48,803 nt of DNA from Nitrospirota bacterium (GTDB taxonomy: Bacteria > Nitrospirota > Thermodesulfovibrionia > Thermodesulfovibrionales > JdFR-85): positions 1 through 48,803 of the forward strand of contig DROX01000128.1 of NCBI GenBank assembly GCA_011321725.1, given 5' to 3'. Every line of letters starts with the position of its first letter. Positions within the stretch are counted from its first letter, which is position 1. The position numbers and the translations under genes are program-made. This document shows positions 1 to 48,803 of this stretch, in pieces. Under the pieces are notes generated by a model. That model was not told the DNA's origin, did no database searches, and saw only the letters and a program-made list of their open reading frames with translations.

Positions 1-431
1 CCTTCCCCCCTGCCGATAAAACCCATGGCCTCGTTTGTCTTGGCCTTTATATTCACACCCCCCTCCGGCAGGCCTGCATCCTCAAGCCTCCTCCTCATCT
101 CAGAGATGTAGGGGGCCAGCCTTGGCTCCTCTGTTACCACTATGGAGTCAACCATTGAGACACTGAGCCCCTTCTCTTCTAACATATCAAGGACTATTCC
201 AAGCATCTCAAGGCTGGATGCATCCTTCCATGAGGGGTCGGTATCCGGGAAATGCCTTCCAATGTCACCCTCTCCCATGGCACCAATGATGGAATCAATT
301 ATTGCATGTGTCAGCACGTCTCCATCGGAGTGTCCCTTCAGTCCTCTATGGTAGGGTATCTCTACCCCGCCAAGTACCAGTGATCTGCCCTCAACAAGCC
401 TGTGTGAATCATAGCCGATCCCGATTCTCAT
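1..431 (-). CDS. ispF: 2-C-methyl-D-erythritol 2,4-cyclodiphosphate synthase, 3' end truncated by window edge
   Basis: Reverse translation from 431 reads MRIGIGYDSHRLVEGRSLVLGGVEIPYHRGLKGHSDGDVLTHAIIDSIIGAMGEGDIGRHFPDTDP..., the characteristic IspF N-terminus; directly follows ispD. Confidence 0.93.
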   Translation of the reverse strand, partial: MRIGIGYDSHRLVEGRSLVLGGVEIPYHRGLKGHSDGDVLTHAIIDSIIGAMGEGDIGRHFPDTDPSWKDASSLEMLGIVLDMLEEKGLSVSMVDSIVVTEEPRLAPYISEMRRRLEDAGLPEGGVNIKAKTNEAMGFIGRGE

Positions 432-433
432 GC

Positions 434-1114
434 TCATCCCCTGGTTTCCAGAAGTCTCTCTGCCATGAGAATATCCTCAGGGGTTGTGATCTTGATGTTT
501 CTGTACTCACCCTCAACCACACGCACACGGCCGCCATAGTGCTCCACAATGGAGGCATCATCAGTGAAAAACCCTCCCTCGGCCTTAATCCTCTGATAGG
601 CCCTGCAGAGCACCCCATAGGGAAAGGCCTGTGGGGTCTGGACACTCACAAGGCTGTTCCTGTCAGGGGTCTCTATGATGGTCTCGCCATCAACCACCTT
701 GATTGTATCCTTCACCGGGACGGCAGCAACAGCACCGTCATAGCCCTGTACAGCCATGATAACCCTTTCAACAAGGCCACTGCTTACAAGGGGCCTGACA
801 CCGTCATGGATCAACACGAGACAATCCTTCCCATCAATTGCAGAAATACCCCTGTAAACCGAGTCCTGACGCTCCTTTCCTCCCGGCACGATCCTGTGGA
901 CCTTGCCGATCCCGAGAGACTCCACAATACCAAGCCCCTTTTCAATATCCCTTCCTGAGAGAACGGGAATGATCTCTGATATCACTTCAACAGACTGAAG
1001 GGTCTTCAGTACCCATCCGAGCACCGGAAGACCCCCCAGAGTTGCAAAGACCTTGTTGCCTCCAAATCTCCTGCCCGCACCAGCTGCAGGCACTATTGCA
1101 ATAACCCTTTCCAC
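434..1114 (-). CDS. ispD: 2-C-methyl-D-erythritol 4-phosphate cytidylyltransferase
   Basis: 226 aa; IVPAAGAGRRFGGNKVFATLGGLPVL nucleotidyltransferase motif, IHDGVRPLV, VKDTIK; adjacent to ispF. Confidence 0.94.
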   Translation of the reverse strand: MERVIAIVPAAGAGRRFGGNKVFATLGGLPVLGWVLKTLQSVEVISEIIPVLSGRDIEKGLGIVESLGIGKVHRIVPGGKERQDSVYRGISAIDGKDCLVLIHDGVRPLVSSGLVERVIMAVQGYDGAVAAVPVKDTIKVVDGETIIETPDRNSLVSVQTPQAFPYGVLCRAYQRIKAEGGFFTDDASIVEHYGGRVRVVEGEYRNIKITTPEDILMAERLLETRG

Positions 1115-2113
1115 TCAGGCCCTTACCTCATGCCTCTCATGCTCGTTCTTTGGCCTTGAGAATATCATTCTTCCGGCAGTGGTCTGGAGCACACTGGTCA
1201 CTGACACATCAATATTCTTACCTATGAACCTTCTTCCGTTTTCCACGACCACCATGGTGCCATCGTCAAGATAGGCCACACCCTGGTTATGTTCTTTGCC
1301 TTCCTTCAGCACAAAGACCTTCATGGTTTCACCAGGAAGCACAACAGGCTTCAGGGCATTTGCAAGCTCATTGATATTCAGGACACTCACACCCTGCAGT
1401 GCCGCAACCTTGTTGAGGTTGAAATCGTTTGTGAGGATCTTTGCATCCATCATCTTTGCAAGTGCAACAAGCTTGGCATCCACCTCCTTTATCTTTGGGA
1501 AGTCCTCCTCCACGATCTTCACCGTTATACCTGACATCTTCTGGATGCGATGGAGCACATCAAGTCCTCTTCTTCCCCGTGCCCTCCTGAGACTGTCTGC
1601 GGAATCGGCAATGTGCTGGAGTTCCTGGAGGATGAACTGGGGAACCACAAGGGTACCTTCAACGAATCCTGTCTCACAGACATCGGCAATTCTCCCGTCA
1701 ATTATCACGCTGGTATCAAGTATCTTCTGGTTGCTCTCCATGGCCTGGCCCTTAAGCAGTTTAATCAGCGTTGCAAAAGTGAGGTTCTTTCCCCGTGCAG
1801 CACCCAGCACCATCCCTCCGTAACCGAATATAGCGGTAATAGCATACCTTAAAAAATTCAAATCCTCTGTAATTAAATCCGAGAAAGGCATGATTAAAAA
1901 CCTGGCAAAGAGTATACCAAGCAGAAGGCCGATAAAGGCACCGAAAAACCTTCCAGTACTGACCTTCTCAAAAAAGGTGTTGAATAAGAGGGTGATTACA
2001 CCCAGAATAAGACCCACAGCTGCTCCTGCAGGTGCATAACCATAGTAGCCCCCCCACTGGTATCCTCCTGCTGCAAATAATGCTATTACCAGTATCTTGA
2101 GAAAAGTTATCAC
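1115..2113 (-). CDS. PIN domain / TRAM domain integral membrane protein (YacL-like)
   Basis: N-terminal TM segments, PIN core ([43 protein letters not shown]...RGRRGLDVL...[12 protein letters not shown]) and C-terminal TRAM-like region ([16 protein letters not shown]). Confidence 0.9.
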
Positions 2114-2152
2114 TCCTCTTCACCTCCTTTCCCTCACAGGATTATGGACTTC

Positions 2153-3613
2153 TCACGGCTTCAGAACCGTGTAAAACTTTCTGCCCTTTCTGTTAATAAA
2201 CATGATTATGCTCTTGTCTTCCTTCCCGATAGAGTTCATGGCAGCCTTCCAGTCTTCATAACTCTTGATACCCCTGTCATCAACCTCCTGGATCACATCC
2301 CCCTTCTTTATGCCTGCCGCCTGGGCTGAGCTGCCCTCAAGCACATCAAGAACCACCACACCCTGCAGATCCGGAGGCAGCCCGATCTGTCTTGCTATGG
2401 AGGGTGTAAGCTCTGTAACGGTAAGACCTATATCTGTCTTCTCTGGTCTGTGCCGGGGTGTCAGGTCCTTTACCTCTGAAAACTCCTCGGGGATCTCAAT
2501 TATCCTCACCCACAATGTATCCCTCTTTCCTTTCCTGATTATACCCACCTTCACCTTTGATCCCACCCTGCTCTGAGCCACAAGGTTGCGAAGGGTGGAT
2601 ACATTCCTAACCCTTTTGCCATCAAACTCCACTATCACGTCACCTCTCCTGATACCGCCCTTCTCTGCAGGGCTTCCCCTGAAGACATCGCTCACAAGGG
2701 CTCCAAGGGCCCTGCTTATTCCGAATCTCTCGGCCAGTTCCGGGGTCAGGTCCTGAATTGTTACACCAAGCCAGCCCCTTATGACCCTGCCCTGCTCCTT
2801 GAGCTGGCTGATGATTGTCCGTGCCATATTGCTTGGTACGGCAAATCCTATCCCCTGATACCCGCCGCTTCTTGAAAATATGGCTGTATTTATGCCTATC
2901 AACTCACCTCTGGTATTCACAAGGGGACCACCCGAGTTGCCTGGATTTATTGCCGCATCGGTCTGTATGAAATCCTCGTAATCAGCCACTCCCACATTCG
3001 CCCTGCCAACAGCACTTATGATTCCCATCGTCACTGTATGGCTCAGGCCAAAGGGGTTACCTATGGCAAGTACAAACTCTCCAACCTTCAGTGCATCAGA
3101 GTTTCCCCATGGAATGGTTGGAAGCCCCCGCCCCTTTATCTTGATCAGTGCAAGGTCTGTCTTTGTATCCACACCCACCACCTTTGCCCTGAAGCTTCTC
3201 TTGTCATAGAGGGTAACCCTTATCTCCTCTGCCTGCTCAATCACATGGTTGTTTGTAATGATATACCCATCCCCTGACACTATAACACCAGAGCCCAGGC
3301 TCTGTTCCCTGTATTTCCTCGGTCCCCTCTTGAAGGGGTTAAAGAAATCAAAAAGGGAGTCATCATTATAGGAATGTATACCACCGTCACTGTAGGTCTT
3401 TATGGTTGAGATATTTACCACAGCAGGGGATACGGAATCTACAATGTCAGAAAACGCCCTCTCCGTCTCAATTATCTTTTTTGAGACTACAGGCGGGAGA
3501 TTATCCGGTCTTTTTGCATAGTGAGCACCTGATTGGATATAATAGAAACTCCATCCAAGAAGGAAACCTATAAGTAATATTAATAGACTTAAAACTATCT
3601 TCTTTTTCATCAA
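2153..3613 (-). CDS. HtrA/Deg-type periplasmic serine protease with PDZ domains
   Basis: 486 aa, N-terminal signal anchor; catalytic context ITNNHVI, DTKTDLALIKI, NPGNSGGPLVN; two PDZ-like regions. Confidence 0.94.
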   Translation of the reverse strand: MMKKKIVLSLLILLIGFLLGWSFYYIQSGAHYAKRPDNLPPVVSKKIIETERAFSDIVDSVSPAVVNISTIKTYSDGGIHSYNDDSLFDFFNPFKRGPRKYREQSLGSGVIVSGDGYIITNNHVIEQAEEIRVTLYDKRSFRAKVVGVDTKTDLALIKIKGRGLPTIPWGNSDALKVGEFVLAIGNPFGLSHTVTMGIISAVGRANVGVADYEDFIQTDAAINPGNSGGPLVNTRGELIGINTAIFSRSGGYQGIGFAVPSNMARTIISQLKEQGRVIRGWLGVTIQDLTPELAERFGISRALGALVSDVFRGSPAEKGGIRRGDVIVEFDGKRVRNVSTLRNLVAQSRVGSKVKVGIIRKGKRDTLWVRIIEIPEEFSEVKDLTPRHRPEKTDIGLTVTELTPSIARQIGLPPDLQGVVVLDVLEGSSAQAAGIKKGDVIQEVDDRGIKSYEDWKAAMNSIGKEDKSIIMFINRKGRKFYTVLKP

Positions 3614-3705
3614 TTTTATTATAATAATCAGGTTGTAATAATTGCAAAGTGGTATTATGAAATTGCTCTATTCTCTTATGACAAGATAATAATCCGGAGG
3701 TGTAG

Positions 3706-4788
3706 ATGGCAAGGGTATATAATTTCAGTGCAGGTCCGGCAACACTTCCAGAGGAGGTCCTCAGCAGAGCAGCCTCGGAGATGCTCGACTACAAAGGGAC
3801 AGGTATGTCGGTGATGGAGATGAGCCACAGGAGCAAGGAGTTCATATCCATTGCAGAGCAGGCAGAGGCTGACCTGAGAGAACTGCTTAATATACCAGAG
3901 AATTACAGTGTGCTTTTCCTGCAGGGTGGTGCAACAAGCCAGTTTTCCATGGTTCCCCTGAATCTTTTAAGGGGCAGGAACTCTGCGGATTACATAAACA
4001 CGGGTTACTGGTCCAGGAAGGCCATTGCAGAGGCAAAGAAGTTCTGTGAGGTCAATATCGCAGCCTCGGGTGAGGAGACAAACTTCACGAGCATACCACC
4101 AAGGGATGAATGGAAGCTGAATCCTGAGGCAGCATATGTACACTACACACCCAACGAAACGATCGGTGGTGTTGAATTCCATGAGGTGCCTGATGTAGGT
4201 GATCTCCCCCTTGTGGCTGATATGTCATCAACCATACTTTCAAGGCCTGTTGATGTCTCAAGATTCGGCCTAATCTATGCTGGTGCACAGAAGAATATAG
4301 GTCCTGCAGGGCTGACCATTGTGATTATCCGTGAAGACCTTTTAGGCGGGGCATCCAGTGAAGTACCAACCATGTTAAACTATGAAACCCATGCAAAGGC
4401 CGGTTCCATGTATAATACCCCGCCCACCTACAGCTGGTATATCGCAGGGCTTGTGTTCCAGTGGCTCAAGGAGCAGGGTGGCCTGGAGAGAATGGCCGAG
4501 ATCAACAAGAGAAAGGCAGAGAAGCTCTACACCTTTATTGATAACTCTGAATTCTACAATAATCCCGTTGATCCCGCCTGCCGCTCCTGGATGAATATAC
4601 CCTTTACATTAAAGAATCCAGAGCTTGACGGTAAATTCCTTGAGCTTGCCAGGGAGGCCGGTCTTGTGAACCTCAAGGGGCACAGATCAGTTGGTGGGAT
4701 GAGGGCAAGCATCTACAATGCCATGCCCGAGGCAGGTGTTGATGCCCTGATAGGATTCATGAGGGAGTTTGAGAAGAAATACTCTTAA
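3706..4788 (+). CDS. serC: Phosphoserine aminotransferase
   Basis: [19 protein letters not shown]..., [38 protein letters not shown]. Confidence 0.96.
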
Positions 4789-4804
4789 ATGGACAGCGAG
4801 CGTA

Positions 4805-4830
4805 TTCCCCGCGGTCTCTGCCGCGGGGAA
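4805..4830. repeat. Perfect hairpin TTCCCCGCGG-TCTCTG-CCGCGGGGAA between serC and serA
   Basis: 10-bp perfect inverted repeat, 6-nt loop, in the serC-serA spacer; no downstream U-tract. Confidence 0.7.
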
Positions 4831-4861
4831 GATCAATCTCTACCGAGGAGGACAATCATAA

Positions 4862-7783
<2,922 letters not shown>

Positions 7784-7784
<1 letters not shown>

Positions 7785-8284
7785 TGTCCAGAAGACGGTA
7801 CAAGAGGTACACAAGGAGACTTGAGGTGGAGTTCTCTGCCGGAGAGTACACCTTCAAAGGGATATCCTCAAATATATCCGAGAGGGGGCTCTTCATAAGA
7901 ACACAGAAGGGTTTTGTTCCTGGCACAAGGATAGAGATGAAGCTCCGCCTTCCCGATGGTTCTGTCTCAAACCTGAAGGGCATTGTAAGAAGGACCATCA
8001 AGACAAGACACAGCTTCATAAAGAACGGGATGGGTGTGGAGATAACGGAACATGACCCCCTCTTTGAAGGCTTTGTCAGGCAGGAACTCACAGGACAGGC
8101 AGGGGAAAGGACCGGTACAGTGAAAAACAGGGCTACAGAGGCATCCGGAGACCCTGCAGGGACAAACAAAGACAGAGAATATGTAATACTGAAATGTCCT
8201 TCCTGTTCGGTAAACAACAGGGTACCCACAGCATACCTGTCAAAGAGTCTGAAATGCGGAAAGTGTGGAGCCTCCTTAACCTGA
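7784..8284 (+). CDS. PilZ domain protein with C-terminal zinc-ribbon-like CPSC..CGKCG
   Basis: 166 aa; RRRYKRYTRRLEVEFSAGEYTFKGISSNISERGLFIRTQKGFVPGTRIEMKLRLPDG is PilZ-like; C-terminal LKCPSCSVNNRV...LKCGKCGASL. Confidence 0.8.
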
Positions 8285-8961
8285 TACTGCCTGAGCAGTG
8301 CCCTATCTGCAACAGGCCTTCTGATAATCTCAAGACCTCGCCACTGTGTTCATGCTGCTGGGACCTGATAAGGGCTGGCGGTGCAAAAAGGCGTTGCCTA
8401 CGTTGTGGCATTGCCCTTGACACGACCTATGATACCTCATGCCTTGAATGTATCAAGGATCCCCCCTTTTATGAAAAGGTCTATGTATTCGGTGATTATG
8501 ACGGCCACCTCAGGGAGGCCATTCACTACATGAAGTTTCACGGCAGAAAGAACCTCTCTAAGGTGCTTGGCAATCTCCTGGGGATGCTTGATATCCCTGA
8601 TGTGGATGCAATAATACCCGTGCCACTGGGCAGAAGAAGGCTTGTCCAGAGGGGGTTCAACCAGAGCTATCTCCTGGCACGGAGACTCTCCGTGATCAGT
8701 TCTGTTCCTGTCCTTGATGACCTGCTCTTGAAAAAGACAGAGACCCCTCCCCAGAGCCTCCTTTCAAGACAGGAGCGACTCAGGAACCAGAGGGGCTCCT
8801 TCAGTCTGAACCCGAACTACCAGAAGATACCCCGCAGGGTGGCCCTTGTGGATGACGTGGTCACCACAACAGCGACAGTGAATGAATGCGCAAGGGTACT
8901 GAAGAAGGCCGGCGTCAAGGAGGTGTATGTGATAGCCCTTGCCAGGGCTATCTCAGTCTGA
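8254..8961 (+). CDS. ComF family phosphoribosyltransferase (amidophosphoribosyltransferase-like)
   Basis: Internal Met start chosen (ORF opens at 8194); CPIC...CSCC...CLRCG zinc finger, IIPVPLGRRRLVQRGFNQSYLLARRL, VALVDDVVTTTATVNECARVLKKAG PRPP motif. Confidence 0.9.
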   Translation: MRKVWSLLNLILPEQCPICNRPSDNLKTSPLCSCCWDLIRAGGAKRRCLRCGIALDTTYDTSCLECIKDPPFYEKVYVFGDYDGHLREAIHYMKFHGRKNLSKVLGNLLGMLDIPDVDAIIPVPLGRRRLVQRGFNQSYLLARRLSVISSVPVLDDLLLKKTETPPQSLLSRQERLRNQRGSFSLNPNYQKIPRRVALVDDVVTTTATVNECARVLKKAGVKEVYVIALARAISV

Positions 8962-9400
8962 GGAGGTTTATAAAAAACCTGCAGGTCCATACAACTACCC
9001 CTGAATGTTTTAAGAAGCCGAACCACCTTGCAATGAGGTAACCGTAAGGAAAATCAAGATGGAAATTATACCCCTTTCCCTCCACCCTGACCACCCTGCC
9101 AAGAACATCCTCTAACCTGCAGGAAGGATCATTCACACCTGAGGCATCACCCCGGGTTACAAGGGTGCCATGTCTCACAGATACCACCCTGTGGACAAGC
9201 GCACCACCACCGGCAGACCTGACCAGTACCACATCACCCACCCTGAGGGGTCTGTCCAGTGGTCTCACCGTTATATTGTCACCATGCCTTATGAAGGGTG
9301 ACATGCTGTCCCCCTTTGCCATGAAGGTTATCCCCTTGCCACTTTTCAATACCTCCTCAAGGAGCCTGAGAAAGTCCCTGCTGTCCAGTATCTTTTCCAT
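8948..9400 (-). CDS. S24/S26-family signal-peptidase-like protein; candidate RiPP-associated protease
   Basis: 150 aa; ITFMAKGDSMSPFIRHGDNITVRPLDRPLRVGDVVLVRSAGGGALVHRVVSV resembles the SipW/S26 core (G-x-SM-P); divergent from the precursor ORF. Confidence 0.75.
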   Translation of the reverse strand: MEKILDSRDFLRLLEEVLKSGKGITFMAKGDSMSPFIRHGDNITVRPLDRPLRVGDVVLVRSAGGGALVHRVVSVRHGTLVTRGDASGVNDPSCRLEDVLGRVVRVEGKGYNFHLDFPYGYLIARWFGFLKHSGVVVWTCRFFINLLRLR

Positions 9401-9562
9401 GATTTATCTATCATATCATCACTGGAGAGGATAATTTCAAACACTTAAACTGCATCCATCATACTGACCTCAAAATAGCGGTTGACCTTTAAGAAAACCT
9501 GTGGCATTCAGGTGTTGTGTGCAGGCTTTTTTCTGTTTGCTGCACTGGGTACCAAGGGCTAT

Positions 9563-9590
9563 TTGTATTTTTATACCATTATGGTATAAT
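9563..9590 (+). promoter_or_regulatory. Candidate sigma70-type promoter (TTGTAT-N16-TATAAT) carrying a 19-nt palindrome TTATACCATTATGGTATAA
   Basis: -35 at 9563-9568, -10 TATAAT at 9585-9590; perfect dyad (9-nt arms, 1-nt centre) at 9571-9589; 38 nt before the precursor ATG. Confidence 0.55.
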
Positions 9591-9628
9591 AATATAAAAT
9601 TTCACGAAATAAATTGATAAACTCTGAT

Positions 9629-9790
9629 ATGGAAAAGAAAAAATGGATAAAACCAGAATGCATCAAGGTAAGGCTCGTCCCTGAAGAGTCTGTGCTGTGG
9701 GGTTGCAAAGGTGTTTTTAATCAGGCTGTCGCACGTAATGGATTTGTTGGTTGCTGGACTTTCCAAACCTGCCCCAGCCCCTCAAGTTAA
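9629..9790 (+). CDS. Putative RiPP precursor peptide, 53 aa (absent from the supplied ORF track)
   Basis: Read directly: MEKKKWIKPECIKVRLVPEESVLWGCKGVFNQAVARNGFVGCWTFQTCPSPSS stop TAA 9788-9790. Leader-like KKWIKPE...V.L.PEESVL followed by a Cys-containing C-terminal segment; immediately upstream of PqqD-like and radical SAM/SPASM genes. Confidence 0.75.
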   Translation: MEKKKWIKPECIKVRLVPEESVLWGCKGVFNQAVARNGFVGCWTFQTCPSPSS

Positions 9791-9836
9791 GGTTTTTGGT
9801 TATTCCGACAATGTCCAGAAGTGGCCTTTAAAACCT

Positions 9837-10142
9837 ATGGAATCTGTCCTAAGAAAAATACCTGCAAAGAGTGAAGACATCATCTTCAGAAAGGTGGATG
9901 AAGAATATATCCTTGTCCCAATGCTCTGCTCCTCTGACGAGGTTGAGCATATCTATAACCTGAATACAGTGGGTGCAGCCATCTGGGAGAGGATTGATGG
10001 ACAGAGAAGCATCAAAGAGATCATCTCAGAGCTTTCAACCGAGTATGATGCCCCTGAGGAGGTTATACAAAGGGATGTCGTGGATTTTCTTAACGACCTT
10101 TTGGAGGCAGGTATCATAGAGATGAAAGATGAAGGAGATTGA
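9837..10142 (+). CDS. PqqD-family peptide chaperone (RRE domain)
   Basis: Start at internal Met 9837 avoids overlap with the precursor ORF; LNTVGAAIWERIDGQRSIKEIISELSTEYDAPEEVIQRDVVDFLNDLLEAGIIE is a typical PqqD fold signature. Confidence 0.88.
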   Translation: MESVLRKIPAKSEDIIFRKVDEEYILVPMLCSSDEVEHIYNLNTVGAAIWERIDGQRSIKEIISELSTEYDAPEEVIQRDVVDFLNDLLEAGIIEMKDEGD

Positions 10143-11211
10143 TTACCGGGAGTTCAGCCAGAGGCTACATGAAAAGGCCTCAGGTGAGAACAAAAGAATC
10201 CCTGTAAATGCCACCCTTGAGCTTACCTACCGGTGCACAAACAGATGTGTACATTGCTATTGCAGTCTTCCCCCTGATCACAGGGAAGCAATCAATAATG
10301 AACTCAGCCCTGAGGAGATAGAAGACCTCTTTTACCAGCTCAAGGAGATGGGAACATTGTGGCTCCTCCTTACCGGTGGTGATCCCCTGGTCAGAGATGA
10401 TTTCAAGGAGATCTATCTATCCGCAAAGAGACATGGCTTCATTGTAACGGTCTTCACAAACGGTATCATGATCAGCGAAGAGATAGCAGAGCTTTTCAAG
10501 AAATACCCGCCCTTCACTGTAGAGATAACCATGTATGGGGCAGAAAGGTATACCTATGAGAGGATCACAAGAGTGAAGGGCAGTTACGAGCTATACTGGA
10601 AGGGTGTTACCAGGCTTGTTGAAAGGGGAATCAAGCTTAAACTCAAGACCATGGCACTCTCCATCAACCGTCATGAGATAGCCCAGATGGATTCCATTGC
10701 CAGGAGGCTTGGCTGCCATTTCCGCTTTGATCCTCTTGTACACAGACGTATTGACGCCCACAATCTCTCCACACCTGAAAGATACAGGATCCCACCAGAG
10801 GATGTGGTATTACTTGATATGGAGTTTCCACAACGGTTACAGGAGTTTGAGGAGTTCTGCCACAGATATTTAGGAATGCCTTCTGAGCCCAGAAAGCTGC
10901 TCACCTGTGGTGCTGGCAGGTCTACCATTCACATCATGCCTGACGGAAGGGTACTGCCATGCTCCATGCTTTTAAATTTTGCTGAATCTGCAAAGGAGAG
11001 GCCCTTGCAGGAGATATGGAACGTCAGGATAAAAGAGGTTCTTGAAATGGAAAAGACATTCAGTCTGGAATGTGACAGCTGCCGTCTCCTCAACATCTGT
11101 GGCCAGTGTCCTGGATGGAGTTTCATTGAGTATGGAAGGATGGACAGGAAGGTGGAGTACCTGTGCAGGATTACCAAGGCCCGTGCAACAGCCCTGTCCC
11201 TTCATGAATGA
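10129..11211 (+). CDS. Radical SAM/SPASM peptide maturase
   Basis: CTNRCVHCYCSLPP (CX3CX2C), LLTGGDPLVRDDF; SPASM-like C-terminal cysteines (LLTCGAGRSTIHIMPDGRVLPC...LECDSCRLLNICGQCPG...EYLC). Confidence 0.93.
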   Translation: MKEIDYREFSQRLHEKASGENKRIPVNATLELTYRCTNRCVHCYCSLPPDHREAINNELSPEEIEDLFYQLKEMGTLWLLLTGGDPLVRDDFKEIYLSAKRHGFIVTVFTNGIMISEEIAELFKKYPPFTVEITMYGAERYTYERITRVKGSYELYWKGVTRLVERGIKLKLKTMALSINRHEIAQMDSIARRLGCHFRFDPLVHRRIDAHNLSTPERYRIPPEDVVLLDMEFPQRLQEFEEFCHRYLGMPSEPRKLLTCGAGRSTIHIMPDGRVLPCSMLLNFAESAKERPLQEIWNVRIKEVLEMEKTFSLECDSCRLLNICGQCPGWSFIEYGRMDRKVEYLCRITKARATALSLHE

Positions 11212-12086
11212 AGATGTTTCTTTACAAATCCGATGACAGATGGGTCAGGGGTGAACTCAAGCTCGTAGCACTGTACCTCTGATGCCACAAGACTGCAGAA
11301 ATCAAGGGCGAATTGCATTCCTTCCCTGTGCCAGAAGGTGGGAAAACACCGTACCAACAACCTGTTTGTCGCATCAACTCTGGAGAGCCTTCTGGCCCTG
11401 TTACAGCCACCATGTTTTAAGAAATATATCCTTTCAACAGGCGCACCCGCATTTTTATGAACCTCACCGGTACCATGCCATGGTGTACCAAAGGCATAGA
11501 GCTGGTTCTCCCAGTACCTGATGATCACCCTCTCATCCGTTAGTACCTCTGCTTGAGGATCTTTCTGCCATATACCTGAAATAGTTGACTTCCCTGACCC
11601 TGATGTGCCTGAAAAGAGAATCCCTCTGCCCCACAGTTTTATACATGCAGAGTGAAGGAGCACACCCATCCTGTTGATGTTTAAAAATCCTGAGATGGTA
11701 AGTTCATCCACAGGATACTGAAGGGGGAAAACCCTTTCAGCATCATCAGGATAGAGGTGGACCCTGAATCTCCTGAATCCCCTGTCCGCTACAACGATCA
11801 GATATGGCTCACTGTCTTCCGGCAGACTCTGAAGGGCTATGATGTAACTGCCCATGTCCTTGCAATCGTAAATAGTCCAGAGCCCACCAGGGGTTGAACT
11901 GAATAGTTCCTCACAGGTTGATACAACTGTGCCCTCCCTGATGGTTTCAACCCTGTAGGACATGTCAGGCTGGATATCCTGATCCATTGAAAACCGCTCC
12001 ATTGCAGGGTCAAAGACCATGGTGTAGCCTCCAGGACACGCAATCTCCATACCGATCCTGCCAATGGAAAAGAGCTTCCTGGTCAT
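11202..12086 (-). CDS. HPr kinase/phosphorylase-like P-loop protein of RiPP clusters
   Basis: 294 aa; GRGILFSGTSGSGKSTISGIWQ P-loop, LTDERVIIRYWENQLYAFGTPWHGTGEVHKN resembles HprK-type proteins found with PqqD/lasso-type clusters. Confidence 0.75.
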   Translation of the reverse strand: MTRKLFSIGRIGMEIACPGGYTMVFDPAMERFSMDQDIQPDMSYRVETIREGTVVSTCEELFSSTPGGLWTIYDCKDMGSYIIALQSLPEDSEPYLIVVADRGFRRFRVHLYPDDAERVFPLQYPVDELTISGFLNINRMGVLLHSACIKLWGRGILFSGTSGSGKSTISGIWQKDPQAEVLTDERVIIRYWENQLYAFGTPWHGTGEVHKNAGAPVERIYFLKHGGCNRARRLSRVDATNRLLVRCFPTFWHREGMQFALDFCSLVASEVQCYELEFTPDPSVIGFVKKHLHS

Positions 12087-13831
12087 ACCCTTGAAACCTC
12101 CTTCAGGAGACCATCCTGGAGCTGGAAGACCCTGTCTGCAATCTCAAGCAGAGAGGATCTGTGGGAAATCACTATAACCGTTCTGCCCAGGAAAAGCCTT
12201 CTCATGGATTCCTTCAACCTTCTCTCATTCTTTTCATCAAGGGCTGAGGTAGGCTCATCAAATATCAGAACAGGCGGGTTTCTAAGGAAGGTCCTTGCCA
12301 TGGAGATACGTTGCCTTTGTCCGGAAGAGAGACTAAGCCCCCGCTCACCCACCAGGGTATTGTAGCCCCTGGGAAACATCTTTATGTCTTCATCTATGCC
12401 TGCCAGCCTTGCTGCTTCAATAACCTCTCTTTCATCAGCATCCATCCTGCCGTATCTGATATTGTTGTAGATGGTGTCATTAAAGAGAAAAACCTCCTGT
12501 GACACAAGACCAATATGCTTCCTCAACCAGTAAGGATCCAGATCTCTTATGTTATGGCCATCTATAAATATGTCACCCCTTGAAGGGAGATAGAACCTGA
12601 GGACGAGATTGACAAAGGTGGTCTTGCCAGCCCCGCTTGGTCCAGCAAGTACAATAGTCTCGCCGGGTCTGATAAGGCAGTTGATACCCTTTAAAACATC
12701 CACCTCACCGTCATAGGAAAAGTAGAGATCCTTGAAGAGGATCTCCCCCCTGAGCACAGATGGCATATAGAGTTTTTTATCTGTCACCTCAGGTAGATAC
12801 ATGAAGAGTTCCTTTAATCTATCCATTGATGCAAGGGATGGCTGTAACATAATATGCGTGTAGGAGAGTGCTGTTGCTGACTGAGTCAGGTAGAGTATAT
12901 ATGTGCTAAAGGCAACGAAATCACCTATAGTGATGGCCCCCTTCATGATCTCATGGGCACCGGCCCAGATGATCAGGACAGTCAAAAAGATCTGTACAGC
13001 CTTTGAAAGGTACTGAGAGGACTGACCCAGAAGCATCAGTTGCATCCTCTTTCTCAAGAGGTCCTTGAGCTTCCCCGACAGCCTTTTAACCTCCCCCTTC
13101 TCTGTAACAGAAGACTTCACGAGTTCAACTGCTGAGAAGGCCTCCTGGAGACTCTGCGATGTCTCTGCACGGAACTCCCTCTCCTGCCAGCTTGCGGACC
13201 TTATCCGGGCTCCAAAGATGTAACTGATAATAAAATAGAGAGGTAGCACCGTGATGAGTAAAAGGGTTAGCCTTGGACTCAGGCTGAAGAGTATAACAAA
13301 GCCGGAACAGAGGTATACCAGTTTTGTTAGGATCTGAACCATATTATCAAGGAAGAGATGCTGCAGTGCATCAACATCATCAGAGACCCTTGATGTGAGA
13401 TAACCTGATGGTGTCTTTCTGAAGAAGGACAGGGGAAACCTTAAAACATGCTCAAAGAGGGATAGCTGGAGGTTGTAAGTCAAGTGCTGCTGGAACCTCA
13501 CTGAAAGGTAACGCTGCAGTATACCCATGGTGCCTGTAACCAAAGCAAGAACAACAATGGCGGTTAGCAGGAAGGTAAGTGATTCAAGTTGGGTCTTCAC
13601 GGCCGGATAATACTGCTCAAGGGAGAGTGAGGAAAGTATCTCCTTGAGACGAACAAAGCCCTTCTTCATGATAACAAAGTCTATCAGGATCTTGGTACTC
13701 AGCGGTAACAGTGAGGCAAGCATGGTTGTTACTATTCCCAGCAGTATTGCAACCAGACCAATCCATCCTGCAGAACCTGCAAACCTGAAAAAAAACTTTA
13801 TATCTCTTAGACGGAACCTTGTCTCTTTCAT
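12083..13831 (-). CDS. ABC transporter, fused permease-ATPase (exporter type)
   Basis: 582 aa; six-TM ABC membrane domain; GPSGAGKTTFVNLVLRFY Walker A, LSSGQRQRISMARTFLRNPPVLIFDEPTSALDEKNE. Confidence 0.93.
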   Translation of the reverse strand: MKETRFRLRDIKFFFRFAGSAGWIGLVAILLGIVTTMLASLLPLSTKILIDFVIMKKGFVRLKEILSSLSLEQYYPAVKTQLESLTFLLTAIVVLALVTGTMGILQRYLSVRFQQHLTYNLQLSLFEHVLRFPLSFFRKTPSGYLTSRVSDDVDALQHLFLDNMVQILTKLVYLCSGFVILFSLSPRLTLLLITVLPLYFIISYIFGARIRSASWQEREFRAETSQSLQEAFSAVELVKSSVTEKGEVKRLSGKLKDLLRKRMQLMLLGQSSQYLSKAVQIFLTVLIIWAGAHEIMKGAITIGDFVAFSTYILYLTQSATALSYTHIMLQPSLASMDRLKELFMYLPEVTDKKLYMPSVLRGEILFKDLYFSYDGEVDVLKGINCLIRPGETIVLAGPSGAGKTTFVNLVLRFYLPSRGDIFIDGHNIRDLDPYWLRKHIGLVSQEVFLFNDTIYNNIRYGRMDADEREVIEAARLAGIDEDIKMFPRGYNTLVGERGLSLSSGQRQRISMARTFLRNPPVLIFDEPTSALDEKNERRLKESMRRLFLGRTVIVISHRSSLLEIADRVFQLQDGLLKEVSRV

Positions 13832-13992
13832 GACAATACAACTCTTTTAAAGATCAGGTTTAAATCCGCTCATAATTAATACCCTGTCCTTACCTATTGG
13901 TTTATCTGTTTTGCAGGACATTACTGATAATAGTATAAATCATGCAAGGAATATATTGTACAGATCTAAAGGTGGTGAAGAGGGGCATTCCC

Positions 13993-14030
13993 CCATTTAC
14001 TCATCTACTCATTAACTCATCAACTGCTCA
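13993..14030. repeat. Short octamer array (CCATTTAC TCATCTAC TCATTAAC TCATCAAC TGCTCA)
   Basis: 8-bp periodicity; same family (reverse orientation) as the other dispersed ATGRGTRR arrays. Confidence 0.6.
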
Positions 14031-14033
14031 TGC

Positions 14034-15161
14034 TTACTTGTCAACTATCGTACCGGTAAAGCCATCTCTTATCTCTCTTGCACTGAGCGGGATATTGGGT
14101 ACATTGGCATTGCCCGGCCTTGTTATGACATGGATAAATTTTGTCCCCCTCACATCATCCTCCATGGCTGCCACTATTGCCCTTTTTGTGGAGACCCTGT
14201 AAATGTTTCTTATCCCGAAGCCCCCAGCCACAACTGCCAGGTCTGTAACCCTCTCGGTATGGGTGGGCTGGTTCCCGGTGGAACCATAGGCAGCATTGTC
14301 TATGGCGAGTATCGTCAGGTTTGAGGGGTTAAAGAAGGCCGTGGTGCCCAGTATGCCTGGGTTCATCATGAGGCTTCCATCACCATCAATTACATAGACC
14401 TTCCTGGTTGTGTTGAGTGAAACCCCCAGGCCAATTGGGGTTGCCATGCCCATGCTTCCAAGCATATAGAAGTTTGATGGCTGGTGCAGTATCTGATAAA
14501 GCTCCTTTGAAGGTATACCCAGGTTTGAGATTACAAGGTTGTCTCTCAGATAATCCTTTACTATCTCAATAGCCTGGTATCTTGTCAGCCTTGCCTTCAT
14601 TCTTGCTCTCTTCTGATTGAACTCCCGGCACTGAAAGACCCTCTCTCTTTCCGCTGCCTCCAGGGGAATACATCCCTCCCAGACTGCCGGACTCAACAGA
14701 AAGGCATGCACCCTGCCCTCGCTGAAAACCCTCCTTAGCGGGGCCTCAATCCTCCGTATATCATCCTCCCTGTTTATCAGTGTGTAGGGTATCCCCGCTG
14801 CCCTCAGCAGACCTTTCAATGCCCTGCCCATAGGCTTTTGTGCCTCTATGGGCTCTTTGTAGACACCCCTGTGGCTTATGAATATGGGAAGGGGGAGGTT
14901 GTAAAACATGGTAAGCGAAAGGAGGGCATTAAGCATGTTTCCAAGCCCTGAGGACTGTATTATCATTGCAGGATTCCTTTTAGAAAGGGCAGCACCTGCT
15001 GCAATTCCGACACCTTCCTCCTCCCTGGCAAGAGGAATGTACATGCCATGGGTGGAGATCCTCTGCAGCAGAGCCTTGATCCTGTCACAGGGCAGGCCAA
15101 GGACGAAATCCACCCCTGCGGCTTTTAGTATCTCTATGAATCTGTCTTCAGGTGATCGCAC
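14034..15161 (-). CDS. Fused sulfopyruvate decarboxylase-like protein (ComDE type, ThDP-dependent)
   Basis: 375 aa; N-terminal VDFVLGLPCDRIKALL...REEEGVGIAAGAALSKRNPAMIIQSSGLGNMLNAL (alpha-like) and C-terminal MLGSMGMATPIGLGVSLNTTRKVYVIDGDGSLMMNPGILGT (ThDP-binding beta-like). Confidence 0.8.
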   Translation of the reverse strand: MRSPEDRFIEILKAAGVDFVLGLPCDRIKALLQRISTHGMYIPLAREEEGVGIAAGAALSKRNPAMIIQSSGLGNMLNALLSLTMFYNLPLPIFISHRGVYKEPIEAQKPMGRALKGLLRAAGIPYTLINREDDIRRIEAPLRRVFSEGRVHAFLLSPAVWEGCIPLEAAERERVFQCREFNQKRARMKARLTRYQAIEIVKDYLRDNLVISNLGIPSKELYQILHQPSNFYMLGSMGMATPIGLGVSLNTTRKVYVIDGDGSLMMNPGILGTTAFFNPSNLTILAIDNAAYGSTGNQPTHTERVTDLAVVAGGFGIRNIYRVSTKRAIVAAMEDDVRGTKFIHVITRPGNANVPNIPLSAREIRDGFTGTIVDK

Positions 15162-16396
15162 AGTATGGCCTCAATCTCGCTGTCAGTAATGGACCTGGAT
15201 ATGAAAACAGGCTCTGCTATAAAGGTACCTATCTCTCTTTCCACCCTCTTTTCTCCACCACCGGTGATATTTAATAGTACCATGTCATCCCTATTTATCT
15301 CACCATCTTTAAGTGCCTTGAAAAGTGATGCAACAGCCACACCAGCAGCTGGCACAATATCAATCCCCTCGGTGCTCTCAAATACCTTCATCGCCATGTA
15401 GACCTCTGTGTTTGTTATGCCGTACATCATCCCTTCTGTGGACTTCAGGGCATCATACACACCGCCCATCACAGAGTAGGCAGGGTAGCGGTTTGACAGC
15501 ACCCTTGTGGTTATCTCATTGATCAATCCGGGGTCAAGATCCTCCCTGTCAATCTCCCGGCTGCTCCGTTGCCATGCCTTTACCATCGGTGCAAAGGGCA
15601 GGTTCTGTGAAAGATGTAGCCTTGGCGGCCTGCTACCATAACGGCCGTCAATGACAAGCCTCTCTGCCATCTCCCACACACCGATCGCACCTGTTCCACT
15701 GCCAACAGCCTGGAAATAATGATCAGGCATCCTGCCCATAACCTGAACCGCCTCAAGCAGGACCACTCCCAGTGCATCCCTCTTGGCAATGTTCTTCACC
15801 CCTCCCTCAAAGGGCATCCCCATGGCAGTGGATATCCTTCTTGCCACATCAATTGCATCAGAGTAGTCACCGTCAGAGACGGCAACAGTTGGTACATTCA
15901 CAGGCTCCACAAGATACCACATCTCAAGGAGACACATCCGTGGTACTACTACAACTGCAGGAAAGGCCGAAACCGCGGAGAGATGGACAAAGGCCCTTGC
16001 AGTGTTTCCTGCAGAGGCCACCACAAGGCCTGCCACGCCATTCTCCCTTGCATTCTGCATGACCACCGCTGCCTCGTACTCCTTGAATGTACAGGTCTTT
16101 ACCAGGGCCCCCCGTTCTGGCCAGTAGCCATTGAAGGCGATATAGAGGTTTTTCATTCCTGTAAAGGAGGCAAGGGCCTCTGACTTGTACACAAGGGGAG
16201 CAGGCTGGGAGAAATCAGCATCATGGACAGGCAGCCAGTTGAAACGCCAGATACCTTCTTTGTTATCGCTGATTCTCAACTGCCTGTCCTCATATTCTGT
16301 GATCAGAAGTGAATCCTTGCAGTGCTCACAGAACGCACAGTATGTATCCTCAAGGATAGCCCCGCATTTACTGCATCTGATCCTGAAATGTGCCAT
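15134..16396 (-). CDS. Cysteate synthase-like / threonine synthase-family PLP enzyme
   Basis: 420 aa; N-terminal zinc-ribbon-like CSKCGAILEDTYCAFCEHC; NLYIAFNGYWPERGALVKTCTFKEYEAAVV and ASAGNTARAF; adjacent to the ComDE-like gene as in Methanosarcina. Confidence 0.75.
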   Translation of the reverse strand: MAHFRIRCSKCGAILEDTYCAFCEHCKDSLLITEYEDRQLRISDNKEGIWRFNWLPVHDADFSQPAPLVYKSEALASFTGMKNLYIAFNGYWPERGALVKTCTFKEYEAAVVMQNARENGVAGLVVASAGNTARAFVHLSAVSAFPAVVVVPRMCLLEMWYLVEPVNVPTVAVSDGDYSDAIDVARRISTAMGMPFEGGVKNIAKRDALGVVLLEAVQVMGRMPDHYFQAVGSGTGAIGVWEMAERLVIDGRYGSRPPRLHLSQNLPFAPMVKAWQRSSREIDREDLDPGLINEITTRVLSNRYPAYSVMGGVYDALKSTEGMMYGITNTEVYMAMKVFESTEGIDIVPAAGVAVASLFKALKDGEINRDDMVLLNITGGGEKRVEREIGTFIAEPVFISRSITDSEIEAILCDHLKTDS

Positions 16397-16462
16397 AAAT
16401 CCTCCTTTTATTGTGTAACCCTCTATGGGACAGGGGGTATCAATGGGGTAACATAACCCTGT

Positions 16463-17659
16463 TCAAGTAACAAACCCTGATAGCAGTTCCATAATATCAA
16501 CAATCATGATCTTCCTGTGATAACCCCTCATCGCCTCATTCACCTTTTCGTAACAGGCAGGGCAACTCAGTACCAGTCTGTGGGCACCCTTCTCATATGC
16601 CTCATCAATGCTGAGGCGGGCAATGGCAGTGGCATTTTCATGGAACACCTTCCTTGCCGCTCCCCCTGCACCACAGCATCGCGAGAGCCTGCCCCATCTG
16701 TCAAACTCAACAAGCTCCACACCAGGGATTGCCTGCAGGATCTCTCTGGGCTCCCTTATCACACCCACCCCCCTGCTGAGATAACAGGGGTCATGATAGA
16801 TGAGTCTTTCCCGTAACTCTCCTCTGATCTTCAACCCTCCCTCTCTGAGTGCCCTGAGCACGTACTGGGTAATGTGGATGATCCTGAAGGGAAGCCTCTC
16901 ACCGTAGTAGTAGGGCCAGTCCTTGCTCATCATGTTTACACAGCATGGACATGAACAGATCAGCTCCCTCACCCCCCTGTCCCTGTATGCCTGAACAAGC
17001 CTCTTTACCAGTGCCTCCAGTGGTTCATGCTGCCCGGTGATATAAAGGGGAAAGCCACAACAGACCTCCTCTTCAGCTTCCAGCATGGTGAACTCCCTTC
17101 CGATAGCCCTTAGCACCATCAGGTCACCCCTCACCATTGGCTGTGCCTGGTATGCGCCGGTACAACCCACATAGTATGCTATCTCAGCCCTTCTGGCTGG
17201 CTCAGGCCCTTCCGGGAACCATGGACTGTATCTCTCCGAGGCAGGTTGATTGTAGGGGTTACCTGTGCTTTCAATCGCACCCGGTATCTCGGCCTGGGAC
17301 CCCATGGGTCCCAGCCCCCTCTTTACCATCTCCCGTCTGAGCAGCGGCCAGAGCCTCTGTGTATCAATCCCTGCAGGGCATACCTCACCGCATGCCCCGC
17401 AGGTGGTACACTCAAATACAGCCCTTGTGAAATCCCCGAGGAGTTGTTCAGGGAGATCCCTGCCGGTGATGAGGGCACGGAGTGATTCTGTTTTTTCTAT
17501 GAAACTCCTGTATATTCTTATCTTCTCCGATGGTGCTATGGCGATCCTGCCTGTTACCTCCTGTACAGGACAGTATCTCAGACACTCCCTGCACTGGGTA
17601 CAGGCCTTGATCTCTGCCATCTCCTTCCGGCCAAGCCCTTCTGTAAAGCCTCTGACCAT
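16463..17659 (-). CDS. Heterodisulfide reductase HdrD-like iron-sulfur protein with two CCG domains
   Basis: 398 aa; two 4Fe-4S motifs (CTQCRECLRYCP, CTTCGACGEVCP) and two CCG-type motifs (EEVCCGFP...CSCPCC; SRCCGAGG...SCPACYEK). Confidence 0.85.
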   Translation of the reverse strand: MVRGFTEGLGRKEMAEIKACTQCRECLRYCPVQEVTGRIAIAPSEKIRIYRSFIEKTESLRALITGRDLPEQLLGDFTRAVFECTTCGACGEVCPAGIDTQRLWPLLRREMVKRGLGPMGSQAEIPGAIESTGNPYNQPASERYSPWFPEGPEPARRAEIAYYVGCTGAYQAQPMVRGDLMVLRAIGREFTMLEAEEEVCCGFPLYITGQHEPLEALVKRLVQAYRDRGVRELICSCPCCVNMMSKDWPYYYGERLPFRIIHITQYVLRALREGGLKIRGELRERLIYHDPCYLSRGVGVIREPREILQAIPGVELVEFDRWGRLSRCCGAGGAARKVFHENATAIARLSIDEAYEKGAHRLVLSCPACYEKVNEAMRGYHRKIMIVDIMELLSGFVT

Positions 17660-17661
17660 CT

Positions 17662-18327
17662 TCAGATCCTGAAGCCCTCGCGTCTTCTTGCCTCTGAAAT
17701 GGTTACGGGAGCGGTCAGGACATGTGAGGGGAGGTACAGGAGCAACACAAGCCCGGCCAGGTAATGGAGCATAAAGAGTCTGCCCTCGGGGAGGGGCTGG
17801 AAGGAGAATGTAAAGAGCCCCACCATGAACCTCTTGACCTCAACGATGTCTGTCCTGTAGATGTACCTCATAAGGAGGCCGCTAACACTTATAATCAAAA
17901 GAATGATGATGAGGCAGAGATTTCCCGGAGAAATGTATCTCCTCCAGTCCACAGATGCCCTCACAACCAGGATATAAAGGAGACTCAGGGGCATTAAAAG
18001 CCCCGCATATTTACCCATACACACGATATGTGACCACCAGGAGGGAAGCCCAACAAGGATGTATCTCAGGTGGGCAAGAAGGACAATTATAAAGGATAGA
18101 TGAAACAACCACTCACCGAGCCACAGGGGCTTGTTGATCCTGAAAAGTCTCGTAAAGAAAATCACATCCAGCAGCGACAGCATGTAGAGAACCGTTCTGG
18201 GGTATGTGCTGTCATTGAGATAGACCTGATCCTGCCCTTGAGCCCTGCACAGTAGCAGTATATTCATGACCCCTTTGATATAAAGGAGTGCGATTACAAT
18301 GTATGTGATTATGATTATGAACATCAA
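17662..18327 (-). CDS. HdrE/NarI-like b-type cytochrome membrane subunit
   Basis: 221 aa, multiple TM helices with membrane histidines (WLFHLSFIIVLLAHLRYILVG; FMLHYLAGLVLLLYLPSHVLTAP); immediately upstream of the HdrD-like gene. Confidence 0.75.
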   Translation of the reverse strand: MMFIIIITYIVIALLYIKGVMNILLLCRAQGQDQVYLNDSTYPRTVLYMLSLLDVIFFTRLFRINKPLWLGEWLFHLSFIIVLLAHLRYILVGLPSWWSHIVCMGKYAGLLMPLSLLYILVVRASVDWRRYISPGNLCLIIILLIISVSGLLMRYIYRTDIVEVKRFMVGLFTFSFQPLPEGRLFMLHYLAGLVLLLYLPSHVLTAPVTISEARRREGFRI

Positions 18328-18357
18328 AACATCTGGGCTCTCTCACCCTTAAAGGGA

Positions 18358-19299
18358 CTATTCAAGCATCAGTGGTGATTTCATGAACTCTGTCCTCTGC
18401 GCAGAGCGAACCGTATTTTCAAGGAGCATTGAGATGGTTACAGGTCCTACCCCGCCTGGTACAGGCGTGATATAGGATGCCTTCTCCTTTACTGTCTCAA
18501 ACTCCACATCACCAACAATGCTGCCATCCTCAAGCACGTTTATACCTATGTCCACCACCACGGCGCCCTCCTTGACCATGTCAGCCTTTATCAGCCCCCT
18601 TACACCAGTGGCTGAACAGAGGATATCAGCCTGTCTTGTAAAATGGCCAAGGTCATGGGTATTCTTGTGGCAGACAGTAACTGTGGCCTCCTTGGCAAGT
18701 AACATCATGGATAGGGGTTTGCCCACCGCAAGGCTTTTGCCCACGACAACGGCATGTTTGCCTTTGAAGTCTATGTTGTGGTGCTCAAGGAGTCTTATCA
18801 CACCGAAGGGGGTACAGGGAAGGAAACTTGTGACACTGGGCATGAACCTGCATTCATGGAGAAGCTCGTATGTCCCCTCCTTGAATATCTGGAATGTGGA
18901 TTCATCAGCAGCAAGCCTGCCCACTGAGATGGCACCAAGGCCGTCTATATCCTTCTCGGGAACTATCTCGTTTACAACCCTTCTCGCGTTGATCCTCCTT
19001 GGAAGCGGGAAGAGCACAAGCAGACCATTGATCCTCTCGTCTCTGTTGATTTCATGGATCACATTGAGTATCTCGTTCACTGAACTGTCCTCTGGCAATC
19101 TGAACTGATATGCCCTTATGCCCACCTTGTTGCATGCCTTCAGTGTGGCATTGTAATAGGAAAGGGATGATAGATTCTCTCCAACCAGCAGAAGTCCCAG
19201 GCCAACGTCTATCCCGTACTCCCTGAGTTGCTCCACATCCTCCCTTACCTTCTCCTTGATCTCCTCGGCAAGCCTCTTGCCATCCATAATGACTGCCAT
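18358..19299 (-). CDS. folD: Bifunctional methylene-tetrahydrofolate dehydrogenase/cyclohydrolase
   Basis: MAVIMDGKRLAEEIKEKV, PEKDIDGLGAISVGRLA, VVVGKSLAVGKPLSMMLLAKEATVTVCHKNT, YITPVPGGVGPVTISMLLENT. Confidence 0.93.
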   Translation of the reverse strand: MAVIMDGKRLAEEIKEKVREDVEQLREYGIDVGLGLLLVGENLSSLSYYNATLKACNKVGIRAYQFRLPEDSSVNEILNVIHEINRDERINGLLVLFPLPRRINARRVVNEIVPEKDIDGLGAISVGRLAADESTFQIFKEGTYELLHECRFMPSVTSFLPCTPFGVIRLLEHHNIDFKGKHAVVVGKSLAVGKPLSMMLLAKEATVTVCHKNTHDLGHFTRQADILCSATGVRGLIKADMVKEGAVVVDIGINVLEDGSIVGDVEFETVKEKASYITPVPGGVGPVTISMLLENTVRSAQRTEFMKSPLMLE

Positions 19300-19316
19300 A
19301 GACTACCTCCTGGTTA

Positions 19317-19637
19317 TCAGTTTTTTTCATTATGAATCTCTATTTTCACATTCCTTGCCACAGCAAGTCCAGCCTCAACCTCAAGGGCCTTGAGAACCGC
19401 CACGGGTACAGGGCAGGAGACATGTCTGAGACAGTTGTTTGATGCACGGAAAACAGGGTTGTTAAAGATGGCCTTGAAGGCATCCATCATCTCAAGCTCC
19501 TTCAGCTCCTCCGCCAGCTTCTTAACCATCTCACAACCAGATCTGATCTCTATATTGAACCTGCTGTCTTCTGATTTTGACAGTACAATTATGCTCTCAA
19601 AACCACAGGCACCTGAATTGACTTTTACCCTGGTCAA
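19317..19637 (-). CDS. Small conserved Cys-containing protein (possibly DUF6951-like)
   Basis: 106 aa; MTRVKVNSGACGFESIIVLSK...RSGCEMVKKLAEELKE...NNCLRHVSCPVPVAVLKALEVEAGLAV; in a corrinoid methyltransferase operon. Confidence 0.6.
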   Translation of the reverse strand: MTRVKVNSGACGFESIIVLSKSEDSRFNIEIRSGCEMVKKLAEELKELEMMDAFKAIFNNPVFRASNNCLRHVSCPVPVAVLKALEVEAGLAVARNVKIEIHNEKN

Positions 19638-19661
19638 AGAACCTCCTTTTGTCTTTCCTGT

Positions 19662-21635
19662 TCATCCTTTTACCATGACGGGAACCTGCTTTTCTTCAAG
19701 GAGTTTCTTAAGGCTGGGGAATTTATCCTTCATATGGGGTATGTGCATGGCCATCATGAACTCCTTCTCAAACTCTGGCTCAACGGCTATCTCCATGAAC
19801 TCAACAAAGCGTGCCTTCTCATCCGCCTCTCTTCGCTTGTCCCTGTTGAGCAGAGCCATCCTTGCACCATCGCCTGCAGCATTACCCACTGCATAAACCC
19901 TGTCTATCTCACAGTCAGGAAACATGCCGAGCGTAAGGGCGGACTCCTTGTCAATGTAGCTTCCAAAGGCACCGGCAAGCACCACCCTGTCAAGCCTCTC
20001 AACGCCCATCTTCTTCATCATCAGCTTTGCACCTGCATAGAGCGCTCCCTTTGCGAGCTGAAGTGCCCTCACATCCGCCTGTGTGATGGTGATGTCAGTG
20101 CCTATAGATGTCTCCTCAGCCCAGGCAATCACGTATTCAGGCTTTCCATCTGAACCCCGTCTGACCCTTGGTGTCTCCAGATCCATATTGAACTTGCCCG
20201 ATTTGTCAATGATTCCTGCCTTGAACATCTCTGCAACGGCATCTATGATTCCCGAGCCACATATACCCTTTGCATTCACCTTCTCAAGATGGGTGTGCCA
20301 GTCTGCCTTGCCAATGACCTTGTAAAGGGGCTCCTTTGTCTCAGGATCAATCTTCACCTTCTCTATTGCACCAGGGGCTGCACGCATGCCAAACTTTATC
20401 TGGGCCCCTTCAAAGGCAGGCCCTGTTGCACATGATGTGGAACATATCCTCTCACGATTACCCAGGAGAAGCTCCCCATTGGTGCCTATGTCAATGATCA
20501 GGACCATCTCATCCTGGTTGTAGGGCTCCTCGGCTATCAGGACACCCACGTTGTCGGCACCCACAAAGCCTGCCTCAATGGGCAGTATATGGACATATGA
20601 ACCTGGGTTGATCCTCAACCCCAGGTCCCTTGCCTTTATATCAAGGGAGTGCTGCACAGCGGGTATAAAGGGCGAACGGCCTATGTACTCCGGGTTGAAG
20701 CCAAGGAATATATGATGCATTGCTGTGTTGAAGACAATGGTCATATCAACTATTGCTGAACCACCGTTCTTGCCGTTTGTCCTCAGGTCAGCTGAGACCC
20801 TGTCAATGATCTCGTTCAGCCCCTCAATGATGGCATCCTGCATCTTCTGCAGACCATCAGGGTTTGTCATCGCATAGGTGATACGGCTCATCACATCCTC
20901 ACCATAGGGCACCTGCGGATTCATCATGGACTCTGTGTTTATCACCCTTCCCGTATTCATATCGCAGAGATATCCCACCACTGTGGTGGTGCCAATGTCA
21001 ACAGCAAGTCCATAGGAGGGCTCAACAAAACCGGGCTCTACCTTGACTATCTCCCTGTCCATCCATACAGTGACTGTAACCTTCCACTCTCCTTTCCTGA
21101 TAGCATCCTGCAGATCCTTCAGTGCCGTATAGTCAAAGCTGAGCCCCTTCAGTCCGTACTCATCCTCCAGAAATCCGAGTACCCTCTCCATGTCACCGGT
21201 GGTCATGTCGTGAAGCGATGGCGGGGGCAGTTCCACATTGTACTTTTTCACAGCAGGGTCAAGCCTTATGGACAGCTCTTTTGCAGCCTTCCTGACAACC
21301 TGCTTCCCTGCCCGTGAGCGTTCCGGCACGAATACCTTGAGGTCTCCCCGTATCTCCGCAGCACAGGCAAGCCTTATCCCAGGCCCATCCTCGGGCTTTA
21401 TATGTTTCAGTTCATCCTCGGTAAGGGGTGAGAGATGTTTCATGCCTGATTCTATATTGTCCTTTTCAAAGTAACCCTCCTCAATTCTCACCTTACACTT
21501 GCCGCATACCTTTTTGCCGCCACATAGGGCCTCAATGTCAACACCAAGGGCCTGTGCAGCATCAAGCACTGTCTTACCCTCCTGTACCTCACCGCGTCTG
21601 CCAGAGGGCTGAAAGATAACCCTGAACCTCTTCAT
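19662..21635 (-). CDS. RACo-type ASKHA ATP-dependent corrinoid activator with N-terminal 2Fe-2S ferredoxin domain
   Basis: 657 aa; ALCGGKKVCGKCKVRIEEG ferredoxin motif, GLAVDIGTTTVVGYLCDMNTG, LIIDIGTNGELLLGNRERI, LAGAFGSYIDKESALTLGMFPD. Confidence 0.92.
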   Translation of the reverse strand: MKRFRVIFQPSGRRGEVQEGKTVLDAAQALGVDIEALCGGKKVCGKCKVRIEEGYFEKDNIESGMKHLSPLTEDELKHIKPEDGPGIRLACAAEIRGDLKVFVPERSRAGKQVVRKAAKELSIRLDPAVKKYNVELPPPSLHDMTTGDMERVLGFLEDEYGLKGLSFDYTALKDLQDAIRKGEWKVTVTVWMDREIVKVEPGFVEPSYGLAVDIGTTTVVGYLCDMNTGRVINTESMMNPQVPYGEDVMSRITYAMTNPDGLQKMQDAIIEGLNEIIDRVSADLRTNGKNGGSAIVDMTIVFNTAMHHIFLGFNPEYIGRSPFIPAVQHSLDIKARDLGLRINPGSYVHILPIEAGFVGADNVGVLIAEEPYNQDEMVLIIDIGTNGELLLGNRERICSTSCATGPAFEGAQIKFGMRAAPGAIEKVKIDPETKEPLYKVIGKADWHTHLEKVNAKGICGSGIIDAVAEMFKAGIIDKSGKFNMDLETPRVRRGSDGKPEYVIAWAEETSIGTDITITQADVRALQLAKGALYAGAKLMMKKMGVERLDRVVLAGAFGSYIDKESALTLGMFPDCEIDRVYAVGNAAGDGARMALLNRDKRREADEKARFVEFMEIAVEPEFEKEFMMAMHIPHMKDKFPSLKKLLEEKQVPVMVKG

Positions 21636-21639
21636 CTAC

Positions 21640-21804
21640 TACCTCCTTGTATTGAAATTTTCAGTTTTTTTATTCAGGACCCCGGGAGGGGACAGAGAGG
21701 GGGAAGGAGGGAACCCGGAGTCCTTACCCGTGTTGCCACGGGAAAACCTGATCATCCCATAACGGGCGATAAAGGCTTCATATCCGTGAGAGGTTTGAGC
21801 CTCT
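21640..21804 (-). other. Candidate structured 5' leader/intergenic RNA upstream of the corrinoid activator
   Basis: Three perfect or near-perfect hairpins on the minus strand: GAGAGG-CTCAAA-CCTCTC (21788-21805), CCCGTG-GCAA-CACGGG with a GNRA loop (21727-21742), GGACUCCGGG...CCCGGGGUCC (21677-21723). Confidence 0.4.
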
Positions 21805-22548
21805 CTACAACGGAACCTCTTTTAATGATACACCTCTTATCAGACATCTGCTTTCCCTCTTCTGGGGATACCCCTTTGCCCTCCTCATGTAGGGACATAT
21901 GTTGATGCAGAAACCACAGTTGGGTTTGGCCTCAAAGGCCTTTATACCCTTTTTCAGGGAACGACACCTCTCATATATTACAATCCTCTCGTAGGGTGTC
22001 CTCACAGACCAGGTTCTGCCAGTGAGTGCCCTTGAAGGACAGTGCTGCACACAGAGGTCACACTCTCCACAGAGTGACTCGGTGATCGGCCTGTCAGGTT
22101 CAAAGGGTGCGTCTGTCAGTACAGTAGCCCAGGAGAGGGCTGGTCCATAATCGGGGTTTATCACAAGCCCGTTCTTGCCAATCCACCCAAGACCTGAACA
22201 TGTTGCAGCCGTCTTGTGGCTGAAGAGTTCATAGAGCCTTGACACAAAGGTACCATTCCTCCTGTCAGAATCAGGTGGTATGGAGAGGTATCTATACCCG
22301 AGGCCCCTCAGATACCTTTCGGTGAGTTTCTGGAGATTCAGTAGCCTCCTTACAGTTGTGGCATTCAATTTGCTGTCCAGGGCAATGGATATACCACGGT
22401 TCAGGTGGCTTATCTCCTCGCTGAGGGCCTCTGTAACATCACCCACGCCCACAAGGGTAGCTCCCTTTGCCTTCAGGAAATCCTTCAGTTGCTCTTTATC
22501 AGGCCTTCTTATTTGCCTCAGCCTCCTCTCGCATCCTTTTAAGGGCAC
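21805..22548 (-). CDS. QueG-like double 4Fe-4S cluster protein (start uncertain, ORF overlaps upstream gene)
   Basis: Up to 247 aa; LGWIGKNGLVINPDYGPALSWATVLTDAPFEPD, CGECDLCVQHCP, CGFCINICPYMRR; the upstream gene stops at 22499. Confidence 0.75.
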   Translation of the reverse strand: MPLKGCERRLRQIRRPDKEQLKDFLKAKGATLVGVGDVTEALSEEISHLNRGISIALDSKLNATTVRRLLNLQKLTERYLRGLGYRYLSIPPDSDRRNGTFVSRLYELFSHKTAATCSGLGWIGKNGLVINPDYGPALSWATVLTDAPFEPDRPITESLCGECDLCVQHCPSRALTGRTWSVRTPYERIVIYERCRSLKKGIKAFEAKPNCGFCINICPYMRRAKGYPQKRESRCLIRGVSLKEVPL

Positions 22549-23191
22549 TGACCATGTTTATTGCCTCCTGAAGTGCGTTGTTTGCATCAGGGGCATAGCC
22601 ATCAGCACCCCACTTCTCGGCAAGCTCCTGTGACACAGGTGCTCCACCGATCATGATCTTCACATCTGGGTTTTTCTCCCTCAGTTTATTGATCACCTTC
22701 TGCATACCCACCATTGTTGTGGTCATCATGGCGGAAAGACAGACAAGGTCAGAGTCGGTCTTTATCTGCTCCTCAACGAACTTGTCAAGGGGCACATCCC
22801 TTCCAAGGTCATACACATCAAAGCCTGCAACATCAAACATCATCTTGACAATGTTTTTGCCAATGTCATGGACATCACCCTCCACCGTGCCTATCACCAC
22901 AGAGCCCTTCACCCCGAGATCCATCTGCCTCACATGGGGCTTCAGGATATCAAGACCTGCATAGAGGGCATCGGCACACATGAGGAGTTCGGGAACAAAA
23001 TACTCCTGCTCCTCAAAGAGCCGACCCACCTCTTCCATGCCAGAGACAAGACCATCAAAGATGGCCTCATTTGCATCCATCCCGATCTCAACAGCCTCCT
23101 GTGCTGCCTCCTTCACAGCATCCTCGTCATACTGGATCACCCCGTTTTTGAGTCTTTCAAGGATCTCCCTTCTTTTCTCTTCGCTTACCAT
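22499..23191 (-). CDS. Corrinoid (B12-binding) methyl-carrier protein, MtaC/MtbC family
   Basis: 230 aa; VVIGTVEGDVHDIGKNIVKMMFDVAGFDVYDLGRDVPLDKFVE (DxHxxG), methionine-synthase-like N-terminal cap. Confidence 0.94.
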   Translation of the reverse strand: MVSEEKRREILERLKNGVIQYDEDAVKEAAQEAVEIGMDANEAIFDGLVSGMEEVGRLFEEQEYFVPELLMCADALYAGLDILKPHVRQMDLGVKGSVVIGTVEGDVHDIGKNIVKMMFDVAGFDVYDLGRDVPLDKFVEEQIKTDSDLVCLSAMMTTTMVGMQKVINKLREKNPDVKIMIGGAPVSQELAEKWGADGYAPDANNALQEAINMVSALKRMREEAEANKKA

Positions 23192-23204
23192 AAAAACTCC
23201 TCCT

Positions 23205-24230
23205 TTACTTTTTTATTTCATCCATCATTGCCTTCATGTTTTCAGGTGGCACAGTTGGCCAGATGTCACAACCCGGCCAGACAGCACTTACACCGTCATC
23301 AATGCACTTCCTCATGGTGGAACGCACAGTCTCCTCATCACCCGTGACAAGCACATTGTAGGGGTCATAATTTCCAAATATAAGCGCCTGGGGGCCTAAC
23401 TTCTTTCTTGTCTCTGCAATATCATTCTTCTGGTCAACGCTTATAGCCTTTGTGCCTGACTCCATCATGAAACCAACGATATCATTTGTCTTGCCACATA
23501 TGTGCAGTACTGTGTTACCCTTGAGCTCTGCGAATATCTTCTTCAGATAGGGCAGGATCAGGTTCTTGAAGACCCTTGGACTCAGCACATCCGATGTGGC
23601 ACCCATCTCACGCACTGTTATGTAATCCACACCCACGGACTCGTACTCTCTGGCAATCTTTATGATTACATCCGCAAGTTTGTCAAGGAGCTGGCCCGTC
23701 TTGTCGGGCTTTTTGAAGGAGAGCTTGAGGAGGTCATTCAGTTCCATGATCTGTCCTGCAAGGGTGAAGGGACCGAGCACATATGTGCCGATGGCGAACT
23801 CCTCGCCAATGTCCTTTTTCAGCATCTCTATCGCCTCTTTTACCAGGGGAACCCTTCCCTTTTTCTCCACCCCCTGGGGGACCTCTATATCCATCTCATC
23901 CTCATTATGGATAACCTTCTCCTTTATGGTGGGATAGAGTATATCCTCTGAATGGGCATATACATTTATCTGGCATCCCAGCGCCTCTGCCTCAACGGTG
24001 AGGTCAAAGGGAACCACTGCTGACTCAAATCCGAAAAGCTTCGGAGTGGTGGCAGCCGATTCCGCCATCATCCTTGCATCAAGGTGTACTGCGGCAAACT
24101 TGTAACCCAGGGTCTTGAGCCCCTCTGTTGTTACATTACCCATCCCGCTGAAACAGGGCACCCTGTCCACAGGTTCGCCTGAAAAGAGTTTCAAAATCCG
24201 TTCTCTTGAATTCATTGTTGTTACTGCCAT
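23205..24230 (-). CDS. MtaA/CmuA (uroporphyrinogen decarboxylase) family methyltransferase, paralog 1
   Basis: 341 aa; MNSRERILKLFSGEPVDRVPCFSG, TVLHICGKTNDIV (HxC) and VWPGCDIWPTVPPEN (distal Cys), consistent with MtaA-type zinc ligands. Confidence 0.9.
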   Translation of the reverse strand: MAVTTMNSRERILKLFSGEPVDRVPCFSGMGNVTTEGLKTLGYKFAAVHLDARMMAESAATTPKLFGFESAVVPFDLTVEAEALGCQINVYAHSEDILYPTIKEKVIHNEDEMDIEVPQGVEKKGRVPLVKEAIEMLKKDIGEEFAIGTYVLGPFTLAGQIMELNDLLKLSFKKPDKTGQLLDKLADVIIKIAREYESVGVDYITVREMGATSDVLSPRVFKNLILPYLKKIFAELKGNTVLHICGKTNDIVGFMMESGTKAISVDQKNDIAETRKKLGPQALIFGNYDPYNVLVTGDEETVRSTMRKCIDDGVSAVWPGCDIWPTVPPENMKAMMDEIKK

Positions 24231-24288
24231 AGCAGAATCTCTCCTTTCATTTCTGAAAATCTAAAATTTAATATCCGACCATCTGAAA

Positions 24289-25245
24289 TCATTTCTTTCT
24301 TCTTGCACCACCCTCTCTTACCTTCTGCACGAACTCAGAGAAGTATCTGTTTATTGGAAGATTTCCGTTTTCCGGGATCTCCCCTGTCTCATCGTATACC
24401 AGGGTGCTCAGCAGTATGTGAGCTGTTGCCACGGCAGGGAAAATCCTTGGTGCTGTTACAATGGGTCCGTAAAAGTTGAAGTCACTCCAGAGGGCTGTAC
24501 TCATCCCCTGCGCCACGGCATCCATGGCCCTGAAACCATCAAGACCCCATATCTCTTTTGATTCCTTCCACATATGGGTACCATTTGAGTAGGCACCCCC
24601 GCATGGAAGACCCAGCTTCTCCTTTATGATCCTGTTTGCAATCAATGAAAAGGATGTAGATGGCAGATTCATCACCGATGTGTCTACTATTATTGTATCA
24701 AACTGGTCAGCCCCCTGTGAAAGGATCATCTCAAGACTCTTGAGTCTTCCCATGGGTGTCTGATCCTGATCATCAAAGGCCTGTACTACCACATGCCTTA
24801 TGCCAAGGTCCTTCAGTCTCTGGACCTGCCCCCTGATGTCTTTGTCCCAGGGGGTGATGCTGTTGTATAGGAACCTGTCCTGCAGGCCCAGCTTTGCAAC
24901 ATATTCAGTTGCCTTTGCACGCTTTTCAGCAACCCACATATCTATGCCAAAGGGCATATCTGTGGTCTCCACATAAAAATCTATGTATACCTGAGCCTCC
25001 TCAGGTGTATTTGCAACCATTGCAACCATCGCAGGAATCCCTGTTGACCTGCTCAGTTCCTCCTGCCTGCGGATCAATTCTGTTGCCCGTTCTCGGTCAA
25101 ATTCTGCCCTCTTTCTGTCTATTAATATCCTGTCCTTGTTATGAAACATGGAGGCTATCAGCAGTGGCGGATGCTCTCCTGGCTGACCTCCTATCTTGAT
25201 GCCGTTGATATCAAAGACCTTCTGTTCTGTGCTGAATCTGAACAT
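24289..25245 (-). CDS. MtrH-family methyltransferase (tetrahydromethanopterin S-methyltransferase subunit H-like)
   Basis: 318 aa; MFRFSTEQKVFDINGIKIGGQPGEHPPLLIASMFHNKDRILID...DTSVMNLPSTSFSLIANRIIKEKLGLPCGGAYSNG. Confidence 0.93.
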   Translation of the reverse strand: MFRFSTEQKVFDINGIKIGGQPGEHPPLLIASMFHNKDRILIDRKRAEFDRERATELIRRQEELSRSTGIPAMVAMVANTPEEAQVYIDFYVETTDMPFGIDMWVAEKRAKATEYVAKLGLQDRFLYNSITPWDKDIRGQVQRLKDLGIRHVVVQAFDDQDQTPMGRLKSLEMILSQGADQFDTIIVDTSVMNLPSTSFSLIANRIIKEKLGLPCGGAYSNGTHMWKESKEIWGLDGFRAMDAVAQGMSTALWSDFNFYGPIVTAPRIFPAVATAHILLSTLVYDETGEIPENGNLPINRYFSEFVQKVREGGARRKK

Positions 25246-25267
25246 ACACTCTCCTTTGTGAAAGATT

Positions 25268-25291
25268 CCCTCCCCCGGACACGGGGGAGGG
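25268..25291. repeat. Perfect GC-rich hairpin CCCTCCCCCG-GACA-CGGGGGAGGG
   Basis: 10-bp perfect arms, 4-nt loop, between the CMD-like gene and mtrH-like gene. Confidence 0.7.
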
Positions 25292-25322
25292 TGATTGACT
25301 CCCCAACCTGATTAATCAGCAA

Positions 25323-25838
25323 TTAATAGATTCCGTGATCAAATTTCGGTGGTGGGAGATACTCCCACTCCTCACCTGCCTGGATCTTCTGTGCAAGCTC
25401 AACACACTTCACAGCATACTCAAAGGCATAGGGTATGCCCGGGCCGTTTGGTACGAAACCAGCAAGGAGACAACCTATGGCAGCAGCCTCAAAGACCTCT
25501 TCCACCGTGGCACCTGCCTTTACCGCCGGAAGCACATGGATGATGCATCTTGGTGACATGTAGGCCACCCCGCCTGCCATAAAGATGAGTTCCTTGATCT
25601 TCCTTGACAGCGCGCCATCCTTCCAGAAGGCATTATAGAAGTCTGCAAAGGTCTTTCCAGCCTCGGGATTGAGCTGGTTGATAATCTTGAACATCCTGGG
25701 TGTGAAGAGCATCTTCTCTTCCATGTACTTGTTTGCCTCTTCTGGTGACATTTTCTTTTCTTCTGACATGCTAACCTCCCTTTCTTTGCTCTCCGGCCTC
25801 ATGGCCAGAAATCTCCTGAAACTTTCAAGAATACCCAT
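25323..25838 (-). CDS. Carboxymuconolactone decarboxylase/AhpD-like family protein (atypical active site)
   Basis: 171 aa; ALSRKIKELIFMAGGVAYMSPRCIIHVLPAVKAGATVEEVFEAAAIGCLLAGFVPNGPG; CxxC reduced to SPRC. Start could be at an internal Met. Confidence 0.8.
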   Translation of the reverse strand: MGILESFRRFLAMRPESKEREVSMSEEKKMSPEEANKYMEEKMLFTPRMFKIINQLNPEAGKTFADFYNAFWKDGALSRKIKELIFMAGGVAYMSPRCIIHVLPAVKAGATVEEVFEAAAIGCLLAGFVPNGPGIPYAFEYAVKCVELAQKIQAGEEWEYLPPPKFDHGIY

Positions 25839-25919
25839 TTCTTACCTCCCCTTGATAAGGGCAATTTTCAATGCAGCCTTACCACCTCCTTTGATCTGGA
25901 TAAGGGTTGATTATGAATC

Positions 25920-26948
25920 CTACAGCCTCCAGTTCCTTGCCACCTCAATAAACTTCTGGATGTTTTCATAGGGCACGTTGGGAGGGATATCACAACCGGG
26001 CATGAGCACAAAGGCACCATCTGTGCCCGCTGTTTCTATGATACTCCTGCATGTCTGCTCCACATCCTGCACGCTTCCCTGTAGCATCACTGCCACAGGG
26101 TCAACATTTCCGGCAAAGCAGATCTTTCCTTGAAGCAGCTCCTTTGCCTTTGCAATGTCAGTCTTGTGATCAAGACTTATACAGCTTGCCCCTGTCTCTG
26201 GAAAGAGCTCCAGCCTGTCTGTTGTATTGCCACAGATATGCAGAAGTGTATGCACACCCTTTGACCTTGCCCAGTCAGTGAATTTCTTCAGCCCGGGTAT
26301 GGCAAACTGCTTGAACTGCCTCTTTGAGATCAGGTCACCCGAGGCTGTGGGGTCAGCAAGGCTGATAACCTCAAGGGTTCCATCATCAACCACCGGCTCG
26401 TAGAGATGTATCAGCAGGTCTGTGGCAAAATCCACAACCTTTTCAACAAAGGCCGGTTTCTTGAAGGTGGCCTTCATCATGGCCTCCTCTCCCACAAACC
26501 TTGCTCCCAGTGTAAAAGGACCCCAGGCAGTCATGGTAACCACATAGGTGTCACCAATTGCTGCCTTGGTCTTCCTCAGGGCATCCTTGACGGTGTTGAT
26601 GGTCTCATCCTTATCAATATCGCCTATATTCAGCCTGCTCAGGTCTTCTTCAGAGCTAATCAAGGGGTCTTCAAGATCAGGGGCACCAACCTCGCGAAAC
26701 TTTATCTTCCCGCCAAGGGCCGCAGCATGAAAGTTATTGTATCCTGAGCCTGCATATACAATATCACACTGTAGCTTCTCGCTCATGTCTATAAGCATCC
26801 TGGTCATCTTGTCAGAATCATTGGCAAGCTCCTGAAATGTTGTTCCCCAGTTGTGGATGCTCCACATTCCTCCACCAAAAAGGGTGACAGGTACCCTCTC
26901 TGGCTTGCCCCCTTCAAAGGCTTTTAATACCGTCTCTTTTGGTGTCAT
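25920..26948 (-). CDS. MtaA/CmuA (uroporphyrinogen decarboxylase) family methyltransferase, paralog 2
   Basis: 342 aa; MTPKETVLKAFEGGKPERVPVTLFGGG, HTLLHICGNTTDRL, VLMPGCDIPPNVPYENI. Confidence 0.9.
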   Translation of the reverse strand: MTPKETVLKAFEGGKPERVPVTLFGGGMWSIHNWGTTFQELANDSDKMTRMLIDMSEKLQCDIVYAGSGYNNFHAAALGGKIKFREVGAPDLEDPLISSEEDLSRLNIGDIDKDETINTVKDALRKTKAAIGDTYVVTMTAWGPFTLGARFVGEEAMMKATFKKPAFVEKVVDFATDLLIHLYEPVVDDGTLEVISLADPTASGDLISKRQFKQFAIPGLKKFTDWARSKGVHTLLHICGNTTDRLELFPETGASCISLDHKTDIAKAKELLQGKICFAGNVDPVAVMLQGSVQDVEQTCRSIIETAGTDGAFVLMPGCDIPPNVPYENIQKFIEVARNWRL

Positions 26949-27312
26949 AGAGGCCTCCTTCTTTGTATTGTTTTTTGTAATTGCCTATGATCATATCAAG
27001 GGTGCTCTTTACCTCGGAGAGAGACACAGGCCTGTTGAGGTGCTCTGCATTATCATGACAGGATGGATCATTGCTGATAACCAGAATGCAGACAGTGGGG
27101 TCAATCTTCCTGATTATGGCCGATGCATCCTTTGCACTGAGGCCCACATCCTTTGAATCAAGTACAGCAACAGCATAATGCCTCTGCAGTATCATCTTTA
27201 TTGCCTCTGCCGGATGTTCAATAGTATCCACATCATATCCGCTGTCTCTTAATACCGGATAGAGACCCTTTGTAAGCATCTGGTCACAACTGCAGAGTAG
27301 GATCCTTGTCAT
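26914..27312 (-). CDS. Degenerate response-regulator receiver-like protein
   Basis: Start at internal Met (MTRILLCSCDQMLTKGLYPVLRDSGYDVDTIEHPAEAIKMILQRHYAVAVLDSKDVG...CILVISND...NRPVSLSEV); receiver-like order but Arg where Lys is usual. Confidence 0.65.
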   Translation of the reverse strand: MTRILLCSCDQMLTKGLYPVLRDSGYDVDTIEHPAEAIKMILQRHYAVAVLDSKDVGLSAKDASAIIRKIDPTVCILVISNDPSCHDNAEHLNRPVSLSEVKSTLDMIIGNYKKQYKEGGLYDTKRDGIKSL

Positions 27313-27326
27313 GGCTCTTACAAAGT

Positions 27327-27343
27327 TGCAATTATAATGCCAG
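27327..27343 (-). promoter_or_regulatory. Candidate sigma54 promoter CTGGCATTATAATTGCA for the methyltransferase operon
   Basis: Minus-strand TGGCA...TTGCA with exact GG-N10-GC spacing (GG 27341-27340, GC 27329-27328). Confidence 0.65.
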
Positions 27344-27393
27344 AGGGTCAAACACCTGAATACAGCGGTTATGTCCTGGAGGGCAGGGATATG

Positions 27394-27433
27394 CGGGGAA
27401 TTTTTCCCCAGTTATGTGTGGAAAAATTCCCCG
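27394..27433. repeat. Perfect 14-bp inverted repeat CGGGGAATTTTTCC-N12-GGAAAAATTCCCCG
   Basis: Perfect arms 27394-27407 and 27420-27433; each arm is itself dyad-like (GGGGAA-TTT-TTCCCC; GGAA-AAA-TTCC). Terminator for the upstream osmC or regulator binding pair. Confidence 0.75.
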
Positions 27434-27448
27434 GACAGACAACCATCC

Positions 27449-28000
27449 TCAAGGGCATCTCTGGCTATCCTCTTTGTCTTTACGGACAGTGGTTATCTCG
27501 CCTGAAACATTCACAGACCTTATCAGGCTATCCAGCACAGGACAGTGTTGTATCACCTTCTCTGACAGGGCTTTAACCCTCTCCTCGTCATCGGGGGATT
27601 CAATCTTAAGGTTGTATCTTATCTCGGAAAATCCAGGTGGAACAGTGTCGTCAACCATGAAAAGCCCCCTCAGGTCAAGGGACCCTTCAATATCAACGGA
27701 AAGTGACTCTATTGTTATACCCTCATGTACAGCAAACTCGTAAAGTGCACCCTCAATGCATGCCGCGAGGGCACAGAGAAGCAGTTCAATAGGATTTGGT
27801 GCCCTGTCTGTACCACCTGCAGGCTCTGGATAGTCAGCAGCCACAACATGCTTTCTCACCCTTGTCTCTGTGTACAGTCCGTAGACATGCCGTGATGACA
27901 CCCCTGGTCTGTACCGGGCCGCCTCGGGCTTCCTTTTGAAAAGGGCCATCCTTCTTGAGACGATCTCCTTCAGCCTTTCATTGTCATACTCCTGTTCCAT
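27449..28000 (-). CDS. OsmC-family protein 1
   Basis: Start at internal Met (MEQEYDNERLKEIVSRRMALFKRKPEAARYRP...); NPIELLLCALAACIEGAL...EKVIQHCPVLDSL with both Cys present; RBS-like GGAGG upstream. Confidence 0.88.
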   Translation of the reverse strand: MEQEYDNERLKEIVSRRMALFKRKPEAARYRPGVSSRHVYGLYTETRVRKHVVAADYPEPAGGTDRAPNPIELLLCALAACIEGALYEFAVHEGITIESLSVDIEGSLDLRGLFMVDDTVPPGFSEIRYNLKIESPDDEERVKALSEKVIQHCPVLDSLIRSVNVSGEITTVRKDKEDSQRCP

Positions 28001-28034
28001 ATAACCTCCTTTACCTGGATTGTTATCCAACAAT

Positions 28035-28051
28035 AGCAATATCAATACCAG
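28035..28051 (-). promoter_or_regulatory. Candidate sigma54 promoter CTGGTATTGATATTGCT for osmC-like gene 1
   Basis: Minus strand, exact GG-N10-GC; predicted start about 24 nt before ATG at 28000. Confidence 0.65.
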
Positions 28052-28056
28052 CCACA

Positions 28057-28121
28057 CCGCTTACTCATTAACCCATCCACTCATCCACCCATCCACTCAT
28101 TTACTGCTCACCGCTCACTGG
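28057..28121. repeat. Octamer/heptamer tandem array (reverse orientation)
   Basis: TTACTCAT TAACCCAT CCACTCAT CCACCCAT CCACTCAT TTACTGCTCACCGCTCACTG. Confidence 0.85.
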
Positions 28122-28153
28122 TTCTTAGCATATTATTTGCATAGTTATTTTGT

Positions 28154-29014
28154 ATGAAGACTACTATCGTAACAGGAATGCTCGGTGCAGGAAAGACCTC
28201 CTTCATCCTGAATCATCTGAAGCATGCAGTGGAAAAGACCGTTGTGCTGGTCAACGACTTTGGCAGGGCCGGGGTGGATGGTGAGATAATCTCACAACGG
28301 AACACCGATACGATTGAGCTCCCAAGCGGATGTGTATGCTGCACCTTGAGGTATGACCTGCTCACAACACTTCAAAGGATAACGAATGAGTTACAACCAG
28401 AGCATCTCCTCATTGAACCCAGCGGCATCGCATCACCTTCAGCTGTACTTGAGGCGCTTCATGAATCGGGCATCACCAGATATGCTGTTGTAACTCTGGT
28501 TGACCCTGTAGAGTTTCTGGAGACCCATGATTCCGGTATGTATGGTGCCTTTTTTGAGGACCAGATCAGGAACGCTGATATGGTCCTCCTCAACAAGACC
28601 GACATAGCCAGACCCGAGGTGGTTGAAAGGACATGGGAGATTGTACATGAAATGAACCCCTTTGCTGTTGTATTTAAGACCTCTTATGGAAGGATTGACA
28701 CCCCTTTAAAGATGCACAACCATGAGCAGCCCCTGAAACGGGAAGGCCACATCCATCTTGAAACCATAACCCTTAATATACCGCAGGGTGCATCATATGA
28801 GGGGATAAAAAGACTCTTCCATCGGATTCTCTCGGGGAGTTTCGGGAAGGTACTCAGGGCAAAAGGGCTTGTGCAGACCGATTCAGGCCCCTACAGATTT
28901 GACTATACATCAAAGAGGTTGAACATAGAGTTTTTCTCTTCCCATATATCAAGAAGCCGTATAGTGATCATAGGCAACGGGCTTGATGCCAGTGCTATTG
29001 AGACATCCCTTTAG
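28154..29014 (+). CDS. CobW/HypB/UreG (P47K) family GTPase metallochaperone
   Basis: TIVTGMLGAGKTSFILNHL Walker A, SGCVCCTLRYDLL (CxCC), LLNKTDIARPE. Confidence 0.9.
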   Translation: MKTTIVTGMLGAGKTSFILNHLKHAVEKTVVLVNDFGRAGVDGEIISQRNTDTIELPSGCVCCTLRYDLLTTLQRITNELQPEHLLIEPSGIASPSAVLEALHESGITRYAVVTLVDPVEFLETHDSGMYGAFFEDQIRNADMVLLNKTDIARPEVVERTWEIVHEMNPFAVVFKTSYGRIDTPLKMHNHEQPLKREGHIHLETITLNIPQGASYEGIKRLFHRILSGSFGKVLRAKGLVQTDSGPYRFDYTSKRLNIEFFSSHISRSRIVIIGNGLDASAIETSL

Positions 29015-29025
29015 GGCTTCCCAAA

Positions 29026-29244
29026 CTATCTTGTAATAAGGAACTCGTACTCTCTATCGCCCTCTTTGATATCCAGCAACCTGAAGCCTGTCCTTTTAGC
29101 CAGTGCAGGGATGTCTGTACGTGAGCCAGGGTCAGTGGTTATCACCTTCAGGACCTCTCCTTCAGCGATCTCATTCAAGGCCTTTTTTGTCTTTATGACC
29201 GGCATGGGGCAGACAAGACCTCTGAGATCAAGCACCCTTTCCAT
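29026..29244 (-). CDS. TusA/SirA-family sulfurtransferase
   Basis: Start at Met 29244 with strong RBS; MERVLDLRGLVCPMPVIKTKKALNEIAEGEVLKVITTDPGSRTDIPALAKRTG. Confidence 0.92.
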   Translation of the reverse strand: MERVLDLRGLVCPMPVIKTKKALNEIAEGEVLKVITTDPGSRTDIPALAKRTGFRLLDIKEGDREYEFLITR

Positions 29245-29404
29245 AACCTCCTCCTTTAAAAAGTTGTCTGGTTTGTTTCGTTTATCCCGTTTGTCTGGTT
29301 CATGTAGCCCTTGTGTTATAAATTCAACTGAATTCCGGGGTTCAGAGTTCACTGTTTGTTACCATTTACCTGTCCTTTCCTTATCCACCCCTTTGCCCAA
29401 TATC

Positions 29405-29421
29405 ATGCAAATAATGTACCT
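29405..29421 (-). promoter_or_regulatory. Candidate sigma54 promoter AGGTACATTATTTGCAT for tusA-like gene
   Basis: Minus strand, exact GG-N10-GC (GG 29420-29419, GC 29408-29407). Confidence 0.55.
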
Positions 29422-29515
29422 CACTCACCAATCTGGAGCTGTCCCATGGGTCAAGGGCTGATCCAGTGCACCCAGGATGTTTGACAGGGCAGCCTCTTTT
29501 TAAAAATAATAGATT

Positions 29516-31015
29516 ATGGATGATGCTGAGGTCAGCAGAAGAATCTTAAACAACAACAAAGGGCTGTCCATTCTTTACAAGATCTCCCTTACCCTCAGCA
29601 AATCACTTGACCTGAAGACAATCCTGAAAGATGCACTTGATGAGATACTTGAATTCATGGGTGTTGATGCAGGGGTTATCTATATAATCAACGAGGAGAC
29701 CCTTGAGATGATACCCGTAACCTTCAAGAATCTCTCCGAAGAGGTGATCAGGGATTTAACAGAGGTAAAGGTAAGGGTGGGTGAATGCATGTGCGGAAGC
29801 ATAGCAGAGGCTGACAGGGAGGTTGTCATATACGAGAAGGCATCCCATGATGTAAGGTTCACAAGGGAATCCCTCAAAAAGGAGGGGATGGAATTCTATG
29901 TAGGCCTTCCCATAAAGGCAAAGGGCAAGGTGATCGGTGTACTGTGCGTGATAAACCATGAACCCTTCTATCCATCCTCGGAACTCCTTGATATCCTCCG
30001 CGCCACCACCGTGCCCCTTGGCCTTGCAATTGAGAACTCCCTTCTCTTTGAAAACCTGAAGAGCGAACTGAAGGAGAACAAGAAGTATTACAACTTTGAA
30101 AACATCATAACAGGCAACCCTGTTATGCTTGAACTTCTCAATACAGTAAGGAAGATCGTTGACATCCCAACCACTGTACTTATTACCGGCGAAAGCGGCA
30201 CGGGCAAGGAACTCTTTGCAAGGGCAATCCACTATAACAGCCTCCGAAAGGACAGGCCCTTCATAGCGATAAACTGCTCTGCCATCCCTGAGAGTCTGCT
30301 TGAGAGCGAGCTCTTCGGATATGAAAAGGGTGCCTTCACAGGTGCTTCCACATCAAAGAGGGGGCTCATTAAGTCAGCAGAGGGGGGTACGCTTTTTCTT
30401 GATGAGATAAACTCAATGGATGCAAAGCTGCAGTCAAAACTGCTGAGGTTCCTCCAGGATATGAGCTTCTATCCAGTTGGGGCCACTGTTGCGGTGCGTG
30501 TGGATGTAAGGATAATCGCTGCCACAAATGAGGATATAGAGAGATCAATCAGGAAGGGCACATTCAGGGAAGACCTCTACTACCGTCTTAATGTGGTGAG
30601 GCTTGATATTCCTCCCCTCAGGGAAAGAAGGGAGGATATACCACTTTTATGCAAGTTCTTCCTGCACAAATACAACAGGAAGATAAACAAGAATATCAGA
30701 AGAATATCAGATGGTGCCTTCTCCATACTCTACAACTACCCCTGGCCCGGAAATGTAAGGGAACTGGAGAATACCATTGAACATGCCGTCATACTTGACG
30801 ATGACGGCGTGATCTCCCGTGAGGACCTCCCCAGAAGGCTCATACAGGGTATCTCCAGGGATGAGGACAATGATCTCTCCCTTGCAAGCCTGGAGAAAAG
30901 ACATATTGAGATGGTCCTTGCCCTTACCGGTGGCAACAGGAAAGAGGCATCAAGGATACTTGGAATCAATCCTGCCACATTATGGAGGAAGCTCAAGAAC
31001 TACAAACTCAACTGA
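29516..31015 (+). CDS. GAF domain sigma54-dependent transcriptional activator
   Basis: 499 aa; N-terminal GAF; GESGTGKELFARAIHYNS, ELFGYEKGAFTGA (GAFTGA), C-terminal Fis-type HTH (NRKEASRILGINPATLWRKLKNY). Confidence 0.95.
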   Translation: MDDAEVSRRILNNNKGLSILYKISLTLSKSLDLKTILKDALDEILEFMGVDAGVIYIINEETLEMIPVTFKNLSEEVIRDLTEVKVRVGECMCGSIAEADREVVIYEKASHDVRFTRESLKKEGMEFYVGLPIKAKGKVIGVLCVINHEPFYPSSELLDILRATTVPLGLAIENSLLFENLKSELKENKKYYNFENIITGNPVMLELLNTVRKIVDIPTTVLITGESGTGKELFARAIHYNSLRKDRPFIAINCSAIPESLLESELFGYEKGAFTGASTSKRGLIKSAEGGTLFLDEINSMDAKLQSKLLRFLQDMSFYPVGATVAVRVDVRIIAATNEDIERSIRKGTFREDLYYRLNVVRLDIPPLRERREDIPLLCKFFLHKYNRKINKNIRRISDGAFSILYNYPWPGNVRELENTIEHAVILDDDGVISREDLPRRLIQGISRDEDNDLSLASLEKRHIEMVLALTGGNRKEASRILGINPATLWRKLKNYKLN

Positions 31016-31077
31016 ATTGCATTTTGCAATCCCACCTGCCCTTCAGCATTGCATTTTTCAACCAGCCCGTAAGATAC

Positions 31078-31211
31078 AGTGAGCAGTGAGCAGTGAGCAG
31101 TAAATGGGTGGATGAGTGGATGAGTGGATGGGTGGATGAGTAGATGAGTAGATGAGTAGATGAGTTAATGAGTGGATGGGTGGATGAGTGAGCGGTGGGT
31201 GGTGAGCGGGG
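31078..31211. repeat. Largest octamer tandem array (about 11 x ATGRGTRR) flanked by GTGAGCA-type heptamers
   Basis: AGTGAGCAGTGAGCAGTGAGCAGTAA then ATGGGTGG ATGAGTGG ATGAGTGG ATGGGTGG ATGAGTAG x3 ATGAGTTA ATGAGTGG ATGGGTGG ATGAGTGA then GCGGTGGGTGGTGAGCGG. Confidence 0.92.
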
Positions 31212-31222
31212 TAAGGGGCTTG

Positions 31223-31239
31223 AGGCATGTTTATTGCTA
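31223..31239 (+). promoter_or_regulatory. Candidate sigma54 promoter AGGCATGTTTATTGCTA for osmC-like gene 2
   Basis: Exact GG-N10-GC (31224-25, 31236-37); predicted start about 28 nt before ATG 31277, which has an AAGGAGG RBS. Confidence 0.65.
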
Positions 31240-31276
31240 CATAAGAGCAAAACCATTTTCAAGGAGGTAAGAGGCA

Positions 31277-31807
31277 ATGGCTTTAATCAATGGACTGGAC
31301 ACGGAAAAACTGATGCAGGTGGTTGAACAGGTAAAGCAGAACTGGGAGGCTGGAAGGACTGTCTGGAAGGCTTCGTCCAGATGGCTTGGCGGATTCAAGG
31401 TGGAAACATCATCCCGTGACTTCAGAATCCAATTTGACGAACCCGAAATGCTCTGTGGCACTGACACAGCCGCAAACCCTGTTGAGGTGGTACTGCAGGC
31501 ATATGGTGCATGCCTGACTATAGGTTATGCAATGAACGCAGCCGTAAGGGGTATAAGGCTTGATGATATCCAGATTGAGCTTGAAGGTGAGATTGACCTC
31601 CCGGGCTTTCTGGGCCTTGAACCACCGGAATCACTGAACATGGACAAGCTTCCCGGATACAAATCAATCACTGTCAGGGTAAAGATAAAAGGTGATGCCG
31701 ATGCAAATACCCTGAAGGAACTTCACGAGCATGTGGTAAGCACATCCCCTGTGGGTATAACCCTTGCGAGACCTGTTGAGATCAAGACAGAGTTAGAGGT
31801 TCTATAG
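31277..31807 (+). CDS. OsmC-family protein 2 (second active-site Cys apparently replaced)
   Basis: 176 aa; NPVEVVLQAYGACLTIGYAM...HEHVVSTSPVGITLARPVEI. Confidence 0.85.
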   Translation: MALINGLDTEKLMQVVEQVKQNWEAGRTVWKASSRWLGGFKVETSSRDFRIQFDEPEMLCGTDTAANPVEVVLQAYGACLTIGYAMNAAVRGIRLDDIQIELEGEIDLPGFLGLEPPESLNMDKLPGYKSITVRVKIKGDADANTLKELHEHVVSTSPVGITLARPVEIKTELEVL

Positions 31808-32215
31808 ATGGAGATGATGTTAGAGAAGATTGACGACAGGACAAAAGAGGAGGAGATCTTTGTTGTACTATGCGCATCAGGATTCAACCATATTACCAGG
31901 GCACGCTCTGCATTGATGTTTGCCACACTTGCTGCAACCGCGGAATGCAGAACCATCCTCTATGCGGTACAGGAGTGTGTTGATATCCTGGTCAAAGGGG
32001 CCATAGAAAGGATGGAAAAACCGGGTCCCAACACACCTACACTCTCCCAGAGGCTCCGTGAGGCACTTGATGCTGGTGTTGAAATCCTCTGCTGTACACA
32101 GAGCATGGCAAACAAGGGGATTGAAGAAAAGGACCTTATTGAAGGCGTGAGACCCGCAGGTGCAATGACCCTGATTGACCTTGCCACAAAGGCGCGGGGT
32201 GTACTGTCTTTTTGA
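31808..32215 (+). CDS. DsrE/DsrF-like sulfur-relay family protein
   Basis: 135 aa; FVVLCASGFNHITRARSALMFATLAA...GVEILCCTQSMANKGIEEKDLIEGVRPAGAMTLIDLA. Confidence 0.8.
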   Translation: MEMMLEKIDDRTKEEEIFVVLCASGFNHITRARSALMFATLAATAECRTILYAVQECVDILVKGAIERMEKPGPNTPTLSQRLREALDAGVEILCCTQSMANKGIEEKDLIEGVRPAGAMTLIDLATKARGVLSF

Positions 32216-32236
32216 TACACCGCTGGCAGGGGGCCT

Positions 32237-33352
32237 TTATCCTCCTTTCCTTTGCAGAAGAGACCTGATAAACCTCCCTGCCAGTGGCTCCTCTTTGGTC
32301 AGGGCACCATGGGGGCATACCTCAACACAGCAGTAGCACCTGATACATCTCTCATAGTCAAACTCAATGGCACTGGATGCCTTCTCAATAGCCCTGGCAG
32401 GGCAGTAGCTCCAGCATTGACCACACTGGAGACACTTGTTGACATCAACAACAGGTCTTTCAATCAGATGCCGCCTCATAAAGGGGTGGAGCATTGTTGG
32501 ACCAAATATCAAGGGCCCAAGCTTTGGCAACCTGAAATTCTTGATATCCCTTTTATTGCCCTGTATTGTTATCTCCTCAGGCTTATACCCTTTTGCAAAG
32601 GCTGCTTTATTTGTCAATAACCTCTCTGGTGGAATCCCCAGCAGTCTGCAGACAGCTATGTCAAGGGCTGTAATGTCATCACTGCCAAGGATCAAGTTTA
32701 ACCTCACAGGGGTACCGCTCTTACCAGGCCCGTTACCCTCCATTGCAAGCACACCATCCATTATTGTGAAAAGGGGATTGACCCTTTTGGCTATCAGATA
32801 GAGCAGCTCGGCAAAACGTATCCTGTCCACACCTGTCCTGAGATGCCATCGGGGCTTCCTGAGCCCCACAATACAACCGAAGAGGTTCTTCACGGAAAGG
32901 GTCAGAAGCATCTGGCCATGGGTCTTGAGCTTCGGAAGATTGATGACATGGTCAGCCTCAAGTACATCCCTGGCGATCTCCACCATACCGAAGGGTTCAC
33001 CAATGTCAACCTCTGCGGTCTCCTTGAACTCCCTTGACTCCAGATCAAGATGACCCAGTTCGTCAAGATAACCTCCCTCCTTCAGGATCTTCTTGAAGCT
33101 ACCTATGGCAGGACTGTCTGATATCTGAACCCTTGCTCCCCTATCAATGAGATACTCCGCCACAACCCTCACGATCACCGGATGGGTAATTACCGCCTTC
33201 TCAGGAGGTGCGGCGGCAAGAAGGTTTGGCTTCAACACCACCCTGTCTCCGCCCCTGATTCTTCCACCGTCAAGCCTCTCCAGCAGGGGGTAAAGTCTCT
33301 CCTTCAGGCCCCTGTATTCGTAATCAGCTTCTACTATGATCACCTCTGGCAT
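32237..33352 (-). CDS. DUF362 domain protein with C-terminal 2x4Fe-4S ferredoxin domain
   Basis: 371 aa; VVLKPNLLAAAPPEKAVITHP, NLPKLKTHGQMLLTLSVKNLFGCIVGLRKPRWHL; CLQCGQCWSYCP and CIRCYCCVEVCP. Confidence 0.92.
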   Translation of the reverse strand: MPEVIIVEADYEYRGLKERLYPLLERLDGGRIRGGDRVVLKPNLLAAAPPEKAVITHPVIVRVVAEYLIDRGARVQISDSPAIGSFKKILKEGGYLDELGHLDLESREFKETAEVDIGEPFGMVEIARDVLEADHVINLPKLKTHGQMLLTLSVKNLFGCIVGLRKPRWHLRTGVDRIRFAELLYLIAKRVNPLFTIMDGVLAMEGNGPGKSGTPVRLNLILGSDDITALDIAVCRLLGIPPERLLTNKAAFAKGYKPEEITIQGNKRDIKNFRLPKLGPLIFGPTMLHPFMRRHLIERPVVDVNKCLQCGQCWSYCPARAIEKASSAIEFDYERCIRCYCCVEVCPHGALTKEEPLAGRFIRSLLQRKGG

Positions 33353-34479
33353 ATCCTGCTCCTCAGCCTCCCTATCCTGTAATCAAGAAGGAGATCAACA
33401 AACCTCTCATCCCTTATGGGCAGCCCGCTGAAATAAAAGAGATGTCCCCTGCAGTTACAATCAGATGAACCAAACCCCCTCAGGGTATCCTCTGCAATCA
33501 TCCCCATATCTGCCGCTATCAGACATTCAAGCCTCTCGGATGAACGCACTGGCAGGATGCTCACAAGCTCAGCGTGGTCCCTCAGATAGTCTATATGCCA
33601 GCGGGCCTTCTTACGCCTCCTCCTGTGCCTCTGCATCCGTGCCTTCAGGGCCTTCTCAGCAGAGCCCACATATACGTAATATCCCCTTCTGAAGGGGATT
33701 TCCCCGAGGGAACCGGTCCTTATTTTCTTGTCTCTTTCAACAAAGAGGACAACCATGTATGCACCCCTGTCCACCATCTCTGTTTCAAGAATCTGCCATG
33801 GTATCTGAAGGGGCCTCACCATACTGTCCAGCTCCAGGTCATTATTCCATCTCAATGACAATGCCTCTATGAAGAGGCTCTCCCTGTTTCTGTAGAGTGC
33901 CAGAGAAAAATCCATGTCTGTATGGTATTCAGGAAGGAAATACCCCACCTCATCGGTGCTTACAAGGAATAAGACCCCTGCATCCATGCCGGCTCTCTTG
34001 ACCTCTGAAAGCTCCTGCAGGTGTCTCTGCCCCCTTTTCGTCTCTGCATCAGGAAACATGGCTATACCCTTGTGAAATAATGTACATGACTTCACCTCTA
34101 ACAATAGCTCTCCTTTGTCCTTTCCAAGGAGGAAGTCAAACCTGCTTCTTCCATGGGGATACTCCCTCTTCAGAACCCTGTATCCCTCAAGGCCTGGTAC
34201 CTTATTGTTCTCTATAAGCCACCGGGCCACATCATTCACCCTGTGGGTGTGTAACATCACAATGGAACCGTCCTTCTCTACTGCAACGGCTGTATGCCCT
34301 GTCCGGGTATTGTTTTTTACAAGATACACGGATCTGCCGGGCAGCAAGAGCTCCCAGAGTCTCCCCGGGTTTGGCAGGTAGGCTTCAATGCTCCTGCCAT
34401 TGCCTTCGCAGGATATGACAAATCTATTGACCCGCTCCTTGAAATCTGCCTTTATAATATTCTCAAAATACCTCGTCAT
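33340..34479 (-). CDS. SfsA-like protein fused to a C-terminal GIY-YIG/DUF123 domain
   Basis: 379 aa; YLPNPGRLWELLLPG...RSRFDFLLG...LLEVKSCTL (SfsA) then RRGYYVYVGSAEKALKARMQRHRRRRKKARWHIDYL...GSSDCNCRGHLFYF (DUF123). Confidence 0.88.
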   Translation of the reverse strand: MTRYFENIIKADFKERVNRFVISCEGNGRSIEAYLPNPGRLWELLLPGRSVYLVKNNTRTGHTAVAVEKDGSIVMLHTHRVNDVARWLIENNKVPGLEGYRVLKREYPHGRSRFDFLLGKDKGELLLEVKSCTLFHKGIAMFPDAETKRGQRHLQELSEVKRAGMDAGVLFLVSTDEVGYFLPEYHTDMDFSLALYRNRESLFIEALSLRWNNDLELDSMVRPLQIPWQILETEMVDRGAYMVVLFVERDKKIRTGSLGEIPFRRGYYVYVGSAEKALKARMQRHRRRRKKARWHIDYLRDHAELVSILPVRSSERLECLIAADMGMIAEDTLRGFGSSDCNCRGHLFYFSGLPIRDERFVDLLLDYRIGRLRSRICQR

Positions 34480-34509
34480 GGATAAGATGGCCTGTTATTA
34501 CCCACCCCC

Positions 34510-34613
34510 TGCTCACTGCTCACTCTTTAACCCATCCACCCATCCACCCATCCACCCATTCACTCATTAACTCATTAACCCATCCACTCATCCACCCATT
34601 TACTGCTCACCGC
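34510..34613. repeat. Octamer/heptamer tandem array (reverse orientation)
   Basis: GCTCACTGCTCACTCTTTAA then CCCATCCA-type octamers, ending TTTACTGCTCACCGC. Confidence 0.9.
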
Positions 34614-34646
34614 AGATTATCTTGCAACTGATAGTCACAGTCATTT

Positions 34647-35621
34647 TCAGTAGAGATGACAGGCTATCTTCCTGCCAGCATGCTCAATCAATTCAGGCTC
34701 GTGTCTTTCACAGATGCCCTTTGCAGAAGGGCATCTGTTCCTGAAAAGACAACCTCCTTCTACCTGTGCAGCTGATATGACCCTGAACCTCCCCCTTGTC
34801 TCATCCCTTCCGCTTTTCAGGTCAGCAAGACCCCTCAGCTTGGGGATTGAGTCAATCAACAACTCCGTATAGGGATGAAGGGGGTTGTTGAAGAGCTGTT
34901 CCGCCTCTGCCTCCTCTACTACCCTTCCAAGGTACATCACAGCCACCCTGTCAGCAAAGTAATTCACCACATTAAGATCATGACTTATGAAGATATAGGT
35001 GAGGTTTTCCCTCTCCCTCAGTTCATTCATCAGGTTCAGGATCTGGGCCTGTATGGATACATCCAGAGAAGACAATGGCTCATCAGCTACTATAACCTCG
35101 GGTGAAAGTGCAAGGGCCCTCGCAATGGATATCCTCTGGCGCTGCCCACCACTGAACTGGTGGGGATAGCGGTGCATATGCTCCTCCTTAAGCCCCACTA
35201 ACTCAAGGAGTTCCACAACCCGCCCTTTCAGGTCCTCTTTCTTTCTGACAATCTCGTGAATCCTCAGAGGCTCAGAGATGATGGAATACACTGACATCCT
35301 TGGATTAAGGGATGCAAAGGGGTCCTGGAATACCACCTGTACCGCCCTGCGGTAACTCCTGAGCTCATTCCCCTTCAGGGAAAAGACATCCCTGTCACGG
35401 AAAAAGACCTTCCCCTCTGTTGGTCTCAGCAGCCTCAGAATCAACCTCGCAAGGGTGGATTTACCCGAACCGCTCTCACCTACAAGGGCAAAGACAGACC
35501 TTTCCCTTACGGAGATATTCACATCCTTCAGTGCTGTCAGTAGATGCCCCTTCCTGAACACACCTGTCTTTATTGTGAACTGCTTTGTCAGTGCCTCTGT
35601 CCTTATTATCTCCATGGACAT
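34647..35621 (-). CDS. Oligopeptide/dipeptide ABC transporter ATP-binding protein (OppF/DppF-like)
   Basis: 324 aa; GESGSGKSTLARLILRLL, FSGGQRQRISIARALALSPEVIVADEPLSSLDVSIQ; C-terminal CLFRNRCPSAKGICERHEPEL. Confidence 0.93.
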   Translation of the reverse strand: MSMEIIRTEALTKQFTIKTGVFRKGHLLTALKDVNISVRERSVFALVGESGSGKSTLARLILRLLRPTEGKVFFRDRDVFSLKGNELRSYRRAVQVVFQDPFASLNPRMSVYSIISEPLRIHEIVRKKEDLKGRVVELLELVGLKEEHMHRYPHQFSGGQRQRISIARALALSPEVIVADEPLSSLDVSIQAQILNLMNELRERENLTYIFISHDLNVVNYFADRVAVMYLGRVVEEAEAEQLFNNPLHPYTELLIDSIPKLRGLADLKSGRDETRGRFRVISAAQVEGGCLFRNRCPSAKGICERHEPELIEHAGRKIACHLY

Positions 35622-35622
35622 C

Positions 35623-36621
35623 TTAAATCCTTATATTACCCTTCAGTTCTTCTGCCCTGAAACACCTGACAAGGTGATTGTCATCAACCTCACGCAGTTC
35701 AGGCTCTCTTTCATTACAGAGGGGGATTACATACCTGCAGCGCGGAACAAACTTGCAACCAGGTGGCATCTCGGCAGCAGATGGTACAGTCCCAGGGATG
35801 GGATTCAGCCTGACCCCCCTCTTTATGGGCAGAGACTCAATCAAACCCATTGTATAGGGATGGGCTGCCTTATCAATGAGCTCTCCCACCCTTATGAACT
35901 CCACTATCCTGCCTGCATACATCACAACCATAGATGCTGCGGTCTCGGAGATGATACCAAGGTCATGGGAGATGAGCATTACAGACATGCCGGTCTGCTT
36001 TTTTATCTCCATGAGGAGATCAAGGATTTCAGCCTGGATCGTGACATCAAGGGCTGTTGTGGGCTCATCCGCGATAAGGAGCCGGGGGTTACAGGCAATG
36101 GCCATTGCTATCATCACACGCTGCCGCATACCTCCGGAGAGTTTATGGGGATAGTCCTTCAGCCTAATCTCGGGTTGGGGGATATGTACACTCCTCAGGA
36201 GCTCAACCGATCTTTCCAGGGCCTCTCTTTTTGACAGACCCTCATGATGAATAAGCACCTCTGATAACTGTTTCCCTATCGTGAAGACCGGATTAAGTGC
36301 TGTCATGGGCTCCTGGAATACCATTGCAATATCCCTGCCCCTGATCTTCTGCATCTCCTCCTCTGGAAGGGAAAGGAGGTCCCTGTTGCGAAAGAGGATC
36401 CTGCCCTCCAGTCTTGCTCCATGGGGGAGAAGCCTCAGGACAGAGAGGGCTGTAAGGCTCTTCCCGCAGCCACTCTCACCCACAACCCCAAAGACCTCAC
36501 CCTCTGCTATCTGGAGGTTTACATCACTGAGGATCTGTACAGGGTCTGCACTGTCATGAAAGAACAGATTCAATCCCCTTATATCCAGAAGGGGTTTATC
36601 AGGACCGGAAAAATCAGACAT
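35623..36621 (-). CDS. Oligopeptide/dipeptide ABC transporter ATP-binding protein (OppD/DppD-like)
   Basis: 332 aa; GESGCGKSLTALSVLRLL, LSGGMRQRVMIAMAIACNPRLLIADEPTTALDVTIQ; C-terminal CKFVPRCRYVIPLC. Confidence 0.93.
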   Translation of the reverse strand: MSDFSGPDKPLLDIRGLNLFFHDSADPVQILSDVNLQIAEGEVFGVVGESGCGKSLTALSVLRLLPHGARLEGRILFRNRDLLSLPEEEMQKIRGRDIAMVFQEPMTALNPVFTIGKQLSEVLIHHEGLSKREALERSVELLRSVHIPQPEIRLKDYPHKLSGGMRQRVMIAMAIACNPRLLIADEPTTALDVTIQAEILDLLMEIKKQTGMSVMLISHDLGIISETAASMVVMYAGRIVEFIRVGELIDKAAHPYTMGLIESLPIKRGVRLNPIPGTVPSAAEMPPGCKFVPRCRYVIPLCNEREPELREVDDNHLVRCFRAEELKGNIRI

Positions 36622-36644
36622 TACCTTTTACTGGCAGGCTCAAC

Positions 36645-37421
36645 CTATTTCTTCTCTTCTCTCTTTATGATCTCAAGATAATACCTGGCATCCTTAAGAT
36701 TCGGATTTATCCTCAACGCCTCCTCCCACTCCTCAACAGCAAGACCTGAGAGCCCCTTCATGAAGTAGGTTATGCCAAGCTGGACCCATGCAGGCCCATA
36801 GGATGGATTCAGTTCCTTTGCGCTGTTGAAATGCATGATTGCCTCTTCATACTCACCAATGTTTCTCAGGGCGATACCAAGCTTGGTATGTACATCTGGG
36901 AATGTGGGGGATAGCTTCAGGGCCTTCCTGTACTCCTCAATTGCCTCCTGGTTACGGCCATAGTCAAGATAGATATTTCCTATCCTGAAATGCTCATTTG
37001 CAAGCTTGCCAGCCACATAAGGATCAAGGGAGCCGGGCTCAGGATTTGCAAACTGGGCTGCCATTGCAAAGACCTCCTGGGCCTTCTTGAATTCGCCAAC
37101 CTGGTTGTAGGTGATAGCAAGATTAAGGGAGGCCTCTGTGTATCTTGGGTTTAACTGGAGGGCCTTTTCAAAGTACTCTATGGCCTCCTCATACTCCCCC
37201 TTCAGATGAGAGATGAAACCAAGCTTGTTCAGGACATCCGCATATCCTGGATTGAGGCTTATTACCTCCCTGAGCAGGGGTTCTGCCTCACTGTATCTTC
37301 CTTCATCAAAAAGCTGGTTTGCCTCTCTGTATAGCTCTTCTGTGTGGTCTTCCATAGAATCACCTTTCGGATATAAAAAGTATATGTTTTTGCTTGTAAT
37401 ATTGTCAAGCAAACTCGGCAT
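36645..37421 (-). CDS. Tetratricopeptide repeat protein (start likely internal)
   Basis: Repeated TPR units such as AEPLLREVISLNPGYADVLNKLGFISHLKGEYEEAIEYFEKALQLNPRYTEASLNLA. Confidence 0.9.
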   Translation of the reverse strand: MPSLLDNITSKNIYFLYPKGDSMEDHTEELYREANQLFDEGRYSEAEPLLREVISLNPGYADVLNKLGFISHLKGEYEEAIEYFEKALQLNPRYTEASLNLAITYNQVGEFKKAQEVFAMAAQFANPEPGSLDPYVAGKLANEHFRIGNIYLDYGRNQEAIEEYRKALKLSPTFPDVHTKLGIALRNIGEYEEAIMHFNSAKELNPSYGPAWVQLGITYFMKGLSGLAVEEWEEALRINPNLKDARYYLEIIKREEKK

Positions 37422-37502
37422 CCAGACAGGGTTTGCAAAATCCGCCTGAAATCTGCTATAAAAAACTACGAGAGGGCTGGTGTCCGAAAGGACCCCGGAT
37501 TA

Positions 37503-37561
37503 CAGTAAGCAGTGGATGGGTGGATGGGTTGATGGGTGAATGAGTGGATGGGTGGATGGGG
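37503..37561. repeat. Octamer tandem array
   Basis: CAGTAAGCAGTGG then ATGGGTGG ATGGGTTG ATGGGTGA ATGAGTGG ATGGGTGG ATGGGG. Confidence 0.85.
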
Positions 37562-37668
37562 CACATCTCAATCCATAAAACCGAAAAAGCCCATATGCCC
37601 TACGGGGTGATAGAGGCCTGCCTCATATTTACTCAGCGAAACAAAACAGATCAGCGAGATAAAACAAA

Positions 37669-39078
37669 ATGAATGACAGCATCTTCAGGGAATACGATAT
37701 ACGCGGAATTGTTGAAAGGGAACTCACCGAAGGGTTTGCCTACAAGCTTGGAAGGGCCTTTGCCCTCTATGTAAAGAGGCAGACACCCCATCCTGTGGCC
37801 CTCAGCGTGGGCAGGGATGTCAGGACCAGTTCCGATTATCTTGCAAAGGGGTTGATTGATGGAATGCTCACCGAGGGTGTGCATGTGTATAATCTGGGTG
37901 TATGCCCCACACCACTACAGTACTTTTCCCTCTTTGTCCTTGATGTTCAGGGCGGTGTGATGATAACGGGAAGCCACAACCCTCCTGAATATAACGGCTT
38001 CAAGCTCAGCCTTGGAAAAACCACGCTCCACGGAGACGCTATCCAGGAGATAAAGGCTATACTTGAGGGGCTTGACGGTTCCCTGAAAGCCCGAAAGGGA
38101 GAGATAACAGATGTGGACATCATTGAAAGATACAGATCCTACATGCTTGAAAGGTTCTCCTATCTTGACAGCCCTGAATACAGAAGATTGAAGGTGGTTG
38201 TTGACCCTGGCAATGGCACGGCAGGGCTTGTCATACCGGAGATACTTGAATCAATTGGTTGTGATGTGGTAAGGCTCTACTGTGAGCCTGACGGAAGGTT
38301 CCCGAACCACCATCCAGACCCGACGGTTGTGGAGAACATCCAGGACCTTATTGAGAGGACCCTTTCCACCGGCGCTGACATTGGCGTTGGCTATGATGGT
38401 GATGCCGACAGGATCGGCATTGTTGACAGTACCGGAGAGATCATCTGGGGCGACCAGATAATGATAATACTCTCCCGGGAGATTCTGAAACGTCACAGAG
38501 GTGCCACAATCATCGGTGATGTGAAGTGCTCCCAGACACTCTTTAATGATATAATAAAAAATGGCGGCAACCCTGTCATGTGGAAGACAGGCCATTCCCT
38601 TGTGAAGGACAAGATGAGAAAGGAAGGGGCGATCCTTGCAGGCGAGCTCAGCGGACACATCTTTATCGCTGACGATTATTTCGGCTACGATGATGCACTC
38701 TATACCACGCTCAGGATAGTAGAGATAATGAAGACCACTGGAAAATCAATCAAAGCACTTCTCACAGGGATACCGGAGATGTTCAGCACACCCGAGATAA
38801 GGCTTGACTGCCCTGAAACAAAGAAGAAGGCTGTTGTTCAAAGGGTTCTGGAAAGATTCAGGACCTACCACAAAAATAGTGACTCCCCCTACCCTGTTCT
38901 TGAGATACAGGACATTGACGGTGTGAGGGCCCTCTTTGAGAGGGGATGGGCCCTGCTCAGGTCAAGCAACACCCAGCCCGTGGTTGTTATGAGGGTTGAG
39001 GCTGAGGACGAAGAAAGCCTCTCGGGATACAGGAGGTTTATGGAGGATGAATTTTTAAAGGCAATGGAGGAGCTATGA
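37669..39078 (+). CDS. Phosphomannomutase/phosphoglucomutase
   Basis: 469 aa; FREYDIRGIVERELT, GVMITGSHNPPEYNGFKL, GDADRIGIVDSTGEIIWGDQI. Confidence 0.94.
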   Translation: MNDSIFREYDIRGIVERELTEGFAYKLGRAFALYVKRQTPHPVALSVGRDVRTSSDYLAKGLIDGMLTEGVHVYNLGVCPTPLQYFSLFVLDVQGGVMITGSHNPPEYNGFKLSLGKTTLHGDAIQEIKAILEGLDGSLKARKGEITDVDIIERYRSYMLERFSYLDSPEYRRLKVVVDPGNGTAGLVIPEILESIGCDVVRLYCEPDGRFPNHHPDPTVVENIQDLIERTLSTGADIGVGYDGDADRIGIVDSTGEIIWGDQIMIILSREILKRHRGATIIGDVKCSQTLFNDIIKNGGNPVMWKTGHSLVKDKMRKEGAILAGELSGHIFIADDYFGYDDALYTTLRIVEIMKTTGKSIKALLTGIPEMFSTPEIRLDCPETKKKAVVQRVLERFRTYHKNSDSPYPVLEIQDIDGVRALFERGWALLRSSNTQPVVVMRVEAEDEESLSGYRRFMEDEFLKAMEEL

Positions 39079-40478
39079 AGGCAATAGTGCTGGCAGGAGG
39101 AAGCGGTACCCGCCTGTGGCCCCTGTCAAGAAAGAACCACCCCAAGCAGTTCCTCAAATTAAATGGAAATACCTCTCTCCTTCAACAGACCATTGAAAGG
39201 CTGCTTAACCGGATGGAACCAGGGGATATAATCGTGATGACCAACAATGATTATAAATTCTATGTCCTTTCGGACATAAGACCCTATGCCATGGGCCTGG
39301 ACAACATCATCCTGGAGCCTGTCGGGAAAAACACAGCCCCTGCAATTGCACTTGGCATCAGGTTCTGTATGGACAGACTCGGCTGCAAAACAGATGAGGT
39401 GGTCTTTGTCACCCCCTCTGATCATGTCATCCGCCCCACAGAGAGGTTTGCAGAATACATAAAGACCTCGGAGGAGATAGCACGTGAGGGCCACATAGTG
39501 ACCTTTGGTGTCAGACCCACAAGGGCTGAGACAGGCTACGGATATATAGAAGTGGCTGGACAAAGCCCGGAACACAAAGGAGCCTGCTATCCTGTTGAGA
39601 GGTTTATTGAAAAGCCGGACAAAGACAGGGCAGAACAATACCTGAGGGCTGGCAACTACTTCTGGAACTCCGGCATGTTTGCCTTCCAGATCAGTACCAT
39701 ACTGGAAGAATTCAGGACCCATGCCCCCGAGATCTCGGAGATCCTTGAACTCACCTATGAAGAGATGCTTGAGAACTTTCACAATATGCCTGAGATCTCT
39801 GTGGACTATGCCATAATGGAGCACTCCGACAGGGTGGTCACCCTGCCCCTTGATATCTACTGGAATGACATCGGTTCCTGGGATTCCCTCTATGAGGTCC
39901 TGACAAAGGACCCCCAGGGAAATATCCTCCAGGCCGATGCACTGCCCATTGATACCCGTAACACCCTTATCATTGGAAACAAAAGGCTCATAGCCACCAT
40001 AGGTCTTGACAACTTTCTCGTCGTAGAGACAGACGATGCCATCCTTATAGCAAGGAAAGGCGAGGCCCAGAGGGTAAGGGAGATCGTGAACCACTTGAAG
40101 GACAACGACAGAAAAGAGGCAGCAGAGCATATCACCACATACAGACCATGGGGCAGCTACACAGTACTTGAACAGGGGCCACGATACAAGATAAAAAGGA
40201 TAGTGGTTAACCCCGGTGAAAAGCTGAGCGTCCAGAAGCACTACCACCGTTCAGAACACTGGGTGGTTATCAAGGGCACGGCAAGGGTGATGCTGGGAGA
40301 CAGAGAGATATATATCCATGAAAACGAATCCGCCTATGTCCCGAAATCAACACTGCACAGGCTTGAAAACCCCGGAAAGATCCCCCTTGAGATCATAGAG
40401 GTCCAGAATGGCGAGTACGTAGAAGAGGATGATATCGTCCGGATAGACGACCACTATGGCCGCACAACAACAGATTAG
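39075..40478 (+). CDS. Mannose-1-phosphate guanylyltransferase/mannose-6-phosphate isomerase
   Basis: 467 aa; MKAIVLAGGSGTRLWPLSRKNHPKQFL, VTPSDHVI, FIEKPDK, C-terminal cupin PWGSYTVLEQGPRYKIKRIVVNPGEKLSVQKHYHRSEHWVVIKG. Confidence 0.95.
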   Translation: MKAIVLAGGSGTRLWPLSRKNHPKQFLKLNGNTSLLQQTIERLLNRMEPGDIIVMTNNDYKFYVLSDIRPYAMGLDNIILEPVGKNTAPAIALGIRFCMDRLGCKTDEVVFVTPSDHVIRPTERFAEYIKTSEEIAREGHIVTFGVRPTRAETGYGYIEVAGQSPEHKGACYPVERFIEKPDKDRAEQYLRAGNYFWNSGMFAFQISTILEEFRTHAPEISEILELTYEEMLENFHNMPEISVDYAIMEHSDRVVTLPLDIYWNDIGSWDSLYEVLTKDPQGNILQADALPIDTRNTLIIGNKRLIATIGLDNFLVVETDDAILIARKGEAQRVREIVNHLKDNDRKEAAEHITTYRPWGSYTVLEQGPRYKIKRIVVNPGEKLSVQKHYHRSEHWVVIKGTARVMLGDREIYIHENESAYVPKSTLHRLENPGKIPLEIIEVQNGEYVEEDDIVRIDDHYGRTTTD

Positions 40479-40606
40479 AGGACCCATACCGCTTCAGGGT
40501 CAGTACTGCTTCTGTCAGCTGAAAGAAGTAATTTCTAACCCCTCGCTATTTTAACACCACCGGGCAGGTTTGAGTTTTGTCGGATATTTCAGTTAATATT
40601 TAGATT

Positions 40607-41119
40607 ATGGAGGATAGGGAGTTTATTGATATTCTAAAGAAATCGGGTTGTTCCCAGGGTGTTATAAACCATATACTGGCAGTAAAAGAGCTCTCACTGA
40701 AAATAGCTGACAGAGTAAAGATACCTGTTGACAGGGAGCTGGTCCGGACGGGTGCATTCCTGCATGACATAGGCCGCTCCAGAACACACGGGATTGAACA
40801 CGCAGTGGTGGGGGCAGAGATGGCAAGGAAAATGGGTTTTGACGATAGGGTGATAAGAATAATAGAGCGACACATAGGTGCGGGTATCAGCAGGGAGGAG
40901 GCCAGGGAGCTCGGTCTGCCCGAGAAGGACTATCTTCCACAGAGCCCGGAGGAGAAGATCATCGCCTATGCTGATAATCTTCTCAATGGGGACAGGGTGG
41001 TTCCCTTTGAGGTTTCCCTTGAACAGTTCAAACAGACTCTTGGTAGTGACCATCCCGCAATAGAGCGGTATATTGCCCTTCACAGGGAGATCCAGGAATG
41101 GATGAACAATGAGACGTAA
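40607..41119 (+). CDS. HD domain protein
   Basis: 170 aa; VRTGAFLHDIGRSRTHGIEHAVVGAEMARKMG HD motif. Confidence 0.88.
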   Translation: MEDREFIDILKKSGCSQGVINHILAVKELSLKIADRVKIPVDRELVRTGAFLHDIGRSRTHGIEHAVVGAEMARKMGFDDRVIRIIERHIGAGISREEARELGLPEKDYLPQSPEEKIIAYADNLLNGDRVVPFEVSLEQFKQTLGSDHPAIERYIALHREIQEWMNNET

Positions 41120-41882
41120 AACCCCGATAGCATCAGCTCTTCTGATGTTTCTAAGCCTGTTGTTACTCTTTCAACCCTTCAATGGAGCAACATCGGAACC
41201 CATCCCAAGCCCCGTGGCAGAGAAGAAAGAGGTCTTCAAATACGACCTTACATGGATGGGGATCAAGGCTGGTTCAGCCACACTGAAGTTTTCCGAGACC
41301 GACTCGGTCGTGACAATCTCCTCAAAGGCCGAATCAGCAGACTGGGTTTCTCTCTTTTACCGTGTTGAGGACAGGGCTGTCAGTCTTGTGAGAAAAGTCA
41401 GCAATGAAAATGGATCATACCTGCGGGCAGAGAGATACAGGATCCGGATAAGGGAGGGACGTCACAGGAGGGATAAGGAGATCCTCTTCTACCCTGACAA
41501 GAACAAGGCATTATACATAAATCATCTTGAGAAAGAAAGAAAGACCTTTGAGGTACCCGCCGGCACCCTTGATCCACTCTCGGGGTTTTACCAGATAAGG
41601 AGGATGGAGATAGGTTCCGAGCCGCTTTTTGTCAAAATCTTTGACAGCAAAAGGGTCTGGAATGTCAGGGTGGATATTGTTGGAAGGGAAACAGTGGAGA
41701 CAGGGGCGGGAAGTTTCAAGACCGTGATAGTCAAGCCTGAACTCAAGTCAGAGGGTATATTCAACAAGAAAGGCGAGATATTTATCTACCTGACCGATGA
41801 CGAAAGACACATACCGGTGCTGCTTAAAACAAAGGTGTTAATAGGATATGTGGAAGCCGAGCTTGTGGGAGGTAGGTTCTGA
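41109..41882 (+). CDS. DUF3108 domain protein (signal peptide)
   Basis: 257 aa; N-terminal hydrophobic signal; EVFKYDLTWMGIKAGSATLKFSETDSVVTISSKAESADWVSLFYRVEDRA. Confidence 0.78.
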   Translation: MRRKTPIASALLMFLSLLLLFQPFNGATSEPIPSPVAEKKEVFKYDLTWMGIKAGSATLKFSETDSVVTISSKAESADWVSLFYRVEDRAVSLVRKVSNENGSYLRAERYRIRIREGRHRRDKEILFYPDKNKALYINHLEKERKTFEVPAGTLDPLSGFYQIRRMEIGSEPLFVKIFDSKRVWNVRVDIVGRETVETGAGSFKTVIVKPELKSEGIFNKKGEIFIYLTDDERHIPVLLKTKVLIGYVEAELVGGRF

Positions 41883-41893
41883 AGAATATCTCA

Positions 41894-42631
41894 GTGGTAA
41901 TGATAACCTTCAATGAGGAAGAAAATATTGATGACGCCCTCAGCAGTGTTCAGGATGCAGGGGAGATAATAATAGTGGACTCCTTCAGTACCGACAGAAC
42001 CACAGAGATAGCCCGTAGATACACCGATAGGGTCTACCGGTCTTCATGGCAGGGCTTTGCTAAACAAAAGCAGATGGCAATTGATCTTGCAACACGTGAC
42101 TGGGTCTTCCTCCTTGATGCAGACGAGAGGATGACCGATGAACTGAGAGGTGAGATTGAGGGCATCATTACCACCACCAGCAAGAAGGGTTTCTTTGTGC
42201 CAAGGAAGAACTACTTTCTTAATAAATGGATACGCCATTCAGGCTGGTGGCCAGACTATACCCTGAGACTCTTCAGGAAGGGCACGGGAAGAATCCCCTA
42301 CAGGGCGGTACATGAAAGGATAGTGGTGGATGGTGAGACTGGCCGTCTGAAAAACCCCATTGTTCACTACACATATAAAGACATAAACCAGTTCATTGAC
42401 AAGGCACAGAGATACTCCACGCTGGCAGCGCTGGAGATGCACTCACAGGGCAGAAGATTCAGGATTGCAGATCTGCTCTTGCACCCTCCTGCCACATTCG
42501 TGAAGATGTATATTCTGCAGCGCGGGTTCAGGGATGGACTGCATGGTCTGATACTTGCTATACTTTATAGTTACTACACCTTTCTTAAATACATAAAACT
42601 CTGGGAGGCGGGAGAATGCACATCGGAATAA
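41894..42631 (+). CDS. Family 2 glycosyltransferase (WaaE/KdtX-like); start may be slightly upstream
   Basis: ITFNEEENIDDALSSVQDAGEIIIVDSFSTDRTTEIA, DWVFLLDADERM, HYTYKDINQFIDKAQRYSTLAA. Confidence 0.9.
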   Translation: MVMITFNEEENIDDALSSVQDAGEIIIVDSFSTDRTTEIARRYTDRVYRSSWQGFAKQKQMAIDLATRDWVFLLDADERMTDELRGEIEGIITTTSKKGFFVPRKNYFLNKWIRHSGWWPDYTLRLFRKGTGRIPYRAVHERIVVDGETGRLKNPIVHYTYKDINQFIDKAQRYSTLAALEMHSQGRRFRIADLLLHPPATFVKMYILQRGFRDGLHGLILAILYSYYTFLKYIKLWEAGECTSE

Positions 42632-43938
42632 TAGGCACTGGGTACGTCGGCCTTGTAACAGGGGCCTGTTTCGCGGAATTCGGTGTCTATGTGACCTGCA
42701 TTGACAGGGATGAAAAAAAGATAAAGAGTCTCAAAAAGGGTGTGATACCCTTTTACGAACCAGGACTTGAGGAGCTTGTTAAACGCAACACAGAGAAGGA
42801 GAGACTCCTTTTCAGTAATAACATAAAGGATGCTGTTGATACATCGCTTGCCATATTCATTGCAGTGGGCACCCCTCCCAGGGGAGATGGTTCTGCTGAC
42901 CTGAGCTATGTAAAAGAGGTCTGCCGGGAGATCGCCACACATATGGACAGCTATAAAGTGATTGTCACCAAAAGCACCGTACCTGTGGGTACAGGAAAAA
43001 AGATTAAGAGATGGATCGGTGAATCACTCAAGGGAAAGGTTGACTTTGATGTGGCATCCAATCCCGAATTTCTGAGGGAGGGCTCTGCCATTGAGGATTT
43101 CATGAGGCCTGACAGGGTGGTCATTGGTGCCGAGAGTTCCCAGGCCGTGGCAATCCTGAAGGATCTCTACCGTCCTCTTTACCTTATTGAAACACCTTTC
43201 GTGATCACCAATATTGAGACAGCTGAGCTGATAAAATACGCCTCCAACTCCTTTCTTGCAACAAAGATATCCTTCATAAACGAGATTGCCAACCTCTGTG
43301 ATGCGGTTGGTGCCGATGTCCATGTGGTGGCAAAGGCAATGGGGCTTGACAAAAGAATCGGACCGAAGTTCCTGCATCCAGGCCCCGGCTATGGGGGGTC
43401 ATGCTTTCCCAAGGACACCATGGCCCTTCTGCAGATCGCCAGGGAACACAATGTGGACCTTAATATTGTGGATGCTGCTGTGAAGACAAACCAGCGACAG
43501 AGGGCCTTGATGGTAGAACGCATCAGGACAAGGCTCTCTCCCCTGAAGGGCAAGACCGTGGGGGTGCTCGGGCTTTCCTTTAAGCCAAACACCAATGACC
43601 TTCGTGAGGCCCCCTCGCTTTATATAATCTCGGAGCTCCTTGGAGATGGTGCAAAGGTTCAGGCCTATGATCCCGTGGCAGCAGATGATGCCAGAAAGAT
43701 ACTGAATAGTGTAAAATTTAAAAAGAACCCCTATGATGTTGCAAAGGGTGCCTATGCCCTTGTTCTTGTAACGGAATGGAACGAGTTCAGGAACCTTGAC
43801 CTGAGAAGGATAAGGGAATCCATGAAAGAACCCAACTTCTTTGATTTGAGAAATGTCTATGACCCGGAAAGGATGCATGAGCTTGGTTTCAATTATTACT
43901 CTGTTGGCAGAAACATAAGGGCATCAAAAGATGAGTAA
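42616..43938 (+). CDS. UDP-glucose 6-dehydrogenase
   Basis: 440 aa; MHIGIIGTGYVGLVTGACFAEFG, NPEFLREGSAIEDFMRPDRVVIG, HPGPGYGGSCFPKDTMALL. Confidence 0.95.
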   Translation: MHIGIIGTGYVGLVTGACFAEFGVYVTCIDRDEKKIKSLKKGVIPFYEPGLEELVKRNTEKERLLFSNNIKDAVDTSLAIFIAVGTPPRGDGSADLSYVKEVCREIATHMDSYKVIVTKSTVPVGTGKKIKRWIGESLKGKVDFDVASNPEFLREGSAIEDFMRPDRVVIGAESSQAVAILKDLYRPLYLIETPFVITNIETAELIKYASNSFLATKISFINEIANLCDAVGADVHVVAKAMGLDKRIGPKFLHPGPGYGGSCFPKDTMALLQIAREHNVDLNIVDAAVKTNQRQRALMVERIRTRLSPLKGKTVGVLGLSFKPNTNDLREAPSLYIISELLGDGAKVQAYDPVAADDARKILNSVKFKKNPYDVAKGAYALVLVTEWNEFRNLDLRRIRESMKEPNFFDLRNVYDPERMHELGFNYYSVGRNIRASKDE

Positions 43939-44104
43939 GGGAATCTGGATATTTCTTTTTACCATTGCCGTAACCCTCTTTAACTGGCCCTTTATCAGCA
44001 TATTCAAGGAGACACAGATATACTATCTCTTCGCCATATGGTTCCTCTTTATTCTTTCAATCTTTCTGGTAACCTATTATTTCAGAGAAGATGGGGGAGG
44101 CTAA
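43931..44104 (+). CDS. 57-aa two-TM membrane protein, possible small subunit of the adjacent SSS-type sensor (absent from ORF track)
   Basis: MSKGIWIFLFTIAVTLFNWPFISIFKETQIYYLFAIWFLFILSIFLVTYYFREDGGG, ends at 44104, directly abutting the sensor start at 44105. Confidence 0.75.
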   Translation: MSKGIWIFLFTIAVTLFNWPFISIFKETQIYYLFAIWFLFILSIFLVTYYFREDGGG

Positions 44105-47059
44105 TTGTTCTCAACCTGGGGACTTTTCGGTGTAATATTTGTTTATCTTTCCCTACTCTTCATTATTGCCTATCTTGCTGAGAAGAAGGAGCGAACCGGC
44201 CGAAGCATTGTATCCAACCCCTATATCTATTCCCTGTCACTTGCGGTTTACTGCACATCATGGACATTCTATGGAAGCGTTGGCAAGGCCGCATATGAGG
44301 GGCTCAGCTTCCTGACCATCTACATAGGGCCCACACTGATGGCATCACTATGGTGGGTAATCCTGAGAAAGATCATCCATATTGCAAAGGAAAACAGGAT
44401 AACAAACATAGCTGATTTCATCTCCTTCCGTTACGGCAAGTCCATACTGCTATCCGCACTTGTAACCATTGTGGCGGTTGTGGGCATCACACCCTATCTT
44501 GGTCTTCAGCTGAAGGCCATCATAACAACCTTCTCCATCCTCTCTGGCAGGCCAGAAGGCGGCCCCTTTGCAGGCTGGATGATAGCCCTTGTGTTGAGTG
44601 TATTTGCGGTATTTTTTGGTGCAAGGCGGCTTGATGCCTCTGAAAGACACGGAGGGCTTGTCTTTGCCATTGCCTTTGAATCAGCCATAAAACTCTTTGC
44701 CTTTTTAATCGTGGGGGTATTTGTCACCTACGGTCTGTTCCATGGATTCAAAGACATACTTACCCAGATAAAGAGCTCGCCATTTAATTATCTCCGCTAC
44801 CTCGGCCCCCGGGGTGGTGTGAGTTACCTTGAATGGTTCTCGCTGACCTTCCTTTCCATGATGGCGATCCTGTTTCTTCCAAGGCAGTTCCATATCGCAG
44901 TGGTTGAGAACTCATCTGTTGAGCATCTCAAGAAGGCCATGTGGCTCTTTCCCCTCTATCTCTTCCTGATCAATATATTTGTTATCCCCATTGCCTACGG
45001 AGGGCTGCTCCTGAACGGCACCACAGAGGGGGCAGACTATTTTGTACTCACCATTCCCATGAAAGAGGGGCAGCCTGTGATTGCACTCCTTGCCTTTATA
45101 GGAGGTTTTTCAGCAGCAACTGCCATGGTGATTGTTGAATCCCTTGCCATCAGTACCATGGTAATGAACAGTCTTGTGATGCCTGTACTTATAAACTTCA
45201 AGGATATGAAGGGGTTCCATCAGGTTATACTCAACATAAAGAGGCTTGTTATCATAGGCCTGATCTTCCTTGGTTATGCCTTTGCCATATATGTGGGTGA
45301 GTTCTATAGCCTTGTTGATATCGGCTTGAAATCATTTGAGGCTGTCACGATATTTGCGCCTGCCATCCTCTTTGGCCTTTACTGGAAGGGAGCAAACAAG
45401 AAGGGGGCCTTCTGCGGCATAACAGCAGGGTTCATAATATGGATTTATACCCTCCTTATCCCGGCCCTTACCAGGGCAGGGATTATTGAAAGGACAGGCT
45501 TTTTTGGCGCCATCTTCCACTCTGACCTCCTGAACCCCACGGCATTGTTCGGCCTTGAGGGTCTGGACAGATGGAGCCACTCCCTCTTCTGGGGATTATT
45601 CCTGAACACCCTACTTTTTGTGGGTGTTTCTCTTTTCACAAAACAGTCTGAGACAGAGACAAGGCAGTCCATTATATTTGTAGAGTCCCTTGCGCCTTCA
45701 ACACTGTCCTTTTCACTGAAGCCCAGGAGCATAAATGATATAAAGGCCTTTCTGAGCCATTACATTGGCCCACAGGAGGCCGAGGATGCCATAGCATCCT
45801 TCCTGAAAAGACACTCCATCAACAGGAAAGAGCTTATAACCGACAGGCTCCTCCTGGAACTCCGTGACGAGGTAGAAAGGGTTCTCTCCGGTGCCCTTGG
45901 ACCGTCCATGACCACACTCATCCTGGATGACATGATGGCCATATCACATGATGAGAAGCTGAGACTTTCCCGTTCACTTAAGGAGATATCGGAGAGTCTA
46001 CGTCTTTCAAGAAAGGAACTTGCCGAGGCCAACAGACAGCTTGCTGTACTGAAGGAGTTCAGCGAGAACATCATAGAGAGCATACCCCTGGGTGTTGCCA
46101 CCCTTGACGAGAGGCTCCGTGTAAAATACTGGAATAAGGCAATGGAAAAGATAACGGGGGTCAACAAATCAGAGGCCATGAACATAGAGGCTGATGTGCT
46201 CTTCAAATGTCTTGAACCTGAAATATTCCACGGCAAATTTGATGAAGGGGAGTTTACCTGCAGGCGCGACGCAGGGACACCAATGATACTGAAGGGTTAT
46301 GTGAGCAGGCTCACAGGCTCAGAGAAGGGCTATGTGGTTGTCTTTGAGGATATAACAGAGAAGAAGAAGATTGAGGAGGAGCTCTTCAGGGCGACAAAGC
46401 ATGCAAGCATCGGCAGGCTGGCAGCAGGTGTCTCCCACGAGATCGGCAACCCCCTCGCATCCATATCATCACTTGTGCAGGAGCTCCTTTCAGAGGAGGA
46501 GATCAGCGACTTTACAAAGGATTCCCTGAACATGATCAACCAGCATGTGAACAGGATAGCCCGGATCGTGAGAAGCCTCGGTGACTTTGCAAGGCTCTAC
46601 CCCAGGCAGAAGATCCCCCTGACACTCAATGAGATTATTGAGAACACCATCAATCTCGTAAAGTACGACAAGAATTTCAGGAAGATCCAGATTGTAACAG
46701 ACCTTGAGAAGACCCCATCCCTGAAGATTGACCCTGACCAGATGCAGCAGGTATTCCTGAATCTCTTCCTGAATGCCAGGGACGCTATGCAGGATGGTGG
46801 AAGGCTTACCATAAAGTCCTTTGTTGACAACAATACCGTTACCGTCACCGTGGCTGATACAGGCGGAGGGATAGAGGAATCTGTCAGGGACAAGATATTT
46901 GATCCCTTCTTTACCACAAAGGGACCGGCAAGGGGAACGGGTTTAGGTTTAAGCATCTGTTACAGTATAATAAAAGACCACGGAGGTTCTGTGGAGGTGC
47001 AAAGCGAAAAGGACAGGGGTACAACATTTATAATAAAAATTCCATTAACGGAGAGTTAG
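44105..47059 (+). CDS. Sodium:solute symporter-like sensor histidine kinase (SSS-PAS-HisKA-HATPase)
   Basis: 984 aa; N-terminal ~12 TM SSS-like domain, PAS region, [20 protein letters not shown] (H-box), [11 protein letters not shown]-box, [18 protein letters not shown]. Confidence 0.93.
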
Positions 47060-48406
47060 ATGTCAAAATCCATCCTTATTGTTGAAGACGAAGAAACACT
47101 CAGGGAATCAATCAGGAGGATATTCACAAAAGAGGGCTATATTGTGGATACCACGGGCACAGCAGAAGAGGCGTTAACACTGGTGGGGGAGAATTTCTAT
47201 GACATCATCATCACAGACATTATCCTGCCAGGCATGGATGGGCTTGAGATGCTTGAGCGGGTCAAGGAGCTACATCCCGAACAGATATTCATTGTTATAA
47301 CAGCCTATGCATCTATTGACACAGCGGTGAAGGCCCTGCGCCTGGGTGCCTATGACTATATCATGAAACCGATAATCCATGAAGAGATCAAGCAGGTGGT
47401 AAGGAATGCAATAACGGAAAAGAACCTCAAGGCGGAAAACAGACTCCTCAAGCAGGCACTCAGCAAGGAGTACGACTTCAGCAAGGTTATCGGCGAAAGC
47501 AAACAGATAAAGGCAGTGCTTGAGGAGATAAAAAAGATTGCCGATTCAAAGAGCAATGTACTTCTCCTTGGCGAGACAGGCACGGGCAAAGAGCTCTTTG
47601 CCAGGGTGATACATAACAACAGCTCAAGGGCAGATATGCCCTTCGTTCCCATCAACTGCTCGGCAATCCCTGAGAGCCTCCTTGAGAGCGAACTCTTTGG
47701 TCACATAAAAGGCTCTTTTACAGGGGCTGTTACAAACAAGAAGGGATTATTTGAGGAGGCTGACGGTGGAACGGTCTTCCTGGACGAGATCGGTGATCTG
47801 CCCCCAAGCTTCCAGGTAAAACTACTGAGGGTGCTTGAGGACCAGATGGTCAGGCCGGTGGGTAGCACCAAGTTCAGAGAGGTGGATATAAGATTCATAA
47901 CCGCAACAAACAGGAACCTCTACGAGGCTGTCAAAGAGGGACGTTTTCGTGAGGATCTCTACTACAGAATAAATGTGATAACCCTTGAACTACCCCCGCT
48001 GAGGGATCGCAAGGAGGATATACCCCTTCTTGCCAGGTACTATCTGAACAAATACACAAGGGACTTCGGCAAGGAGGACAAGGAACTGACCCCCGAGGCC
48101 CTCTCGCTCCTTGTTGGCTACAGGTGGCCCGGCAATATAAGGGAACTTCAGAATGTCCTTGAAAGAGCGGTACTGATATCAGAAGGAAGATACATAAAGC
48201 CCGAACACTTCCCTGACAACATCAGGATGGGTGACAGCTTTGTGGAGGACTCCCTGAAGAAGGGCCTTTCAATAGAAGAATATACACGCGCCTTCATACT
48301 CAAATACCAGCATGTATACAGTGAACAGGAGCTTGCTGACAGGCTTGGCATTACAAGAAAGACCCTCTGGGAGAAACGAAAAAAGCTTGGCATCAAAAAG
48401 CCTTAG
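47060..48406 (+). CDS. NtrC-family sigma54-dependent response regulator
   Basis: 448 aa; receiver (VEDEETLRES...IIITDIILPGMDG), GETGTGKELFARVIHNNS, ELFGHIKGSFTGA, C-terminal HTH (ELADRLGITRKTLWEKRKKLGI). Confidence 0.95.
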   Translation: MSKSILIVEDEETLRESIRRIFTKEGYIVDTTGTAEEALTLVGENFYDIIITDIILPGMDGLEMLERVKELHPEQIFIVITAYASIDTAVKALRLGAYDYIMKPIIHEEIKQVVRNAITEKNLKAENRLLKQALSKEYDFSKVIGESKQIKAVLEEIKKIADSKSNVLLLGETGTGKELFARVIHNNSSRADMPFVPINCSAIPESLLESELFGHIKGSFTGAVTNKKGLFEEADGGTVFLDEIGDLPPSFQVKLLRVLEDQMVRPVGSTKFREVDIRFITATNRNLYEAVKEGRFREDLYYRINVITLELPPLRDRKEDIPLLARYYLNKYTRDFGKEDKELTPEALSLLVGYRWPGNIRELQNVLERAVLISEGRYIKPEHFPDNIRMGDSFVEDSLKKGLSIEEYTRAFILKYQHVYSEQELADRLGITRKTLWEKRKKLGIKKP

Positions 48407-48490
48407 CCCCATGTAACTTATCCACACAGAGGGGTGTTACCTATTGTAACCGTCAGCAGATTTCCAGACCTACCATAACAGCCCTGCCGG

Positions 48491-48509
48491 ATGTAACATT
48501 TTGTTACAT
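48491..48509. promoter_or_regulatory. Dyad ATGTAACA-TTT-TGTTACAT, one of several TGTAAC/GTTACA sites after the regulator gene
   Basis: Perfect 8-bp arms; related half sites at 48413-48418, 48436-48450 (GTTAC-N5-GTAAC) and ~48549. Confidence 0.6.
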
Positions 48510-48612
48510 AAGCCATGCATTTTATTACATTCCCGGCTATTATGAGTTGTTACAGAAGAAAATTTCCTTTAATATCAACTTATTCCAATTGCTATCATAG
48601 CCAGATCTGTCC

Positions 48613-48629
48613 TGGTATCTAATTTGCTT
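48613..48629 (+). promoter_or_regulatory. Candidate sigma54 promoter TGGTATCTAATTTGCT
   Basis: Exact GG-N10-GC (48614-15, 48626-27), downstream of the TGTAAC/GTTACA site cluster. Confidence 0.55.
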
Positions 48630-48710
48630 TTATACAATAGTGTCCAAAATAATTTCAGTTTTATAAAACAAGGCAGGGTGCCGAAGAAAAATAAGCACCA
48701 CACCTTATTC

Positions 48711-48803
48711 GCAGTGAGCTGTAAGCAGTGAGTAGTTGATGGGTGGATGGGTAGATGAGTGAATGAGTTGATGGGTTAGTAGTAAGCAGTGAGCAGTAAG
48801 AAG
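48711..48803. repeat. Octamer/heptamer tandem array running to window edge
   Basis: GCAGTGAGCTGTAAGCAGTGAGTAGTTG then ATGGGTGG ATGGGTAG ATGAGTGA ATGAGTTG ATGGGTTAG, then TAAGCAGTGAGCAGTAAG. Confidence 0.9.

Follow-up and report, generated by a model that had tools for sequence, protein, structure and literature searches.

A probable RiPP precursor family with a near-invariant C-terminal serine beside PqqD, radical SAM and HPr-kinase-like genes

Homologues of HPr kinase (HPrK) encoded in lasso peptide clusters phosphorylate the C-terminal serine of the precursor with little specificity for the remaining peptide, and the precursors of these clusters share little besides that serine (PMC8498205). 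One lasso HPrK homologue, BsfK, phosphorylates Ser3 and not the C-terminus, and its precursor ends in Asp; mutation has shown that its His, its P-loop Gly/Lys/Ser and its Asp-Asp/Glu residues matter (PMC10368454). In the open-access literature, we found no account of an HPr kinase within a radical SAM RiPP cassette. Here we describe a probable cassette of this kind, with an HPr-kinase-like gene, in a window of 48,803 nucleotides, the whole stretch of DNA that was analysed, from a Nitrospirota bacterium.

A sequence-only reading of the window had pointed to an unlisted ORF of 53 aa on the forward strand as a RiPP precursor gene. Its sequence and its coordinates (9629–9790) proved exact, with an ATG start at 9629 and a TAA stop at 9788–9790. 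A TTG 15 nt upstream is a possible alternative start; the closest homologue (locus L055) starts at the position aligned with ATG 9629. Searching with the 53-aa query revealed homologues (E 1e-17 to 1e-7) in seven further genomes, drawn from the same genus, family and order, of which three carry two copies; the genome itself has one convincing copy. Homologues of the adjacent PqqD gene fall at the same places as these precursor homologues, and remoter relatives of the precursor are found elsewhere. A model built from 28 leader positions only (alignment A1) matched 46 of the 179 same-order genomes searched at E ≤ 0.05, and in about 40 of the 179 the matches were convincing by E-value and stood beside PqqD and radical SAM genes. 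Leader relatives also occur in a few genomes of the same class and phylum. In codon comparisons of window pairs, synonymous sites were near saturation (pS ~0.75–1.0) and pN was low (~0.1–0.2 in the leader, ~0.4–0.5 in the core), the pattern of purifying selection that the sequence-only reading had named as a check. The 53-aa ORF is a real gene under selection. Neither Pfam nor NCBIfam has a match for the precursor, and a sigma-70 promoter scan upstream gave nothing clear, with counts near the shuffled expectation.

The precursor divides into a leader (MEKKKWIKPECIKVRLVPEESVLWGCK, 9629–9709, forward strand) and a core (GVFNQAVARNGFVGCWTFQTCPSPSS, 9710–9787), the boundary being placed provisionally after CK (residues 26–27). 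The leader consensus is K(K)x[WY]xxP....V.L..EE.VL..CK, in which P9, E20 and K27 are invariant in alignment A1 and L16 and C26 nearly so; the window copy has WxxP at residues 6–9 and EE at 19–20. The aromatic-x-x-Pro motif, already noticed in the single sequence, is present as [WY]xxP in 87 of 87 leader-matched precursors, and is of the same type as the YxxPxL motif reported for lasso precursors whose B1 protein is PqqD-like (PMC10368454). The cores, mostly 21–27 residues long with two cysteines in most homologues, are far less conserved than the leaders (median pairwise identity 27%), and two or three different precursors per cluster are common (L055, L059, L060, L109, L110, L128 and L182). 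The CX5C with Trp and Phe inside, put forward as a mark of the core, does exist in the window copy (C42-WTFQT-C48), but it is specific to that copy. Spacing ranges from CX2C to CX10C; among 54 distinct cores, 21 have CX4C, 11 have CX5C and the remainder have other spacings or a single cysteine, so that we rejected CX5C with W/F as a defining feature. We also rejected, on inspection, a lipobox reading of 'VLWGC', as the leader is charged and has no hydrophobic stretch. With an invariant [WY]xxP in the leader and a hypervariable core, the ORF behaves as a RiPP precursor: it is short and encoded, its leader is conserved and its core variable, and it adjoins recognition and modifying enzymes that are kept across genomes. 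Homologues next to PqqD, radical SAM and HprK-like genes and a comparison of leader with core conservation were among the checks that the sequence-only reading had proposed, and the ORF passes them. The RiPP-precursor reading is therefore almost certainly right.

Within the core, conservation is highest at the last residue. As precursors were selected by their leader alone, their ends constitute an independent observation. In the first leader-selected set, 53 of 55 precursors end in Ser and two in Thr; when a second leader family was added (its members mostly from f29, another family in this phylum), the counts became 85 Ser and two Thr among 87 precursors that share descent and so do not represent 87 independent events. 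The entropy of this position is 0.23 bits, compared to at least 2.1 bits at each of the fourteen further C-terminal positions that were inspected. Serine is the last residue in 7.7% of the ORFs with 200 aa or more on these contigs and makes up 11.6% of residues inside the cores. The precursor C-terminus draws on all six Ser codons and thus on both codon boxes, which shows that the constraint acts on the amino acid. Precursors of other types that accompany related kinases end in Ser (L149, L150), Thr (L194) or both (L139, Thr and Ser). The precursor is a candidate kinase substrate with a C-terminal Ser, as in the PadeK group, and Ser53 (codon 9785–9787, forward strand) is the predicted phosphorylation site. 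The pairing of this near-invariant serine with a kinase gene is the strongest feature of the locus and was absent from the sequence-only reading.

The genes for a PqqD-like and a radical SAM/SPASM protein follow the precursor, as that reading had stated, and lie on the same strand. The PqqD-family protein (9837–10142; PF05402, E 3e-20), a stand-alone RiPP recognition protein, is kept beside the precursor. The maturase (10129–11211; PF04055, E 2e-24, and PF13186) contains the CX3CX2C motif (C36/C40/C43) and the SPASM cysteines C260, C278, C315, C318, C324, C327 and C346, and all ten are invariant across 34 homologues. Its best solved relatives are SkfB (8e-30) and PqqE (2e-21). These invariant cysteines support a crosslink in the product but do not point to its type. 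Convergent to these genes, on the reverse strand, lie those for the HPr-kinase-like protein and an ABC exporter with permease and ATPase parts (12083–13831; PF00664, 6e-47; PF00005, 2e-29), in which Pfam detects no C39 peptidase domain; only some of the relatives have linked ABC genes. Upstream of the precursor and divergent from it is the gene for a SEC11-like S24/S26 peptidase (8948–9400, reverse strand; PF00717), whose Ser32, His70 and Asp91 are invariant in 30 homologues and whose closest relative is SEC11C (2e-11). Its linkage suggests a role as leader peptidase.

The arrangement of S26, precursor, PqqD, radical SAM and HprK genes is conserved across relatives. Related cassettes of family f29 (L167–L192, same phylum) contain as many as three radical SAM genes. 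Their precursors are longer and terminate in ...DSGxRxS, and many of them have at least four cysteines. One stretch (L159, G145:C31, 13670–16390) holds PqqD, S26 and ABC homologues; no radical SAM, kinase or precursor gene was detected there, and it is possibly a decayed cassette. Elsewhere in the window (19662–26948, reverse strand), sequence inspection revealed genes resembling those for corrinoid activation, a corrinoid protein and methyltransferases.

The HPr-kinase-like protein (11202–12086, reverse strand) is encoded in nearly every complete cassette. At L055 the contig ends, and the kinase gene of that genome (G005) is on another contig (L205); at L065 an overlapping ORF masks the kinase, which tblastn recovered. 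The remaining exception, L119 (G020:C9, 6782–6958), is an orphan precursor copy with 96% protein identity to a full-cassette copy ~10 kb away (L120), and no PqqD, radical SAM or kinase genes were detected in the stretch fetched for it. In a same-genus relative (L054, G001:C6, 5811–6688), the kinase gene is split over two frames, which may reflect a frameshift or an assembly error. An alignment of 36 homologues showed that H145, most of the P-loop (G160–T168), D184 and the GT.W of GTPW 200–203 are invariant. The AlphaFold prediction has a pLDDT of 94.6, and its best solved relatives in Foldseek are PEP carboxykinases and HPr kinase/phosphatases, two groups with a common kinase fold. The protein thus combines the PEPCK/HprK fold with the catalytic His, P-loop and acidic pair of HPrK-type peptide kinases, and its conserved residues match those that are important in BsfK.

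Which residue such a kinase modifies appears, from the precursor ends, to follow the kinase branch. As a positive control, we used the profile of this kinase to scan 351 genomes of Bacilli, the class to which Thalassobacillus belongs. Beside paeninodin-type kinases, 27 precursors have an aromatic-x-x-Pro leader, and by a hand count all 27 end in Ser; one of them was checked and belongs to the paeninodin family NF033524. Beside HprK-like proteins of other branches, the adjoining precursors or candidate precursors end in Asp, Glu, Val or Tyr/Phe (Scm-type), Leu or Lys (Bacilli), Trp (Butyrivibrio), Ala or Pro. Given these ends and the Ser3 site of BsfK, membership of the kinase family is not sufficient to infer a C-terminal site. 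Mapping the Ser/Thr label onto the kinase tree requires four changes, and none of 500 shuffles required as few (mean 10.3); at least two of the changes are forced by well-supported branches. The motif GTP[WF] looked like a good predictor of a C-terminal Ser/Thr within the phylum, but we rejected it as a universal one. Paeninodin-type kinases pair with Ser and do not have the motif, and a long-branch kinase with GTPW (L196) stands beside an uncertain candidate precursor that ends in Leu, so that the motif is a mark of this clade only. A kinase search of plasmids gave one distant match only, on plasmid pNP243 of Butyrivibrio fibrisolvens (L207), where HprK-like, PqqD and S24/S26 genes surround a 57-aa Cys-rich peptide (CYDPCWNPCYNPC...), the candidate precursor with the C-terminal Trp; no radical SAM protein is annotated nearby.

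From these genes we infer a radical SAM RiPP pathway with C-terminal phosphorylation, which by sequence and by analogy to the lasso systems we consider likely as a whole. The PqqD protein would bind the WxxP leader and deliver the peptide to the SPASM maturase for crosslinking of the Cys-containing core, probably through a thioether and possibly through a C–C bond. The HPr-kinase-like protein would then phosphorylate Ser53, the SEC11-like peptidase would take off the leader and the ABC transporter would export the product. The main competing explanation keeps the radical SAM RiPP but has the kinase target another Ser/Thr or another substrate, with the C-terminal Ser serving, for example, exporter or peptidase recognition. 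BsfK with its core Ser3 is a precedent, and HprK-like proteins also accompany precursors that have no C-terminal Ser. Yet no other core residue comes close to the conservation of the C-terminal Ser/Thr, and precursors near other HprK clades end in other residues despite the PqqD and S26 genes there, which makes this explanation rather unlikely.

An intracellular redox cofactor precursor, like those of PQQ or mycofactocin, is suggested by the PqqD protein with its PqqE-like SPASM partner and by partial matches of the maturase to PqqE, mycofactocin and heme-pathway models. A cofactor core is expected to be constant. The hypervariable cores, the presence of two or three distinct precursors in some clusters, and the linkage of ABC exporter and peptidase genes, both in the window and in several relatives, leave a cofactor improbable. 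It is still less probable that the locus is a member of the SynChlorMet (Scm) cassettes. Although the gene types are shared (PqqD, radical SAM, HprK-like), all window proteins score far under the Scm cut-offs, and a true Scm cassette (L058, G129:C6, 2556–6646), with ScmC, D, E and F above the NCBIfam cut-offs, immediately adjoins a homologue of the window cassette, and its candidate precursor is a different one, with Asp as the last residue. Finally, a chance ORF at 9629–9790 might be suspected from its shortness and from the missing Pfam, NCBIfam or obvious promoter match, but the homologues kept in a kept context and the strong purifying selection refute this, and hardly any likelihood remains for it.

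The phosphorylated radical SAM RiPP thus remains our preferred reading. It predicts a specific modification that is cheap to test, a phosphate on the last Ser of a radical SAM peptide family that neither Pfam nor NCBIfam recognises, and it connects the kinase tailoring of lasso peptides with a further RiPP scaffold. The rule 'ends in Ser beside HprK and PqqD' could help to find precursors under the size limits of gene callers. We see an even chance that the family represents a widespread RiPP class in which a radical SAM crosslink is combined with an obligate phosphoserine at the C-terminus. The phosphoserine would come from a kinase branch other than the lasso peptide one, and C-terminal phosphorylation by HprK-like kinases would have been joined to unrelated RiPP scaffolds on more than one occasion.

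Compared to known systems, the locus shares a SPASM maturase, with SkfB as its best solved relative, and a Cys-containing core with sactipeptides and ranthipeptides (the SkfB, AlbA and CteB systems), and differs in the stand-alone PqqD and kinase genes of its cassette. With PQQ and mycofactocin it shares a PqqD-type chaperone and a SPASM enzyme, but it has a variable core, a kinase and an exporter, and of the PQQ and mycofactocin models only PqqD itself reached its cut-off. GeoRSP models (TIGR04302/04303) scored 38.7 and 49.9 bits against cut-offs of 100 and 400. SynChlorMet (TIGR04248–04251) likewise combines PqqD, SPASM radical SAM and HprK-like proteins, but has two radical SAM proteins instead of one and a precursor that ends in Asp instead of Ser; the window scores were 17.9 against 125 bits for ScmC, 38.4 against 100 for ScmD, and 69.8 and 61.6 against 400 for ScmE/F. 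Scm-like clusters at L195, L198 and L201 have repetitive Cys/Gly/Ser-rich precursors with ends other than Ser. Paeninodin-type lasso peptides (PadeK, ThcoK and SyanK) have in common with the locus the [WY]xxP leader, PqqD-like protein, HprK-like kinase, ABC exporter and invariant C-terminal Ser. They have no radical SAM enzyme, whereas here the core is Cys-based and the Pfam-tested genes (8948–13831) include no B2 protease or asparagine-synthetase-like lasso cyclase; the kinase forms a branch separate from theirs, with GTPW in place of YPQQKLW. The nearest relatives are SynChlorMet by gene content, at scores under its cut-offs, and by logic the phosphorylated paeninodin-type lasso peptides, from which the locus differs in scaffold and in kinase branch.
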